From positions 1-64,000 of the forward strand of contig NZ_QBKZ01000024.1 of assembly GCF_003056725.1 (NCBI RefSeq): 64,000 nt of DNA, given 5' to 3'. Positions 1 through 64,000 of the stretch are shown here, piece after piece. Source of the stretch: Mangrovicoccus ximenensis. Its GTDB lineage: Bacteria > Pseudomonadota > Alphaproteobacteria > Rhodobacterales > Rhodobacteraceae. How positions within the stretch are numbered: position 1 is the stretch's first letter; each line of letters starts with the position of its first letter. Under the pieces are notes generated by a model. It worked only from the letters and a program-made list of their open reading frames with translations. It searched no databases and was not told where the DNA came from. The position numbers were made by a program, and so were the translations under genes.

Positions 1-2
1 CA

Positions 3-647
3 ACCGCGCCGAAGCTCTGGGACCTGGCCGTGATCGGCGCAGGCCCGGCCGGCATGGCCGCCGCTGCGACCGCCGCGAAAGCAGGGCTCTCGGTCGTCCT
101 CCTCGACGAGGGCGAGGCCCCCGGCGGCCAGATCTACCGCGACATCGAGACCGCAACGCCCGCGCGACGCAAGGTGCTGGGCCCGGATTACGCGGCGGGC
201 GGCCCGCTGGCCGAAGCCGTGCGCAGCGGCGCCCTGACCTACCTGCCGCGCAGCATGGTCTGGAACATCTCGACCGACCGGGTGCTCGACATCTCGCGTG
301 ACGGCGGCTCGACGCAGCTGCGCGCGCAATATGTTCTGGCCGCGACCGGAGCAGTGGAGCGGCCCTGCCCGGTCCCGGGCTGGACCAAGCCCGGCGTGAC
401 CACCGTCGGCGCGCTGCAGATCCTGCTGAAATCCGCGGGCATCGTCGAGGAGGACGCCATCCTCGCCGGTTCCGGTCCGCTGCTGTGGCTGGTCGCCAAG
501 CAGATGATCGACGCGGGCATCCGGCCCGTCGCCGTGGTCGACACCACGCCGAAGGGCCGGATGCAGGCCGCGCTGCCGCATCTGGCGGGCGCGCTGCGCG
601 GCCACCGCTACCTGCGCAAGGGGCTGGGGCTGATGCTGGCCGCGCTA
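3..647 (+). pseudogene. FAD-dependent oxidoreductase, N-terminal part (open at window edge, 3' end lost)
   Basis: The reading frame enters from before the window. It shows a Rossmann FAD-binding motif (VIGAGPAG) near the start, the PGGQIYR segment typical of opine-oxidase/HcnB-like oxidoreductases, an ATG-type segment (LAATGAVERP) and a second nucleotide-binding turn (AGSGPLL). Homology appears to run to about 645. There the frame continues into unrelated sequence, while a neighbouring frame reads as the end of a sugar kinase, so the C-terminal half is missing. The family oxidises amines or amino-acid derivatives with FAD; the exact substrate cannot be told. Its position beside polyamine-type ABC genes would suit amine catabolism, but the join between them is a breakpoint, so that context may be secondary. 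Confidence 0.75.
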
Positions 648-738
648 CGCCAATGTCGCCGCCGCCCTTTCGACCACGCGCGAGGGGCCGGCCACGCCGC
701 CCGCCCGCGCCGAGGTGCTGCGCCACCTGGCCGGCTGA
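643..738 (+). pseudogene. C-terminal remnant of a PfkB-family sugar kinase
   Basis: In the frame ending at the TGA at 736-738 the translation reads RYANVAAALSTTREG followed by a PxRAEVxxxL ending. This is the usual last helix and tail of PfkB-family (ribokinase/fructokinase-like) kinases. About 30 residues remain; the catalytic and ATP-binding parts are absent. It abuts the interrupted FAD oxidoreductase directly, so the two are the sides of one breakpoint. A kinase end 55 bases before an ABC substrate-binding gene suggests the kinase once belonged to the operon that follows. Assignment is from the tail motif only. Confidence 0.55.
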
Positions 739-793
739 ACCCCAACACCAAGAGGGCCGTCAGAGCCCCGACCACACCGACAAGGAGACCGAC

Positions 794-1831
794 ATGAAAT
801 CCGCCTTCCTTCTTTCCCTCTCCGCCGCCGCACTGGCCGCGTCCGGCGCGCTGGCCGACGAGATCCGGGTGCTCAACTGGCAGGGCTACGGCACCGACAT
901 CGACTGGGCCGTGAAGGCCTTCGAGGAGGCCACCGGCCATACGGTCGTGCACGAGTACTTCAATTCCGAGCAGGAGATGCTGACCAAGATGCGCACCAAT
1001 CCCGGCGCCTATGACGTCGTGCTGGTGAACGCCATCTACAACCCGCAGGCTACCGCGGAAGGGCTGCTGTCGCCGATCGACCCGGCCGGACTGGAGAACT
1101 TCGTCGGCATTCCGGCCGAGTTCGCCGGCAGCGCGATGCTCAACGAAGGCGGTGCGCTCCATGGCGTGCCCTGGACTTGGGGCGTGACCTCCTTCGCGGT
1201 CAACACACAGGCCTTCGACACCGTCCCCGACACGCTGGAGGTGCTCTGGGACCCGGCGCACGAAGGCCGCGTCTCGGTGCGCGACGATGCGGTCGAGGCG
1301 ATGCAGATCGGCGCCCTGGCGACAGGACAGGACATCAACGACATCCGGGACCTCGAGGCGGTCCGTGCCAAGCTCGAGGCGCTGCTGCCGCAGCTGCGCA
1401 CCTTCTGGGGCAGCGAAAACGACTGGAACCAGTTCATGGCGGCGGGCGAGTTCGACGTCTCCACCTACTGGTCCGGCTCGGCGGCCCGCTCGGCGGCGAT
1501 GGGCCTGCCGGTGGAATTCGTGGTGCCGAAGGAAGGCGCGATCGGCTGGCTCGACAGCCTCGCCGTTCCGGCCAGCTCGGAGCACAAGGAAGCTGCACTC
1601 CAGTTCATCGACTGGATGATCGACCCGGAATTCTATGTCGGCTGGGATGCCGAGGGCGCGCCGGCCTCTGCCAATGGCGAAGCTGCGGCGGCCCTGGACG
1701 AAAGCGCCTTCAACCGCCGCGTCCTGGGCGATCCCGAAGTCGCCGCCCGCGTCCAGTTCCAGGCGCCGATCGACGACGGGACCCGCCGCGAATACCTCGA
1801 GATCTGGCAGGCCCTGAAGGCCGTCCAGTAA
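794..1831 (+). CDS. polyamine-type ABC transporter substrate-binding protein (PotD-like)
   Basis: A 345-residue periplasmic binding protein. A signal peptide (Lys followed by a leucine/alanine-rich core) ends at an ALA-type site near residue 21, then EIRVLNWQGYG, the usual start of mature PotD/spermidine-putrescine-binding family proteins. An AAGEFDVSTYWSG segment and a C-terminal helical region agree with the extracellular solute-binding family 1/8 fold. A purine-rich ribosome site (AAGGAG) lies just before the ATG. It is followed by two permeases and an ATPase in the classical PotD-B-C-A order. The transported molecule could be a polyamine, an opine or another small cation; sequence alone does not say which. 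Confidence 0.85.
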   Translation: MKSAFLLSLSAAALAASGALADEIRVLNWQGYGTDIDWAVKAFEEATGHTVVHEYFNSEQEMLTKMRTNPGAYDVVLVNAIYNPQATAEGLLSPIDPAGLENFVGIPAEFAGSAMLNEGGALHGVPWTWGVTSFAVNTQAFDTVPDTLEVLWDPAHEGRVSVRDDAVEAMQIGALATGQDINDIRDLEAVRAKLEALLPQLRTFWGSENDWNQFMAAGEFDVSTYWSGSAARSAAMGLPVEFVVPKEGAIGWLDSLAVPASSEHKEAALQFIDWMIDPEFYVGWDAEGAPASANGEAAAALDESAFNRRVLGDPEVAARVQFQAPIDDGTRREYLEIWQALKAVQ

Positions 1832-1867
1832 GCCCGGAAGCGGCACCACTCGGAAACGGAGGCCCGC

Positions 1868-2731
1868 ATGGCAGACCTCGAAACCCCGGCAGAGCGCAGG
1901 CGGCTGTTCACCCTGCTCTCCCCGGCCTATCTTTGGCTCACGGTGGCGGTCTTCCTGCCGCTTTCGGCCATGCTGTTCTTCAGCTTCCTTACCGACATGC
2001 CGCAGGACGCCCCGGACTGGGGCGTCACCCTAGGCAACTATGCGGAGTTCCTGACGAACCCGACCTATGCCACGCTGCTGCGGAAATCGCTGACCCTGGC
2101 CTTCACCGTCACCGGCTTCTGCATCCTGATCGGCTATCCCTGCGCTCTGGTGCTGGCGAAATCGATCAAGGGACGGTCCCGCGAGGCGCTGTTCCTGATG
2201 GTCATCCTGCCCTTCTGGTCGAACTCGCTGGTGCGGATCTTCTCCTGGGCAATCGTGCTCCGGGGCAACGGCGTGCTCGAGCGCGCGGTGAACTGGCTTC
2301 TGCCCTTCGACGTGCGGCTGAACCTGATGTTCACCACCGACGCGGTGGTTATCGGGCTGGTGCACAGCTACCTGCCCTACGTGATCCTGACCTCGTATCT
2401 GGCGCTGCAGGCGGTGGATGACGACCTGATCGACGCGGCCCGCTCGATGGGCGCCTCGAAGCTGACCATCCTGCGCCGCATCCTGCTGCCCTTGTCGCTG
2501 CCGGGCCTGCTGGCCGGCGCGGTGCTGGTCTTCGTGCCCGTCGTCGGATCCTTCATGGAGCCGCGCATCCTCGGCGGCCGCATGGGCACCTATTACGGCA
2601 CGGTGATCGAGGACCAGTTCGTCGCCGTCTACAACTGGCCGCTCGGTGCAGCGCTGTCCTTCATCCTGCTTGCAGTCGTCATCGCCATCCTCGCCGCCGC
2701 GAGCCCCGTGCTGAAGAGGGCGCAGACATGA
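1868..2731 (+). CDS. ABC transporter permease, PotB-like
   Basis: A 287-residue inner-membrane permease with about six hydrophobic segments. The cytoplasmic coupling loop reads DAARSMGASKLTILRRILLP, an EAA motif placed about 190-210 residues in, as in BPD_transp_1 proteins. The N-terminus is polar and is followed by a transmembrane helix (residues 20-40). It starts 37 bases after the binding-protein gene and its stop overlaps the start of the next permease (ATGA), indicating translational coupling. It would pair with the PotC-like protein to form the channel. Confidence 0.88.
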   Translation: MADLETPAERRRLFTLLSPAYLWLTVAVFLPLSAMLFFSFLTDMPQDAPDWGVTLGNYAEFLTNPTYATLLRKSLTLAFTVTGFCILIGYPCALVLAKSIKGRSREALFLMVILPFWSNSLVRIFSWAIVLRGNGVLERAVNWLLPFDVRLNLMFTTDAVVIGLVHSYLPYVILTSYLALQAVDDDLIDAARSMGASKLTILRRILLPLSLPGLLAGAVLVFVPVVGSFMEPRILGGRMGTYYGTVIEDQFVAVYNWPLGAALSFILLAVVIAILAAASPVLKRAQT

Positions 2732-3513
2732 CCCGTTCCCCGCTCGTCCTCCTCGGCCGGATCTGGCTGGCGCTGATCCTCGTCTTCCTCTACGCGCCGA
2801 TCCTCGTCATGGCGGCGATGTCCTTCAACGCCTCGCCCTTCTACCAGCTTCCCTTCGAGTTCTCGACCACCTGGTATGCCAAGATGGCCGGGAACCAGCA
2901 GATCATCACCGCCGCCATCCGCTCGGTCCTGATCGCCTGCGCCACCACGGTGGTGGCGACGGTGCTGGGCACCGCCGCCTCGGTCGCGCTCTTCCGCTAC
3001 GACTTCCCCGGCAAGCGCATCCTGCAGGTGCTGCTGTTCCCGCCGATCGCGATTCCGTGGCTGATCACCGGCACGGCGATGCTGGTCTTCTTCTTCGCCG
3101 TCGGCATCGGCCGCGGCACGCCCGCGGTGCTGATCGGCCATGTCGCGCTGGCTCTGCCGTATGTCATCGTCACGGTCTCGGCGCGGCTCTCGAGCTTCGA
3201 CGTCACGCTGGAGGAGGCCGCGCGCTCGATGGGCGCCGATGCCTGGACGGTGCTGCGCCGCGTCACCCTGCCCTGGATCGCGCCGGGGGTCGTCGCGGGG
3301 GCGCTCTTCGCCTTCGCCGTCAGCTTCGACCAGTTCGTGGTCAGCTACTTCCTGTCCGAGCCCGGCGACAGCACCCTGCCGGTGCTGATCTACACCGCGA
3401 TCCGCAAGGGCTTCACCCCCGAGATCAACGCGATCTCCACCATCATCGTCACCGTCTCCATGGCGGTCATGTTCCTCGCCACCCGCTATTCCAAGTTCGG
3501 AGGGTCCCGCTGA
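2728..3513 (+). CDS. ABC transporter permease, PotC-like
   Basis: A 261-residue second permease subunit. It begins with a membrane segment (LALILVFLYAPILVMA), typical of PotC proteins, and has the EAA-type coupling loop EEAARSMGADAWTVLRRVTL around residues 165-185 plus further membrane spans. The start overlaps the upstream permease by four bases, and its TGA overlaps the ATG of the ATPase gene, so the three cistrons are tightly coupled. Confidence 0.88.
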   Translation: MTRSPLVLLGRIWLALILVFLYAPILVMAAMSFNASPFYQLPFEFSTTWYAKMAGNQQIITAAIRSVLIACATTVVATVLGTAASVALFRYDFPGKRILQVLLFPPIAIPWLITGTAMLVFFFAVGIGRGTPAVLIGHVALALPYVIVTVSARLSSFDVTLEEAARSMGADAWTVLRRVTLPWIAPGVVAGALFAFAVSFDQFVVSYFLSEPGDSTLPVLIYTAIRKGFTPEINAISTIIVTVSMAVMFLATRYSKFGGSR

Positions 3514-4526
3514 TGTCCCGCGTCGACGTTGCCAACGTGACCAAGAAATTCGGCCATGCCACCGCGCTGGACGATGTGTCGATCACCTTCGAGGATGGCG
3601 GGTTCTTCGCCCTTCTCGGCCCCTCGGGCTCGGGCAAGACCACGCTGCTGCGGACCATCGCCGGGTTCTACTTCCCCGAAAGCGGCACGATCCGGATCGG
3701 CGAGCAGAATGTCGAGAAGGTGCCCGTGGAGAAGCGCGACATCGGCATGATGTTCCAGAACTACGCGCTCTTCCCCAACATGACCGTGGCCGACAACGTG
3801 GGCTTCGGCCTGCGCGTCCGCAAGGTTCCGGCAGCCGAGGAGAAGCGGCGCATCGCCGAGGCGCTGGAGCTCGTCCAGCTCGGGCATCTGGCGGACCGGC
3901 GGCCCTCGCAGCTTTCGGGCGGCCAGCGCCAGCGCGTCGCGCTCGCCCGCGCCATCGTCACCAATCCTAGGGTGCTGCTTCTCGACGAGCCGCTCTCGGC
4001 GCTCGACAAGACGCTCAGGGTCGACATGCAGATCGAGCTGAAGCGCATCCAGCGCGAGATCGGCATCACCACCATCTTCGTCACCCATGACCAGGAGGAG
4101 GCGCTGACGCTGTCGGACCGGATCGGCATCCTGAAGGACGGGCGCATCGTCCAGGCGGGCCCGCCGCGCGAGGTCTATGACCGGCCGGTCGATGCCTTTG
4201 CCGCAGGCTTTCTCGGCGAGGCCAATTGGCTGCCCGAAGCGGCGCTGCCCGGCTTGGCGCTGCCCGGCGCGGCCGCGGGACGCCGCTTCGCCACCCGTCC
4301 CGAAATGCTGTCGATCTCGGCCCAAGCACCGGGCGAGGGACGCAATGCGGTGAAAGGCCGGCTGCTGCAGCGGGTCTTCGCCGGGGCGATGGCGACCTGC
4401 CTCGTCGATGTCGCGGGCACGCAGTGGAAGCTCGTGGCGCGCGACCGCGACATCCCCGAGCTGCCCGGCGGCGGCGAGGTCTGGCTGAGCTGGGATCCCT
4501 CCGACACGCTGGCCGTCCCGGCATGA
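3513..4526 (+). CDS. ABC transporter ATP-binding protein, PotA-like
   Basis: A 337-residue ATPase. Walker A GPSGSGKT is at residues 36-43, followed by a Q-loop (FQNYALFP), signature LSGGQRQRV, Walker B with VLLLDEPLSALD, and H-loop FVTHDQEE. The C-terminal third is a TOBE-like beta domain beginning around the ATRPEM segment, as in PotA/CysA-type ATPases with a regulatory tail. The ATG at 3513 is chosen because it overlaps the upstream stop; longer upstream extensions run antisense-like through the permease gene. It energises import through the two preceding permeases. Confidence 0.9.
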   Translation: MSRVDVANVTKKFGHATALDDVSITFEDGGFFALLGPSGSGKTTLLRTIAGFYFPESGTIRIGEQNVEKVPVEKRDIGMMFQNYALFPNMTVADNVGFGLRVRKVPAAEEKRRIAEALELVQLGHLADRRPSQLSGGQRQRVALARAIVTNPRVLLLDEPLSALDKTLRVDMQIELKRIQREIGITTIFVTHDQEEALTLSDRIGILKDGRIVQAGPPREVYDRPVDAFAAGFLGEANWLPEAALPGLALPGAAAGRRFATRPEMLSISAQAPGEGRNAVKGRLLQRVFAGAMATCLVDVAGTQWKLVARDRDIPELPGGGEVWLSWDPSDTLAVPA

Positions 4527-4921
4527 GCAGCTGGCTGCTCGTCATCGACATGCAGCCGGGCTTCGGCCATCCCGACAGCCCCTGGTGCACGCCGGGCTAT
4601 GACGCGGTGGCCGGGCGGGTCGGGGCGCTGGTCGAGGCCTATGGCGACCGGGTGCTCTTCACCCGGTTCCAGCCGCCCGGCGAACCGCAGGGCGCCTGGC
4701 GGCCCTATTATGACCGCTGGTCCTTCGCAGTGGACCCGGCCCATGCCGGGCTCTGGGACCTGGACCCCCGCTGGCAGGGGCGACCGAGCGTGGCGGGCCA
4801 GCGCTTCGCCAAGTGGCGCGAAGCCGCACCGCCCCGCCCTTGCGGTCCGCCGCAAGGCAGGACATCGCCGTTTGCGCTCCGGCAGCGCTTGGTCTTGGAA
4901 GTTCCGGAGACCGGCCGCTGA
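4523..4921 (+). pseudogene. isochorismatase-like cysteine hydrolase, N-terminal fragment
   Basis: The ATG overlaps the ATPase stop (ATGA). The first ~95 residues resemble isochorismatase-like hydrolases: LLVIDMQPGF at the N-terminus contains the catalytic Asp, followed by a VLFTRF strand and a RFAKW segment carrying the expected Lys. After about 4815 the similarity stops, and the region that should carry the nucleophilic Cys is replaced by low-quality proline/arginine-rich sequence ending at 4921. With the Cys missing the product should be inactive. The intact ancestor was probably the last gene of the ABC operon and acted on an amide-bond substrate. Confidence 0.7.
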
Positions 4922-5003
4922 TGGAAGCCGCCGCAACCGCAGCCGGCCGGCCGGGGCCCCGCTCCAGGCCGGGGCGCATCCTGCCTGCGGTGCGCAGACC
5001 GGC

Positions 5004-5369
5004 TCAGCGCGCCGGAATCAGCCGGATTTCGCCTTCGCGGACCGCCACCCAGTAGCAGGAGGCCGTCGGTCCCGACAGCGCAGGCGTCAGGCTCTGGCAG
5101 TACCGGCCCTCGCCGGTGAAGACCCAGACGCCGCGGAACTGCTCCCCGGCATAGAGGCCCGACACGGTGCCGTCCGGTTCCACCCGGGCGCGGTAGCCGT
5201 CGCCCGAGAGCCGTTCGCCGACCACCGCCTCCTGGAAGCGGGCGCCGTCGCGGATCAGTTCGTATCCGGCATTGTCGAGCCCCGCCATGGTCAGCGGGTC
5301 GGGCCCCGGCAGATCCGCCGTGCAGGCGCCGAGACAGAGGCAGAGGAGGACGAGTTCTAGACGGGACAT
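5004..5369 (-). CDS. small lipoprotein of unknown function
   Basis: 121 residues. The N-terminus (MSRLELVLLCLCLGAC) is a lipoprotein signal with a lipobox LGAC, so the mature protein should be a diacylglyceryl-anchored periplasmic protein. The mature part is about 105 residues, acidic and beta-rich looking, with two Cys (CQS and SCYW) that could form a disulfide. It has the look of the small lipoprotein family in which a peptide is titrated against an expected gene product; no enzymatic motif is visible. A similar small lipoprotein is encoded at 15052-15462. Confidence 0.65.
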   Translation of the reverse strand: MSRLELVLLCLCLGACTADLPGPDPLTMAGLDNAGYELIRDGARFQEAVVGERLSGDGYRARVEPDGTVSGLYAGEQFRGVWVFTGEGRYCQSLTPALSGPTASCYWVAVREGEIRLIPAR

Positions 5370-5426
5370 GGGCAGGAGCTAAGCGTCACAGTGTTTCTCC
5401 GTGGTTAACGTGGGACTTTGACGGCA

Positions 5427-5453
5427 CGGTTCCGGGGAAGTAACGCGGAACCG
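5427..5453. promoter_or_regulatory. inverted repeat in the leader of the DUF4177-like gene
   Basis: Perfect 7-base arms CGGTTCC (5427-5433) and GGAACCG (5447-5453) with a 13-base loop, lying 16 bases before the ATG at 5470. It sits in the only divergent promoter interval here (5370-5469) and could be an operator or an RNA hairpin that affects translation. No assignment beyond that is possible. Confidence 0.4.
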
Positions 5454-5469
5454 GAACGGAGGGTCCCTG

Positions 5470-5745
5470 ATGAGCTACGAATACCACGTCATCCCCGCAC
5501 CCGAGCGCGGCCAGAAGGCCAGGGGCGCCAAGACGCCCGATGCCCGCTATGCCGCAGCGCTGGCCGAGGTGCTGAACGCGCAATCGTCCGAGGGCTGGGA
5601 GTTCCAGCGCGCCGAAGTGCTGCCCAGCCAGGAAAAGCAGGGCCTGACCGGCAGCCGCACGGTCTATGTCAACGTGCTGATCTTCCGCCGCCCTGCCGCG
5701 GGGACCGCCCCTGCGGCCCTGCCGGAGAGCCCCGGCGCGGACTGA
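5470..5745 (+). CDS. DUF4177-like small protein
   Basis: 91 residues with the pattern MSYEYHVIPAPERG followed by a helix, then NAQSSEGWEFQRAEVLP and a C-terminal strand YVNVLIFRR. The order Y-E-Y-x-V start, LNxxxxEGWE middle and a terminal strand matches the DUF4177 family of small alpha/beta proteins. A ribosome site (GGAGGG) precedes the ATG. The last ~15 residues are a Pro/Ala-rich tail. Function of the family is unknown. Confidence 0.7.
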   Translation: MSYEYHVIPAPERGQKARGAKTPDARYAAALAEVLNAQSSEGWEFQRAEVLPSQEKQGLTGSRTVYVNVLIFRRPAAGTAPAALPESPGAD

Positions 5746-5768
5746 TCCCTGCCCGCCCTGCGCCGCGC

Positions 5769-6026
5769 TCAGGCCCGGATCTCGAGCGCGAGCGCGTGGA
5801 TCGCGCCCATGAGGTCCTTGCCCAGGGCCTTGTGAATCGCCCGCTCGCGACCGACGCGCGTCATCTCGCCGAAGGCGGGCGCGGCGATGGCAACGCGGAA
5901 ATGGCTCTCGCCCGAGCCATCATCCCCGGCATGGCCTGCATGCATGTGGCTTTCGTTGACGACGGTCAGCTCGACCGGCTCGAAGGCCTCCGTCAGACGC
6001 GCCCGAATCTGGTCCGCAATACCCAT
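5769..6026 (-). CDS. bolA: BolA-family protein
   Basis: 85 residues. The sequence reads ADQIRARLTEAF, then VELTVVNESHMHAGH, then HFRVAIAAPAF, then RVGRERAIHKALG. This is the complete BolA fold including the conserved His-containing loop (HMHAGH) and the VxRHRxI-type helix. BolA proteins partner with monothiol glutaredoxins in iron-sulfur and iron signalling. It is divergent from the J-domain gene, an arrangement common in Rhodobacterales. Confidence 0.92.
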   Translation of the reverse strand: MGIADQIRARLTEAFEPVELTVVNESHMHAGHAGDDGSGESHFRVAIAAPAFGEMTRVGRERAIHKALGKDLMGAIHALALEIRA

Positions 6027-6127
6027 TTTTTGTTCCTGCCCCTCTTCCGCTCGGCGAATTAAACGCTAGAATTCCCGCCTGTTTCGAATTGCTACCGTGC
6101 TGTGGTCCTAAAGAAAAGGTGACTCTG

Positions 6128-6760
6128 ATGGCCAAGGAAGATCCCTTCGGGTTCGACATGTCCGTGTCTTCCGCCAAGAAGAAGCGCGTCCGGGGCCGCC
6201 GCGGCATGTCCGGCGCCTTCGACACCTCGCAGCGCGTCTGCGAGCACGAGGGCTGCGAGGAAGCCGGCAAATACCGCGCGCCGAAGAGCCCCGACGCGCT
6301 CGACGATTTCTTCTGGTTCTGCAAGGACCATGTCCGCGAATACAACCTGAAGTGGAACTTCTTCAACGGCACGACCGAAGCCGAGATGAACCAGCAGATG
6401 GAGCAGGACAAGGTCTGGGGCCGCGAGACCAAGCCGTTCCGCAAGACCGTCGAGGAACGCGCCTGGGCGCGGCTCGGGATCGACGACGCGCATCAGGTGC
6501 TGGGCGAGAACGCCACGCGCAACCCCGGCAAGGGCGATCCGTCCTCGGGCACCCGCCGCCTGCCGCCGACCGAGCGCCGGGCGCTGGAGATCCTCGAAGC
6601 CAAGGACACTTGGACCAAGGTCGAGATCCGCAAGCAGTACAAGTCGCTGATCAAGGTTCTGCACCCCGACATGAACGGCGGCGACCGCTCCGACGAGGAA
6701 CGGCTGCAGGAAGTCGTCTGGGCCTGGGACCAGATCAAGGAGAGCCGCAGCTTCCGCTGA
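6128..6760 (+). CDS. J-domain (DnaJ-like) molecular chaperone
   Basis: 210 residues. A basic N-terminal region (KKKRVRGRRG) is followed by a Cys/His-containing middle segment (RVCEHEGCEEAGKYR, then FFWFCKDHVREYN) that looks like a small metal site. A C-terminal J-domain has WTKVEIRKQYKSLIKVLHPDMNGG with the obligatory HPD. The ATG at 6128 has an AAGGTGAC-type ribosome site; in-frame codons farther upstream lack one. The architecture matches the Rhodobacterales J-protein found next to bolA, and it should stimulate a DnaK-type Hsp70. The cobS gene often found after it in relatives is not here. Confidence 0.85.
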   Translation: MAKEDPFGFDMSVSSAKKKRVRGRRGMSGAFDTSQRVCEHEGCEEAGKYRAPKSPDALDDFFWFCKDHVREYNLKWNFFNGTTEAEMNQQMEQDKVWGRETKPFRKTVEERAWARLGIDDAHQVLGENATRNPGKGDPSSGTRRLPPTERRALEILEAKDTWTKVEIRKQYKSLIKVLHPDMNGGDRSDEERLQEVVWAWDQIKESRSFR

Positions 6761-7325
6761 CGGCCTCCGGCACCGCCGCGCAGCTCCACAGCGCGGCGGG
6801 CAGGTCCAGCCGCAGCGCACCGGTTGCGCGCGGCAGGTACACCGTTTTCGAATATCCGGCGAAGGGAATCGTCAGCCCGTCCGAGAAGGCAACCGCCGTG
6901 ACCGGGACATGGATGCGCGTCCCCGACCCCGCCTGGCCGGTCGCCTGCGCGTCAACCTCGATCTCTCCCTTCAGATGCACCATGGCGACATGCAGCGCCC
7001 GCATGCGGACCAGCATGCCCGTGGCGGCGCTGGCCAGCCCGGCCGGTGCGGCGAACGCCGTGTTGCGGTCGGTGACCGGCGCGCCGCCCATCGCGCCGAG
7101 CGGGCCGAGCACCGGCGCAAGGTCATGGGCGTGCTGCACCACCAGGCCGATCGCGGCGCCGAGCTTGCGGCCCTGCCCGGCAAGCTCGGCGGGAAACATC
7201 GGCCGGAGCGCGGGGTCGGTGCGGAAAAGCTCGGCGTAGAAATCGGCGGCCAAGCCGGGCGCGTCCTGGGCAAGCACCTCCCAGGTGGCGCGGATTTCGC
7301 GGATATCGTCTTGGCTCAGGGCCAT
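6735..7325 (-). pseudogene. chimeric ORF: bacterial globin N-terminal half joined to unrelated sequence
   Basis: 196 codons starting at an ATG (7325) with a GGAGG ribosome site. Residues 1-80 read like a haemoglobin/flavohaemoglobin N-terminus: DIREIRATWEVLAQDAPGLAADFYAELFRTDPALRPMF, then a QGRKLGAAIGLVVQHAHDL helix. The globin E-F region with the proximal His is absent; after about 7080 the frame continues through an unrecognised ~115-residue sequence (HVAMVHLKGEIEVD, YSKTVYLPRATGALRLDLPA). The ORF overlaps the end of the J-domain gene by 26 bases. A haem-binding globin cannot fold from this, so I treat it as a same-strand gene fusion across a breakpoint. Confidence 0.6.
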
Positions 7326-8416
7326 CGTGGCATCCTCCAATTGCTGATGGTGCCACCATGGGTCCTGCGCTTTTCCGGCTTGTGTCCGGATGCCGGGGCC
7401 GGGGTTTCATTTGTTTCAGCCCCGCGGCGGGCCGCCCGGCTCCGGGGGCGGACGCTTGCCGGACGGCCTGCGGCGCGGGCCAGCTGGACCGCAAGGAGCG
7501 GCGGTGCGCGCAAATCCAAGGGGCTGCACCTGGCAAATCCAGCATGCCGGCTGCGCAGCATGGGCAGCCTCCCAAGACGGCGCGCGTGACGGCCAGCTGG
7601 ACAAGCTGTTATCGGGCGCTGCGGCAGGGAGGGTCTCTGGCCGTCCGGTTCGATCCTTCCCTGCCGCGGCACGCCGCACTGTCCGGCCGACGTGGCCGCC
7701 AGCAGTCCCATGGCGACGCTGCGATCCAGTCGGCCTCGCCCTCGAGGGCCTCTTTGGCCTGCCGCTCCGCCAGATCGATCCAGCGTAGCGCCACATCGGC
7801 CCGCCCGTGGCGAACGGCTTCTTGGAAAGTCTGCCGGCTCTGTCCTGGCTGGGTTGGTGCGTCCGGGACTTCAGCCCCCTGTCCCGGCGCCAGATGACCT
7901 TGGACAGGGCCATTCCAAATGGGCCTTTGCATCTGCTGGGGGACAATGGGGCATCGACGGGGCATTGTTGCAGACGTCAGCGTCGGGACAGGATGCCCCT
8001 TTTCCCAGCTGGGCTAAGGTCATGCGTTCGATCTCGGCAGTGCGGGGGCGTCGAGACGGTTCAAGACTGGACGGCACGCGTCCTCGGTCGGATCGCAGCC
8101 GCGAATGATGCGGGTGCGGATGTGGATCTTGGCGGTCTGGCGGTCGGGGTCCCTCGGAGCGATCCGTTCTCCGAAGGACCTGAGGCCTTTCCTCCCGGCG
8201 CCGCTCCGGCTGCGGACATGGTCGCCGGACCATCGCTTGCCGAACGAGCCGGAACCGTAGCGCCAGTGGCACCGTCGAGATCGAACGCGGCCGAGGCGCC
8301 CGCAAGATGTCGCTGCGGGCCAGGGCGGCGGGGCGGTCCTCCTTCCGGAAACGCCCGCTCCTGCGGATGGGAGTGCCGCCGCGCGCCGGGATCGCCGAGT
8401 GGCACCGGCGGGTGCC
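7326..8416. other. gene-poor interval between globin remnant and rpe
   Basis: About 1.1 kb without a convincing complete gene. A minus-strand stretch at 7609-7965 has some coding character (ADVALRWIDLAERQAKEAL) but matches no family I recognise. The part nearest rpe carries a probable transposase remnant (separate entry). The interval separates two broken genes, so it probably accumulated through insertion and deletion. Confidence 0.5.
8035..8260 (-). mobile_element. possible decayed transposase C-terminus
   Basis: On the minus strand the translation gives GRKGLRSFGERIAPRDPDRQTAKIHIR and, after a disrupted stretch and a frame change, VLNRLDA then TAEIERMT. The order 'ARxxDRQTAEIxIRxxxxNRFxALGTAEI' is what I remember from the last part of a transposase widespread in Rhodobacteraceae. 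The copy is interrupted by an extra segment and a frameshift and has no start or inverted repeats that I can see. Identification is tentative. Confidence 0.3.
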
Positions 8417-9088
8417 GGAGGCAGCGGTGGCTGCCGCGCGGATCGCGGCGATGTTCCGGCCATAGACCTCCGGGCTGTCCACCGAGCCGCCGCGGAACAC
8501 GGCGGAGCCCGCCACCAGCACATCGGCCCCGGCCTCCGCCAGCAGCGGCGCGGTGACGGGATCGACGCCGCCGTCGATCTCGATCTCGACCGGGCGGTCG
8601 CCGATCATCTGGCGCAGCCGCCGGACCTTGCCGGTCATGTCGATGAATTTCTGGCCGCCGAAGCCGGGATTGACGGTCATCACGCAGACAAGGTCGCAGA
8701 GCTCCAGCAGATGCTCGGCCGCCTCGGCCGGCGTGCCGGGATTGAGCGCGAGCCCGGCCTTCATTCCGGCAGCGCGGATCGCCTGCAGCGTCCGGTGCGG
8801 ATGCGGCCCGGCCTCGACATGCGCGGTCAGCACATCTGCCCCGGCCTCGGCATAGGCATCGATATAGGCGTCCACCGGCGAGATCATCAGATGGACATCC
8901 ATCACGGTCGTCACATGCGGGCGGAAGGCCTTCACCGCAGGCGGGCCGAAGGTCAGGTTCGGGACGAAATGCCCGTCCATCACGTCGACATGGACCCAGT
9001 CGGCGCCCTGCGCCTCGATGGCGCGGATTTCCGCGCCGAAATTGGCGAAGTCGGCGGACAGGATGGAGGGGGCGATCTTGATGGTCAT
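8417..9088 (-). CDS. rpe: ribulose-phosphate 3-epimerase (stop codon lost)
   Basis: The ~224-residue core is a complete TIM-barrel epimerase: MTIKIAPSILSADFANFG at the start, HVDVMDGHFVPN with metal His/Asp, DVHLMI, VMTVNPGFGGQKFI, EIDGGV and the final AGSAVFRG. It interconverts ribulose-5-phosphate and xylulose-5-phosphate for the Calvin cycle and the pentose phosphate pathway. It starts 10 bases after cbbX on the same strand, so it is the last gene of the cbb operon. No stop follows the natural end (IAAIRAAA); the frame runs on to 7871, giving a nonsense tail of about 180 residues through the decayed transposase region. The enzyme may still work if the tail is tolerated or trimmed. Confidence 0.88.
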
Positions 9089-9098
9089 GGCGGTCTCC

Positions 9099-10040
9099 TC
9101 ATTCGGCCGCTTGCGCCATGCGGGCACGGTCGGTGGCAAGCCCGCCGCGGAACACCCGGCTGGCGCGCAGGTCGGTCTCGGTGATGGTGCTGAGCTCCTC
9201 TGCGCCGAGCGGGCCCCTGGCTTCGCTGAACAGCCGGTTCGCTTGGCGCAGCCGCGCGCGGTCGAGCGCGTTCCTGATCGAGCGGGCATTGGCGAAATGC
9301 GGCTGGTGGCGGCGATGCGCGATATACTCGGCCATGGCGGCGCGGGCCTCCGGCGCAAAGGCGTAGTTCTGCTCGCCCAACATGATCTCGGAGATGCGCA
9401 GCAGCTCGTCGTCGGAATAGTCCGGGAACTCGATATGGTGGGCGATGCGGGAGCGGAATCCGGGATTGCTTTCGAAGAACCGGTCCATCCGGTCGGCATA
9501 GCCGGCGAGGATCACCACCAAGTCGTCTCGGTTGTTCTCCATCACCTGCAGCAGGATCTCGATCGCCTCCTGGCCGTAGTCGCGCTCGTTCTCGGGACGG
9601 TAGAGGTAATAGGCCTCGTCGATGAAGAGCACGCCGCCCATCGCCTTCTTCAGAACTTCCTTGGTCTTCGGCGCGGTATGGCCGATATACTGGCCGACGA
9701 GGTCGTCGCGGGTGACGGTGACCAGGTGGCCCTTGCGGACATAGCCGAGCCGGTGCAGCAGGCTCGCCATTTTCAGCGCGACCGTGGTCTTGCCGGTGCC
9801 GGGATTGCCGGTGAAGGACATGTGCAGGGTGGGCATCTCGGTCGCCAGCCCCATCTGCCGCCGCGCCTGGTCGACCAGCAGCAGCGCGGCGGTCTCGCGG
9901 ATGCGGGATTTCACCGGGGCGAGGCCGATCATCTCCTCGTCGAGCTCGCGCAGCACGTCGCCCGTGCCGCTGTCCTCGAAGGCGCGGGCCAGGTCGACGG
10001 TCTCGGGGCGGGGGGCGGGGTCGTCTGCGGTCTCGGTCAT
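9099..10040 (-). CDS. cbbX: CbbX, red-type RuBisCO activase
   Basis: 313-residue AAA+ protein. Walker [10 protein letters not shown], Walker [12 protein letters not shown], an arginine-finger region ([17 protein letters not shown]) and a C-terminal helical lid are visible, and the pore-loop part [23 protein letters not shown] is typical of CbbX. CbbX pulls the C-terminus of the form I red-type large subunit to release inhibitory sugar phosphates and is activated by RuBP. It sits after cbbS in the usual order. The ATG is preceded by a 173-base gap that holds a strong hairpin. Confidence 0.95.
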
Positions 10041-10072
10041 CGGTCTGCCTCGCAGGGTCTCGGGGGAAAGGG

Positions 10073-10099
10073 GGACCGCAGCCGCGCGGGCTGCGGTCC
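10073..10099 (-). promoter_or_regulatory. intercistronic hairpin between cbbS and cbbX
   Basis: Perfect 11-base arms (10073-10083 and 10089-10099) with a 5-base loop, in the 173-base gap between cbbS and cbbX. It lacks a run of U on the transcript side, so it is more likely an RNA-stabilising or processing stem than a full terminator. It could set the large excess of cbbLS over cbbX messenger. Role is inferred. Confidence 0.55.
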
Positions 10100-10213
10100 T
10101 TGGGACGGGGGCCGGTCCCCGGGGGAGCGTGAGGGGGAACCGGACCGGCAGCCGCCACTGGGACTGGAGGACGGACAGCTGCCGCGGGCGGGAGCCCGCC
10201 CCGGCGCAAGGGA

Positions 10214-10633
10214 TCAGGCGTAGCGCGCCCCCTCGGGGCGGTCGGCCGAATAGCTCTGGATCGTGTAGCGCACGGTCCGTCCTTCGCCTTCCTGGCGGAC
10301 CAGGCGGAAGCCGGGTTCCTCCTTGGGGCGGTTGACGATGAAGGACATGCGGATCGACTCCCATCCCGGGGAGGCGTCGAAGGCGATGACGCGGATGTAT
10401 TTCCCGCCATGCTCCTTGCGGCATTCGTTGACCTCGTAGACCACCGCGGCGGCGTCCGGGTTGTCGAACATCGGGTGGCCCCACATCTCCCAGTAGGTGT
10501 TGCGGGGATGCGGATCGTCGGTCCATTCGACCGAGACGGCCCAGCCCTTGTCGATGGCGTATTGGGCCTGGAGGCGGATGTCCTCGTCGGTGAAATCCGG
10601 CAGGAAGCTGAAGGTGCCCTGGGTGAGGCGCAT
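10214..10633 (-). CDS. cbbS: RuBisCO small subunit, red-type form I
   Basis: 139 residues. [19 protein letters not shown] at the start, [21 protein letters not shown] and the long C-terminal hairpin ([31 protein letters not shown]) are diagnostic of red-type (form IC/ID) small subunits, which carry a C-terminal extension that green types lack. It forms the L8S8 holoenzyme with CbbL. It lies 59 bases after cbbL on the same strand and has a GGAG-type ribosome site. Confidence 0.96.
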
Positions 10634-10692
10634 GGGGATTCTCCTTTGGAAACGGGGGAGGCGCCGGGTCTGCGCCCGGCGCGGGACAGGGC

Positions 10693-13261
<2,569 letters not shown>

Positions 13262-13274
13262 CTGGGGTCCTCCC

Positions 13275-13460
13275 TCATGCAGCCCGGTCGGCGGTCTTCA
13301 GCGCCGCGATCCCGGGCAGATCCCTGCCTTCCAGCCATTCGAGGAAGGCGCCTCCGGCGGTGGAGACATAGGTGAATGCGTCCGTGGCCCTGGCCGCGTT
13401 CAGCGCCGCGACCGTGTCGCCGCCGCCTGCCACCGTGACCGCGCGGCCCGCCCTGGTCAG
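13275..13460 (-). pseudogene. pgk: phosphoglycerate kinase, C-terminal remnant
   Basis: The minus strand encodes about 60 residues ending at the stop at 13275-13277: [30 protein letters not shown], then LPGIAAL. These are the last two conserved motifs of phosphoglycerate kinase (the GGGDT nucleotide loop and the SxGGGAxLE helix). Everything N-terminal of about 13460 is missing, and the sequence passes directly into a GyrI-like gene. Only ~15 percent of the enzyme remains, so it is non-functional. Its position before cbbA indicates that pgk was part of the cbb operon. Confidence 0.85.
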
Positions 13461-13705
13461 CGCTCGTGAATCACCGCCTCCCCCTCCACGGCCACCCCGG
13501 CATGGCCGGACAGTTCGGACGCCGGCACAAGCTCGGGGTCGTCATGGCAGACCGCCACCAGCACCTGTCCCGGCGCCCAGAGGCTCCGGGCATCGAAAAC
13601 CCGGCGGGCGCGCTCGAAGGTGCTGCCGATCAGCGCGCAATCGCCGCGGTGACGCAGGGCGGCCAGCCGCCTCGCTGGCAGGTCTCGGATCGTGACATCG
13701 TACAT
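13457..13705 (-). pseudogene. GyrI-like/AraC effector-binding domain protein, truncated
   Basis: 82 codons from the ATG at 13705: [21 protein letters not shown], then FERARRVFDARSL, then [21 protein letters not shown], then [13 protein letters not shown] and stop. This is the first half of a GyrI-like small-molecule-binding fold (as found alone or at the end of AraC-type regulators); the second half, which should begin with a LPAGxYA-type strand, is missing. The stop lies exactly at the join with the pgk remnant. Probably a stand-alone binding protein before it was cut. Confidence 0.6.
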
Positions 13706-13943
13706 TCCGGGCACTCCGGTCGGACAGGCGCGGTTCCCCCCGGTTCCTGCGGCCCGTCCGCCGCCATGGCCAGCGCCGGCGGGGCGAGACGCCGGGATGG
13801 CATGGCGGCTGCATCCGCGCCCGCCCGTGCTGCCCGAATTTTCTGCAGCTGCCCAATTCCCGGACCCGCCGCAACCGCGCTGGCGAGTTGCGTTTCCCTG
13901 CATCCGGCTCCATATAGCCCACCGGAACAGACGGAGCCCACGG

Positions 13944-14951
13944 ATGCAGAGCTATCTCGATTTCGAAAAACCCCTGGCCGAGATCGAAGGCAAGGCGGAG
14001 GAGCTGCGCGCGCTGGCGCGGGGCTCGGAAGAGATCGAAGTCGAGCGCGAGGCAGAGGCGCTCGACCAGAAGGCCAAGGCGCTTCTGGTGTCGCTCTACA
14101 AGGACCTCTCGCCCTGGCGCAAATGCCAGGTCGCGCGCCATCCGAACCGGCCGCATTGCAAGGACTACATCTCCGCGCTCTTCACCGAGTTCACGCCGCT
14201 TGCCGGCGACCGCGGCTTCTCCGACGACGCCGCGGTGATGGGCGGGCTGGCGCGGTTCAACGACCGCCCGGTCGTGGTGCTGGGCCACGAGAAGGGCCAT
14301 GACACCGCCAGCCGCCTCGACCGCAATTTCGGCATGGCCCGCCCCGAGGGCTACCGCAAGGCCGTGCGGCTGATGGACATGGCCGACCGCTTCGGCCTGC
14401 CGGTGATCACCCTCGTCGACACGCCCGGCGCCTATCCGGGCAAGGGCGCCGAGGAACGCGGCCAGTCCGAGGCGATCGCGCGCGCAACCGAGAAATGCCT
14501 CGGCATCGGCGTGCCGCTGGTCTCGGTGGTGATCGGCGAAGGCGGCTCGGGCGGCGCGGTGGGTCTCGCCGCGGGCAACCGCGTGGCGATGCTGGAACAT
14601 TCGGTCTATTCGGTGATCTCGCCCGAAGGCTGCGCCTCGATCCTGTGGAAGGATGCCGGCAAGATGCGCGAAGCCGCCGAGGCGCTGCGCCTGACCGCGC
14701 AGGACCTGCTTCAGCTCGGCGTGGTCGACCGGGTGATCGCCGAACCGCTCGGCGGCGCGCAGCGGGCGCCGGACGTGGCCATGGAAAATGTCGGCCAGGC
14801 GATCGAGACGATGCTGGGCGAGCTCGCGGGCCTCGACCGCAAGGCGCTGGTCGCCGACCGGCGGAAGAAGTTCCTCGAGATGGGCCGCATCGCGCTGCCC
14901 GAGCCGAGTTCCTTCATCCCCAGCCATTTCCCGGGCCGCGACCGCGGCTGA
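13944..14951 (+). CDS. accA: acetyl-CoA carboxylase carboxyltransferase subunit alpha
   Basis: 335 residues. It begins [22 protein letters not shown], the usual AccA helical start. Carboxyltransferase motifs follow: [20 protein letters not shown]-like ([18 protein letters not shown]), [34 protein letters not shown], and [10 protein letters not shown]. With AccD it transfers carboxyl from biotin to acetyl-CoA, the first step of fatty-acid synthesis. Ordinary length and no sign of damage. The 238 bases before it probably hold its promoter. Confidence 0.96.
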
Positions 14952-15051
14952 CCCCGGCAGACCGCTAAGATTCTAGGCACTATTCCGGCGGTCCTGCCGC
15001 CGGACTGCCCTATCCTGCCGCCGGAGCGCCCCGGAGGACAGGAGGTCGGGC

Positions 15052-15462
15052 ATGGGATGGCGGATCGCAGCGGCGGCGCTGCTGCTTGCGGGCTGCAGCG
15101 GCAGCATGCAAGGCGTCACCCGGGGCGGCGGCACGCCTGTGCAAGTCTCCTACCGGCAGCATTTCGACACCGGCCGCATCGCGGCGGTGATCGACGGCGA
15201 AGAGTTCCGCGGACGCCCCGCCCTTGCAGCGGCCGGAGACGGAAGCGGCAGGGCCGCCTTGGACCCGCTTATCTCGGACTTCTTCCTCGGCACCACCTAC
15301 GCCACCTCGCCGTCGGGGGCGTTCACGGCCCTGCTGCGCGGCGACCGCGGCAACCGCCTCGCCTGCGACCTGAGCTACAGGGACCGCTCGGGCTACGTTC
15401 CCTCGGGCGGAACCGGGGTCTGCCGCCACAGTGACGGGAGGATCATCGACATCTCCTGGTGA
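15052..15462 (+). CDS. small lipoprotein of unknown function
   Basis: 136 residues with a signal MGWRIAAAALLLAGC: a lipobox LAGC at residues 12-15, then a polar stretch. The mature domain contains GRIAAVIDGEEFRGRPA and LISDFFLGTTYATSPSGAFTALLRGDRGNRLACDL, plus GVCRHSDGRIIDISW at the C-terminus. The two later Cys may pair. This resembles the small beta-rich lipoproteins of Rhodobacteraceae, whose function is unknown. A ribosome site (AGGAGG) precedes the ATG. Confidence 0.7.
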   Translation: MGWRIAAAALLLAGCSGSMQGVTRGGGTPVQVSYRQHFDTGRIAAVIDGEEFRGRPALAAAGDGSGRAALDPLISDFFLGTTYATSPSGAFTALLRGDRGNRLACDLSYRDRSGYVPSGGTGVCRHSDGRIIDISW

Positions 15463-15612
15463 CCGCGGGAAAGCCGGTCCCCGTCACGCCGGACCGGACA
15501 GGCAGCGGCCAGAAGCTACGGCGCCGTCCTGCCCAGCAACGCACCCGACACAGCCGGCGCGGATGCGCCCAAGGAGAATGCGGCAGCCGCAGCCTCACTT
15601 GAGGGACCGCCG

Positions 15613-15790
15613 AGCGGGCGATGTCCAGAGGCAGACCCGGGACCTGCCGCCGCAACGGCGGGCGGGCCGTCGCCATCTTGCCGGTGACCGCCCCGGGGCG
15701 CAGCCCCCGCCCGGCGCATCCCCTTGGCCGGAAACGCCGGAAATGCCGCAAGCCAGCGGCGCCTGCACCGCAATGCAGTGGTCGATGAGC
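15613..15790. repeat. imperfect direct repeat, copy 1
   Basis: Pairs with 15915-16090, 302 bases further on. Both copies contain GTCCxGAGGCAGACCCG, then CTGCCGCCGCAACGGCGG, then a GATGACCGC-like part, CCCGCCCGGCG, TGGCCG and CCTGCACCGC in the same order. Identity by eye is about 70 percent with small indels. Read on the minus strand both give a related peptide (R-x-I-x-H-x-x-A-V-Q, then GI-x-GV-x-GQ-x-D-x-P-G-G), which suggests two decayed copies of one former coding segment. Confidence 0.55.
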
Positions 15791-15914
15791 CGCGCCGGAT
15801 CTGGCAGCCGTTCCGCCCCCTTCGCTGGAACCGGACGCCCGCTCGGCACTGTCGGCTCATTGCGCCCGAGAGACATGCTCCCCCTTGCGACGGCCTGCAC
15901 GGCGCCCGGCCCGT

Positions 15915-16090
15915 CAGCGGCCTGTCCGGAGGCAGACCCGACCCCTGCCGCCGCAACGGCGGCGCCCCTTCGGCATTTCCCCGATGACCGCCGCCGCGAT
16001 CAAGACCCGCCCGGCGTGTCCTCCTGGCCGAAAACACCGAGAATGCCGCGGGCCAGCCGCTCCTGCACCGCGTCGCCATGGGCGATGACC
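15915..16090. repeat. imperfect direct repeat, copy 2
   Basis: Second copy of the repeat described at 15613-15790. It ends about 20 bases before the first IS30-type transposase tail, so the repeat pair and the transposase pair may be two interleaved remnants of one element family. Confidence 0.55.
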
Positions 16091-16109
16091 CGCTCCAGCG
16101 GACACGATC

Positions 16110-16435
16110 ATCGATGCCCTCCCGCCCTTGCCCCTGGCGGCCAGGCAGTCGATCACTTTCGACCGAGGGTTCGAGATGGCTTCGTTGCGCGAACTCGGCA
16201 CCGGCATGGGCACGGAAACTTGGTTCTGCGACCCGCAGGCACCGTGGCAGAAGGGCCAGGTCGAGACCCTGAACCGCCGACGCGCCGCTACCTGCCCGGC
16301 GACACCCCGGTGTCGGCGGTCCCGAACCGATCCATGAGGTCGATCTGCGACCGCCTCAACGCCACGCCGGGGACGTGCCCCGGCTGCCGGACGCCGGCCG
16401 AGGTGTACCGCGAGGAACGCGCCAGGCTGATCTGA
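16110..16435 (+). mobile_element. IS30-type transposase C-terminal remnant (copy A)
   Basis: Read from about 16110: LAARQSITFDRGFEMASLRELGTG, then ETWFCDPQAPWQKGQVETLNRR. After a one-base frame change near 16280 the reading continues RRYLPGDTPVSAVPNRSMRSICDRLNATPG and RTPAEVYRE to a stop at 16435. These are the last catalytic parts of IS30-family DDE transposases (the FDxGxE Asp segment, WQKGxVE with the Glu, and the LNATPRxxLGxRTPAEVF tail). The N-terminal half and terminal repeats are missing and the frame is broken, so it is inactive. Confidence 0.75.
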
Positions 16436-16544
16436 GCCAAGACCGGTGTCGCAACCGGGTTGGAACTCACCAGGGGTGCGTGCCACCTTGAAGAGCGTCT
16501 CCTCCTGGAAGCCAATGAGTTATCCGATGAGCAAAACCGGCATG

Positions 16545-16790
16545 GGACCGGTCTGCAGACATGGTTCAGCGATCCGTCCCCGCCCGGGCAGACGGGAACG
16601 GCCGGGACGGCCAGCCGGCGCGCGAAAAGGTGGCTGCCGGAGACACGCGGCATCCCGGCAGCCGGTGGCCATGATTTGGAGAGGAGTGCCGGCCGCCTCG
16701 GCGCCACGCCCCGGAATTGCCCCGGCTGGAAGACACAGGCCGAGGTGTTCCGCGAAAGGATGAGGGACGAAACGGGGCGGGACGTCTGCC
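16545..16790 (+). mobile_element. IS30-type transposase C-terminal remnant (copy B, more decayed)
   Basis: A second, less conserved tail: LQTWFSDPSPPGQTG, then ASRRAKRWLPETRGI, then RLGATPRNCPGWKTQAEVFRERM. It aligns with copy A over the same C-terminal region but has more substitutions, and the catalytic Glu segment (WQKGxVE) is gone. Two tails of different age next to each other suggest repeated insertion at one site. Confidence 0.65.
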
Positions 16791-17105
16791 CTGAACAGCA
16801 GGAGCCGCGCTTCAGGCAGCGCTGACCCGTGGCGCCTCCGCCCGGTGGTCGGCGGATTGAGTCCGGCCGTGGCGGTCAAGGACAGGAGTGCCGCAAGCTC
16901 CCCGCATGCCGGGGGCGCCGCGGGCCTGCTTGGCGACCGTAGCGGCTGTGACGCCCATATCATTCAATATCAATATGTTGCAGCCGGAGGCCGGACCATG
17001 CGCTTTTCCGGACCACGGGCGCAATGCTTCACAATTCCTTTGCCTGCCCGTCACGAAACCGACGCCCTGGCGGCCTAGCAGGACCCGCGACGAAAGAGGT
17101 GATGC

Positions 17106-17918
17106 ATGTTGCAGGTCGAAAATCTGACCCGGCGCTTCGGCAGCAGGACGGCCGTGGACCGGGCCAGCTTCCAGGTGGAGAAACCCTCGATGATCGGGAT
17201 CATCGGACGCTCCGGCGCGGGCAAGTCGACGATGCTGCGGATGCTCAACCGGCTGACCGATGCCAGCGAGGGCCGGATCCTCTATGACGGCACCGAGATA
17301 ACCGCGCTCGGCGGCGCCGACCGCCGCCGCTGGCAGAGCCGCTGCGCGATGATCTTCCAGCAGTTCAACCTGGTGCCGCGGATGGACGTGGTGTCGAACG
17401 TGCTGCACGGCACGCTGAACCGCCGCTCGACGCTGTCCTCCCTGTTCAACCTCTACCCCGAGGCCGACATCCACCGCGCCATCGGCATCCTCGAGCGCCT
17501 CGGCATCGCAGAGCACGCGCCGAAGCGCGCCGAGGCCCTCTCGGGCGGCCAGCAGCAGCGCGTCGCCATTGCCCGGGCGCTGATGCAGGATCCCGACATC
17601 ATCCTCGCCGACGAGCCGATCGCCTCGCTCGACCCGATGAACGCCCAGGTCGTCATGGACACGCTGCGCCGCATCCACGAGGAGGACGGCCGCATGGTGA
17701 TCGCCAACCTGCACACGCTGGATACCGCGCGGCGCTATTGCGACCGGGTGATCGGCATGCTCGACGGCCGCATCGTCTTCGACGGCACGCCCGCGCAGCT
17801 GACCACCGGCGCCGCCCGCGACATCTACGGCGCCGGCGCCGATTTCTCCGAATACGCGACCTCGACCGCGATCGTCACCCCGGCTGCCGCGCTGCGCGAA
17901 GCCGAGGCCCTTATCTGA
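17106..17918 (+). CDS. phnC: phosphonate ABC transporter ATP-binding protein
   Basis: 270 residues. Walker [10 protein letters not shown] near residue 34, Q-loop [17 protein letters not shown] (the PhnC-type continuation), signature LSGGQQQRV, Walker [15 protein letters not shown] and an H-loop LHTLDTA. The NLVPR/NVLHG segment is characteristic of phosphonate and phosphite ATPases. It starts at 17106 after an AAAGAGGTG-type ribosome site and is followed by phnD after 54 bases. First gene of the operon phnC-D-E-E-transferase. Confidence 0.92.
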
Positions 17919-17972
17919 CCGTTTCAACCGGCCGCGTCCCGGTCCGGGGCGGCCAACCCAAGGAGAGAGAGA

Positions 17973-18902
17973 ATGAAAGCTCTTGCACTTGCCCTGGCCG
18001 CGACCACGGCCCTCGCCTCCGTTGCCTCCGCCCAGGAGATCAGCGAATTCCGCCTCGGCATCCTCGGCGGCGAGAACGCCCAGGACCGCATCGCCAACAA
18101 CGAATGCCTGGCCGAGCAGATCACCGCCAAGCTCGGCGTGCCGGTCAAGATCTTCGCCCCCGCCGACTACAACGGCGTGATGCAGGGCCTGCTGGGCGGC
18201 ACCATCGATGCCGCGATCCTCGGCGCCTCGGGCTATGCCGGCGTCTACCTGCAGGACCCCGAAGCGGTCGAGCCGGTGCTGGTCAAGACCAACCTGGACG
18301 GCTCCTACGCGTATCATTCCATCGGTTTCGCCCGCAGGGACTCGGGCATCGCCACGCTCGCAGACGCCAAGGGCAAGGTCTTCGGCTTCGGCGATCCGAA
18401 CTCCACCTCGGGCTACCTGATCCCCTCCGTGGAAATCCCGGCCGGGAATCCCGACATCTCCGCGAATGCGATGCAGGACGGCGCCTCGGACTACTTCGCC
18501 GACGTCAAGTTCACCGGCGGCCACGAGCAGACCATTGTCGCGGTCTATAACGGCGACATCGACGCCGGCGTGACCTGGGCCGACGGCCAGGGCGCCTGGG
18601 AAGACGGCTACAATTCCGGCGCGCTGCGCAAGGCCGTCGATGCGGGCCTCGTCGACATGAACGACATGGTCGAGATCTGGAAGTCGAAGCCGATCCCCGA
18701 AGGCCCGTTCGTCGTCCGCAAGGCGCTGCCCGAGACCGTCAAGGCCGAGGTCACCTCGATCATGGACAACCTCTACGAGACCGATGCCGACTGCGCCTAC
18801 GGCGTTGCCGCCGGCGACACGCTGGGCTTCAACCCGATCGGCCACGATGCCTACGAGTCGATCATCGCCGTGCGCCGCGCGAAGATCGAGCAGGGCTCCT
18901 GA
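17973..18902 (+). CDS. phnD: phosphonate ABC transporter substrate-binding protein
   Basis: 309 residues. A signal peptide (MKALALALAATTALASVASA) ends near residue 20, followed by EISEFRLGILGGENAQDRI. The PhnD fold is indicated by the GxDAAILGASGYAGVYL segment, the SIGFARRDSGI and FGDPNSTSGYLIPS segments (ligand contacts in this family) and a C-terminal helical part. A strong ribosome site (AGGAGAGAGA) precedes the ATG. It delivers phosphonates to the two following permeases. Confidence 0.92.
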   Translation: MKALALALAATTALASVASAQEISEFRLGILGGENAQDRIANNECLAEQITAKLGVPVKIFAPADYNGVMQGLLGGTIDAAILGASGYAGVYLQDPEAVEPVLVKTNLDGSYAYHSIGFARRDSGIATLADAKGKVFGFGDPNSTSGYLIPSVEIPAGNPDISANAMQDGASDYFADVKFTGGHEQTIVAVYNGDIDAGVTWADGQGAWEDGYNSGALRKAVDAGLVDMNDMVEIWKSKPIPEGPFVVRKALPETVKAEVTSIMDNLYETDADCAYGVAAGDTLGFNPIGHDAYESIIAVRRAKIEQGS

Positions 18903-18965
18903 TCCGCTGACCTCTTTCCCGCGGGCCCGGCTGCGTCCGGGCCCGCGCCTGTTTCCGGGGGACCC

Positions 18966-19829
18966 ATGACCGACCTTGCCTCGCCGCCGACCGGCGCCAT
19001 CCGCGACAGCTACATGGCCGAGCTGCGCCGCCGCAGGCTCTATGGCGGGCTGGCGCTTCTGGTCTTCGCCGCGCTGATGGCCGCGGGTTTTCGAACCGCC
19101 AATGACCGCAATGCCGGCGGCTTCCTCGACGGGCTGCACCGGGTCGGCGACTATCCCGCGATGGTGCTCTCCGAGGCCTGGGAGAAACGCGCCCAACTTC
19201 CCGCGAAGCTGCTGGAATACCTGCCCGATCTGGTCGAAACGCTGAACATCGCGGCCGTCTCCACCCTGGCAGGGGCGCTGGCCGGGACGGTGCTGGCCTT
19301 CCTGTCGATCCCCGGGCTCGCGCCCTGGCCCCGCATGGTGCCGCTGTTCCGCCGCCTGATGGATCTGATGCGCGCGATCCCCGAGATCGTCATCGCGCTG
19401 ATGCTGATCTTCGTGCTCGGCGGCGGGCCGGTCCCGGCGGTGATCGCCATCGCCTTCCACACCGCGGGCGCGCTCGGCAAGCTGTTCTCGGAGGTCGCCG
19501 AGAATGCCGATGCCAAGCCGGTCGAGGGGCTGGCTTCTGTCGGCGCGGCCTGGGGCCAGCGCATGGCGCTCGGCGTGCTGCCGCAGGTGGCGCCGAACTT
19601 CCTCAGCTATGCGCTCCTGCGCTTCGAAATCAATGTCCGCGCCTCGGCGATCCTCGGCTTCGTCGGCGCGGGCGGGATCGGCTACGAGCTGAAGAACGCC
19701 ATGGCCTGGGGGCCCGGCCGTTTCGGCGATGCCGCCGCGATTTTCGTGCTGCTCTTCGGCGCGATCGTGGCCTTCGACCAGCTCTCGGGCCATGTCCGCC
19801 GCCGTCTCGTCGAAGGAACCCGCACATGA
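18966..19829 (+). CDS. phnE: phosphonate ABC transporter permease (first PhnE)
   Basis: 287 residues. One membrane helix near residue 30, a periplasmic stretch, then five or so helices. The coupling loop is [27 protein letters not shown], the PhnE variant of the EAA motif, and the C-terminal segment [14 protein letters not shown] is typical of the family. Its last four bases overlap the next permease gene, indicating coupling. Confidence 0.9.
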
Positions 19830-21145
19830 CCGCAATCGATGCTGGCGACCTGCGCGCCTCGGCAAGCCGCCTGTTCCGCCGCAAGCAGCTGGCCGGCTTC
19901 GGCCTGCTGGCCGGCGTGGTGCTCTATCTCGCCTATGCTGCCTTCGCCTTCGACATCGCCGGGCTGATGGGCCGGGCGCGCTGGGAAAACGCGGCGGTTC
20001 TGGCCTCGGACAGCTGGAGCTACAAGACCCATGTCGAGCGGCAGCACCGTTCCGGCGAGATCGAGATCGCGATCGAGGGCGAGCGCCGCGGCACCTATCC
20101 CCCGGGCGAGGCGCCGGACTGGATCGGCCTCGGCGATGCCGTCACGGTCGATCTGGGCCATGGCGCGGTGGCGCGGCTGCTGCCCGGCAACGTCACCGAG
20201 ATCGACATCCCGGATTACGGCACCGCGCGCCTGGCGCTGGAGGGCCGCGACATCTCGAACGATTTCGGCGACGTGCCGCCCGGCTGGGTCAGCGCCTCGG
20301 ACAAGCGGGTGATGGTCACCCTGCCCGGCGCGCGCGTGACGATGACGCCCGCCCGGACCGAGATCTTCCGCTATTTCTTCGGCTGGGACCTGTTCTGGTT
20401 CACCCTCGACAGCCCCTATTACGGCCACGGACCGGGCGAGATCCTGTTCGGCCCGCGCCTCGACCCCGAGCGCGGCAACATCGCGGGCGCGGCGCAGGAC
20501 TGGTGGACCAACGCCGTCTGGCACCACAAGGACGTCGCCTGGGCGATCTGCGAGACGATCCTGATGGCCTTCCTGGGCACCTTCGGCGCGGCCCTCGTGG
20601 CGCTGCCCCTGGCCTTCCTCGCGGCGCGGAACTTCACGCCGGTCTGGCTGGTGCGCGGGCTGTTCCGCCGGGTCTTCGACTTCATCCGCGGGGTGGACTC
20701 GCTGATCTGGACGATCGTGCTGGCCCGCGCCTTCGGGCCCGGCCCGCTGACCGGCGCGCTGGCGATCCTGGTCACCGATGCGGGCACTTTCGGCAAGGTC
20801 TTCTCCGAGGCGCTGGAGAACATCGACGGCAAGCAGGTGGAGGGCATCCGCTCCACCGGCGCCAACGGGCTGCAGCGCGCGCGCTTCGGGGTGCTGCCGC
20901 AGATCGTGCCGGTGCTGGCCAGCCAGGTGCTGTATTTCCTCGAGTCGAACACCCGCAGCGCGACGATCATCGGCGCCATCACCGGCGGCGGCATCGGGTT
21001 GCTGCTGACCCAAGCGATGCAGACCCAGAAGGACTGGGAAGAGGTCGCCTATTACATCGTGCTGATCGTGCTCATGGTGATGGCGATGGACTGGCTTTCG
21101 GGCAAGCTGCGCGCCGCCCTGATCGGCCGCGGGCGCGGACACTGA
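19826..21145 (+). CDS. phnE: phosphonate ABC transporter permease with large periplasmic insert (second PhnE)
   Basis: 439 residues, much longer than a usual ~270-residue PhnE. After the first helix ([17 protein letters not shown]) there are about 170 extra residues before the permease domain. They are polar, with Gly/Asp-rich strands and [22 protein letters not shown], so they should form a periplasmic beta domain. The permease domain then shows [25 protein letters not shown] (EAA-type loop) and [14 protein letters not shown]. It pairs with the preceding PhnE. Confidence 0.88.
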
Positions 21146-21759
21146 TGCCGCGCCTCGGCCCCGATCCGGTCCTGCATCCCGATTGCGAGATCTCGGAGAG
21201 CCGCTTCGGCGCGTTCTGCGAGATCGGCCGCGGCAGCCGCCTGTCGCGGGTCGAGATGGGCGATTACAGCTATTGCGACCGCCATGCCGAGATCGCCAAT
21301 GCGCGGATCGGCAAATTCGCCAACATCGCCGCCTTCTCGCGGATCGGCGCCACCGACCATCCGCTGGAGACCGCCGCCTGCCACCATTTCCTCTACCGCT
21401 CGGACGACTACTGGGACGATGCGGAGCCGGATGAGGCATTCTTCGCCCGCCGCCATGCCCGGATCGCCGAGATCGGCCACGACAGCTGGATCGGCCATGG
21501 CGCGATGGTGAAACCGGGCGTGACGCTCGGCCATGGCGCGGTCGTCGCCTCCGGCGCGGTCGTTACGAAGGACGTGCCGCCCTACATGATCGTCGCGGGC
21601 GTCCCGGCGGCGCCGCTGCGCGAGCGGCTGCCGCGGGAGCTGGCGGAGCGGATGATCGCGCTTGGCTGGTGGGACTGGGACCACGGCCGCCTGCGCGCCG
21701 CGCTGGAGGATTTCCGCAGGCTCCCTGCCGGGGCATTTCTGGACCGCTACGGAGGCTAG
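21145..21759 (+). CDS. hexapeptide-repeat acetyltransferase of phosphonate operons
   Basis: 204 residues. The ATG overlaps the permease stop (TGATG). It has left-handed beta-helix repeats: [44 protein letters not shown], then [14 protein letters not shown]-like ([28 protein letters not shown]). This matches the phosphonate-metabolism hexapeptide-transferase group related to chloramphenicol acetyltransferases of the CatB type. A His in GATDHP and one in IGHDS would be the catalytic candidates. It probably acylates an aminophosphonate. Confidence 0.8.
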
Positions 21760-22017
21760 TCCTCGCCCAGCGTCAGCGTGATCCGTTCCCCGGCCCACCA
21801 GGTGCGGCCATGCTCCACCGGCTGCCCGTCCGGGCCGAGATTGAGCGCGGTCGTGCAGAGCAGCGGCGCGCCCTCCGGCAGTTCCAGCTGGAGCCCCTGC
21901 GTCGCGCTGGCCGGCACGGCGGTGATCCGAGTCCAGGCGCGGGTGTAATCGGCGATCCCCGCAGCATGCAGCGCCCGGGTCACCCCCTGCCCTCCGGCCA
22001 GCGCTTCGGCGATGCCG
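21756..22017 (-). pseudogene. phnF: PhnF-like GntR regulator, C-terminal remnant
   Basis: About 85 residues remain: GIAEALAGGQGVTRALHAAGIADYTRAWTRITAVPASATQ, then LELPEGAPLLCTTALNLGPDGQPVEHGRTWW. This is the end of the UTRA ligand domain of a PhnF-type GntR repressor (the VTRAL...GIADY...RSxTR and PVEHGxTWW parts are its landmarks). The DNA-binding N-terminus is gone and comM is joined at about 22015. The gene would have been convergent with the operon, as usual for phnF. Without it the operon may be deregulated. Confidence 0.72.
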
Positions 22018-23380
22018 CGCGGTGCAGCATCGCACGGCTTTCGGCATCGAGCGGTGCGATCTGGTCGAGCAGCCGCCCCCCCGCATCCGCATTCAGGCGC
22101 ACTTCGGGATGATCGGCGAAGCGCGCCGCCTGCACCGCGCGGGCGGCGGCGACGCGCTCCGCGATCACGGCCGAGGTCTCGCCCGAGGCAGGCAGGTCGA
22201 GATCCTGGAACTGGACGGGGGGCACCTCGATGCGCAGGTCGAACCGGTCCATCAGCGGGCCCGAGATGCGGCCCAGGTAATCCTCGCCGCAGCCCGGCGC
22301 GCGGGTGCAGGCGCGTGCTGCATCGGAAAGATAGCCGCAGCGGCAGGGATTGGCCGCCGCCAGCAGCATGAAGCGGCAGGGATAGCGGACATGGGCATTG
22401 GCTCGGGCAACCATGACCGATCCGGTCTCGATCGGCTGGCGCAGGGTTTCCAGCACCTGGCGGGGGAATTCCGGGAATTCGTCCATGAAGAAGACGCCGT
22501 TATGCGCCAGCGAGATCTCGCCGGGCTTGGCGCCCTTGCCGCCGCCGACGATGGAGGGCATCGAGGCCGTGTGATGCGGATCGCGGAACGGCCGCGCGCG
22601 GGAGATTCCGCCCTCGTCGAGAAGCCCCGCCAGCGAGTGGATCATGGAGGTCTCGAGCGCTTCGCCCGCGGTCAGCGGCGGCAGCAACCCGGGCAGCCGC
22701 GCCGCCATCATCGATTTTCCCGAGCCCGGCGTACCGATCAGCAGCGTGTGATGCCGTCCGGCGGCCGCGATCTCGAGCGCGCGCTTGGCCCGTTCCTGGC
22801 CCTTTACCTCCGACAGGCAGCCGACGTCATGGCCCGGCAGCACTTCGCCCGGTTCCGCAGGGGGCAGAGGCGACTGGCCGGTGAAATGGCGCACGACATC
22901 CGACAGCGACGCCGCGGCCAGAACCTCGGCGCCGCCGACCCAGGCGGCTTCGGCACCGCAGGCCTTGGGGCAGACGAGGCAGCGGTCCTCCTCGGCAGCG
23001 GCCAGCGCGGCGGGCAGGGCGCCCACGACCGGCACCAGCGAGCCGTCGAGCGACATTTCCCCCAGCGCCAGGGCCCGTTCCACCGCGTCGCGCGGCAGGA
23101 TGTCGAGCGCCGCGAGCAGCGACAGCGCGATCGGCAGGTCGAAATGCGATCCGACCTTCGGCATGTCGGCGGGCGCGAGATTGATGGTGATCCGTTTCGA
23201 GGGCAGGGCGATCGACATCGCGCTCAGCGCGGTGCGCACCCGGTCGCGCGCCTCCGACACGGCCTTGTCCGGCAGGCCGACGATCGAGAAGGCCGGGAGG
23301 CCGGGGGTCACCGCGCATTGCACTTCGACGGGCCGCGCGTCGAGCCCGTCGAAACTTACCGTGAAGGCGCGTGCGACCAT
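21980..23380 (-). pseudogene. comM: ComM-like Mg-chelatase AAA protein, C-terminally truncated
   Basis: The frame gives 466 residues, of which ~455 are native. N-terminal ChlI domain: VQCAVTPGLPAFSIVGLPDKAVSEA and DMPKVGSHFDLPIAL. The AAA core has LIGTPGSGKSMMA, FRDPHHTASM, GVFFMDEFPEF and AAANPCRCG. The C-terminal ~45 residues, which should contain GLSARGYHRxLRVARTIADL, are missing; translation ends in SPKRWPEGRG, which is phnF sequence in another frame. ComM is a branch-migration helicase acting in natural transformation. The missing helix may impair hexamer function. Confidence 0.85.
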
Positions 23381-23448
23381 GGCCCCCTCCCGCCGCTGAC
23401 GGCGGAGCGTGGCCCCGGCTTGGTTAACGGGCGCTTAACGCAGCCCGG

Positions 23449-24666
23449 TCAGGCCTGTGCCAGCTGCTTTTCGCGGCGGATCACATAGGCGATGCAGCAG
23501 AGCCCGGCGACGACCGAGATCAGCATCAGCCAGATCAGCGGCAGCGCGCCCGACTCCTCGGTCAGCACCACGCCGGCCAGTGCCGATAGCCCGGCGCCGC
23601 CGCCGATCATGATCGCGCCGCCGACGCCCGAGGCGGTGCCCGCGAGCTTCGGGCGCACCGACAGCATCCCCGCCGTGCCGTTCGGCATCACCAGCCCGTT
23701 GCCGAGGCCGACCAGCGTCATCGAGCCGAAGAACACCGCGACAGTCGCCTCCCCGGCATAGAACAGGCTCAGAGAGACCAGCATGCCGAAGCTCGAGATC
23801 AGCCCGCCGGCCACGATCATCGCATTCAGCCCGAAGCGCACCGAATAGCGGCCCGACAGCCCGTTCCCGGCCATGTAGCCGACCGCCGGGGCGCCGAAAA
23901 AGAGGCCGAGCTCGGCCGGGGTCAGGCCGAACACCACCGATCCCACGAAGGGCGCGCCGCCGAGATAGGCGAAGAAGGCGCCCGAGGCCAGGGTGGTCGA
24001 CAGGCAGTAGCCCCAGAACCTGCGCGAGGTGAAGAGCTCGGGCACGTCGCGGAACTGTTCGCGGAAGCCGCCCGCGGCCTGCGCGGGCGCGGTTTCGCCG
24101 AGATCGAACCAGACCAGCGCGAAGACCGCGATGCCGCAGATCAGCAGCGCCTGGAAATTCGCCTGCCAGCCGAAGGCGGAATCGAGCAGCCCGCCCACCA
24201 CCGGCGAGACCATCGGCACCAGCGCCATGCCCATGGTGACATAGCCGATCCGCGAGGCCGCCTCGTTCGCCGGGTACATGTCGCGCACGATCGCGCGGCT
24301 CAGAACCATGCCGGTGACGATCACGGCCTGCGCCATGCGGAAGCCGAGGAAGATGCCGACCGTTGGAGCGAAGAGCGTGCCGAGCGTGGCCAGGCAGAAC
24401 AGCGCGCAGGAGACCAGCAGTACCGGCCGGCGGCCGAACCGGTCCGAGATCGGTCCGATGCCGAGCTGCAGCAGCGCGTTCATCGCCAGATAGACCGTGA
24501 CCGAGGCCTGCATCAGCGCGTAATCCGTGCCGAAATGCTCGGTCATGCGCGGCAGCGAGGGCAGGTAGATGTTCATCGTCGCGGCCGACAGGCCGGCGAT
24601 GGTCACGAGGGTGAAGATGTGGGGCGGGGTGCGCCTGTCGAGGAAGCGCGAAGGCTTGGCTTGCAT
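23449..24666 (-). CDS. MFS multidrug transporter, Bcr/CflA type
   Basis: 405 residues with twelve hydrophobic segments. PGASAATMNIYLPSLPRM-like start (TIAGLSAATMNIYLPSLPRM), then GPISDRFGRRPVLL (motif A), SRAIVRDMYPANEAA (the Bcr/CflA signature), VSPVVGGLL (motif C), and a C-terminal GTASGVGGAIM segment. The family exports chloramphenicol, bicyclomycin or other drugs with protons. It is a single gene; the next gene is divergent by 81 bases. Confidence 0.9.
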   Translation of the reverse strand: MQAKPSRFLDRRTPPHIFTLVTIAGLSAATMNIYLPSLPRMTEHFGTDYALMQASVTVYLAMNALLQLGIGPISDRFGRRPVLLVSCALFCLATLGTLFAPTVGIFLGFRMAQAVIVTGMVLSRAIVRDMYPANEAASRIGYVTMGMALVPMVSPVVGGLLDSAFGWQANFQALLICGIAVFALVWFDLGETAPAQAAGGFREQFRDVPELFTSRRFWGYCLSTTLASGAFFAYLGGAPFVGSVVFGLTPAELGLFFGAPAVGYMAGNGLSGRYSVRFGLNAMIVAGGLISSFGMLVSLSLFYAGEATVAVFFGSMTLVGLGNGLVMPNGTAGMLSVRPKLAGTASGVGGAIMIGGGAGLSALAGVVLTEESGALPLIWLMLISVVAGLCCIAYVIRREKQLAQA

Positions 24667-24747
24667 TGTTCCTCACATGCCGTCAAAGAGCGGGCTTGTC
24701 CATGGCTGCCATGCCGCATGCGCGGCGGGCGAGAAGGGGGCTTGGCG

Positions 24748-25086
24748 ATGCGCCGCTGGCAGGTGACCCGCGATACGGGCTGCGTGACCCTGTCCCGACC
24801 GGGACGGGCGCGCTTCGATGTCGGCGCTGCGGCGGAGTTTCCGGCGCTGCGTCCGGTCGTTCTGGCCCATGAGATCCGCAAGGATCTGTGGCGGATGCTG
24901 CAGGATCTGCGGGGCTTCTCGCCGGTGGTCGAGATCCGCGTGGCGGCCCCGGGGCTTGCGGTCCGCGCGGGCGGCATGCTGGCGGGACAGGGGCGCCTGG
25001 CGCCGGGCATCGAGGAACGGATCGCCGGGCTGCTGGCCGATCCGCAGAAGCGGGCGCGCTGGATCGCCCATGCGAGGTTGAGATGA
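24748..25086 (+). CDS. conserved-looking protein of unknown function
   Basis: 112 residues starting at an ATG with a GAGAAGGGGG-type purine stretch before it. The sequence is basic at both ends, with RRWQVTRDTGCVTLSRPGRARF, then LAHEIRKDLWRMLQDLRGFSP and a terminal helix LLADPQKRARWIAHARLR. No domain was recognised. It overlaps the start of the next gene by four bases (ATGA), so the pair is translated together. Codon choice looks genuine, and no competing gene lies on the other strand. Confidence 0.6.
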   Translation: MRRWQVTRDTGCVTLSRPGRARFDVGAAAEFPALRPVVLAHEIRKDLWRMLQDLRGFSPVVEIRVAAPGLAVRAGGMLAGQGRLAPGIEERIAGLLADPQKRARWIAHARLR

Positions 25087-25427
25087 TAAAGCACAAGGGC
25101 TTCCCGGGGCGCTTTCCCGGGACCGATTTCCAGTTCACGATCCGCCGCGCCAATCCGCGCGGCGTGACGCCGATCACCCGGCGCGAGCGGTTCAAGGACC
25201 GCAAGGCGGTCGACAAGGCGGTGGACGAAGCCTTCATGGCCGCGCTCTGGGAACATTTCGGCGAGGAGCCCTTCGAGCGGGGCAATCTCGATGCCGGGCG
25301 TCTGTCCTGGCTGTTCGGCCGCGAGGTCGTGCCTGCATCGGAGCCTTTCGATCCGTCGGATTACGAGGCGCTGCTCAGGATCGATGTCGACGCGGCGCGG
25401 CTGTCCTTCCCGGATATCTTCTATTGA
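25083..25427 (+). CDS. conserved-looking protein of unknown function, second of pair
   Basis: 114 residues. Begins MIKHKGFPGRFPGTDFQFTIRR with a strongly basic first third (RGVTPITRRERFKDRKAVDKAVDEAF), then acidic helical sequence and an end in SFPDIFY. The mix of basic and acidic parts suggests a small alpha-helical binding protein, possibly for nucleic acid. No family assigned. Translationally coupled to the preceding gene. Confidence 0.6.
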   Translation: MIKHKGFPGRFPGTDFQFTIRRANPRGVTPITRRERFKDRKAVDKAVDEAFMAALWEHFGEEPFERGNLDAGRLSWLFGREVVPASEPFDPSDYEALLRIDVDAARLSFPDIFY

Positions 25428-25707
25428 CGGACTCGGGGCGGTGACTCGGCTGCTGCCCTGAACGGGCGGCAGAGCCCGTCCCGTCCCGATCCTGCCCGGT
25501 TTCGCGGCATCCGCCTGTTCAACTGGCGGAGCGATGGGCATTGCCGGGAATGAGGTAACCTGCGGCCAACCTTTCCGTGGGCGGGCGGCGGAGCTGGGCG
25601 CAAGCTGATCCTGCGCCGAGGTCACGTGCGGCGCAAGCGTACGAGTGTTCCAGTTACCCCTTCCTCTGACAAGCGGCCACGGTCTGCCCGACCGGGCCGC
25701 TTTTTTT
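25428..25707 (+). ncRNA. candidate structured RNA ending in a rho-independent terminator
   Basis: The 243 bases after the unknown gene pair hold no ORF. They include a strong stem (GGCTGCTGCCC paired with GGGCGGCAGAGCC at about 25449-25477) and several further short complementary segments, and end in the terminator at 25671-25707. The spacing would suit a stable RNA such as 6S RNA, but I do not recognise a consensus, and it may equally be only the 3' UTR of the gene pair. Not SRP RNA: the GGAAGGxAGCAG loop is missing. Confidence 0.3.
25671..25707 (+). terminator. rho-independent terminator
   Basis: Stem AAGCGGCC-A-CGGTC / GACCG-GGCCGCTT with a 5-base loop and one bulged A, followed by a run of T. 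Points along the plus strand and ends either the unknown gene pair or the candidate RNA. One of the clearest terminators in the window. Confidence 0.9.
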
Positions 25708-25714
25708 CCGGCGC

Positions 25715-26389
25715 TCAGGCGCTGCGGCGGCGGCGGCGGTAGATCGGCCGCCCCCAGATCAGCGCCAGCACCCAGCCGGTCAGGAAGCCGCCGAGATGGG
25801 TTTCCCAGGCCAGCTGGCCATGCAGCAGCAGGTAGAAGACGACATTGTAGGCGACGAGGATGAAGAGCGCACGCCAGATCTCGCGCATGCCCTCGCCGTA
25901 ATGGCGCCGCTCCTGGTAGCCCCAGGAGATCCAGACGCCGAGCAGGCCGAACAGCGCGCCCGAGGCGCCGACCATCGGGGTGGGCGAGTTCGAGAGCGCG
26001 CCATAGAGCGCCGCGCCGCCGATCGAGGTCAGCAGGTAGGCGGTCAGGAACTTGGCGGTTCCGGCCTGGCGGGCGATCTCGGTGCCGAAGCTCGACAGCG
26101 CCAGCATGTTGACCAGCAGATGCAGCCAGCCGGCATGGAGGAAGGCGTAGGTGACGAACATAGTCACCGGCTGGAGCGTGAAATTCGGCGTCCAGTCGCG
26201 CAGCAGCGGCGCGTAGAAGGCGAAGTCGTCATAGATCCAGCCGCGCCAGTAGGGCGAGCCGAACAGGCGGAAGTCCGAGGCCTGGAGCACGGCCTCGATG
26301 GCGCAGTTGACGGCAATCAGCAGGATGACGGCAATCTGGGGCTGGCGGGTCTGGGTGGGCGCGCTGGTGGGCAAGGCATCCTCTGACAT
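25715..26389 (-). CDS. rhomboid-family intramembrane serine protease
   Basis: 224 residues with about six membrane helices. The catalytic Ser is in VGASGALFGLLG and the catalytic His in THLGGFLTGW, with an HLLVNMLALSSFG helix carrying the conserved HxxxN. The N-terminus (MSEDALPTSAPTQTRQPQI) is cytoplasmic. Rhomboids cut transmembrane substrates in the bilayer; the substrate is unknown. It is convergent with the candidate RNA and lies just before the exosortase locus. Confidence 0.9.
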   Translation of the reverse strand: MSEDALPTSAPTQTRQPQIAVILLIAVNCAIEAVLQASDFRLFGSPYWRGWIYDDFAFYAPLLRDWTPNFTLQPVTMFVTYAFLHAGWLHLLVNMLALSSFGTEIARQAGTAKFLTAYLLTSIGGAALYGALSNSPTPMVGASGALFGLLGVWISWGYQERRHYGEGMREIWRALFILVAYNVVFYLLLHGQLAWETHLGGFLTGWVLALIWGRPIYRRRRRSA

Positions 26390-26467
26390 GTCAGCCGCGG
26401 GTTCCGCCCGAAGATATGCCGATGCGGAGGGGGCGCAAGTCCCTAGTTTCCTTGCGCCCGCCGCCGG

Positions 26468-28068
26468 TCACTCGGGCAGGAAGCGCGGCAGCGGCACCAG
26501 CACGTCCTTCATGATCGCCTGCAGGCGGCGGTCGGCCTCGGCCTCGTCGCCGTTTTCGATGTCGATGACGAAGCGGACGATGGCGCCGTCCTTGCGGTGG
26601 ATGGTCCAGGCGTCCTTCAGCACCGACAGCTTGGTGAGGAAGTCGTTGGTCATCCGCTTGCCGCGTTGCTCGAACCAGTAATAGACCAGCTGGTTGTGCA
26701 TGCCCTTCTGGATCACCGCGCGGTTCAGCTCGAACACGCCGTAGCCGACATCGGTCATGTCGACCTGGTAGGGGGCGAGGCTGTAGACCTCCCAGCCTCC
26801 ATTGGGCAGGCAGACCTCGGGCGAGTGCAGCCCGCCGCCATTGGTCTGGTCCTGGTAATAGGCAGAGAAGAACTGGAAGGTGCTGCCGTCGAGCGAGTTG
26901 CGGTAGGTCGCGGCCACGTAGTCATCGGCCCCGAGCACGGTCTCCACCGCCGGGTCGAGCCGGGTGAAATCGCCGTACCAGGACCCGAAGCTGCGCGGGA
27001 ACATCATGTAGCTCTGCCGCTCGGGCACGATGATCTCGGGCTCCTGCAGCCGGTTCCAGGCGACCGAGACGCCGACCGTCAGCACCGTCAGGGCGATCAG
27101 TGCCGCGCTGGGGACGACCGCGAAGATGCGGCGCGCCTCGTTGGCCAGCCCGTGGGTTTCCAGGTCGATGGCCTGGCTCAGCGGCAGCGGGTTCGGCGTC
27201 AGCCGCTGCAGGCCCATCGCCATCAGGAACAGGAGGCCGACGCAGGCGAGGAAGATCACCCAGCCCTCGAAGAAATGCAGGAAGCCTCGGCCTGCTCGAT
27301 CCCGTAATAGTTCACCAGGATCCCGATCATGCCGATGCGGAAGCTGTTCATCAGCACGGTGATCGGCGCCGCCGACAGCAGCATGACCGCCTTGTGCCAG
27401 AACGGGCCGCGGTAGAGGATCGAGAACAGGTAGGAGAAGCTGAGGATCGGGAACAGGTAGCGCAGCCCCGAGCAGGCCTCGGCGACCTGCAGCTTGTAGA
27501 CGCCCAGATCGATGATGTTGCCGTCGAGATAGACCGGGATGTTGGCCAGCTGCACCACGGCGACGCCGATCTCGGAGGAAATGCCCTGCAGGAAGATCGA
27601 CAGCTTCCAGTAGAACAGCTGCGGCAGCGGCAGCATGAAGACGAGGTGCAGCACCGGGGCCCAGTGGCTCTTGCCGCGGTCCCAGCCGAAGCAGATCAGC
27701 ACCAGCCCCATGATCCAGATGATCAGCGCATAGCAGACGATGTCGGCGACATCGACGATATTGCCGACCACGGCCAGCGCGATGGCGAAGAGCGAGACCG
27801 CCACGCCCGGCCAGCGCAGCCGCACTTGGTCGGGGACGGGGGGCGTGTGGCGCAGCTCGCGCAGGAAGAGATAGAGCGAGATCAGCGGGATCAGCGGACC
27901 GTGGCTGTATTCGGGGGTCACCCAGGCGCGGGCCAGGGCGGTGAAGCCGTACCAGAACACCGGAAGCGACGCGACGACCGCAAGGACCAGCCAGGCGAAA
28001 CCGTGCCAATTCACCGAAACCGGCGTGTTCTGCGGTCCCACTCTTACATCCGTCGAATCCACTGACAT
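26468..28068 (-). pseudogene. xrtD: exosortase with fused EpsI domain (XrtD-like), one-base frameshift
   Basis: The first ~258 residues (28068 to about 27290) form an eight-or-more-helix exosortase: the active-site Cys is in [13 protein letters not shown] and the Arg in LMNSFRIG. A missing base near 27286 (the coding strand reads GAGGC where GAGGGC is expected) shifts the frame. In the next frame [21 protein letters not shown] continues seamlessly into a soluble EpsI domain (PRSFGSWYGDFTRLDP, YYQDQTNGGGLHSPEVCLPNGGW). The restored protein would be ~533 residues, the size of VPLPA-CTERM exosortases (XrtD). These enzymes cleave C-terminal sorting tails; EpsI assists surface polysaccharide. The defect may be a sequencing error. 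Confidence 0.85.
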
Positions 28069-28086
28069 TCCAATGCCTCTTTAACG

Positions 28087-28125
28087 AAAAGCCCGGGAAC
28101 CAGCTATAAAGGCCGAGTCCCGGGC
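28087..28125 (-). terminator. terminator between the outer-membrane protein gene and the exosortase
   Basis: On the minus strand an 8-base perfect stem (28118-28125 with 28091-28098, GCCCGGGA arms) with a 19-base loop is followed by TTTTCG. It lies between the stop of the porin-like gene and the exosortase start, so the exosortase may have its own promoter or be expressed by read-through. Confidence 0.65.
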
Positions 28126-28161
28126 AATCACCTGATAATTGGGTGAAGTGCGGAATTTTCC

Positions 28162-29541
28162 CTAGCGCCTGGCGGAGAAGCTCCGGGTCAGCGTCAGGAA
28201 GACCGCATTCGACATGGAATCGCCGTCGTCATCCTCCATCCGGGTCTGGTGGCGGATGCCGGTGGAGACCGCCCAGTCGCGGGTGATCGTCTGGTCGTAC
28301 TGCGCCGTCAGGGTCAGCCGGGTCAGGCTGCGGTCGTCGAATTCGTCCTCCAGATCCTGCTCGCGCCCGGCAAGGGCGGAGAGGGTGAAGGACGAGACCG
28401 GGTTGATCGCCTTGGTATAGGCGGCATCCAGCGCGAGGTTCAGGCGGTCATTGAGGTCGTCATTGACCGACAGCTGCTGGCTGAGGCCGATGTTGAACTG
28501 CGAGGTCGGCCCCGCGGTCACGTAGTCGAGCTGGAAGACCGGGCTGACATCGGAGGCGTCGGTGACGCTGGCCCCGGCCTCGCCCGAGAAGCTGCCGGTG
28601 GGGGTGTCGAACTCGCGTCCGACCATGACGTCGGTCTTGGTGCCGCCGGCATAGTTGCTTGCGTTTGCGGAGGCGTAGATGTTGCCGTTGGGCAGGTCAT
28701 GCGTCACCGACAGGCCGCCGACGACGCCTTCGCGGGTCGTCGAACTGCGGCTGGCGTAATCGGAATCGACCTGCTGGTAGCCGATATTCGCGTCGATCGT
28801 GGTGATCGGGCTGATATCGGCCTTGGTGCCGACGCGCAGCGATGCGGATTCCGACTGGTTGCCGTTGCCGCGGTCGTTGTTGTAGCCGGAGGCCTCGACA
28901 TAGATCTCGGCGGTCTCGGTCACGTCGAAGCCGACCATCGCGGTCAGCTGCTGGTACTCGCGGTCGACCAGCCCCGATCCGCTGTCCGTGTCGTGGTAGC
29001 TGATGTCGGTGGCGCGCCCCGACAGGCCGAAGCGGATGGGACCGTCGCCATTGATGTTCAGGGCGAAGCCGCCGCGCATCAGGGTGCGGCGGCCGCCGCC
29101 CCGGGTGTCGTCGAAGCTGCCGTCGTCATTGAAATACCGCAGCGGGTCGAGGAATTCGACATCGGCGTCATTGGCAAGGAAATTGAACGAGAAATCGCTG
29201 TCGTCGATGCTTCGGGAATAGTTCAGGTCGACCGAGCCGTTGTCCAGGTCGGTCTGCGTGCCGCTTTGTGGCAGATCGGCCACGCGCAGGTCGCCGGACA
29301 CGTTGCCGACCAGCCGGTCGACCGGCGTGATGCTGGAAATCCCGAAGCGCAGCGTGTTGGTCCAGAGCAGCGCATCGCCCGGAGACTTGTCGGCAAGCGC
29401 GTAGTTGTCGTTGCCTTCGAGGGAGCTGCTGATGCTGGCGGACAGGATGGTGCCCTGCTGGGCCTGCTGCGATGCGGCCGGGAGCGCGATGATCACAGCG
29501 CCGCCGGAGACGGCGCTGGCAAGAAGGGTGTTGCGGATCAC
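28162..29541 (-). CDS. outer-membrane beta-barrel protein of the EPS locus
   Basis: 459 residues. Signal peptide to about residue 24 (ALPAAS), then a long sequence of alternating amphipathic strands rich in Asp, Ser and Thr, ending LTLTRSFSAR, a typical barrel-closing strand, though not a canonical final Phe. The many ...YDQTITRDW... type strands fit the capsule/EPS-associated porins (PEP-CTERM-associated outer membrane protein group). It is followed on the same strand by the exosortase and lies after the export gene. Probably the outer-membrane export pore. Confidence 0.75.
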   Translation of the reverse strand: MIRNTLLASAVSGGAVIIALPAASQQAQQGTILSASISSSLEGNDNYALADKSPGDALLWTNTLRFGISSITPVDRLVGNVSGDLRVADLPQSGTQTDLDNGSVDLNYSRSIDDSDFSFNFLANDADVEFLDPLRYFNDDGSFDDTRGGGRRTLMRGGFALNINGDGPIRFGLSGRATDISYHDTDSGSGLVDREYQQLTAMVGFDVTETAEIYVEASGYNNDRGNGNQSESASLRVGTKADISPITTIDANIGYQQVDSDYASRSSTTREGVVGGLSVTHDLPNGNIYASANASNYAGGTKTDVMVGREFDTPTGSFSGEAGASVTDASDVSPVFQLDYVTAGPTSQFNIGLSQQLSVNDDLNDRLNLALDAAYTKAINPVSSFTLSALAGREQDLEDEFDDRSLTRLTLTAQYDQTITRDWAVSTGIRHQTRMEDDDGDSMSNAVFLTLTRSFSARR

Positions 29542-29554
29542 GTGGCGTGCTCCG

Positions 29555-30151
29555 TCATTCGAACAGGCGGCGCTGCGGCACCAGGATCACGTCGCCATCG
29601 GCCATCGTGGTTGCGCCGGTGATCTGCGCGCCTCGGGAAATCGCGCGGTAGTCGAAACGGTAGATGATCTCGCGGCCGTTGCTGTCGGTGCGGCGCAGCT
29701 GGATGCGCTTGGTGGCGGCGAAGTTGGTGAGGCCGCCGCCCATCGACAGCGCCTGCAGCAGCGTGGTGCCCTCGGGGATCTCGAGGCGGCCGGGCGCGTT
29801 GACTTCGCCGAGGAAGTAGACTGCGATCAGCTCTTCGTCATTGACCGTCTGGGTCTGCGGCGACAGCTGGGACAGGTTGACGAAGACCGTCGGCGCGGCG
29901 GCGAAGTTCGGCGACAGCGCGCTGGTCAGGTTGGCCTGGACCTGGCTGAGGGTGCGGCCCGAGGCCTGGATGCTGCCGGCGAAGGGGAAGCTGATGCGGC
30001 CGTCGGGCAGGACCAGAACGCTGCGGTTGAGTGCCGGGTCTTCGAGCACTTCCACGGAGAGCGTGTCGCCCGGTTTCAGCGTGTATTGCTGCGCGAATGC
30101 CATCGCGCCGGCGAAGATGAGAAAAATTGCTGCGATAATCGGTCTGAACAT
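29555..30151 (-). CDS. polysaccharide export protein (Wza/EpsA-like)
   Basis: 198 residues. Signal peptide ends near residue 20 (AMAFA), then YTLKPGDTLSVEVLEDPALNRSVLVLPDGRISFPFAG, the polysaccharide-export domain, followed by ASGRTLSQVQANLT and an SLBB-type segment YFLGEVNAPGRLEIPEGTTLLQALSMGGG. It has no lipobox Cys. It lies 13 bases from the outer-membrane protein gene. It should form the periplasmic/outer-membrane channel for the polymer. Confidence 0.9.
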   Translation of the reverse strand: MFRPIIAAIFLIFAGAMAFAQQYTLKPGDTLSVEVLEDPALNRSVLVLPDGRISFPFAGSIQASGRTLSQVQANLTSALSPNFAAAPTVFVNLSQLSPQTQTVNDEELIAVYFLGEVNAPGRLEIPEGTTLLQALSMGGGLTNFAATKRIQLRRTDSNGREIIYRFDYRAISRGAQITGATTMADGDVILVPQRRLFE

Positions 30152-30305
30152 GCCGTGCCTCGTGCCAGGGGTGCCTTTGGGGCTTCGGGCCGAGCTTAGA
30201 CCGCAGCAGATGCGAACCCAACCGCGTCAAGGCCCTGTGGCGCAGGAAAGCGCCGCGGCGTATTCCCGCGGCCACAGTTTGCGCCAGGCAGGGCAGGCTG
30301 TTGCG

Positions 30306-30330
30306 CCCCGGCCCGCATGGCGGGCCGGGG
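30306..30330 (-). terminator. strong hairpin after the TPR gene
   Basis: A perfect 11-base stem (CCCCGGCCCGC with GCGGGCCGGGG) with a 3-base loop, 9 bases past the stop of the TPR gene on the minus strand. No U run follows, so it may be a processing or stabilising stem, or a terminator dependent on Rho. It separates the TPR gene from the export gene. Confidence 0.5.
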
Positions 30331-30338
30331 GTTGCGGA

Positions 30339-32795
30339 TCAATTCGGCGTTTCGGCGGCTTTCGCGGCCGCGGCGTCGCGGGCGGCCTGCAGCTCGCCGA
30401 TGCGCGCGGCATTGCCGGCATCGGTCAGTTCGATCGCCCGGTCGTAGATGACCACCGCATCCGCGGGCCGTCCCGACGCCTCGAGCGCGGCCGCGTAATG
30501 CTGCTGGACCATCGGATCGGCGGTCAGCGCGGCGGCAGCGTTCTGCAGGTAGGGCAGGGCCTCCTCGACATTGCCCATCCGGTAGGCGATCCAGCCGTAG
30601 GTGTCCTGGAAGGCCGGGACCTGCGTGCCCTTGAGGCGGCGCGCGATCACGTAGGCGCGGTTCAGGTCCTCGTGGCTGTCGCGGTAGGAGGTGATCAGGC
30701 TCGCCAGGTTGTTGGCGACGATCGTCGAGTTGCTGTTGCGGTCGTAGAGCTGCTGGTAGATCTCGATCGCGCCCTCGACATTGCCGGCCTTCTCTTCGAA
30801 GCCCGCCTTCTGCCACAGGAGGTTCATCGAGTCCGGCAAGGCCGCGATGCCTTCGTCCAGCGCGGCCAGGGCAGCGGCGGTGTCGCCGGAATTGGACAGG
30901 GTCGAGACATAGGCGCGCCAGACCAGTTCCTGCTGCGGGTTCTTGTCGAGCAGGCTGCGGTAGACCTCGGCGGCCTCGCCGTACTTGCCCTCGACCCCGA
31001 GCAGGGCGGCGTTGAGGAAGCGCAGGCCGTCGGACTCGGGCGCATCGGCCAGAACCTCGTCCATGAAGGCGCGCGCGGCGGAGACGTTGCCGTTCGACAG
31101 ATGGGTGCGGATGATCGCCGCCTGCGCCATCAGCGCGGTGGAGTTGTCCTCCATCATGCCGCGCAGCAGCTCCATGCTCTCGTCGGTGCGCTGCATGCGG
31201 ACCAGGATGGCGGCCTCCATCTGCGTGGCCAGCGACTTTGCCTGCGGGTCGTCGGAGGCGGCGAGGCTGCGGACGATCTGCTCGGCACGCGACCAGTCGG
31301 CCATCCCGATGTAGACCTGCGACAGCAGCTGCAGCAGGCCAAGGTTCGAGGGCGTGCGGCGCACGGCCATGGTCAGCACGTCGCGGGCGGCCTGGTACTT
31401 CTCCTCGGCAATCAGCAGCTGGGCGAAGCGGCTGCTCTCGTCGGCGGCATAGGCGGACTTCTCGGCGGCGATCTGGAGGTTCTCGCGCATCAGGTCGCGG
31501 TTGCCCTCGCGTTCATGCGCGCGGGCCATCAGCGTGTTCAGCGCGGGGTCGCGGGGCGCCTGGTCCATGGCGGTGCGCAGCGACAGGATGGCATCGCCGA
31601 CCCGGTCCTGGTCGATCCGCCGCTGTGCCTGCAGCTTGAGCGCTTCGACATGGCGGGGGTCGGTTTCCAGGACGGCCTCGACGATCTCGGAGGCTTCGTC
31701 GCTGGCGCCGGTGGCCTGCAGCATCCGGGCCAAGGTCACCTGGGCGTCGCGGTTCTCGTCGTCGATCTCTTCGTCGCCGATCTCGCCGAGCAGGGTGCGC
31801 ATCTCGGCGATTGCCTGCTCGCGCTCTCCGCTGTCGAACAGCGTGCTGGCGCGCAGCGTGCGGAACATCTCGTTGTCGAGCCCTTCCTCGACATAGGCGT
31901 CGATCTGTTCGAGGGCCGCTTCGGTGCCGTTCACCTGCAGCAGGAACTGCACGTATTCGACGCGGGGCAGCACATCGTCGTCCTTGCGCTCGACATCGGC
32001 CTTCATGAACTCCTCGGCCGACACCTTGTCGCCGTTGGCGAGATACCAGCGGACCAGCGCGAGCTTGAAGGTCTTGTCCTCCGGGAAGACGTCGACCCCC
32101 TTCTTCAGCACGTCGCCGATGCCCTCGGAGTCGTTGAGCTGGCTGAGCAGCTGCAGCTTGAAGTTGTAGTAGCGCTTGTCCTCGGGATAGATCGCGATCG
32201 CCTCGTCCAGCAGCTCGAGCGTGCCGTAGGAGTCATTGAGCGCGACCGAAGCGTCGATCAGGGCGTTGCGGGCGTGGAACAGGGTTTCGTCGTCATCCAG
32301 AAGCGCGCGGGCCTCGGTGCGGATCTCCTCGATCCGGCCGTTGTCGCCGTTGCGGCGCGCCGCGCGAAGGTCGCGCACCAGGAGGAGGGCGCGGACCCTC
32401 GGGCTTTCCGGGTCCAGCCTGTCTGCGGCGTCGAGATTGCTGTCGAGCCGGTCGAAATCGCCGAGCGTGGCGGACATTTCCGCCGCCAGGATGCGCGGTT
32501 CGAAATCCTGCGGATGCTGCTGGGCCGCGAGCAGGTACTGTCCGTAGGCGTCCTGGAGGTCACCCATTTCCCTGCGCAGCTCGGCATAGGCGAGCCGCGC
32601 CTCGAGATGCTCCGGCATCAGGTCGAAAATGCCGCGCAGCTCCACTTCTGCGCGCTGCAGGTCCCCGGCCTCGATCAGGGCCTCGGCATTCTCGAACTTC
32701 CGCTGCGCTGCCTGCTCGCTGTCCTCGCAGGCGGCAAGGGAAAGGATCAGAGCCGAAGACAGCAATGCGGTCCCGATCTTGCTGGTCAGTGACAT
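30339..32795 (-). CDS. TPR-repeat lipoprotein of the exosortase/EPS system (PrsT-like)
   Basis: 818 residues. Lipoprotein signal (LSLAAC at residues 18-23), then around 20 tandem tetratricopeptide units (e.g. LEARLAYAELRREMGDLQDAYGQYLLAAQQHPQDFEPRI and later DSMNLLWQKAGFEEKAGNVEGAIEIYQQLYDRNSN). The length and the repeat architecture match the PEP-CTERM-associated TPR protein PrsT, the scaffold in exosortase-linked EPS loci. The mature protein should sit in the periplasm at the inner face of the outer membrane. It is the second minus-strand gene after the glycosyltransferase. Confidence 0.85.
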   Translation of the reverse strand: MSLTSKIGTALLSSALILSLAACEDSEQAAQRKFENAEALIEAGDLQRAEVELRGIFDLMPEHLEARLAYAELRREMGDLQDAYGQYLLAAQQHPQDFEPRILAAEMSATLGDFDRLDSNLDAADRLDPESPRVRALLLVRDLRAARRNGDNGRIEEIRTEARALLDDDETLFHARNALIDASVALNDSYGTLELLDEAIAIYPEDKRYYNFKLQLLSQLNDSEGIGDVLKKGVDVFPEDKTFKLALVRWYLANGDKVSAEEFMKADVERKDDDVLPRVEYVQFLLQVNGTEAALEQIDAYVEEGLDNEMFRTLRASTLFDSGEREQAIAEMRTLLGEIGDEEIDDENRDAQVTLARMLQATGASDEASEIVEAVLETDPRHVEALKLQAQRRIDQDRVGDAILSLRTAMDQAPRDPALNTLMARAHEREGNRDLMRENLQIAAEKSAYAADESSRFAQLLIAEEKYQAARDVLTMAVRRTPSNLGLLQLLSQVYIGMADWSRAEQIVRSLAASDDPQAKSLATQMEAAILVRMQRTDESMELLRGMMEDNSTALMAQAAIIRTHLSNGNVSAARAFMDEVLADAPESDGLRFLNAALLGVEGKYGEAAEVYRSLLDKNPQQELVWRAYVSTLSNSGDTAAALAALDEGIAALPDSMNLLWQKAGFEEKAGNVEGAIEIYQQLYDRNSNSTIVANNLASLITSYRDSHEDLNRAYVIARRLKGTQVPAFQDTYGWIAYRMGNVEEALPYLQNAAAALTADPMVQQHYAAALEASGRPADAVVIYDRAIELTDAGNAARIGELQAARDAAAAKAAETPN

Positions 32796-32950
32796 AAGTG
32801 CCTCGAATTCTTTTCAATAGTCTTGAGCCAAGGCCGCCGGACGGCAGGCCCGAAGCCGCTATGCATCTATATAGCAGAAAACGCCGCGCACGAAGCGCGA
32901 CGAAGACGACATCAACGCGATGTTACGTTTGGTCAGCCGACAATGCGCGG

Positions 32951-33622
32951 TCAGGCGCCGGTGCCCCGGCAGATCGCTCCGAAAGTCTTGAAAATCACGC
33001 GCAGGTCCGTGCGGAAGCTCAGGGCGCGGTAATAGTCTTCGTCGTAATGCGAGCGGGCGGCAAAGCTGGTTTCGTGGCGGTCGCCGATCTGCCAGAAGCC
33101 GGTGACGCCCGGGAGCAGCATGTAATAAGCCTTGCCCGGATACAGTTCCCGCTGCGACGGCAGCATCGGCCGCGGTCCGACCATGCTCATGTCGCCGATC
33201 AGCACGTTGAGGAACTGGGGAAGCTCGTCGATCGAGGTCTTGCGGATGATGCGGCCGACCAGCGTGATGCGCGGATCGTTGCAGAGCTTCTGCTTCTCGT
33301 CCCATTCGCGCTTGGCGTCGGGATTGGAGGCGAGGTGCTCCAGCAGCCTGGCTTCGGCATCCGCGACCATCGAGCGGAGCTTGAACATCCGGAACTGGCG
33401 GCCGTCCTTGCCGACGCGGATCTGGACGAAGAAGGGGTTGCGCCCGTCAAGGGCGACCAGGAAGGAGAAGATCAGTATGACAGGCAAGACGACAGGCAGG
33501 CTGCATACTACGAAGACAATATCAAATACTCGCTTAAATGTTCCGCGGTAGCCGGATAGGTGTGGTTTGAATTCGACAATTTCGCACGCTTCGTGCGCTG
33601 CCGACTGAAGATGAATGGTCAC
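32951..33622 (-). CDS. bacterial sugar transferase (initiating glycosyltransferase)
   Basis: 223 residues. An N-terminal membrane hairpin (VFDIVFVVCSLPVVLPVILIFSFLVAL) precedes the catalytic part: VGKDGRQFRMFKLRSMV, DELPQFLNVLIGDMSMVGPRPML and GVTGFWQI. These are the landmark motifs of WcaJ/ExoY-type undecaprenyl-phosphate sugar phosphotransferases. It starts the repeat unit of the polymer. It begins the minus-strand arm of the EPS locus, 500 bases from the divergent arm. Confidence 0.92.
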   Translation of the reverse strand: MTIHLQSAAHEACEIVEFKPHLSGYRGTFKRVFDIVFVVCSLPVVLPVILIFSFLVALDGRNPFFVQIRVGKDGRQFRMFKLRSMVADAEARLLEHLASNPDAKREWDEKQKLCNDPRITLVGRIIRKTSIDELPQFLNVLIGDMSMVGPRPMLPSQRELYPGKAYYMLLPGVTGFWQIGDRHETSFAARSHYDEDYYRALSFRTDLRVIFKTFGAICRGTGA

Positions 33623-34123
33623 GCCAGATCACCTCATGGAGTGTACAAATGTTTTCATGCTTCAGAGATTGATTGCGTCAGACCAATGCCCTGCTGTTAC
33701 TCCGGACAGTTCTAGCAGAGTTTTCAGATCGATCAATCAAGCGCTTAATTTTATGGAAAAGAAGGTTAAGTCCTCGAAGCCTGCCAAGCATATGTAATAA
33801 TTCAACAAAAGACTTGCTTCGCCAGTCTGGGCCGCGTGGCATGGTTGTGTATATAGTTAATATCTTTGGGAACATGGTGGGCGTTTGCGGAAATTTACAC
33901 GATTCTGGACGATGGCAGCCCGTCCGGAGCGCAGCGGGCGGGGCCAACGGGGGCGAGTCGCCGGCTTGCGACCTTTTGCTGCGAAGTTGAAAAACCGCAG
34001 AGACCTCGCCTTGCATTTGTGCCACCCGTGCCGGACCGGGCCAGCCTGGTTTTGACGGAATCTTGTTGAAGATGCCGGGATTGCCGGGGACATCGGCGGG
34101 ACGGGCGTGTAAGCTGGGACACC
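33623..34123. promoter_or_regulatory. divergent promoter region of the EPS locus
   Basis: 501 bases without a gene between the two divergent arms. The left two-thirds are clearly AT-richer than the surroundings (for example GTGTATATAGTTAATATC at about 33846-33863), consistent with two promoters and regulator binding. No consensus for sigma-54 or a known response regulator could be pinned down. Confidence 0.6.
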
Positions 34124-34969
34124 ATGAACAAGACGGCACCAACGGAAATCTACAATTCCCATTTCGGGTTTGCAGAACGGCCTTTCACGCTGCTGCCCGA
34201 TCCGGAATTCCTGTACTGGTCGCGCGAGCATCGGCTGGCCTTCACGATGCTGGAATACGGCATGATGACCCGCACGCCGATCACGGTGATCACCGGCGAG
34301 GTCGGGGCCGGAAAGACGACGCTGCTGCAGTACCTTCTGCGCTCGATCACCGAAGATGTCGACATCGGCCTGATCTCGAACGCCCAGGGCGGCCGCGGCG
34401 AGCTGCTGCAATGGGTGCTGCACGCCTTCTCTGTGTCCTTCGATCCGAACTGCAGCTATGTCCAGCTGTTCCAGCTGCTGCAGGACCACATGCTCGAGGT
34501 CTACGCCGAGGGGCGGCGGATGGTGCTGATCATCGACGAGGCGCAGAACCTGACCCCCGAGACCGTCGAGGAACTCAGGATGCTGACCAACATCAACAGC
34601 AACAAGGACGAGCTCCTTCAGCTGGTTCTGGTCGGCCAGCCGGAATTCCGCGAGATGATCCGGCGCCCCGAGCTGCGGCAGTTCCTGCAGCGGGTCGGGG
34701 CCAGCTTCCATCTCGGGCCTATGACCGCCGAGACCGTCGTCGAATACGTGGCGCACCGGCTGCGCTTCGCGGGCGGCACCGGGACCGAGATCGATCCTGC
34801 GGCCATCCCGCTGATCCATGAGGTCACCGGCGGCGTTCCGCGGCTCGTCAACCAGATTTGCGATCTGGCCCTTGTCTATGCTTTCGCATCCGAACAGCCT
34901 GCCGCCACCGAGGAAACGATCCGCTCCGTCCTGAGCGACGGGGTCTTTCTCGGCGGCTACGCGTCCTAA
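34124..34969 (+). CDS. AAA ATPase of exosortase/EPS loci
   Basis: 281 residues. FGFAERPFTLLPDPEFLYWSREH, then TVITGEVGAGKTTLLQYLL (Walker A), MVLIIDEAQNLTPETVEELR (Walker B) and a C-terminal ExeA-like helical domain. This is the general-secretion-type ATPase called the PEP-CTERM ATPase group in EPS loci. It should assist polymer export. The ATG has no perfect ribosome site; AAGATGCC occurs farther up. First gene of the plus-strand arm, 14 bases from the chain-length regulator. Confidence 0.88.
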   Translation: MNKTAPTEIYNSHFGFAERPFTLLPDPEFLYWSREHRLAFTMLEYGMMTRTPITVITGEVGAGKTTLLQYLLRSITEDVDIGLISNAQGGRGELLQWVLHAFSVSFDPNCSYVQLFQLLQDHMLEVYAEGRRMVLIIDEAQNLTPETVEELRMLTNINSNKDELLQLVLVGQPEFREMIRRPELRQFLQRVGASFHLGPMTAETVVEYVAHRLRFAGGTGTEIDPAAIPLIHEVTGGVPRLVNQICDLALVYAFASEQPAATEETIRSVLSDGVFLGGYAS

Positions 34970-34983
34970 AGGAATAAAGCGCG

Positions 34984-36519
34984 ATGAGAATTGATTTCTC
35001 TTACTACATTTCGGTCTTCTGGAGACGGTTCCACTATTTCTTCGTGATCGCCTCCTGCTTCACGGTGATCGGGCTTGCCGTGGCCGTCATGATGCCGCCG
35101 GAATATTCCTCTTCCGCGCGCCTGCTGGTGGAATCGCCGCAGATCTCGGACCGCCTGGCCTCCTCGACGGTGGAGGTGGTGGCCAACGAGCAGCTCCAGG
35201 TGATCGAGCAGCGCGTCATGGCGCGCTCCAACCTGATCGACATGGCCACCGAGCTGGGCGTGTTTCCGAACCAGGCCTCGATGACTGCGAACGACATCGT
35301 CACCGAGATGCGCGAGCGGACCCAGTTCACCATCTATGGCGGCCGCAACCAGGCAACCTTCGTGGACGTGTCCTTCCGCGGGGCCGATCCCGCTGTCGTT
35401 GCCCGGGTCGCCAACGAACTGGTCACCCAGATCCTTGACGTGAACGTGCGCCTGCGGACGATGGCGGCGGGCGACACGATGGACTTCTTCAAGGAGGAAG
35501 TGGCGCGGCTGAGCGCGGAACTCGACCAGCAGAGCGCCCGCATCCTCGACTTCAAGACCTCCAATGCCGAGGCGCTTCCGGAGAACCGCGACCTGCTGAT
35601 CGACCGGCAGGGCACGCTGATGGAGACGGTGCAGGGGCTTGAAGCCCGGCTCGAAGCGCTGCGCGAGCAGCGCAAGAATGCCGTCGAGCTGTTCGAGGCG
35701 ACCGGGTCCGTCGGCTCCGGCTCGGCGATGACGCCGGACGAGGCGGCCCTGGCCGATGCGCGCCGCGAGCTCGACAACGCGCTTGCGGTCTTCGCGCCCG
35801 ACAATCCCCGCCTCAAGGTTCTCGAAGCGCGGGTCCGTCAGCTCGAGGCGCGCGTGGCCGGCAGCATGGGGGCGGCCGAGGGCGGCGCCCAGGCTGTCTT
35901 CGACGCCCAGCTGTCGCAGGTCGATGACCGTATCGCGGCAACCGAGCGCAACATCGAGGAGAGCCGCGAACAGCTGGCGGCGATCCAGGAGAGCCTGGGC
36001 AAGATCCCGGCCGCGACCGTCACGCTCGACGGGCTCCAGCGCGACTACGAGAACACCCAGTCGCAGTACCGCGACGCCGTCGCGCGGCTTGCCGAGGCGG
36101 AGACCGGCGAACGGATCGAACTCGGCGGCAAGGCGCAGCGCATCTCGGTGGTCGAACAGGCGACGCGGGCAACCGAGCCGTCGAAGCCCAACCGTCCGGT
36201 GATCGCTGCCGCGGGTCTCGGGATCGGGTTGTCCCTGGGGCTCGGCTTCATCGTCCTGCTGGAACTGCTGAACCGCTCGATCCGCCGCCCCGCCGAGATC
36301 AGCGACAAGCTGGGCATTGCCACCTTCGCGGTGATTCCGCTGATCCGCACCGAGCAGGAAACCCGCTGGCGCCGGATGGTAATCATGTCCACCGTCCTGC
36401 TGCTCTTCGTGGCGATTCCGCTGACCATATGGGCCATCCACATGTATGTCGTGCCGCTCGACGTCTTCGTCGAAAGCGTGGTGAACAAGCTCGGCATGAG
36501 CGTTTCCTTCAGCAATTGA
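34984..36519 (+). CDS. polysaccharide chain-length regulator (Wzz/GumC type)
   Basis: 511 residues. N-terminal helix (YFFVIASCFTVIGLAVAVMMPPEYSSSARLLVESP) ends in the Wzz motif PPEYxxxA. A long central coiled coil extends over ~residues 160-400. A second membrane helix (PVIAAAGLGIGLSLGLGFIVLLELLNRSIRRPAEI) and a third at the C-terminus follow. GNVR/Wzz proteins of this form pair with a BY-kinase to control polymerisation length. The ATG follows AAAGGAATAAAGCG. It is joined to the kinase gene by 33 bases. Confidence 0.9.
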   Translation: MRIDFSYYISVFWRRFHYFFVIASCFTVIGLAVAVMMPPEYSSSARLLVESPQISDRLASSTVEVVANEQLQVIEQRVMARSNLIDMATELGVFPNQASMTANDIVTEMRERTQFTIYGGRNQATFVDVSFRGADPAVVARVANELVTQILDVNVRLRTMAAGDTMDFFKEEVARLSAELDQQSARILDFKTSNAEALPENRDLLIDRQGTLMETVQGLEARLEALREQRKNAVELFEATGSVGSGSAMTPDEAALADARRELDNALAVFAPDNPRLKVLEARVRQLEARVAGSMGAAEGGAQAVFDAQLSQVDDRIAATERNIEESREQLAAIQESLGKIPAATVTLDGLQRDYENTQSQYRDAVARLAEAETGERIELGGKAQRISVVEQATRATEPSKPNRPVIAAAGLGIGLSLGLGFIVLLELLNRSIRRPAEISDKLGIATFAVIPLIRTEQETRWRRMVIMSTVLLLFVAIPLTIWAIHMYVVPLDVFVESVVNKLGMSVSFSN

Positions 36520-36552
36520 TCCGCAGCGGCCGGAGTCGAAGAGGACAGACCG

Positions 36553-37407
36553 ATGGAAAGACTTCAGAACGCCCTGCACCGCGCCCGTGAAAAGCGCGGG
36601 GAAGCAGCCGAGAGCACGATGCGCACGGCCAAGCCGCGCAGCGGCGGCGGGGGCGGCGGCAACAGCGCGGAAATCGCGGCACGCTGGGAGGCGCTCAAGC
36701 CCTTCACCCCGAACCCGCGCGCGCTGCAGCAGACCCGCGTGGTGTCGTATTTCGGCAAGCAGCAGGCGACGCCCTTCGACCTGATGCGCACCAAGGTCGT
36801 GCAGCAATGCAAGGCCAAGGGCTGGAAACGGCTGGTGGTGACCTCGGCGACGCCGAAATGCGGCAAGACCACGGTCACCGCGAACCTGTCCTTCTCGCTC
36901 GCGCGGCAGACCGACCTGCGGATCATGGTGATCGAGCTCGACCTGCGGCGCCCGAGCCTTGCCAAGGTTCTGGGGCTGAAGGAACCGCATTACTTCGCCA
37001 AGGTGCTGGCCGGGGAGGAGCGCGCCGAGGATCACCTTGTCTGCCATGGCGGCAACCTGGCCTTCGGCACCAACCTGGCGGCCGAAGCGAACTCCTCCGA
37101 GCTGCTGCAGAGCATCAAGACCCGCGAGACGCTGCAGGCGCTCGAAGAATACTACAAGCCCGACCTGACGATCTTCGACACCGCGCCGCTGCTGGCCAGC
37201 GACGACACGATCGGCTTCCTCGAATATGTCGACGCCGCGCTGCTGATCGCGGCCGCCGAGCAGACCACGATCGAGGAACTCGACGTCGCTGAAAGCGAAG
37301 TCAGCGAGATGACCGAGGTGATGGGCGTGGTGCTCAACAAGTGCCGCTATTCGGCCGGCGGCTACGGCTACGAATACGGCTACGGCTACGGGTACGGACA
37401 GTATTGA
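36553..37407 (+). CDS. BY-kinase (CpsD/CapB-type autophosphorylating tyrosine kinase)
   Basis: 284 residues. Walker A variant SATPKCGKTTVTAN, A' motif MVIELDLRRPSL and Walker B LTIFDTAPLLASDD form a bacterial tyrosine kinase. The last ~20 residues are a Gly/Tyr-rich tail (YGYEYGYGYGYGQY) with eight Tyr, the autophosphorylation cluster. The N-terminal ~60 residues are basic and Gly-rich. Phosphorylation cycles with the Wzz partner control the polymer. A terminator follows, so this is the last gene of the arm. Confidence 0.92.
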   Translation: MERLQNALHRAREKRGEAAESTMRTAKPRSGGGGGGNSAEIAARWEALKPFTPNPRALQQTRVVSYFGKQQATPFDLMRTKVVQQCKAKGWKRLVVTSATPKCGKTTVTANLSFSLARQTDLRIMVIELDLRRPSLAKVLGLKEPHYFAKVLAGEERAEDHLVCHGGNLAFGTNLAAEANSSELLQSIKTRETLQALEEYYKPDLTIFDTAPLLASDDTIGFLEYVDAALLIAAAEQTTIEELDVAESEVSEMTEVMGVVLNKCRYSAGGYGYEYGYGYGYGQY

Positions 37408-37429
37408 CGCCGGTTGGCGGCGGAGGAGC

Positions 37430-37466
37430 AGGGCCCGGGGCGCAGGCAGCGTCCCGGGCCCTTCTT
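37430..37466 (+). terminator. terminator of the EPS plus-strand arm
   Basis: AGGGCCCGGG (37430-37439) pairs with CCCGGGCCCT (37453-37462), with a 13-base loop that can add a small GC stem, followed by TCTTC. It lies 23 bases past the kinase stop and before the protease gene. Confidence 0.8.
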
Positions 37467-37540
37467 CATTGCGGCGGCGGCCGCGGCTTTCCGCCGCGCC
37501 GCGACTTGCTGGGGAGGGGTGCAGCCTCTATGTGCTGCGC

Positions 37541-38341
37541 ATGAAACTGTCTTTCGCCTCCCTGCGCCGCAAGCCGCGCGTGAACGTGGTCCATCTCCAA
37601 GGTGTGATCTCTTCCCAGACGCGCGGCAGCGCGCTCAACGACCGCAGCCTCGCGCCGCTGATCGAGAAGGCCTTCTCGAAGGGAAAGCCCGCGGCGGTGG
37701 CGCTGGTGCTGAACTCGCCGGGGGGCAGCCCGGTGCAGTCCTCGCTGATCGGCGCGCGCATCCGCCGCCTCGCCGAGGAGAAGCAGATCCCGGTCCATGC
37801 CTTCGTCGAGGATGTCGCGGCTTCGGGCGGCTACTGGCTGGCCTCGGCCGCCGACCATATCTGGGTCGATCCCTGTTCGGTCGTGGGCTCGATCGGCGTG
37901 ATCTCTTCCTCCTTCGGCGCGCATGAGCTGATCGCCCGCCACGGGATCGAGCGGCGGGTGCATACCGCCGGGCGCTCCAAGAGCATGCTCGACCCGTTCC
38001 GCCCCGAGAAGGACGAGGACATCGCGCGGCTCGACGGCATCCTTTCGCAGATCCACGATGCCTTCATCGCCCATGTGAAGGACCGCCGCGGTGCCAGGCT
38101 GCCCGCAGAGGCGGACCTGTTCACCGGCGAGGTCTGGGTCGGGCAGAAGGCGGTCGAGCTCGGCCTCGCCGACGGCCTCGCCCATCTCAAGCCGAAGATG
38201 CAGGAACTCTACGGCGAGAAGGCGGCCTTCACCGTCTTCGCCAAGCGGCGCGGGCTGATCCCCTTCGTCGGCGCCCGCATCGCCGGAGACCTCGGCCTCG
38301 CGATCGAGGAGCGGGCGCTCTTCGCGCGTTACGGGCTCTGA
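37541..38341 (+). CDS. S49-family serine protease (SppA-like)
   Basis: 266 residues from the ATG at 37541. VNVVHLQGVISS, LVLNSPGGSPVQSS, the catalytic Ser in VAASGGYWLA, VGSIGVISSSFG and the catalytic Lys in GRSKSMLDPFR are all present. No signal peptide or membrane anchor is clear, so it is probably the short single-domain SohB/SppA36-like type. It removes signal peptides or membrane-protein remnants. Next gene is 4 bases downstream. Confidence 0.9.
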   Translation: MKLSFASLRRKPRVNVVHLQGVISSQTRGSALNDRSLAPLIEKAFSKGKPAAVALVLNSPGGSPVQSSLIGARIRRLAEEKQIPVHAFVEDVAASGGYWLASAADHIWVDPCSVVGSIGVISSSFGAHELIARHGIERRVHTAGRSKSMLDPFRPEKDEDIARLDGILSQIHDAFIAHVKDRRGARLPAEADLFTGEVWVGQKAVELGLADGLAHLKPKMQELYGEKAAFTVFAKRRGLIPFVGARIAGDLGLAIEERALFARYGL

Positions 38342-38345
38342 ACCC

Positions 38346-38531
38346 GTGATCAAGATCGTCACCTTCTTCCTGATCGGCATGGCCATCCTGGCGATCTTCG
38401 GCCGACTCCGCTTGCCCAGGCTGCCGAAGCCCCGGGGCAGAACGAAACTCAAGGCACCGCGCCGGTGCCCGCGCTGCGGCGGCTTCATCGTCGGCAGCGG
38501 ACCGTGCAACTGCGAGGAGCGCGACACGTGA
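38346..38531 (+). CDS. small membrane protein with a zinc-ribbon tail
   Basis: 61 residues starting at GTG 38346. One membrane helix (IVTFFLIGMAILAIFG), a basic linker (RLPRLPKPRGRTKLK) and a C-terminal CPRCGGFIVGSGPCNC with four Cys, which can bind one zinc. It overlaps the antiporter start (TGATG), and the 4-base gap to the protease suggests one operon. It may be a tail-anchored regulator of the neighbouring membrane proteins. Confidence 0.7.
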   Translation: MIKIVTFFLIGMAILAIFGRLRLPRLPKPRGRTKLKAPRRCPRCGGFIVGSGPCNCEERDT

Positions 38532-39481
38532 TGATGGACTGGGTCTATACCGGGCTGGGATTGGTGATCCTGGTGCTGGCCGGCGATGCTCTGGTGAAGG
38601 GGGCGGTGAACCTCGCGCTCCGCCTCGGCATTCCCGCGCTGATCGTCAGCCTGACGATCGTCGCCTTCGGCACCTCGGCGCCCGAGCTGCTGATCGGCAT
38701 CCAGGCCGTGCTGGACGATGCGCCGGGCATCGCGCTCGGCAACGTGGTCGGCTCGAACACCGCCAACATCCTCCTGGTGATGGGCATCCCGGCGCTGATG
38801 GCGCCGATCATGACCGGCGCATGCGACACGCGGAAATCCTATTACGGGATGCTCGCGGGCAGCTGCCTGTTCATCGCCATCTGCTTTCTCGGCCCGATCA
38901 CCTGGATGCATGGCGTCGTTCTTCTGGCGGCGCTGGTCGCCGTGCTCTGGGACCAGGCGCGCGACGCCCGCGCCCACCGCAAGGCGATGACTGCCGAGGA
39001 GGAGATCGAGGAGGTCGAGGGCGCCGACCCGTCGATGCCCGGCTGGAAGATCGGGCTCTGGCTGGTGCTGGGCCTCGTCGGCCTGCCGATCGGCGCCGAC
39101 CTGCTGATCGAGGGCGCGGTCAACATCGCCCGCGATTTCGGCATCTCCGAGACCGCCATCGGCCTGACCCTCGTCGCGGTCGGCACCTCGCTGCCGGAGC
39201 TCGCCACGACCGTCGTCGCCGCGCTGCGCCGCCATGCCGAGGTCGCGCTCGGCAATGTCATCGGCTCGAACGTCTTCAACCTTCTGGGCATCATCGGCGT
39301 CACCAGCTTGGTCAAGCCGATCCCGGTCGACACGCAATTCCTGACGACCGATCTGTGGGTGATGCTCGGCGCCTCGGTGCTGATGGCGCCCTTCGTGCTG
39401 ATGGGCAAGAACATGACCCGGCCGGTCGGGGCGCTGCTGCTGGCGCTCTATGCGGGCTATCTCGTCGTCGTGCTGGGCTGA
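38531..39481 (+). CDS. calcium/sodium antiporter, CaCA family (YrbG-like)
   Basis: 316 residues. Two inverted repeats each with the signature loop: FGTSAPELLIG in the first and VGTSLPELATT in the second, followed by ALGNVVGSN and ALGNVIGSN. About ten membrane segments, with a central acidic loop (EEEIEEVEG). It exchanges Ca2+ for Na+ or H+. The ATG at 38531 is chosen because it overlaps the upstream stop. Confidence 0.93.
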   Translation: MMDWVYTGLGLVILVLAGDALVKGAVNLALRLGIPALIVSLTIVAFGTSAPELLIGIQAVLDDAPGIALGNVVGSNTANILLVMGIPALMAPIMTGACDTRKSYYGMLAGSCLFIAICFLGPITWMHGVVLLAALVAVLWDQARDARAHRKAMTAEEEIEEVEGADPSMPGWKIGLWLVLGLVGLPIGADLLIEGAVNIARDFGISETAIGLTLVAVGTSLPELATTVVAALRRHAEVALGNVIGSNVFNLLGIIGVTSLVKPIPVDTQFLTTDLWVMLGASVLMAPFVLMGKNMTRPVGALLLALYAGYLVVVLG

Positions 39482-39492
39482 GGAGGGCAGAG

Positions 39493-40272
39493 ATGGGCGT
39501 TGCGCTGGTAACCGGAGCGGGCAAGCGGCTTGGGCGGAGCATGGCGCTCTGCCTGGCGCGGCAGGGGCATGACATCGCGGCGCATTACGCGAGCTCCGCC
39601 GCCGAGGCCGAGAGCCTCTGCGCGGAGGTGCGCGCGATGGGGCGGGAGGCGCGGGCCTTCCGCGCCGACCTGACCCGCGAGGAGGAGATGCAGGCGCTGG
39701 TGCCCGCCGTGGCGGAGGCCTTCGGGCGGCCGTTGACGGTGCTGGTGAACAACGCCTCGATCTTCGACTACGACAATATCCGCAGCGCCACCCGCGGCAG
39801 CTGGGACCGGCACATGGAAAGCAACCTGCGGGCGCCTTTCGTGCTGATCCAGCACTTCGCCGCGCAGGTGCCCGAGCCGGTCGCGGACGATCGCGGAGAG
39901 CCGGTGGCGCAGGGCCTCGCCGTCAACATGATCGACCAGAGGGTGCGCAAGCTGACCCCGGAATTCATGACCTACACCCTGGCCAAGATGGGGTTGTGGA
40001 CATTGACCCAGACCGCGGCCCAGGGGCTTGCGCCGCGGGTCCGGGTGAACGCGATCGGCCCGGGCCCGACGCTGCAGGGCGCCCGCCAGAGCGATGCGCA
40101 TTTCGCCGGGCAGCGCGCCGCGACCGTGCTCGGCCGCGGGTCCAATCCCGAGGATATCGAGCAGGCGCTGCTTTATTTCCTGACGGCGCGGGGCGTGACC
40201 GGACAGCTGATCTGCACCGATGGCGGCCAGCATCTCGCCTGGCAGACTCCGGATTTGCTTGGCGTAGAGTAA
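39493..40272 (+). CDS. SDR oxidoreductase, FolM/pteridine-reductase-like
   Basis: 259 residues. Rossmann VTGAGKRLGRSMA, VNNAS, and the catalytic YTLAKMG (Tyr and Lys). A VNMIDQRV segment in place of the usual Ser is what FolM and pteridine reductases have. An NADPH-dependent reductase of dihydropterins or a related substrate. A ribosome site (AGGAGGGCAG) precedes the ATG. It is the last gene before the AT-rich region. Confidence 0.82.
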   Translation: MGVALVTGAGKRLGRSMALCLARQGHDIAAHYASSAAEAESLCAEVRAMGREARAFRADLTREEEMQALVPAVAEAFGRPLTVLVNNASIFDYDNIRSATRGSWDRHMESNLRAPFVLIQHFAAQVPEPVADDRGEPVAQGLAVNMIDQRVRKLTPEFMTYTLAKMGLWTLTQTAAQGLAPRVRVNAIGPGPTLQGARQSDAHFAGQRAATVLGRGSNPEDIEQALLYFLTARGVTGQLICTDGGQHLAWQTPDLLGVE

Positions 40273-40560
40273 CCTTTCCCCGGCCAGTTGTGCACCGGTG
40301 AAAGAGGGCGTCATAAATGCATCAAGGAATTGTTAGAATTCTCAAAATCTTAAGGTGTGTCTGAAAATCTTTTCTTTGTTTTCAGACCCTTGAAATTTAG
40401 CCCAAGAAATGGGCAATCTGTGGAAAGACAGGTGAAACAAGGGAAAAACGCATCTACCCAGAACTTCTCCAGAGAGTTATCCACAACTTCGGTGGATTTG
40501 TTCTCTCTTGAGCTCGCTCCGGAAACGCGGCAGGGCTCCAAGGAATCAAGACGCCCGGAC
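40273..40560. promoter_or_regulatory. AT-rich intergenic region with a DnaA-box and inverted repeat
   Basis: 288 bases with roughly half the GC of their surroundings. A perfect DnaA-type box TTATCCACA lies at 40477-40485, with a weaker one (TGTGGAAAG) at 40419-40427 and a possible one at 40289. A perfect 9-base inverted repeat (GTCTGAAAA at 40359-40367, TTTTCAGAC at 40379-40387) with an 11-base pyrimidine-rich loop sits in the middle. It may be an origin-like or DnaA-regulated region or only the promoter of uvrC; one perfect box is not enough for an origin. Confidence 0.45.
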
Positions 40561-42435
40561 ATGACTGCCGATTCTGACCTTCCTCCCGATGCGCCGCTGA
40601 CCGGCCACGCCCTGATCGCGGACTACCTGCGCAATCTCGAGACCTCGCCGGGCGTCTACCGGATGCTCGATGCGCAGCAGCGGGTGCTCTATGTGGGCAA
40701 GGCGCGGAACCTCAAGGCGCGGGTCTCGAGCTATGCGCGGCCGCATGGCCATAGCGGGCGGATCGCGCGGATGATCTCGGAAACCGCGTCGATGATGTTC
40801 CTCACGACGCGCACCGAGACCGAGGCGCTGCTGCTCGAGCAGAACCTGATCAAGCAGCTCAAGCCGCGCTACAACGTGCTCCTGCGCGACGACAAGAGTT
40901 TCCCGAACATCCATGTCACCGGGCACGACTTCCCGCAGATCACCAAGCACCGCGGCAAGAAATCGGCGCCCGGGCGCTATTACGGACCCTTCGCCTCCGC
41001 AGGCGCGGTGAACCGGACGCTGAACCAGCTGCAGCGGGTCTTCCTGCTCCGGAACTGCACCGACAGCCAGTTCGAGAGCCGCACGCGCCCCTGCCTGCTC
41101 TACCAGATCAAGCGCTGCAGCGCGCCTTGCGTCGGCTATGTCTCCGCCCCCGAATACCGCGCGCTGGTGAAGGATGCAGAGGAGTTCCTCTCGGGGAAGT
41201 CCACCAAGCTTCAGGCGCAGCTCGCCGAGGAGATGCAGAAGGCCTCGGAAGCGATGGAATTCGAGCGCGCCGCCGCGCTGCGCGACCGGATCCGGGCGAT
41301 GACCCAGGTGCAGACCGCGCAGGGCATCAACCCGCGCGGCGTGGCCGAGGCCGACATCGTCGCGCTGCATGCCGAGAACGGACAGGCCTGCGTCCAGGTG
41401 TTCTTCATCCGCGCCAACCAGAACTGGGGCAACCGCGACTACTATCCGCGCGTCGGCGAGGGGGTCAGCGAGACCGAGATCATGGAGGCCTTCCTCGGCC
41501 AGTTCTATTCCGACCGCGAGCCGCCGCGGCAGCTCTTGCTGTCGCATGGCATCGAGGACGAGGATCTGATGCTCGAGGCGCTGGCGCAGAAGGCCGGGCG
41601 CAAGGTCGAGATCCTCGTTCCGCAGCGGGGCGAGAAGGCCGAGCTGATCGCCGGGGCCGCACGCAATGCCCGCGAGAGCCTGGCGCGCAAGATGTCCGAG
41701 ACCGCGACCCAGGGCAAGCTCCTGCGCGGGGTCGCCGAGGCCTTCGGGCTCGACGCGCCGCCCGCGAGGATCGAGGTCTACGACAACTCGCATATCCAGG
41801 GCACCAACGCGGTCGGCGGCATGATCGTCGCTGGCCCCGAGGGGTTCCTGAAGACCCAGTACCGCAAGTTCAACATCCGCGGCGACGAACTGGTCCCGGG
41901 CGACGATTTCGGCATGATGAAAGAGGTGCTGACGCGCCGGTTCAAGCGCCTCTTGAAGGAGGATCCGGACCGGACGCTGGGGCTCTGGCCGGATCTGCTG
42001 CTGATCGACGGCGGTGCCGGGCAGGTGAGCGCAGTCCACGAGATCATGCAGGAATTCGGCGTCGAGGACGTGCCGATGGTCGGCGTCGCCAAGGGCATCG
42101 ACCGCGACGCGGGCAAGGAGGAATTCCACCGGGTGGGCCAGAGGCCGATGGCGCTGCGCCGCAACGACCCGGTGCTCTATTTCATCCAGCGCCTGCGCGA
42201 CGAGGCGCACCGCTTCGCCATCGGCACCCACCGGGCCAAGCGCGCCAAGGCCGTGGGGGCGACGCCGCTCGACGAGGTTCCGGGCGTGGGCGCGGCGCGG
42301 AAGCGCGCGCTGCTGGCGCATTTCGGCTCGGCCAAGGCCGTTGGCCGTGCCAATCTCGCCGACCTTCGCGCGGTGGAGGGCATCTCCGACAGCATGGCGC
42401 AGAAGATCTACGATTTCTTCAACCCGGGCAGCTGA
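40561..42435 (+). CDS. uvrC: excinuclease ABC subunit C
   Basis: 624 residues. GIY-YIG domain [30 protein letters not shown], Cys-containing central region [17 protein letters not shown], UvrB-interacting [12 protein letters not shown], and a C-terminal endonuclease with [20 protein letters not shown] (the D/H catalytic part), LLIDGGAGQ and a helix-hairpin-helix tail [18 protein letters not shown]. The protein cuts on both sides of the lesion in nucleotide-excision repair. Start at 40561 because upstream codons lie in the regulatory region. Confidence 0.95.
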
Positions 42436-42556
42436 GACCGGCAGGACGTGCCGCAGGCGGCGTCCGTGCCTCGCAGGGCCGGGCGCTCGGGCGCGGTGAC
42501 CTTTCCGCCCGGCTCCCGGACCGGGAGGTATCGCATTTCCGGAGAGCTGGACCCAC

Positions 42557-42697
42557 ATGAACGCAAGACCGCATGTCTTTTCCGAGGGGCGCGCTGCCGG
42601 GGGCTGGGCCTGCATCCTGATCATCGAGCGGGCCGAGCACGTGCTGGGCGGCGGGCGGCGCTGCACCTACCGGATCACCCCGGCCGCGGCGGGCTGA
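42557..42697 (+). CDS. possible small protein
   Basis: 46 codons from ATG to TGA (MNARPHVFSEGRAAGGWACILI...). The start has a GGAG-like purine stretch 9-13 bases upstream. No recognised family; it could be a real small gene between uvrC and the next short gene or a chance frame. The flanking 42436-42556 and 42698-42826 show nothing else. Confidence 0.3.
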   Translation: MNARPHVFSEGRAAGGWACILIIERAEHVLGGGRRCTYRITPAAAG

Positions 42698-42826
42698 GCC
42701 CCGTTTGCGGCGGCGCGGCATGTGCCGCAGGCGGTTCAGGCCGCACCAACAGACGGATTCTGCCATGCATGGACCGCACGGCGGGATTGCACAGGTGGAC
42801 GTGGTTTCTGCGGCGCAGAAAGCCTA

Positions 42827-42858
42827 TCTTCGGTTGCAACAGACGAATTGACCGAAGA
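42827..42858 (+). promoter_or_regulatory. inverted repeat in the leader of the small gene at 42871
   Basis: Perfect 8-base arms TCTTCGGT (42827-42834) and ACCGAAGA (42851-42858), 12 bases before the ATG. Near enough to the ribosome site (GGAGAAC) to act as a translational hairpin or as an operator. Confidence 0.4.
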
Positions 42859-42870
42859 CGGAGAACACCG

Positions 42871-42996
42871 ATGATCAACCGTACCGATGCCGAAACGATC
42901 CGCGCCGCCCACCAGATGCGCAGCGACGCCATCCGCAACTTCTTCGCGCGCCTGCTCGGCTCGCACGCCCCGGTCGGCGCACCGCACCACTCGTGA
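42871..42996 (+). CDS. small helical protein
   Basis: 41 residues: MINRTDAETIRAAHQMRSDAIRNFFARLLGSHAPVGAPHHS. A ribosome site (GGAGAAC) and a strong terminator just behind make it a likely real gene. The central helix HQMRSDAIRNFFARLL is amphipathic; short proteins with the pattern RAxxMRSxAIRxxF are common in Rhodobacteraceae (DUF1127-like in size), of unknown role. Confidence 0.6.
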   Translation: MINRTDAETIRAAHQMRSDAIRNFFARLLGSHAPVGAPHHS

Positions 42997-43030
42997 CCGC
43001 CCGCCCCGGCTCTGCCGGGACCGGCCCGTG

Positions 43031-43067
43031 AAAAAGCCCCGGCTGTCGATCGACGGCCGGGGCTTTT
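43031..43067. terminator. bidirectional rho-independent terminator
   Basis: Stem AAAAGCCCCGGC with GGCCGGGGCTTTT around a ~11-base loop, with an A run before and a T run after, so it works on both strands: it ends the small gene at 42871 and the convergent hydrolase gene. Confidence 0.92.
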
Positions 43068-43110
43068 CCGTTTCCGGAAGGCCGGGAGGCGCAGCACGCC
43101 CCCCGCGGGA

Positions 43111-44085
43111 TCACTCGGCGGCCAGCGCCTTGCCCTCGGCGAAGGCCGCGCCGAAGAAGGAAACCAGCTTGGCGAAGGGGATCTTGTCGAGCCGGTCGTA
43201 GAGATCGACATGGTTGCAGTCCGCCACCTTGAAGAGCTCCTTCGGCTCCGGCGCTTCGTCGAAGACGTCCTCGGAAAAGTAGAGCGAATGCGCCTCGTCC
43301 CCGGCGACCAGCAGCAGCGGACGCCCGGCCAGCCAGTCGAGGTCGTCGAGCAGGGCGAAGTTCATCCAGGCGGGCGACGAGGTCATGGTGAACTGCGTCG
43401 TCGAGCGCGGATGGTAGCCGCGCGGACGGGCATAGAATTCGCCGAATTCCGCTCCGACCGGGTTCGCCCCGGCATCCCATTCGAGCGGCGCGCCGCGGTC
43501 GGTCATCGCCGCATCGCCGGTCTCGAAATCGCTCCAGCGCTGTTCGGCCAGCGTCTTCAGCGCGGCTTGGCGGTCGGCATCGGTCAGGCTGTCGCCGAAG
43601 CCCTTCTTCATCATCCGGCTGATGTCATACATCGACACCGTCGCCACCGCCTTGATCCGCGGGTCGATCTTGGCCGCGGACAGCGCGAAGCCGCCCGAGC
43701 CGCAGATGCCGATCGCGCCGATCTGTTCGCGCGCGACGAAGGGGCGGGTGCCGAGGAAATCGACCGCCGCCATGAAATCCTCGACCATCTGCTCGGGCGA
43801 GGAAAGATGCAGCGCGCCGCCTTCGGAGGCGCCGTTCCAGGCCGGGTCGAAGGTCAGCACGACGAAGCCCTGCTTCGCCAGCTCGTTGGCATAGATGCCG
43901 GGGCCCTGCTCCTTGACGCCGCCATAGGGCGCGCCGACGATCAGCGCCGGATATTGCGCGGTCTCGTCGAAATCGGCCGGGGCGTAGAGATCGGCGGCAA
44001 TGCCGATGCCGTAGCGGGTCTCGTAGCTGACCGGGCGGCGGGTGACGTCAGGGGAAAGTTCGAAGATGTAGTTGTCCTTGGGCAT
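43111..44085 (-). CDS. alpha/beta hydrolase
   Basis: 324 residues. An elbow segment IGAIGICGSGGFALS, a catalytic-type loop LLVAGDEAHSL and CNHVDLYD near the end fit the alpha/beta-hydrolase fold of the YcjY/dienelactone-hydrolase neighbourhood. The first 30 residues read MPKDNYIFELSPDVTRRPVSYETRYGIGIAADLYAP. No signal peptide. The substrate is unknown. Same strand as the SDR and the cyclophilin-like gene after it. Confidence 0.8.
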   Translation of the reverse strand: MPKDNYIFELSPDVTRRPVSYETRYGIGIAADLYAPADFDETAQYPALIVGAPYGGVKEQGPGIYANELAKQGFVVLTFDPAWNGASEGGALHLSSPEQMVEDFMAAVDFLGTRPFVAREQIGAIGICGSGGFALSAAKIDPRIKAVATVSMYDISRMMKKGFGDSLTDADRQAALKTLAEQRWSDFETGDAAMTDRGAPLEWDAGANPVGAEFGEFYARPRGYHPRSTTQFTMTSSPAWMNFALLDDLDWLAGRPLLLVAGDEAHSLYFSEDVFDEAPEPKELFKVADCNHVDLYDRLDKIPFAKLVSFFGAAFAEGKALAAE

Positions 44086-44138
44086 GTCTGCCTCCTTTCG
44101 GAATGGGGCGGGGGCGCCGCGGTCGCGGCGCCGGGATG

Positions 44139-44885
44139 TCATTCGGGCTGGACGGTCGGGCGGAACAGGATCTCGTTCACGTCGACATAGGCGGGCTGGG
44201 ACACGGCAAAGGCCACCATGTCGGCCATGGTCGAGGCCGGGATGCCGATCTCGCCGACCACGTCGCGCACTGCGTCGCCGAGGCCTTCCTCGGTGATGTG
44301 GCTGGCCAGCTCGGTATTCACCGCGCCGGGCGAGATCACCGTGACGCGGATGTTGTGCGGCTTCACCTCCTGGCGCAGCCCTTCGGAGAGCGAGCGCACC
44401 GCGTGCTTGGTCGCGCAATAGACCGCGCCGGTCGCCACAGTCTTGTGCCCGTAGACCGAGGACACGTTGATCACATGGCCGGATTTCTGCTCCTTGAACA
44501 CCGGCAGCGCGGCGGCGATGCCGTAGAGCGTGCCCTTGAGATTGACGTCGACCATCCGGTCCCATTCGTCGATCCGCAGGCTCTCCATCGGCGAGAGCGG
44601 CATCAGTCCGGCATTGTTGAAGATCACGTCGAGGCGGCCGAAGGTCTCCGTCGCCGCCGCGACCAGCGCCTGCAGGTCCGCGAGCTTGGTGACATCGGTG
44701 GCCACCGCGATGGCCTCGCCGCCCGCGGCGCGGATATCGGCGGCGATCGCGTCGAGACGGTCCTTGCGGCGCGCGCCGAGCACCAGCTTCGCGCCCTGCG
44801 CGGCCAGGCCGCGGGCGGTGGCTTCGCCCATGCCGCTCGAGGCGCCGGTGATCGCGATGACCTTGCCCTTGATGTTGTCCGTCAT
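44139..44885 (-). CDS. SDR-family oxidoreductase
   Basis: 248 residues. Rossmann TGASSGMGEATA, NNAGLM, the catalytic Ser in NVSSVYG and YCATKHAV with Tyr and Lys. Cofactor preference is probably NADP (GARRKDR after the second strand). It is related to serine/3-hydroxy acid dehydrogenases. Spaced 53 bases from the hydrolase and 37 bases from the cyclophilin-like gene, so the three form an operon. Confidence 0.88.
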   Translation of the reverse strand: MTDNIKGKVIAITGASSGMGEATARGLAAQGAKLVLGARRKDRLDAIAADIRAAGGEAIAVATDVTKLADLQALVAAATETFGRLDVIFNNAGLMPLSPMESLRIDEWDRMVDVNLKGTLYGIAAALPVFKEQKSGHVINVSSVYGHKTVATGAVYCATKHAVRSLSEGLRQEVKPHNIRVTVISPGAVNTELASHITEEGLGDAVRDVVGEIGIPASTMADMVAFAVSQPAYVDVNEILFRPTVQPE

Positions 44886-44922
44886 GCCGGTTTTCCCTTC
44901 CTGTTCAGTCAGCCGCGCCCGG

Positions 44923-45276
44923 TCACTGGGCGGCTTCGATCCGCATCCGGTAGTTGCCCTTCTTCAGCAGCCCGTCGAACGCGCCGTCGATGGCGCCGAG
45001 CCGCACCAGCCCCGCCGCTGCGGAAAAGGGCTTGTAGAAGATCGCCAGGTTCCCCCAGGGCGCATAGACCGTCAGGTCGCCGGCCTCGGGCTTGTAGGCG
45101 CGCGGCGCCTCCGACGTGTCGATCTTGCCGGGCAGGTCGGCGATCTTCTCGATGCCGTGATAGTCGCTGATCTCCAGGTCGAGCGGCAGCATCGCGGCGA
45201 AGCTGCGCCCGGCCGGGGTGTCGTCGAGGGTGGCGGCGATCTCGGTCTCGCCTGCGGTCATGCGGATGCGGGTCAT
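44923..45276 (-). CDS. cyclophilin-like fold protein
   Basis: 117 residues: RIRMTAGETEIAATLDDTPAGRSFAAMLPLDLEISDYHGIEKI, then GDLTVYAPWGNLAIFYKPFS, then LVRLGAIDGAFDGLL. This is the small cyclophilin-like beta barrel that often follows SDR/oxidoreductase genes. Role unknown. First gene of its operon: a ~350-base promoter region lies behind it. Confidence 0.82.
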   Translation of the reverse strand: MTRIRMTAGETEIAATLDDTPAGRSFAAMLPLDLEISDYHGIEKIADLPGKIDTSEAPRAYKPEAGDLTVYAPWGNLAIFYKPFSAAAGLVRLGAIDGAFDGLLKKGNYRMRIEAAQ

Positions 45277-45627
45277 GTCTGTCTCTCCTGCGGGACCGGG
45301 ACCTGCGGGGCAGGCACCGGGCCGTGCGTTGCGGGCCGGAGCTGGATCTAGCCGGTCCTGCGCCCCGGATAACCCCCGGCACATTGCTTCCTCCCATGAG
45401 GCGCGCTCATGAATGGCGCGGGAACCTTGGCGCAGCCCTGCGGTTGCGCGCAAGCCCGGGCAAGCGTGGCTCAGCATGGCCGCCACTCATGAAGCCGCCT
45501 CATGACCGTCTTCGGGCCAGCGCCCATGAAAGCGCTGGCGGGCCTGACTAGCTCTGGGCGAGGATGGCGCGGGATCGGCCCGCGCCGCCGGCCGAGATGC
45601 CGCCTTCCCGACAGGAGACGACCTGAC
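45277..45627. promoter_or_regulatory. divergent promoter region with repeated CTCATGA boxes
   Basis: 351 bases between the cyclophilin-like operon and the cupin gene. CATGAG-GCGCG-CTCATG forms a perfect inverted repeat at 45395-45411, and CTCATGA occurs twice more as a direct repeat at 45487-45493 and 45500-45506 (13-base period). This spacing pattern suits a dimeric regulator that controls both sides. No regulator gene is nearby. Confidence 0.5.
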
Positions 45628-46095
45628 ATGACCCTTTCCCGCCTCGCCGCCGCCGCCACGATCGCCGCCCTTGCTGCGCCCGCCGCCTTCGCGCAGTCGC
45701 TGGAAATCACCAAGGCCGAGGACCGCGCCGGACAGATCGGCAGCAGCGAGACCTTCTCCGGCACCGCCTATGTCGCGCCGGTCTTCGCACCGAACATGAA
45801 CGATGTCAGCGCCGGCGAAGTCACCTTCCTGCCGGGCGCGCGCTCCGCGTGGCACACCCATCCGGTCGGCCAGTACCTGGTCGTGACCCAGGGCACCGGC
45901 TGGTACCAGGAAGAAGGCCAGCCCAAGCAGATCATGCAGGCCGGCGACGTGGTCTTCGCTCCGGCGGGCGTGAACCACTGGCACGGCTCCACCGCAACCA
46001 CCTCGGTCACGCATCTGGCGATCCAGGCGAACGAGGACGGCTCGGCCGTGACCTGGGGCCGCCTGGTGACCGACGAGGAGTTCAATGGCGAATAA
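45628..46095 (+). CDS. secreted cupin-domain protein
   Basis: 155 residues. Signal peptide (ALAAPAAFA) to about residue 22, then a single cupin: GARSAWHTHPVGQYLVVTQGTGWYQEEG with the metal His-x-His, and DVVFAPAGVNHWHGST with a second His pair. The same family as periplasmic carboxymuconolactone-like cupins of oxidoreductase operons. It overlaps the next gene by 11 bases, which makes co-translation likely. Confidence 0.88.
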   Translation: MTLSRLAAAATIAALAAPAAFAQSLEITKAEDRAGQIGSSETFSGTAYVAPVFAPNMNDVSAGEVTFLPGARSAWHTHPVGQYLVVTQGTGWYQEEGQPKQIMQAGDVVFAPAGVNHWHGSTATTSVTHLAIQANEDGSAVTWGRLVTDEEFNGE

Positions 46096-47044
46096 CCGCT
46101 TCCGGTCCAGCCGGGGGGCAGCCGAAAGGCTGCGCCTCGCGCTCCTGTCGGGCAGCATCGCGCTCGGCCTGGCGCTCTGCCCCGCCGAACGCGCAGCGGC
46201 AGGCGAGACCCTGCTCGGCGGGCTCGACTATCCCTGGGACGTCGAGGCCCATGGAAGCGCGCTCTACGTCACCGAGAAGGCCGGAACGCTCGGCATCTTC
46301 GAGGACGGCACGTTCCGGCGCCTGCCCGTCGAGACCAGCGCACCGATCCTCGACAGCCGCGGCGGCGGGCTGATGGGGCTGGCGCTGCTGCCGGATTTCG
46401 CCGAAAGCCGCCGCGCCGTGCTCTACCACCACACCGGCACGCCCGAGTCCCGGTCGAACCGCGTCATCGAGGTCGTGCTGAAGGGCGATGCCTGGCACGA
46501 GACCCGCGTGCTGATCGACGCCATCCCCGGCCATCCGCTCTACAATGGCGGCCGCGTCGCCTTCGGGCCGGACGGGATGCTCTACGTCACCACCGGCTGG
46601 ACCGAGAACCGCGCCCTGCCCCAGGATCCGGACAGCCTCGCGGGCAAGATCCTGCGGATCGCCCCGGATGGCAGCATCCCCGCGGGCAATCCCTTCGCCG
46701 GATCGCCGGTCTGGTCGCTCGGCCACCGCAACCCGCAGGGCCTGGCCTGGGACGATGACGGCCAGCTCCTGGCCGCCGAGCACGGGCAATCGGGCCATGA
46801 CGAGATCAACCGCATCGAAGCGGGCGGCAATTACGGCTGGCCCGAGGTCCAGGGGGACGGAACCGCGCCGGGCATGATCCCGCCGCTGGCGCAGTCCGGC
46901 CGCGGCACCTGGGCGCCGTCGGGCATCGCCTGGGCCGGCGATCGGCATAGCCCAGCGGCACGATCGGCGCGCCCGAGAGCCCGGCAAGGATCACCGCGCC
47001 GGGCTTGGCGCGTTCCGGCGGTCCCATCGGTCCGTCAGGCGTGA
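46085..47044 (+). pseudogene. PQQ-dependent sugar dehydrogenase-like protein, C-terminally cut
   Basis: The frame begins MANNRFRSSRGAAERLRL with a signal-like segment and shows DYPWDVEAHGSALYVTEKAGTLGIF, GGLMGLALLPDF, GGRVAFGPDGMLYVTTG, SLGHRNPQGLAWDDDG and GGNYGWPEVQGD: the first six-odd blades of a soluble glucose/aldose dehydrogenase-type propeller. Native similarity stops near 46940 at SGIAWAGDR; the rest (HSPAARSARPRARQG) is the antisense of the acyltransferase gene. About a quarter of the protein is missing, so it is non-functional. Confidence 0.8.
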
Positions 47045-47453
47045 TCCCCAGCGTGTCTCCGGCCCGCAGCGCCTGCAGCGCGGCGCGCATCGAGCCGGTC
47101 TTGCTGCGCGAGGTCCTGAGCAGGATCGGCTCCAGCCCCACGGCGCGCAGCAATTCGATGATGATCTGCCCGTCGGCATGGTCCGAGACCAGCACCTTGG
47201 CCTTGCGCCCGATCAGCGACCCGACGAAGGGCGTGCAGGCCAGCCGGGAATGCCAGGCGCAGAAGATGATCGGCTCGCGGTTGCCCTCGGGGCCCCAGGC
47301 GTCGAGGCCCAGATAGCTCCAGCGCGTGGTGCGCTCGACGAAGCGGATGTAGCGGGCATAGCCGTTGCGCACGGCCCGCTGGACGCGCGGATTGCGCTGG
47401 ATCCGGACTTCCAGCCGCCGGAGCCGCTTCCTGAGTTTGACGCGCTTGGCCAT
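46945..47453 (-). pseudogene. DUF374 lysophospholipid acyltransferase-like protein, C-terminally cut
   Basis: Starts at ATG 47453: MAKRVKLRKRLRRLEVRIQRNPRVQRAVRNGYARYIRFVERTTRW, then IFCAWHSRLACTPF (the HxxxxD-like acyltransferase motif), LVSDHADGQIIIELLRAVGLEPI, TLGITPDGPMGPP and PIVPLGYA. After about 46945 the native sequence ends and the frame reads through the antisense of the dehydrogenase gene. DUF374 proteins add acyl chains to lipid A precursors or related lipids; the last third is missing. It lies 2 bases from the preceding gene, so both were an operon. Confidence 0.78.
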
Positions 47454-47455
47454 GG

Positions 47456-47971
47456 TCAGCGTCCGGGCGCGAGCTCCTTGATCTCGGGATAGGCCGAGCG
47501 GATCAGGTCGGCCTGGGCCTGGGTGTCGATCCGCGCGAAATGCCATTCGCCGCCTTCGAGGATGGCGATGGTCGCGGTGTCGAAGCGCACCCGCTGGCCG
47601 GAAAAGATCGAGGTGCCCTTCAGCCGCACCACGCCCCAGGTCAGCCCGCCGGCATCGTCGAGCATCACGCCGGTAAGATCGGCGGTCACGTCCTCGGGCT
47701 TCGAGGTCCGGCCGAAGGCCTTGGCCTGGTCGACCAGCGTGTCGCGGATCAGCTTCGGCGGGGTCATCGCCTGCTGCGCGACGCTGGGGATCACCCGCTC
47801 GGGCAGGGCGTCGATCACCCGCGCGGCGCGGTTCTTCTCGGTGTTGCGGGCGAAGGCGGCGGCGTCCTTCTCGAGGCTCTTCAGCTCCGGCGCGCTCGGC
47901 GCGCGCTCGGCCAGGGCAAGCCCGGCGGCACAGGCGAGGACGGCGGCAAGAAGGACGGTAAGGCGCGGCAT
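47456..47971 (-). CDS. periplasmic protein of unknown function
   Basis: 171 residues. Signal peptide MPRLTVLLAAVLACAAGLALA, then a helical part (ELKSLEKDAAAFARNTEKNRAARVIDALPERV) and an alpha/beta domain (KPEDVTADLTGVMLDDAGGLTWGVVRLKGTSIFSGQRVRFD). No known enzyme motif. Its stop lies 2 bases before the acyltransferase start. Longer upstream extension to 48391 is not supported by signal-peptide placement. Confidence 0.72.
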   Translation of the reverse strand: MPRLTVLLAAVLACAAGLALAERAPSAPELKSLEKDAAAFARNTEKNRAARVIDALPERVIPSVAQQAMTPPKLIRDTLVDQAKAFGRTSKPEDVTADLTGVMLDDAGGLTWGVVRLKGTSIFSGQRVRFDTATIAILEGGEWHFARIDTQAQADLIRSAYPEIKELAPGR

Positions 47972-48501
47972 GGGCAGGCTCCTGCAGTGTTCGGTTTGGC
48001 GGAAGCTAGCCTCTGCCCCGCCGCGGGGCAAGGCAGGCCGCCGCGCCTCTTGGCATAGGTGTTTTTCTGCCTCTCCGGGCAGGCCGTGCCTTGGGCCCTT
48101 CCCGGCAGGGCGCTCCGCGGCCACTCCGGCCGGAGACCGGCTGCTGCCCCGCGCGGCAAGGGTCGGCTGCTGTCTTTCCGGGGCAATGCGCGCCGCTGTT
48201 GCCCTGAGGCAAGGCGCTCTGCAGCCGCTCTGGCGGGGAGCACCAGCCGGCCCCTTGGGGAGAGCGGTCCGCTCTCCGCCGATCTGCGCGCCCGGCTGGA
48301 CGCCTGCCTCGGCTGGTGGCGCGCCACGCGGGAGGACTGATCGCGCCGCAGCGTTGCCCGGGCTTCGGGACGCGCTGCGGCATCGGCGCACCGTGCCGAA
48401 TAATCTTCTGTTTCGGAGGCCGAAACGGGCTTTTCCCCTGCGCTGCCCGTGCCATCATGCAACCGGGCAGGAGTTCGGCAGCAAGGTGCAAGGAAACGGG
48501 C
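47972..48501. other. intergenic region with ~106-base-period hairpin-rich repeats
   Basis: 530 bases without a convincing gene. GGCAGGGCGCTCCGCGGCCA-type sequence at 48104-48134 recurs as GCAAGGCGCTCTGCAGCCGC at 48209-48240, with a possible third copy near 48020; the repeated units are palindromic in part. A frame ending at 48340 (ADLRARLDACLGWWRATRED) could be the tail of a lost gene. The promoter of the GNAT gene must lie at the right end. Confidence 0.45.
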
Positions 48502-49422
48502 ATGGAATCGGCGGAGACTCTGGACAGCGGACCCGGCGCGGCAGCGGTCGGAGCGGACCAGATGATGATCGACAGCTTCCTCGCCACGGCGCGGCGCATC
48601 ACGGCAGCGGACCGCCCGCTGCTGCACGAACTGGCAGTCGGCGTGTTCTGGCCGCACCGCTCGCGCGATCTCGACATGATGATCCGGCTCGGAGCGGGCT
48701 ATCTGGCAACCGACGAGATCGGACGCGCCATGGGGTCGGTGATGCATTTCCCGGCCGAAGACGATTTCAGCTTCCTCGGCATGATGGTGGTGGCGCCCCG
48801 GCTGCGCTCCTACGGGACCGGGCGCTGGCTGATGCGGATGGTGATGGCCGAGGCCGAGGGCTGCGACCTGCGGCTGACCGCGACCAAGGCCGGTTACCGG
48901 CTCTATGAAAGCGAGGGCTTCGAGCCGCGCGGCCTCGTCCGCCAGCACCAGGGCCGCGTCCGCTCGATCCATGCCCCCGAACAGGCCGAGGGAACGGAGA
49001 TCCGCTCGCTGGTCCCAGGCGACCTCGACGCCGTGCGCACGCTCGATGCCGAGGCCTACGGCGCGCGGCGCGCCAAGGCGCTGGACGTGTTCCTCGGGGC
49101 CTCCGAGGGCGTCGTCGCCGAGCGCGGCGGCCGGATCACCGGCTATGCGCTGATGCGGAATTTCGGCCGCGGCAAGGTGATCGGCCCGGTCGTCACCGAA
49201 GACGAGCGCACCGCCATGCAGATGGTCGCGCCCTTCATCCAGGCCAACGAGGGCAAGTTCCTGCGCATCGACACGCTGGCCGAAAGCCCGGTCTTCGACG
49301 CCTTCCTGTCGGCCGCGGGACTCGGCATCTACGACACGCTGTCGGAAATGGTGCTGGGCGCGCAGCGCCGTGCCACGACGGGGCCGCAGCTCTTCGGCAT
49401 GGCCTCCCACTCCTTCGGCTGA
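48502..49422 (+). CDS. two-part GNAT N-acetyltransferase
   Basis: 306 residues. First GNAT-like part: MGSVMHFPAEDDFSFLGMMVVAPRLRSYGTGRWLMRMVMAEAEG (strand-4 and pyrophosphate-type loop RxxxxGxxL) and AGYRLYESEGFEPRGLV. The second half (IRSLVPGDLDAVRTLDAEAYGARRAKALDVFLGASEGVVAERG) is a degenerate GNAT half. Fits a double-GNAT acetyltransferase of Rhodobacteraceae, substrate unknown. ATG 48502 follows an AAGGAAAC ribosome site. Confidence 0.85.
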   Translation: MESAETLDSGPGAAAVGADQMMIDSFLATARRITAADRPLLHELAVGVFWPHRSRDLDMMIRLGAGYLATDEIGRAMGSVMHFPAEDDFSFLGMMVVAPRLRSYGTGRWLMRMVMAEAEGCDLRLTATKAGYRLYESEGFEPRGLVRQHQGRVRSIHAPEQAEGTEIRSLVPGDLDAVRTLDAEAYGARRAKALDVFLGASEGVVAERGGRITGYALMRNFGRGKVIGPVVTEDERTAMQMVAPFIQANEGKFLRIDTLAESPVFDAFLSAAGLGIYDTLSEMVLGAQRRATTGPQLFGMASHSFG

Positions 49423-51081
49423 GCTCCCGCGGCGCCGCTGCTTTGGATTGATACAAGGGAGGCGCCGGGACAGCCGCGGAGCGTCCATCCGGGCGCCCTG
49501 CGGGGGGTGGCCCGGAAACCGCCGGTTCGGGCCCATCAGGCACGGCATGGCCGGTCCGGACGCAGCCGCTTCCGGGCATGCCATCGCCCCTGGCCGCCGA
49601 CGGGGAGCACGGGCAGGTGCAGAGCTTCAGGATGTCGGTCCAAGTCAGCGGGCCGAACGGCGGACAGCTGGCGCGCTGCCCGCTGAACGGGACCGACGGC
49701 GGCGCCATATTTGCCGCTCCCTGCGGCTGCGGTCTCAAGATCCTCGCCCGCCTCCGGCGCGTTTGGGCCGGCTTCATCGCCGCCATCATGGTGTTCATGA
49801 CCGGGTGCCGGGCCCCGGAGCGGGCCGGGGCCGCCGCCTGATGCAGGTGTTCGGGATCGACGCGATGAAAGCCTCCGGCGGTGAGCGAAGGATGGGCCAG
49901 CCTGTCTCTGCGCGCCTCGGAAATTCCCTTCAGACAACAGGCCCGGCCACCCGCGCGGTTGGCCAGGTCCGCCCGGCGGTTCGGACAAGCGGCAGCGGCA
50001 GTTCGGCTGCCCGTCCCCTGCCATTCAGGCGGCGACATGACCCGCATGTCCGGCACGGGCATCGACGGGATCCGCAGGAATGCCGCGCAGTCCAACCCGT
50101 TCCGCAATCCGTCAGGTCCCGGAATGCAAGTGCAAATCCACTCAGACGGCAGGGGCTGGCCGCAGCTCCGGCGCAAGGCAAGTTGCGGCCTCCGCTTCTC
50201 GGAGGCAAGACTGACGGAAAGCGCCCAGCCAAGGAGCCTCGCACGGCACGATGCCCGAAGCGGCCTCTCCGCGCCGTCCAGATCCGGAACGGCAAGCCGG
50301 GCGGCCCGCTCCGGGCCGGGGCGCCGCACAGGAACCGATGGCATCGCGGGGCCGCCAGTCCACGCCCGCCGGACAGCGGCATCCTTCCCATGTCCAGCTA
50401 GCGGGGCGATCCTCATGGCCGTGCGGCTGGAACGCCAGCCGCCGGACACGCACCAGTCCCGCGGGAGGCAGCGGCCCGGTCCCCGACCGGATCACGGGCC
50501 GAGAGCATGCACAGCTTGCCATGGCCTTGCGGCGGAAGGCCGTGTCCGGCGTGCCCCGGCACGCCATGCGGGAGCAGCATCCCGACCAAGCAGCGGACCA
50601 CCAGTCGCCAAAAGACGAGGATATCCGGGCAGAGGCGGTCCGGAGCGCCAGACAGGCCCCGGCCGCCGGCCGGCTCCGCCTGCTCCAACCGGCTCCGCAC
50701 CTGCCCATCGAACGGTCGCGGAGCGGAGCTTCATCAGCCATCCCCGCGAACCAGCCAGGGCGGGCGCGCATTTCGGCACGCCCCCAGTCCGGATCGGCCC
50801 GCATGGCTCCGGCAGTGACGGAACGGACGGTGCCGGATGGGCAAACGCCCCGGCCCCCCCCGATCAAATGTGGATGACCTTGCCGCGCCCCGTGCCGCCC
50901 GCCCTGGCGCCCGGCCGGTCACGGACCGTGCCGGCAAAGCTTGGCCCTGACATTTCGAGACCGCCGCGGAGCAGAGCCTCGGGACCGAAACGGCCGCCTT
51001 GCCCGGAGGGCCGCGCCGGGACTGGCTCGTCCGGCAGCCGCGGCAGCTGCGCCCCCGCCCCGGGCCCCGGTGCCGCCCGCA
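49423..51081. other. gene-free interval
   Basis: 1.66 kb. All frames read as arginine/proline/glycine-rich, low-quality translation with no motif, signal or plausible ribosome site. No transposase fragment or long repeat was found by eye. It ends just after the last phosphonate-type permease gene. It may be an eroded region between two former breakpoints. Confidence 0.5.
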
Positions 51082-51912
51082 TCACAGGATGCGCCGCCGC
51101 AGCCAGGCCGAGATGATCTCGCCCAGCAGGACCAGGCCGAGGATGCACAGCAGCACCGTCGCCGCCTCCTGCCATTTGAACGTGTCGATTGCCGATTGCA
51201 GGATGATGCCGATCCCGCCGGCGCCGACCAGCCCCAGCACGGTGGATTCGCGCAGATTGATGTCCCAGCGCAGGATCGCCACCGCCCAGAAGGTCGGCAT
51301 GACCTGCGGCACGATCGCGTAGAGGATCACCTTGGCGCGGGAGGCCCCCGTCGCTTCCAGCGCCTCGACCGGGCGGGTGTCGATCTCCTCGATCGCCTCG
51401 CCGAGCAGCTTGCCGACGAAGCCCACCGAGCGCAGCATGATCGCGGCGATGCCCGCCACGATGCCCGGCCCGAAGATCGCCACGAACAGCAGCGCCCAGA
51501 TGATCGTGTTGATGGAGCGGGACGACACGAGGATGATCCGGCCGAGCCACAGCGTGGCCCGGTTCGGCGTGGTGTTCTGCGCCGCCATCCAAGCCACCGG
51601 CAGCGACACGAGGACCGCGAAGAGCGTCGCGATGGTCGCGATGTTCACGGTCTCCCACAGCACCCGGAGGATGGTGGCGAGATTGGCGGTATCCGGCGGC
51701 ACCATGCGGCCGAAGAGATCGCCCATCTGCGCCGGGGCATCCCAGACCCATTCCCAGATCACGTCGATCGAAGTGATCGACCAGCCGACTGCGAGGGCCG
51801 CGCAGAGAAGGCCGAGATAGCGCGCCATGCGCTGGCGCGGCGTGAAGCGGTGCCAGTCCTCGGGAAAGGCCTCGCGCAGCGGCGTGCCCGGCATCATGCC
51901 CTGATCGCTCAT
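51082..51912 (-). CDS. phnE: phosphonate-type ABC transporter permease (second PhnE of second locus)
   Basis: 276 residues starting MSDQGMMPGTPLREAFPEDWHRFTPRQRM. About six membrane helices; coupling loop GKLLGEAIEEIDTRPVEALEATGASR and tail VGLVGAGGIGIILQSAID. It overlaps the upstream permease by four bases. This system is different enough from the 17-21 kb system to be a separate transporter, not a recent duplicate. Confidence 0.9.
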   Translation of the reverse strand: MSDQGMMPGTPLREAFPEDWHRFTPRQRMARYLGLLCAALAVGWSITSIDVIWEWVWDAPAQMGDLFGRMVPPDTANLATILRVLWETVNIATIATLFAVLVSLPVAWMAAQNTTPNRATLWLGRIILVSSRSINTIIWALLFVAIFGPGIVAGIAAIMLRSVGFVGKLLGEAIEEIDTRPVEALEATGASRAKVILYAIVPQVMPTFWAVAILRWDINLRESTVLGLVGAGGIGIILQSAIDTFKWQEAATVLLCILGLVLLGEIISAWLRRRIL

Positions 51913-52703
51913 ATCCGCTTCCTGATCTGTCCGCTGATCGCCTCGCTGACGAGGATCGCGCCGACGATGATGATGGTGATGGCAAGGGCGAAGTCGTAGT
52001 CGTAGCGGCCGAAGGCATTGGCCAGGGTGGCGCCGATCCCGCCTGCCCCGACGATGCCGATCATCGCGGAGGCGCGCAGGTTGCTGTCGAGCTGGTAGAT
52101 CGACAGGCCGATCTGGCGCGGCAGGATCTGGGGGAAGATCGCGTAGACCAGCACCGACAGCGTTGGCGCCCCGGCGGCCCGCAGCGCCTCGACCTGGCCG
52201 AAGTCGATCTCTTCGATGCGTTCGGCCAGCATCTTGGCGACGAAGCCGACCGAATAGACGATCAGCGTCAGCACCCCGGCAAGCGGCCCGAAGCCCACCG
52301 CCTTGACGAAGAGGATCGCCACGATCACCGGGTGGAAGCTGCGCGCCACGATGATCAGCGCCCGGCCGAGATAGAAGACCGGCAGCGGCGCAATGTTGCG
52401 CGCGGCCATGAAGGCGATCGGAATCGACAGCAGCACGCCGCCGACGGTGGCCAGGATGGCGATCTTCAGGCTTTCCAGAAACCCGTCGATCAGCAGCCCG
52501 CTGCGCTCGAAGCTGGGCGGGAAGGCGCCGCCGAAGATCTGCGCGGCGCGGCCGAAGCCCTCGGCCACGCGCGGCCAGTTGACCGGCAGCGTGGCGATCG
52601 TGCCGATGACATAGGCGGCGACGGCCAGCCAGAGCGCCCATCGCAGCGCCGGGTTGCGGATCATGCGCGGCTTGCGCCAGCGGTCGCGGGAGGCGGCGCT
52701 CAT
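51909..52703 (-). CDS. phnE: phosphonate-type ABC transporter permease (first PhnE of second locus)
   Basis: 264 residues, with membrane helices from residue ~20 and coupling loop KMLAERIEEIDFGQVEALRAAGAPT and tail VGAGGIGATLANAFGRYD. The start overlaps the ATPase stop by four bases. One of two PhnE subunits of the second phosphonate-type system. Confidence 0.9.
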   Translation of the reverse strand: MSAASRDRWRKPRMIRNPALRWALWLAVAAYVIGTIATLPVNWPRVAEGFGRAAQIFGGAFPPSFERSGLLIDGFLESLKIAILATVGGVLLSIPIAFMAARNIAPLPVFYLGRALIIVARSFHPVIVAILFVKAVGFGPLAGVLTLIVYSVGFVAKMLAERIEEIDFGQVEALRAAGAPTLSVLVYAIFPQILPRQIGLSIYQLDSNLRASAMIGIVGAGGIGATLANAFGRYDYDFALAITIIIVGAILVSEAISGQIRKRI

Positions 52704-53494
52704 GTCGCCACCTTCATTTCGAGCGGCGCGGCCGAGGTCCGGGCGCGGTCCTGCGACGGGATGCCGGCATAGATCTCCTCCATCGCGTCATCGGTCAGGT
52801 CGCCCGGCACGCTGTCGAAGATGATCCGGCCATAGCGCATGCCCACGATGCGGTCGGTATAGGTCCTGGCCTCGGCGACATTGTGGATATTGATCAGCAC
52901 CGGCAGCTTCAGCTCGCCCGCTAGGTCTCGCAGCAGCTGCATGATCTGCTCGGAGGTCTTGGGATCGAGCGAGGCGGTCGGCTCGTCCGCCAGCAGGATT
53001 TCGGGACGCTGCATCAGCGCGCGCACCACGCCGACGCGCTGGCGCTCGCCGCCCGACAGCTCGTCGGCGCGCTTGTCGGCGTAATGCGCGATGCCGACCC
53101 GCTCCATCAGCTCGTAGGCGCGGCGGATGTCCTCGCGCGGATAGCGCCGCGCCAGCGCCGCCCAGGTCGAGATGTAGCCGAGCCGTCCGGACTGGACGTT
53201 TTCCATGACCGTCAGCCGGTCGACGAGGTTGAAGCCCTGGAACACCATGCCGATCTTGCGCCGTGCCTCGCGCAGCTGGCGGCCGCGCAGCCTGGTCAGC
53301 TCGGTGCCGTTCAGCTCGATGCTGCCCGAGCTCGGCTCGACCAGCTTGTTGATGCAGCGCAGGAGCGTGCTCTTGCCCGCCCCCGAGGAGCCGATCACCG
53401 AGACGACGGTCTCGCCCTCGATGGTCAGGTTGAGGTTCTTCAGCACCGGGTCGCCGGTGCCGTATCGTTTGACGAGATCGGTGATCTTCAGCAT
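52700..53494 (-). CDS. phnC: phosphonate-type ABC transporter ATP-binding protein (second locus)
   Basis: 264 residues. Walker A GSSGAGKST, Q-loop FQGFNLVDRLTVMENVQSG, signature LSGGERQRV, Walker B ILLADEPTASLDP and IHNVAEA. The FNLVDRLxVMENV part marks a PhnC-type ATPase. It lies between phnD and the first phnE, a gene order (D-C-E-E) that differs from the first locus (C-D-E-E). Confidence 0.92.
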   Translation of the reverse strand: MLKITDLVKRYGTGDPVLKNLNLTIEGETVVSVIGSSGAGKSTLLRCINKLVEPSSGSIELNGTELTRLRGRQLREARRKIGMVFQGFNLVDRLTVMENVQSGRLGYISTWAALARRYPREDIRRAYELMERVGIAHYADKRADELSGGERQRVGVVRALMQRPEILLADEPTASLDPKTSEQIMQLLRDLAGELKLPVLINIHNVAEARTYTDRIVGMRYGRIIFDSVPGDLTDDAMEEIYAGIPSQDRARTSAAPLEMKVAT

Positions 53495-53570
53495 GCGGTC
53501 GCTCCGTCGCGCTGGCCGGTTTCGCAGGGCGGCGGGCAGGCCTGGACGGCCCGCCCCGGGTGGGAGGCGC

Positions 53571-54542
53571 TCATTCGGCGGCGAGGCCCTCGGGCGTGTA
53601 GCTGACGCCGTTGGCGGCCTGGATCTCGCGGATCACCGCCCAGTCCTCCTGATAGGTGACCGGCACGAATTTCGACACGCCGGAGAACTCCTCCCCGAGC
53701 GCCGTGCCGGAGAAGTCGAACTCGAAGAAGGCCTGCTTGATCTTCTCGACCAGCGCCGGGTCGAGGTCGTGGGCATAGGTGTAGGAAGTGGTCGGGAACG
53801 GCTTCGACTCCCAGACGATCCTGACCTCGTCCGGATCGTAGAGACCGCGCTCGGCCATGCGGTCAACCACTTCCGAGGCGACCGGCGCGGCGTCGTAGTC
53901 GCCGGCCACGACGCCCAGCATCGACTGGTCATGCGAGCCGGAATAGACCACCTCGTAATCCTCCTCCGGGGTCACGCCCAGATTGGGAAACAGCGCCCGA
54001 GGCGCGAGATTGCCGGAATTCGAGGTCGGCGAGGTATGCGCGATCCGCTTGCCCGCGAGGTCCGCCATTGTCTCGATGCCGCTGTCCTTGCGGGTATAGA
54101 CTTGGAGCTTGTAGCCGAATTCGCCCTCGTCGGATCCCATGATCGCGAAGGGCACCGCCCCGGCCAGGTTGACCGCGAAGGGCGTCGGGCCGGTCGAGAA
54201 ACCGGCGATGTGCAGGCGCCCCGAGCGCATCGCCTCGACCTCGGCGGCATTCGACTGCACGGCGAAGAACTTCACGCTCTTGCCGGTGACGTCCTCGAGA
54301 TGCGAGATGAACGGCTCCCAGATATCGGCATAGATCGCCGGATCCTCGACCGGCGTGTAGGCAAAGACCAACGTTCCCGGATCCTGCAGCCCCTCCGCGG
54401 GCGAGTCAGCGACCAGATCGCCGTCGGCGTCGCAATACATCGGATCGAGATCGCCCCGCGGACAGTCCTGCGCCTGCGCCGTTCCGGCAAGCAAGGCAAT
54501 GGCAGATGCCGCGGCGAGGCCGCGGAAAGTCGTGTCGAACAT
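53571..54542 (-). CDS. phnD: phosphonate-type ABC transporter substrate-binding protein (second locus)
   Basis: 323 residues. Signal peptide MFDTTFRGLAAASAIALLAGTAQA; then DCPRGDLDPMYCDADGDLVADSPAEG, a short N-terminal extension with an acidic DxDxD-type loop and two Cys that phnD of the first locus lacks. The PhnD core follows: LVFAYTPVEDPAIYADIWEPFISHLE, AEVEAMRSGRLHIAGFSTGPTPFAVN and SGIETMADLAGKRIAHTSPTSNSGNL. First gene of its operon and next to the operator repeats. Confidence 0.9.
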   Translation of the reverse strand: MFDTTFRGLAAASAIALLAGTAQAQDCPRGDLDPMYCDADGDLVADSPAEGLQDPGTLVFAYTPVEDPAIYADIWEPFISHLEDVTGKSVKFFAVQSNAAEVEAMRSGRLHIAGFSTGPTPFAVNLAGAVPFAIMGSDEGEFGYKLQVYTRKDSGIETMADLAGKRIAHTSPTSNSGNLAPRALFPNLGVTPEEDYEVVYSGSHDQSMLGVVAGDYDAAPVASEVVDRMAERGLYDPDEVRIVWESKPFPTTSYTYAHDLDPALVEKIKQAFFEFDFSGTALGEEFSGVSKFVPVTYQEDWAVIREIQAANGVSYTPEGLAAE

Positions 54543-54584
54543 GATTTTTCCTCCGTTCGCGCCACATCTCCCTCCTCAGAGATT

Positions 54585-54653
54585 TGTGGCACTTGCCACA
54601 TACTCAGCACTAATCAGTGGTCACTGCAATAAATTTGTCGCAATATTGTGGCA
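54585..54653. promoter_or_regulatory. operator repeats in front of phnD (TTGTGGCA boxes)
   Basis: A perfect palindrome TGTGGCA-CT-TGCCACA covers 54585-54600. A third box TTGTGGCA lies at 54646-54653 and a related TTGTCGCAA at 54635-54643; GCCACA at 54563-54568 is another half-site. Such clustered, spaced boxes between a divergent DeoR-type regulator and an ABC operon are what a DeoR operator looks like. The regulator gene next to it is truncated. Confidence 0.6.
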
Positions 54654-54675
54654 GGCTCCGCCCGGAGGATTGCCG

Positions 54676-54975
54676 ATGACCGACCCGACCCAGCGCCTGC
54701 GCAAGGCCGATCGACACGAAAGAATACTGATGGAGCTTCGGCTTAGATCGCATCTGCGGATCAGCGATCTGGCGCGGGACTTCGGGGTAGCGACCGAGAC
54801 GATCCGGCGCGACGTTGCGGAACTCGAGGCCGAGGGGCGGGTCTCGAAGGCCTTCGGCGGCGTGGTCCCGGTGGCGCCGGGACAGCGGCCGGACGTGGAA
54901 GCGCGCAGCCGCGACCGGCAGAAGGAACGCGCCGAGATCGCCCGCCAGGCGGCCGCGCTGGCGCAGCGCGACATC
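54676..54975 (+). pseudogene. DeoR-family regulator, N-terminal fragment
   Basis: From ATG 54676: KADRHERILMELRLRSHLRISDLARDFGVATETIRRDVAELEAEGRVSKAFGGVVP, the DeoR-type winged-helix DNA-binding domain and linker, then RSRDRQKERAEIARQAAALAQRDI, the start of the sugar-phosphate-sensing domain. The remaining ~150 residues are missing; the sequence passes into the antisense of an ABC ATPase gene at about 54975. It could still bind DNA but without effector control. Confidence 0.82.
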
Positions 54976-55853
54976 GCTTTCGGGCAGCGCGGCGCAAAGG
55001 GACAGCCGGGAGGCATGGCATGCGGGCTCGGCACCGACCCGGCGACCGGCTGCAGCCGCTGGCCGCGCATCCGGCCCGAAGGCAGCGAGGCGAGAAGCCC
55101 GGCGGTATAGGGATGGCGCGGGCGGCGGGTGATCTCGGCGACGGGTCCATGCTCCATGATCCTTCCGCCATACATGACGACGACCTCGTCGCACATCTCG
55201 CGGACCACGCCGATATCATGGGTGATCAGCATGACGGTGGTCCCCGTCAGCCCGCGCACGAGGTCGAGGATCTGCGCCTGGATGGTGACGTCGAGCGCGG
55301 TGGTCGGCTCGTCGAGGATCAGGAGGTCCGGCTTGTTCGCCATGGCCATGGCGATGGTCACGCGCTGGCGCATGCCGCCCGAGAGATTGTGGGGGAATTC
55401 GCGCGCCCGCACCTCCGGATCGGGAATGCCGACCATGCGCAGGAGTTCCACCGCGCGGGCGGCGGCCTCGCGGCGGGGGATCGAATGGTGGGCGAGGATG
55501 GTCTCCTCCACCTGCCGCCCGATGCGGTAGACCGGGTTCAGCGCCGCCATCGGGTCCTGGAAGACCAGGCAGAGCGCCTGGCCGCGCAGGGCCTGCCGCT
55601 CGCGCTCGGAGAGCAGCGCCAGGTCGCGGCCACGGAACAGGATCTCGCCGCCCGCGATGCGCCCCGGCGGGTCGATCAGCCCCATGACCGACAGCGAGGT
55701 GACGGACTTGCCCGAGCCGCTCTCGCCGACAATGCCGACGGTGCGGCCCTCGGGCACGTCGAAGCTGACCCCGTCGACCGCACGGACCGTGCCCTTCGGC
55801 GTGTCGAAATGGGTGGCGAGATTGCGCACCGAGAGGACCGGGGCCGCCGTCAT
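54975..55853 (-). pseudogene. peptide-type ABC transporter ATP-binding protein (DppD-like), C-terminal end lost
   Basis: Starts at ATG 55853 (MTAAPVLSVRNLATHFDTPKGTVRAVDGVSF). Walker A GESGSGKSV, Q-loop VFQDPMAALNPVYRIG, signature LSGGMRQRV, Walker B LLILDEPTTALDV and the C-terminal oligopeptide motif GCPFAPRCPKAMSRC with iron-sulfur-type Cys are present. Only the last ~20-40 residues are gone, so it may keep activity; the native sequence stops near 54975 at the DeoR join, and the frame reads on to 54621. Last gene of the peptide operon; a dppF-like partner gene is missing, as expected if the deletion removed it. Confidence 0.82.
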
Positions 55854-57103
55854 GCCGGGCAGCTCGCCGCGACCGGGTTCATCGCGGCGCGGCCCGCAGG
55901 CATGACGGACACGCCGTCCTTGAGGATGAGGCTCAGGTCGCGCAGCGCGTCGAGATCGGCGAGCGGATCGCCGGGGCTGACGAGGATGTCGGCGGCCATG
56001 CCCTCGGCGAGAGTCCCCCGCCCGTCGAGATGGATCGCTTCCGCCGCGAAGCCGGTGGCGGCATGGATCGCCTCGCCGCGGCTCATGCCGATCTGCTCAA
56101 GCAGTTCCAGCTCCTGCACGAGGCTGTCGAAGGAGGTGTAGCGCCAGCCGGCATCGGTCCCGGCGACGAAGCGCACGCCGGCCTCGCGCAGCTTGCGGCC
56201 GTGATCCATGTTCATCGCCAGCGTCTTCACCCAGCGGTCGAGGAAGGCCACCTGGTCGGGCCGCGGGCTTTCCAGCGCGCGCAGCGCGTTCAGGATCGTG
56301 CCGCAGACCGCCAGCGTCGAGGTGACCGGAATGCCCGAGGCCGCCAGCCGGTCGGCAACGGCCGGGTCATAGCTCTGCGTGCCCGGCCCGGTGATGAAGC
56401 CCGCATGCTCGATCTGGTCGACGCCCGCGGTGATCGCGATGTCGATGGCCTCGGCGCAGAGGCAATGCACGGTGACCATGCGGCCGTTGCGATGGCTCTC
56501 GCCGACGATGGCCTGCATCTCCGGCAAGCTGTAGGCCGGGCGCCAGGCCATGGTGCCCAGAGTGCCGCCGCCCGACCCCATCACCTTGATGAAATCGGCG
56601 CCATCCTTGATCATCTGCCGCACCTTCAGGCGCAGCCCGTCCTCGCCATCCGCCTCGCCGCCCATGTACCAGGTATGGCCGCCGGTGATGGTGATCGGCT
56701 GGCCGCAGGCCATGATCCGCGCGCCCTCGGCATAGCCCAGCTCGATGGCACGCCGCGCCGAGATCGACGTGGTGCCGAAGGCGCCGAGATCGCGGATCGT
56801 GGTGATCCCCGCGCGCAGCGCGGTGGCGGCGTTGCCCATGGCGGTGGCCAGCATCACCTCGGGCCCCTCGCGCATCGCCTCTTCCAGCGTCAGCCCGTTG
56901 CCGGGCAGGTTCAGGTGGGAATGGGTCTCGATCAGCCCGGGCAGGATGGTGCCGCCGGGAAACTCCTGCACCTTCGCGCCCTCGGGCGCCGGGCCCTGCC
57001 GGACGGAGAGGATGCGGCCGCCCGCGATCTCGACCAGCGGATCGCGCAGCGGCGCGTGGCCCGTGCCGTCGATCAGCTGCGCGGCCTTCAGGAAATGGGA
57101 CAT
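55850..57103 (-). CDS. amidohydrolase (imidazolonepropionase-like)
   Basis: 417 residues. IETHSHLNLPG contains the metal His-x-His, then ITIRDLGAFG, GHTWYMGGEADGEDG, DFIKVMGSGGGTLG (carbamylated-Lys-type strand), MVTVHCLCAEAIDIAI and DQIEHAGF with metal His, and VAGTDAGW with the catalytic Asp. It is the Xaa-Pro/imidazolone-type metal-dependent hydrolase of the amidohydrolase superfamily. It lies inside the peptide-type operon, 66 bases from the binding protein and overlapping dppD by four bases. Confidence 0.88.
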   Translation of the reverse strand: MSHFLKAAQLIDGTGHAPLRDPLVEIAGGRILSVRQGPAPEGAKVQEFPGGTILPGLIETHSHLNLPGNGLTLEEAMREGPEVMLATAMGNAATALRAGITTIRDLGAFGTTSISARRAIELGYAEGARIMACGQPITITGGHTWYMGGEADGEDGLRLKVRQMIKDGADFIKVMGSGGGTLGTMAWRPAYSLPEMQAIVGESHRNGRMVTVHCLCAEAIDIAITAGVDQIEHAGFITGPGTQSYDPAVADRLAASGIPVTSTLAVCGTILNALRALESPRPDQVAFLDRWVKTLAMNMDHGRKLREAGVRFVAGTDAGWRYTSFDSLVQELELLEQIGMSRGEAIHAATGFAAEAIHLDGRGTLAEGMAADILVSPGDPLADLDALRDLSLILKDGVSVMPAGRAAMNPVAASCPA

Positions 57104-57169
57104 GGGGAACTCCTGCCTCGGGTCGTCTTGTCGGACCGGCCCCGCAGCGGGGACCGGCCGGGATCATGG

Positions 57170-58726
57170 TCACTCGGCGATGGCGGCCGCGCCGAAATAC
57201 TGGAAGCCGCCGCCCGACCAGGTGATGCCGGTGACGGACTTGTCGGCCAGCGTCAGGTCGAGGTTCTGGCGGATCGGCAGGATCACCGCGTTGTCGAGCA
57301 GGATGTCCTGGACCTGCTGGTAGATCGCCTCGCGCTTGGCCGGGTCCAGCTCGGAGCGGCCCTGGTAGATCAGGTCGGTCAGCGCGTCATCGCTCCAGTG
57401 GCTCCAGTTGAAATACTGGTCGGGCAGGAACCAGAAATGCAGCGCATCGGGGTCGACGCCGATATACTGCGACGGCGTCAGCGTGGAGCCGCCGTCGATG
57501 TTGAGGTCGAGCCAGGCAGGGGCGTTCAGCGCCTCGAATTGCGCGTCGAAGCCGATTTCCGACAGGAAGCCCTGGATCGCCTGCGCCTGCGCCATGTAAT
57601 GCGCCTTGCCCGAGATCGCGGTGATCTTGACGGTCAGCGGTTGGCCGTCCTTCTCCCAGATCTCTCCCTCGCGGGTCCATCCGGCCTCTTCGAGCAGGCT
57701 CATCGCCTTCTCGGGATCATAGGGGTATTTGCCTGCGGCGTCCTCGTCATGGCCCAGCATCCCCACCGACAGCGGCGTGTAGCTCGGCGGATAGACACCG
57801 GCCTCGGCCAGCTGGATCAGCGCGGTCTGGTCGACCGCATACATGATCGCCTTGCGCACCAGGATGTCGTCGGTCGGGAAGAGCGAGGCGTTGATCGGGG
57901 CGAAGATGCCGAGGCCGCTGATCTCCACGGGCAGCTCGGTGTAGCGCCCGGTCGCGGTCAGGGACTTCCAGTAGAGGCCGGGAGTCTGCTGCATGACCTG
58001 GCTCTGGCCGGACTGGAACTGCTGCACGCGGCTCTGCGGGTTCGGCACGATCTGGAAGGTGATCCTGTCGATCGCCGCCGGTCCCTCATGGCCGAGCGAG
58101 GCCGCCATCCAGTTGTAATCCGGGTTCTTCTCCAGAACGATGCTCTGGCTCGGGGTCCAGGAAACGAATTTGAACGGGCCGGTGCCGACCGGGTTCTGGC
58201 CAAGCTCGGGCCCGTATTCCTCGATGGCAGCGGGCGATTGCATGCCGAGATAGGGTTCGCCCATCTGCGCCAGAAGCGGCGCATAGATCTCGTCGCAGGT
58301 GAAGGTCACCTCGAAGTCGCCGGTCGCCTCGGCGTGGCCGCAAGGCCCGAGCAGGCCGAGCGAGATCTTCGACTGGGTGTCTTCGCCGGTGATGTAGTCG
58401 ATATTGGCGACCACGGCGGCGGCATCGAAGCGCGTGCCGTCATGGAAGGTCACGTCCTGGCGCAGCTGGAACACATAGGTCAGCCCTTCATCGGAGACCG
58501 TCCAGCTGGTCGCCAGAAGCGGTTCCACCTCGAAGTCCGGCGAGATCCACACGAGCGTGTCGAAGATGTTCGACAGGATCGGGCCGACATTGCGCTTGCC
58601 GGTGGTGACCGGGTTCAGCGTGTCGTTGGTCTCGGCCCAGCCCACGACCAGCTCCTGCGCCTGGGCGGTGCCCGCAAGGCAGAGGCCGAGCGCCGTCAGA
58701 ACGGCGGGAAGTCGTCTTGCAGTCAT
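57170..58726 (-). CDS. peptide-type ABC transporter substrate-binding protein
   Basis: 518 residues. Signal MTARRLPAVLTALGLCLAGTAQA, then QELVVGWAETNDTLNPVTTGKRNVGPILSNIFDTLVW and the family-5 landmarks: AWTVSDEGLTYVFQLRQDVTFHDGTRFDA, NPVGTGPFKFVSW and VRKAIMYAVD. Typical size of a DppA/OppA-type protein. It may bind an N-containing small ligand rather than a peptide, given the catabolic neighbours. Confidence 0.92.
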   Translation of the reverse strand: MTARRLPAVLTALGLCLAGTAQAQELVVGWAETNDTLNPVTTGKRNVGPILSNIFDTLVWISPDFEVEPLLATSWTVSDEGLTYVFQLRQDVTFHDGTRFDAAAVVANIDYITGEDTQSKISLGLLGPCGHAEATGDFEVTFTCDEIYAPLLAQMGEPYLGMQSPAAIEEYGPELGQNPVGTGPFKFVSWTPSQSIVLEKNPDYNWMAASLGHEGPAAIDRITFQIVPNPQSRVQQFQSGQSQVMQQTPGLYWKSLTATGRYTELPVEISGLGIFAPINASLFPTDDILVRKAIMYAVDQTALIQLAEAGVYPPSYTPLSVGMLGHDEDAAGKYPYDPEKAMSLLEEAGWTREGEIWEKDGQPLTVKITAISGKAHYMAQAQAIQGFLSEIGFDAQFEALNAPAWLDLNIDGGSTLTPSQYIGVDPDALHFWFLPDQYFNWSHWSDDALTDLIYQGRSELDPAKREAIYQQVQDILLDNAVILPIRQNLDLTLADKSVTGITWSGGGFQYFGAAAIAE

Positions 58727-58771
58727 CTCAATACTCCACTGTTGGTTGGGGGTCTTGGCGCCCCTCGGAAT

Positions 58772-59659
58772 TCAGTCGGCGATGGTCGGGTCGAGCACGT
58801 CCCTGAGCCCGTCGCCCAAAAGGTTCACCCCGATGATGAAGAGGCTGAGGAAGACGCCGGGAAAGACGGTCATCCACCAGGCCAGCGTCAGGAACATCTG
58901 CCCGTCATTGAGGATCGCGCCCCATTCCGGCTGCGGCGGCTGAACGCCGAGCCCGATGAAGCCGAGCGCGGTGATCCACAGCGCCGCGACGCCGAGCCAG
59001 GTGGTGGTCATCACGATGACCGAGCTCATGACGTTCGGCAGGATATGGGTGAGCATGACGCGGACCGGACCGGCGCCCAGCACGATGGCGGCATCGACGA
59101 AGGGCAGGCTGCGGATCTCGCGCGTGGCGCCCTCGACCAGGCGGGCATAGACCGGCACGAGGATGATCGAGATGGCGATGATGCCGTTGATCAGCCCGGG
59201 ACCGAGGATCGCGGTGATCGCCAGCGCCAGCAGGATGCCGGGGAAGGCAAGCAGCAGATCGACGAGCCGCATGATCGCGAAGCCCGTGGCGCCGCCGGCA
59301 TAGCCTGCGACAAGCCCCAGCACCGTGCCCGCAATGGCCCCCATGACGACGACGGCAAGGCTTGCCGCCATGGTGACGCGCCCGCCGTAGAGGACGCGGG
59401 CCATCATGTCCCGGCCGAAGGCATCGGTGCCCATCGGATGGGTCCAGGACGGCGGCTGGAAGGTCTCCATCGCGCTCTGCCTTGCGGGGTCGTAGCCGGT
59501 CAGCAGCGGCGCGCAGATCACCAGAGCCGCGAGGATCACGCAGATCAGCGTTCCGGCCGCCAGCGAGCGATGGCGGAAGGCGCGCAGGACAGAGACCGCG
59601 AGCGGGGTCTTCGCGGCGAGGCCGCTGTCGTCAGAGGGGAGCGTTTCGGCAATCGCCAT
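58772..59659 (-). CDS. peptide-type ABC transporter permease, DppC-like
   Basis: 295 residues. An N-terminal amphipathic leader, a first membrane helix near residue 40, the conserved HPMGTDAFGRDMMARVLYG segment of DppC/OppC, the coupling loop REIRSLPFVDAAIVLGAGPVRVMLTHILPN and AALWITALGFIGLGVQPPQPEWG. Complete. Only 3 bases separate it from the DppB-like gene. Confidence 0.92.
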   Translation of the reverse strand: MAIAETLPSDDSGLAAKTPLAVSVLRAFRHRSLAAGTLICVILAALVICAPLLTGYDPARQSAMETFQPPSWTHPMGTDAFGRDMMARVLYGGRVTMAASLAVVVMGAIAGTVLGLVAGYAGGATGFAIMRLVDLLLAFPGILLALAITAILGPGLINGIIAISIILVPVYARLVEGATREIRSLPFVDAAIVLGAGPVRVMLTHILPNVMSSVIVMTTTWLGVAALWITALGFIGLGVQPPQPEWGAILNDGQMFLTLAWWMTVFPGVFLSLFIIGVNLLGDGLRDVLDPTIAD

Positions 59660-59662
59660 GGA

Positions 59663-60585
59663 TCAGCGCCTCGCGATCCGGGGGTCGAAGAGCGGATAGC
59701 AGAGATCGACCAGAAAATTGGCGCCGGCATAGATGACGGCGATGATCAGCACCACCGCCTGCACGGTCAGGTAGTCCTTCGACAGGATCGCATCGACCAG
59801 CAGCCGCCCCAGCCCGGGGCGGGAGAAGACGGTCTCGACCACCACCGTGCCCGAGAGCAGGTTGCCCACCTGGATGCCCACGACCGTCAGGATCGGCAGA
59901 AGCGAATTGCGCAGCACATGGCGCAGGAAGACGGTGGCACGGCCCAGCCCCTTGGCGCGGGCCGTGATGACATGCTTCTGCGTCTGCGCCGAAAGCACCG
60001 AGGAGCGGATGAAGCGGGCGTTGAACCCGACCGTGCCGAGCGCCACGTGACCGCCGGAAGCACCACGCCCTTGAAGCCGGTGCCGCCGACCACGTCGAAG
60101 ATCGGCCAGGTCACGGCGAAAAGCAGGATCAGCAGGAGGCCGAGCCAGAAGCTCGGGATCGACATCAGCGCCAGCGCCAGCCCCATGCCCAGCGTGTCGG
60201 CGGCGCGGTTACGCTTCAGCGCGGCGGTGATGCCGATGGCGAGGCCGAGCAGCACCGAGAGAAACAGCGCGCAGACCGTCAGCTGCAGCGTGGCCGGGAA
60301 GTTCGCGGCAATCAGCTCGGCGACCGGGCGCTGCTGGCCGTAGGAATAGCCGAAATCGCCGCGCAGGAGATTGCCGAGCCAGGTCAGGTACTGCGTGGCC
60401 ATCGGTTCGTCGAGACCGAGCTGCCGGCGCAGCCGCTCGACCACCTCCGGATTCGCGGCCTGCGTGCCCAGGAGCGCCATGACCGGGTCTCCGGGGATCA
60501 GCCGCAGCATCAGGAAGACGAGCCCGCTGATCCCGAAGGCAAGCGCCGCGATGGCGGCAAGACGGCCGGCAACATAGTTCAGCAT
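59663..60585 (-). pseudogene. peptide-type ABC transporter permease, DppB-like, one-base frameshift
   Basis: The first ~180 residues from 60585 are LNYVAGRLAAIAALAFGISGLVFLMLRLIPGDPVMALLG, QYLTWLGNLLRGDFGYSY and the following helices up to GFKGVVLPAVT. A missing base near 60045 (ACGTGG where ACGCTGG is expected) moves the reading one frame over; the second part ALGTVGFNARFIRSSVLSAQTQKHVITARAKGLGRATVF (coupling loop) to PLFDPRIARR then continues to 59663. Restoring one base would give a normal ~308-residue DppB. Second single-base defect in the window. Confidence 0.88.
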
Positions 60586-60737
60586 CGGGGCAAGGATCCT
60601 TGCGGCATGACGTCTCCTGTCCGCCCCGGCGGGGGCAGGCTGTGGATTTCAGCTCATCGGCTTGTTCTGCCCGGACAGGTCACAAGGAGCGCCTCGGCGC
60701 CCTCAGCCGCCCGGATGCCCTCAGCCTAGCGGCAAAG

Positions 60738-60757
60738 CATACGGCTGTGTCATACGG
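60738..60757. promoter_or_regulatory. direct repeat CATACGG upstream of the dppB-like gene
   Basis: CATACGG at 60738-60744 and again at 60751-60757 (13-base period) in the 221-base gap between the reductase and the permease genes. It may be a regulator site for the peptide operon. The interval has no other gene. Confidence 0.4.
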
Positions 60758-60764
60758 ATTTCCG

Positions 60765-60795
60765 GGCACCCCATAGGGCAAGGTTATGGGGTGCC
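60765..60795 (-). terminator. hairpin after the reductase gene
   Basis: Perfect 11-base arms GGCACCCCATA (60765-60775) and TATGGGGTGCC (60785-60795) with a 9-base loop, 11 bases past the reductase stop on the minus strand. No U run is present, so this is a terminator-like or stabilising stem. Confidence 0.45.
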
Positions 60796-60806
60796 GGGAT
60801 GGTCTG

Positions 60807-61847
60807 TTATGCCCCGGTGGAACGATGTACTGCGGGAAGATAACCGGCCAGCTCCTCCAGCACGTCCCAGCCCTGCGGCCGACCAGCCTCCAGCTCGCGG
60901 ATCAGCGCCGTCAGCGCGCGGCAGAGTGGAACATCGACGCCCAGCCGTTCGGCCTCCGCCACCACGGCGCCGACCTGGAAATCGACCTCGGTCCGCCGCT
61001 TGCGCACCGCGATGTCGCGCCAGATGCCGGAATGGGTCTTGGCCGTGGCACGGTTGAAGGCGACGAGCGCATCGAGCGAGGCCTCCGCCGCCTCCGGCGG
61101 CGCGCCCGGCATGTAGGCCGCCGGATCATAGCCGTTGAAGCCGAGCGGCCGGGCCCCCGCGGCCAGCGCCACCGCCATCACCTCACGCGCAACGCCGGCG
61201 AAGACCTCGCGATAGCCGGGATGGGCGAAATTGTCGGACATCGAGGCCGGGGTCAGCGCCGTGGCGAAGAGCATCGCGCCATAGCCCATCTTGCCCCAGA
61301 GATAGTCCATCACCCGCGGGCTGGCCTCGGCCTCCGGGTCGAGCACGGCGAACAGGTCGCGCACCCGCACCAGCCGCGGCGTCAGGGCGCCGCCGAGCTC
61401 GCCCACCGCGATTTTGCCGCGGTTGCCGAAGAGCAGCCGGCCGGGCGCGATGTAGTCGCCTGCGTAGTTGACGAAACAGCCGATCACCCGGCCCTGCCCG
61501 AAAATCCGTTCCAGCCACGGCTCGAACAGCCCGTTCTGCGCCGAAACCACGGCGCCGTCCGGCGCCAGCACGCGGGCAAGCTGCCCGGCCGCGGCCTCGG
61601 TCTGCGGGCCCTTCACGCAGAGGAAGGCCAGATCGAAGCGCCCCTCGACCTCGTCCGGAAGGGCCGCGCGGACCGGAACCGTGAAACTGTCCACCGGCCC
61701 CTCGACCGCCAGCCCGTCGCGGTTCATCGCCGCGACGTGATCCGCATCGGCATCGACGAGGAGCACGTCATGGCCCGCGCGCGCGAGATAGGCGCCGAGA
61801 ATGCCGCCGATGGCGCCCGCGCCCCAGATCAGGACCGGCGCGCTCAT
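60807..61847 (-). CDS. ketopantoate reductase-like (PanE/ApbA) oxidoreductase
   Basis: 346 residues from ATG 61847. Rossmann GAGAIGGILGAYLARAGHDVLLVD, FLCVKGPQTEAA, SAQNG, the C-terminal LWGKMGYGAMLFATALTP and a substrate part including RKRRTEVDFQVG, where Arg and Glu of the PanE R-x-T-E-V-D type occur. Longer than E. coli PanE by about 45 residues. It is probably not the biosynthetic enzyme but an NADPH-dependent reductase of a 2-oxo acid formed by the catabolic neighbours. Overlaps the creatininase stop. Confidence 0.85.
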   Translation of the reverse strand: MSAPVLIWGAGAIGGILGAYLARAGHDVLLVDADADHVAAMNRDGLAVEGPVDSFTVPVRAALPDEVEGRFDLAFLCVKGPQTEAAAGQLARVLAPDGAVVSAQNGLFEPWLERIFGQGRVIGCFVNYAGDYIAPGRLLFGNRGKIAVGELGGALTPRLVRVRDLFAVLDPEAEASPRVMDYLWGKMGYGAMLFATALTPASMSDNFAHPGYREVFAGVAREVMAVALAAGARPLGFNGYDPAAYMPGAPPEAAEASLDALVAFNRATAKTHSGIWRDIAVRKRRTEVDFQVGAVVAEAERLGVDVPLCRALTALIRELEAGRPQGWDVLEELAGYLPAVHRSTGA

Positions 61848-62545
61848 GCCCAATCCTCGATCACCTTGCGGGTTTCGGCAACGCCCGCCGCCCAGACGCG
61901 CGCCATCTCGTCATCGCTGCGCTGGTAGAACCCGCCGTAATTGCCGTCGCCCAGAAGGATGCGCGCCGAGACCGGATCGCGCGATTTCAGCGCCTCGACA
62001 TCGACCATCGGCTTCTGCTCGGCGGGCATCTCGACGCCCGCGAGCCGCGTCCAGGGGAAGTTCTCCATCCAGGAGGCATGCGAAGCGACCGGGTCGATCG
62101 CCTTCACCGTCGCCATGGTTCCGGGCGCAGCCCACCAGTTGTGCCAGCGCACCTGCGCGTCCGGCCGTCCGGCCAGCCATTCCATCGCCGCCGTCTGGCC
62201 CGGATTGTTGCCGCCATGGCCGTTGACCAGCACGATCCGCCGCGCGCCCGCCCGGTAGAGGCTTTCCAGGATATCGCGGATCAGCCGCGCATAAGTCTCG
62301 AGCCCCAGCGTCACCGTGCCCGGATAGGCCGCGAAATAGGGGGTGAGGCCGTAAGGCAGCACCGGCCAGACCGCCGCGCCGGAGGGCCCGGCCGCCTCCT
62401 CCGCCATCTTGCCCGCCAGGATCGCATCGACCGACAGGCTCAGATAGGCATGCTGCTCGGTGCTCCCCAAGGGCAGCACCGCCCGGTCGTCGCGGGCCAG
62501 ATGCGCCTCTGCCTGCATCCAGTTCATCTGGGAAATCAGCATCAC
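61844..62545 (-). CDS. creatininase-family amidohydrolase
   Basis: 233 residues. PLGSTEQHAYLSLSVDAILAGKMAEEA carries the Glu/His metal set of creatininases, VLPYGLTPYFAAYPGTVTLG, then VLVNGHGGNNPG with the second metal His, then DPVASHASWMEN. The family hydrolyses cyclic or linear amides (creatinine, formamides, riboflavin precursors); the real substrate here is unknown. It lies directly before the reductase and after the regulator fragment. Confidence 0.9.
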   Translation of the reverse strand: MMLISQMNWMQAEAHLARDDRAVLPLGSTEQHAYLSLSVDAILAGKMAEEAAGPSGAAVWPVLPYGLTPYFAAYPGTVTLGLETYARLIRDILESLYRAGARRIVLVNGHGGNNPGQTAAMEWLAGRPDAQVRWHNWWAAPGTMATVKAIDPVASHASWMENFPWTRLAGVEMPAEQKPMVDVEALKSRDPVSARILLGDGNYGGFYQRSDDEMARVWAAGVAETRKVIEDWA

Positions 62546-62901
62546 TCGTGTCCTTCACCTGGTGTTTCACGGCCTGTCCGCCGGGCGCGCAGCGCCTCGA
62601 TCCGCGGCAGGATGTCCTTGCGCAGCACGCCCAGATCGGGCGTGTAGCGGTATTCGATGGCGCTCTGGTCCGGGCGCAGCCCGTCGCGCACCTGCCCGGC
62701 GCGCGCGGCATGGATGATCACCTGCGCCTCGGCCAGCGCCGTGCCGAGCTGCGGGTCGTCCAGCGTCAGCGATTGCAGGATCTCGACATGCGGCAGGAAG
62801 CGCAGCGCCTCGGCGCGCATCTGCAGCACCAGCTGCGGCTTGGTGGACACCAGGACGACGCGCGCGCCCGGCTCCACTTGCCAAACAGGGGGCATCCACA
62901 C
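62542..62901 (-). pseudogene. C-terminal fragment of an unidentified, probably regulatory, protein
   Basis: 119 codons; the native part begins near 62895. GARVVLVSTKPQLVLQMRAEALRFLPHVEILQSLTLDDPQLG, then AEAQVIIHAARAGQVRDGL, then SAIEYRYTPDLGVLRKDILPRIEALRARR. It overlaps the creatininase start by four bases, so it is the first surviving gene of this operon. I suspect the end of a GntR-type regulator but could not identify the family. The N-terminus is missing next to a GC-rich stretch. Confidence 0.45.
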
Positions 62902-62920
62902 ACGCCCCGGGAACCGTCCC

Positions 62921-62941
62921 GCCCCGGGCCTGACCCGGGGC
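62921..62941 (-). terminator. GC hairpin after nrdJ
   Basis: GCCCCGGG (62921-62928) with CCCGGGGC (62934-62941), 5-base loop, 8 bases past the nrdJ stop on the minus strand. No T run. It should end or stabilise the nrdJ transcript. Confidence 0.5.
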
Positions 62942-62949
62942 CTCTTCCG

Positions 62950-64000
62950 TCAGCTGCAGCCCGAGGTGCCGCCGCAGGTGTTGCACTTCATGCAGGTGCC
63001 GTTCCTGACCAGCGTGTAGTTGCCGCAATCGCCGCAGGGATCGCCCTCGTAGCCCTGCATCCGCGCCTTCATCCGCGCATCCATCGCCGCCGGGGCGGCA
63101 ATCGCGGCCGTGGCCTGCAGGTCGAACACGGTCTCGAAGCCCAGCGCGTCGCTTCCCTGCACCAAATCCTGCGGCAGCCGGTTCCTGAGATAGCCCGAGG
63201 AACTGATCTGCTTCAGCACCTGCAGCGATTTCGACGCCGCGGTTTCGCCGGCGGGCTTCACGTTCGACGCGCTTTCCGAGACCCCGCCCCCCAGCGTGTC
63301 GAAGCTGGTGCCTTCGGGCTGGACATGCGCCAGGTCGGTGCGGTCGAGATAGCTCACCGCCAGCTCGCGGAAGATGTAGTCGAGGATCGAGGTCGCGTTC
63401 TTGATCGAGTCGTTGCCCTGCACCATCCCCGCGGGCTCGAAGCGGGTGAAGGTGAAGGCATCGACAAATTCCTCCAGCGGCACCCCGTATTGCAGCCCGA
63501 CCGAGACGGCGATGGCGAAGTTGTTCATCATCGCCCGGAAGCCCGCCCCTTCCTTGTGCATGTCGATGAAGATCTCTCCCAAACTGCCGTCGCGGTACTC
63601 GCCTGTGCGCAGATAGACCTTGTGGCCGCCGATGATTGCCTTCTGGGTATAGCCCTTGCGCCGCTCGGGGAGCCTTTCGCGCCCGGCCCGGACCTCCTTG
63701 ACGATGATCTTCTCGACGATCTTCTCCGCCAGCACGGCGGCCTTTTCCTGCGGATTGCCGGTCTCGAGCAGCTCCGCCGCCGCGTCGTCGTCCTCCACCA
63801 GCGCGGCCGCCAGCGGCTGGCTCAGCTTCGAGCCGTCGCGGTAGAGCGCATTCGCCTTCACGCCCAGCGCCCAGCTCTGCTCGTAGGCCCGCAGGCAATC
63901 CTCGATGGTGGCATCGTTCGGCATGTTGACCGTCTTGGAGATCGCCCCCGAGATGAAGCTCTGCGCCGCCGCCATCATCGAGATATGGCTCTCCACCGAC
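62950..64000 (-). CDS. nrdJ: vitamin B12-dependent ribonucleotide reductase, C-terminal part (open at window edge)
   Basis: About 350 residues of the C-terminus. FMDACTF-like sequence ([43 protein letters not shown]) and a Cys-rich tail ([30 protein letters not shown]) mark class II (adenosylcobalamin) NrdJ of the long Rhodobacteraceae type; the tail Cys pairs relay electrons from thioredoxin. The catalytic part lies past 64000. Complete and undamaged within the window. Confidence 0.93.

Follow-up and report, generated by a model that had tools for sequence, protein, structure and literature searches.

We analyzed a stretch of 64,000 nucleotides from the draft genome of Mangrovicoccus ximenensis (positions 1 to 64,000 of contig NZ_QBKZ01000024.1), which is referred to as the window in the following. 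Within it, an SDR gene ends with its stop codon at 40270-40272 and uvrC (40561-42435, plus strand; assigned by its translation and a TIGR00194 match of 551 bits) starts with an ATG at 40561, leaving 40273-40560 as the exact intergenic gap of 288 bp. The initial annotation had described this region as strikingly AT-rich, and its base composition bears this out: the GC content is 46.9% vs. 68.0% for the whole window, and only 0.49% of the sampled 288-bp windows are equally AT-rich. The lowest value for a 288-bp window (43.75%) was found away from uvrC, near 33.6 kb. This second AT-rich gap (33500-34000) lies upstream of genes resembling an exopolysaccharide ATPase, a Wzz-type chain-length protein and a tyrosine-kinase-like protein.

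The gap before uvrC harbors the sole perfect DnaA box of the window, TTATCCACA at 40477-40485 on the plus strand (box II), as well as the weaker boxes reported in the initial annotation. Box III (TTCTCCAGA, 40465-40473) lies on the plus strand and starts 12 bp before box II; box I (40491-40499, read as GGTGGATTT on the plus strand) lies on the minus strand and starts 14 bp after it; a distal DnaA-type box (TTGTGCACC, 40288-40296, plus strand) is located 189 bp upstream of box II. Compared with the pattern TTWTNCACA, boxes III, II and I show 7, 9 and 6 of 9 matches, respectively, with III and I being weak. In the resulting arrangement, III(+) -12 bp- II(+) -14 bp- I(-), boxes II and I point towards each other with 5 bp between them. 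The occurrence of a single perfect box is unremarkable, since perfect TTATCCACA-type 9-mers are found 14 times in the draft genome (5.97 Mb, 34 contigs) and the reversed control pattern 22 times. What exceeds chance is the conservation of the perfect box upstream of uvrC and its fixed spacing to other motifs.

Besides the DnaA boxes, a predicted IHF-type site (TTTCAGACCCTTG, one mismatch) was located at 40380-40392 on the plus strand, corresponding to position -97 relative to box II, and a second, weaker one (TCTCAAAATCTTA, one mismatch to WATCARNNNNTTR) at 40340-40352 on the same strand (-137). A pattern search further revealed a dyad, GCCCAAGAAATGGGC, at 40400-40414 (-77), which matches the Fis consensus GNNYANNNNNTRNNC exactly. 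The consensus patterns used for IHF and Fis are those printed in the available text of PMC10380432 and PMC8682772, respectively. The Fis pattern matches 48 times in the window, at a background of approximately 0.001 to 0.002 per position in neighbouring sequence; consequently, the position of the dyad and not its presence counts as evidence. An IHF-alpha gene is present in the genome. The perfect 9-bp inverted repeat with a pyrimidine-rich loop that had also been described does exist (GTCTGAAAA at 40359-40367 and TTTTCAGAC at 40379-40387, 11-nt loop). We read it as incidental, because its right arm overlaps the conserved IHF-type site, and it was dropped as a functional feature: three sequences of the same genus in our alignment (L002-L004) lack it.

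The last part of the gap (40510-40560, plus strand) contains conserved CTTG, GCAG and GAATC (40543-40547) motifs, is kept in Rhodobacteraceae and is probably the uvrC promoter region. In the family alignment, AGAATCA, which includes this GAATC, is well kept just before the uvrC start; the motif fits GANTC, the methylation site of CcrM.

Inspection of the same interval in relatives, as the initial annotation had suggested, covered 80 uvrC loci and six more from Rhodobacteraceae. One of them (L041), in which the contig ends and only 82 bp precede uvrC, was left out, resulting in 85 usable loci. As the 80 loci were found via UvrC, adjacency to uvrC is given by construction in this set, and it is the matches of the profile R1 described below that were found by DNA alone. 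A perfect DnaA box upstream of uvrC is present in 76/85 loci (75/85 when anchored on the whole core). A gapped consensus hid the spacing of the remaining motifs, which was revealed by an ungapped view anchored on the perfect box: the motifs occur at fixed distances, even though the mean pairwise identity is 52% over 269 bp. In 75/84 loci, the distal box (TTNTVCAC) is placed 187-189 bp before box II; an IHF-type site with no more than one mismatch is found between -96 and -100 in 76/84, and the Fis-consensus dyad at -76 to -79 in 72/84. The second IHF-type site at -137 (at most one mismatch) was found in 50/84 loci of Rhodobacteraceae vs. 2/81 loci of other Alphaproteobacteria (at -139) and is thus not a feature of Alphaproteobacteria outside the family.

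For these spacing counts, loci with more than two mismatches in boxes II and I combined were dropped, namely L059 of the 85 and L207 and L223 of the 83 loci outside the family introduced below; L223 does carry a core with one mismatch, located outside the interval searched. L180 entered the spacing and dyad tallies at a wrong place, its true core having three mismatches. The alignment A1 and the sequence-only profile R1 (269 positions) comprise 67 of 76 non-redundant loci, and nine loci with deviant spacing or core (L032, L044, L052, L065, L070, L075, L076, L081 and L082) were excluded by hand, which means that R1 leans to the regular form. Furthermore, the sequences are related, and the locus counts are therefore not independent.

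Across the Alphaproteobacteria, R1 matched 243/387 genomes, usually with one match per genome, and gave no match in the remaining 144/387 by profile search alone. In 800 kb of control sequence from two relatives, two matches were obtained at E up to 10, both representing uvrC elements, and no further one up to the same E. We inspected 83 alphaproteobacterial loci outside the family, from 81 genomes, which were among the better R1 matches listed. At 70/83 of these loci, uvrC is located downstream of the element on the same strand, and an SDR gene is found near it at 58/83. Most of the listed matches stop at model position 217-244, short of the uvrC-proximal stretch. The IHF-type site (-96 to -100) is present in 70/81 and the dyad (-76 to -79) in 75/81 of these loci. 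The distal box shows a main distance about one helical turn greater than in Rhodobacteraceae, at 197-203 bp in 38/81 loci (31 of them at 199-201 bp); it occurs at 190-193 bp in eight, at 212-213 bp in four and at 219-220 bp in three loci, and no such box was detected at 160-240 bp in 27/81.

The spacing within the core was assessed by counting matches to TTWTNCACA at different offsets from box II. Box III reaches at least 7 matches at offset 12 in 48/84 loci of Rhodobacteraceae, 74/81 of other Alphaproteobacteria and 20/20 loci from outside the class, and at the remaining offsets from 9 to 16 in 0 to 11 loci. For box I, the same threshold is reached at offset 14 in 7/84, 63/81 and 20/20 loci, and at the remaining offsets from 11 to 18 in 0 to 2 loci. 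The spacing of both boxes is thus offset-specific in all three locus groups; the count of 7/84 means that box I is weak in the window's own family. At looser thresholds, the 12/14 triad is present in 73/84, 77/81 and 20/20 loci.

One conceivable function of such a region would be that of a uvrC promoter controlled by DnaA and IHF, which would tie the expression of a repair gene to the cell cycle or the replication state and would have no effect on DnaA itself. The frequent position of uvrC downstream on the same strand (70/83) and the additional conserved stretch abutting uvrC in Rhodobacteraceae are in line with this explanation, as is the title of a paper cited in the available part of PMC12371093, according to which DnaA and LexA regulate uvrB of E. 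coli. However, the element occurs without an adjacent uvrC at 13/83 alphaproteobacterial loci outside the family. Two of these (L235 and L250) are second copies, with the other copy in each genome located by uvrC. At L198, the element lies between an SDR gene and a hydrolase gene that run towards each other; at L170 and L227, it is found near xseA.

The element also occurs beyond the Alphaproteobacteria. In a sample of the phylum, R1 matched 159/299 genomes, alphaproteobacterial ones included, and some genomes from outside the class carry two to six copies of the element. Twenty loci of the same phylum from outside the class, picked from the better R1 matches in 14 genomes, contain the triad in 20/20, the dyad in 16/20, the distal box at 187-191 bp in 13/20 and an IHF consensus site in 4/20 cases. 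Their neighbouring genes are varied and include recG, priA (L264, L268), rmuC (one ORF away), pyrD, COQ7, citrate synthase and the gene of an ABC protein; at three of the 20 loci (L251, L265, L269), the element is located between convergent genes. A core found beside such varied genes, and three times between convergent ones, makes a plain uvrC promoter unlikely, and the approximately 200 bp of fixed spacing are long for a simple promoter. Altogether, we consider a role restricted to uvrC expression improbable, though it retains a real share of our expectation. Among the loci outside the class, L264 (G560) has the element in tandem, with both copies located after a hemE-like gene and before priA, and five genomes of family f170 with a size of approximately 2.5-3.1 Mb (G451, G459, G462, G466 and G491) have five to six element matches each. 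A search of a plasmid collection yielded no homologue of the element.

The arms of the dyad vary between loci yet are often complementary, with perfect 5-bp arms in 31/72, 29/75 and 7/16 of the dyads in Rhodobacteraceae, other Alphaproteobacteria and the loci outside the class, respectively, which would also be conceivable for a structured RNA, such as a leader or a small RNA. The consensus fold of the 67 Rhodobacteraceae sequences, however, reached -0.72 kcal/mol with four pairs, none of which is changed on both sides, and no Rfam match came near the gathering score. Based on the negative Rfam search and the negative covariation result, the latter for the Rhodobacteraceae alignment only, we rejected a structured RNA, to which we assign a very small probability.

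The arrangement of the core conforms to a known class of DnaA-binding elements, the DARS, whose published core is described in the accessible text of PMC5742627 as three equally spaced boxes with box I in the opposite orientation. A scan for the 12/14 triad passed only a single site in the window (40477, score 22). In E. coli, the same scan recovered DARS1 with a score of 25 of 27 and the stretch upstream of mutH (DARS2) with 24 and 22, where the latter scores cover two triads, either of which may be the published core. The DARS1 stretch (after bioD, ending before uvrB) and the DARS2 stretch (before mutH) were located from their neighbouring genes and their boxes. The higher-scoring triad upstream of mutH (L153:1137-1170, E. 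coli K-12) reaches 24 of 27 with the same 12/14 spacing and lies approximately 316 bp from the triad scoring 22 of 27. Nothing passed the scan in 8 kb around oriC or 8 kb around datA of E. coli. In the 800 kb from the two relatives, only the uvrC element of G006 reaches 22, and that of G012 stays below this score.

Searching 112 kb of E. coli sequence with R1 ranked DARS1 first (17.4 bits, in register), with the match covering only the core (model positions 177-224) and not extending to the IHF-type site, the dyad or the distal box. Partial matches were obtained in oriC (13.4 bits) and datA (11.4 bits), both above the DARS2 stretch (10.4 and 6.1 bits). As these matches outrank DARS2, a match to the profile is by itself not specific to DARS; judged from these sequences, it is the facing box I, and not the profile score, that separates DARS from other DnaA sites. 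A further conceivable function is datA-like, i.e. an IHF-dependent hydrolysis of DnaA-bound ATP, or plain titration of DnaA, either of which would lower initiation. The element resembles datA in combining DnaA boxes and an IHF-type site away from oriC (PMC5742627, accessible text), and the partial R1 match in the datA stretch points in the same direction. datA is characterized by its boxes 2, 3 and 7 with one IHF site. Yet no III-II-I triad passed in the scanned datA stretch, whereas the DARS1 and DARS2 stretches have one, and three boxes together with a distal one would titrate little DnaA. We therefore regard a datA-like site as quite improbable.

The initial annotation had further proposed a chromosomal origin, and the gap shares with oriC its AT-richness, its intergenic position and the presence of DnaA boxes and an IHF-type site. 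Against this, an oriC-like cluster of three perfect DnaA boxes within approximately 330 bp (G000:C1:790450-790780) was found in the draft genome on a contig other than that of the window. maf-like and hemJ-like genes flank the cluster, and rho, mnmE, gidA, gidB, parA and parB come next (gene names by reading translations), with the best ParB match at C1:797400. The AT-rich gap holding the three boxes (G000:C1:790440-790850, corresponding to L149:5440-5850) is probably the chromosomal oriC of the organism. In the complete genome of the relative G012, the samples flanking uvrC (1.866 Mb) both show negative GC skew, placing uvrC mid-arm, and the sign changes far from it, between the samples at 2.78 and 2.90 Mb and next to parB (2.906 Mb). 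In G006, GC-skew values close to zero extend from the sample at 3.17 Mb, near uvrC (3.071 Mb), past parB (3.470 Mb) to the sample at 0.02 Mb, so that this genome does not discriminate between the two positions. The separation of uvrC and parB amounts to approximately 0.40 Mb in G006, 0.42 Mb in G016, 0.70 Mb in G061 and 1.04 Mb in G012. The position in the gap between the SDR gene and uvrC, together with this distance from parB in the four relatives, agrees with the intergenic location away from oriC that is a general trait of DARS. An oriC is recognized by a GC-skew switch, proximity to parAB and a cluster of DnaA boxes; the uvrC element does not coincide with the skew switch in G012, is not located beside parAB and contains only one strong box. 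In view of the oriC-like region elsewhere and the skew of G012, the origin reading was set aside, and we consider it highly improbable that the gap serves as the chromosomal or a second origin. The broader proposal of a replication-related or DnaA-responsive region, on the other hand, is backed at the sequence level by the DnaA-box triad, the IHF-type site and the wide conservation.

Altogether, the element before uvrC is very likely a DnaA nucleoprotein element and likely has a DARS-type core. With moderate confidence, we interpret it as a DARS-like (DnaA-reactivating-type) site, which would exchange ADP for ATP on DnaA. In terms of sequence, boxes III, II and I are ordered, oriented and spaced as in E. 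coli DARS1 and DARS2, and the predicted IHF-type site, the Fis-consensus dyad and the distal DnaA box lie at fixed distances in one AT-rich block. Its occurrence away from uvrC and between convergent genes counts in favor of a DARS-like site. Several findings count against it: the weakness of boxes III and I in the window, the low triad score in G012, the alphaproteobacterial genomes without an R1 match, the partial R1 matches in oriC and datA, the published restriction of Fis to relatives of E. coli, an order of accessory sites unlike that of DARS2 and the linkage to uvrC, which could mean a promoter role.

The E. coli elements provide the closest points of comparison: according to the available text of PMC5835720, DARS1 is located in the promoter region of uvrB and DARS2 in that of mutH. 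The element before uvrC shares with DARS1 the III(+) 12 bp II(+) 14 bp I(-) core with its 5-bp gap between the facing boxes, the match to R1 in register and a nearby uvr gene. It differs from DARS1 in that R1 matches only the core there and none of the accessory sites, and in the lack of a common gene neighbourhood. With DARS2, it has in common the core spacing and a nearby repair gene (mutH in E. coli). DARS2 requires IHF and Fis at set positions according to the accessible part of PMC4245941. As the same text describes, DARS2 was impaired when its IHF sites were displaced by 5 bp, and less so when they were shifted by 10 bp towards the Fis sites. The counterpart of the IHF sites in the uvrC element is a predicted site at 96-100 bp, set in its distance in both alphaproteobacterial groups (76/84 and 70/81 loci) and different in it from E. 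coli. Moreover, the E. coli IHF sites lie between the core and the Fis sites, whereas here the dyad (-77) lies between the core and the IHF-type site (-97), and a distal DnaA box is added at approximately 190-200 bp. Since the order of accessory sites differs from that of DARS2, we do not class the uvrC element as DARS2. The Fis-consensus dyad at 76-79 bp (72/84 and 75/81 loci) is a candidate counterpart of the Fis sites of DARS2, but the accessible text of PMC4245941 confines both Fis and the DARS2 core to those gamma-proteobacteria that are related to E. coli.

In the case of a DARS-like site, one possible scenario is that DnaA-ADP would occupy the III-II-I core while IHF would bend the upstream DNA, perhaps together with a Fis-like protein at the dyad, and that this bending would carry the distal DnaA box to the core. 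The pair of DnaA molecules on the facing boxes II and I might then, as in E. coli, release ADP, and the freed DnaA would bind ATP before the next initiation. The dyad thereby points to a Fis-like partner protein; in Alphaproteobacteria, Fis-type domains are found in regulators of the NtrC or RegA type. Since the block abuts uvrC, transcription of this gene may also respond to the occupancy by DnaA, in analogy to the position of DARS1 in the promoter region of uvrB, and a dual role is thus possible.

The available text of PMC10380432 states that DARS1- and DARS2-like sequences are conserved in many proteobacterial species, and DARS outside E. coli is therefore not a new idea. Judged by titles and abstracts, none of the papers retrieved in our literature search describes a site of the DARS or datA type from Caulobacter or other Alphaproteobacteria, or a DnaA site at uvrC; Fujimitsu et al. 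2009, which is cited for DARS in other species, may already list alphaproteobacterial sites. Within the literature searched, the uvrC-linked alphaproteobacterial form with fixed accessory sites appears to be new. As a tentative explanation, which we hold with less than even confidence, DnaA-reactivation sites could be ancestral to Proteobacteria. The ancestor would have been an IHF-bent module, consisting of a distal DnaA box, an IHF site, a Fis-consensus dyad and the III-II-I core, that predated the E. coli-type Fis. In Alphaproteobacteria, it would have kept its place next to uvrC, while in other groups it would have proliferated next to genes for repair, restart and other functions; the enterobacterial DARS1 and DARS2 would then represent reduced or rearranged forms. 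If true, the recharging of DnaA would be linked throughout the phylum to the loci of repair genes. Being conserved, mostly present once per genome and of DARS geometry, the element offers one precise locus for deletion and assay; from the IHF-type site, the dyad and the distal box, a looped complex with a Fis-like partner would be expected. Repair genes are neighbours of the element here (uvrC) and at some other loci (recG and priA), as they are of the E. coli sites (uvrB and mutH), and a connection between the timing of replication and repair thereby becomes testable.

Two further observations concern the draft genome itself. On the contig of the window, two perfect TTATCCACA boxes lie 774 bp apart (G000:C17:139690 and 140464), at a position where R1 finds no element (L150). 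Finally, five ParB-type matches above the family cut-off were found at five contig places, which suggests that the genome comprises several replicons.
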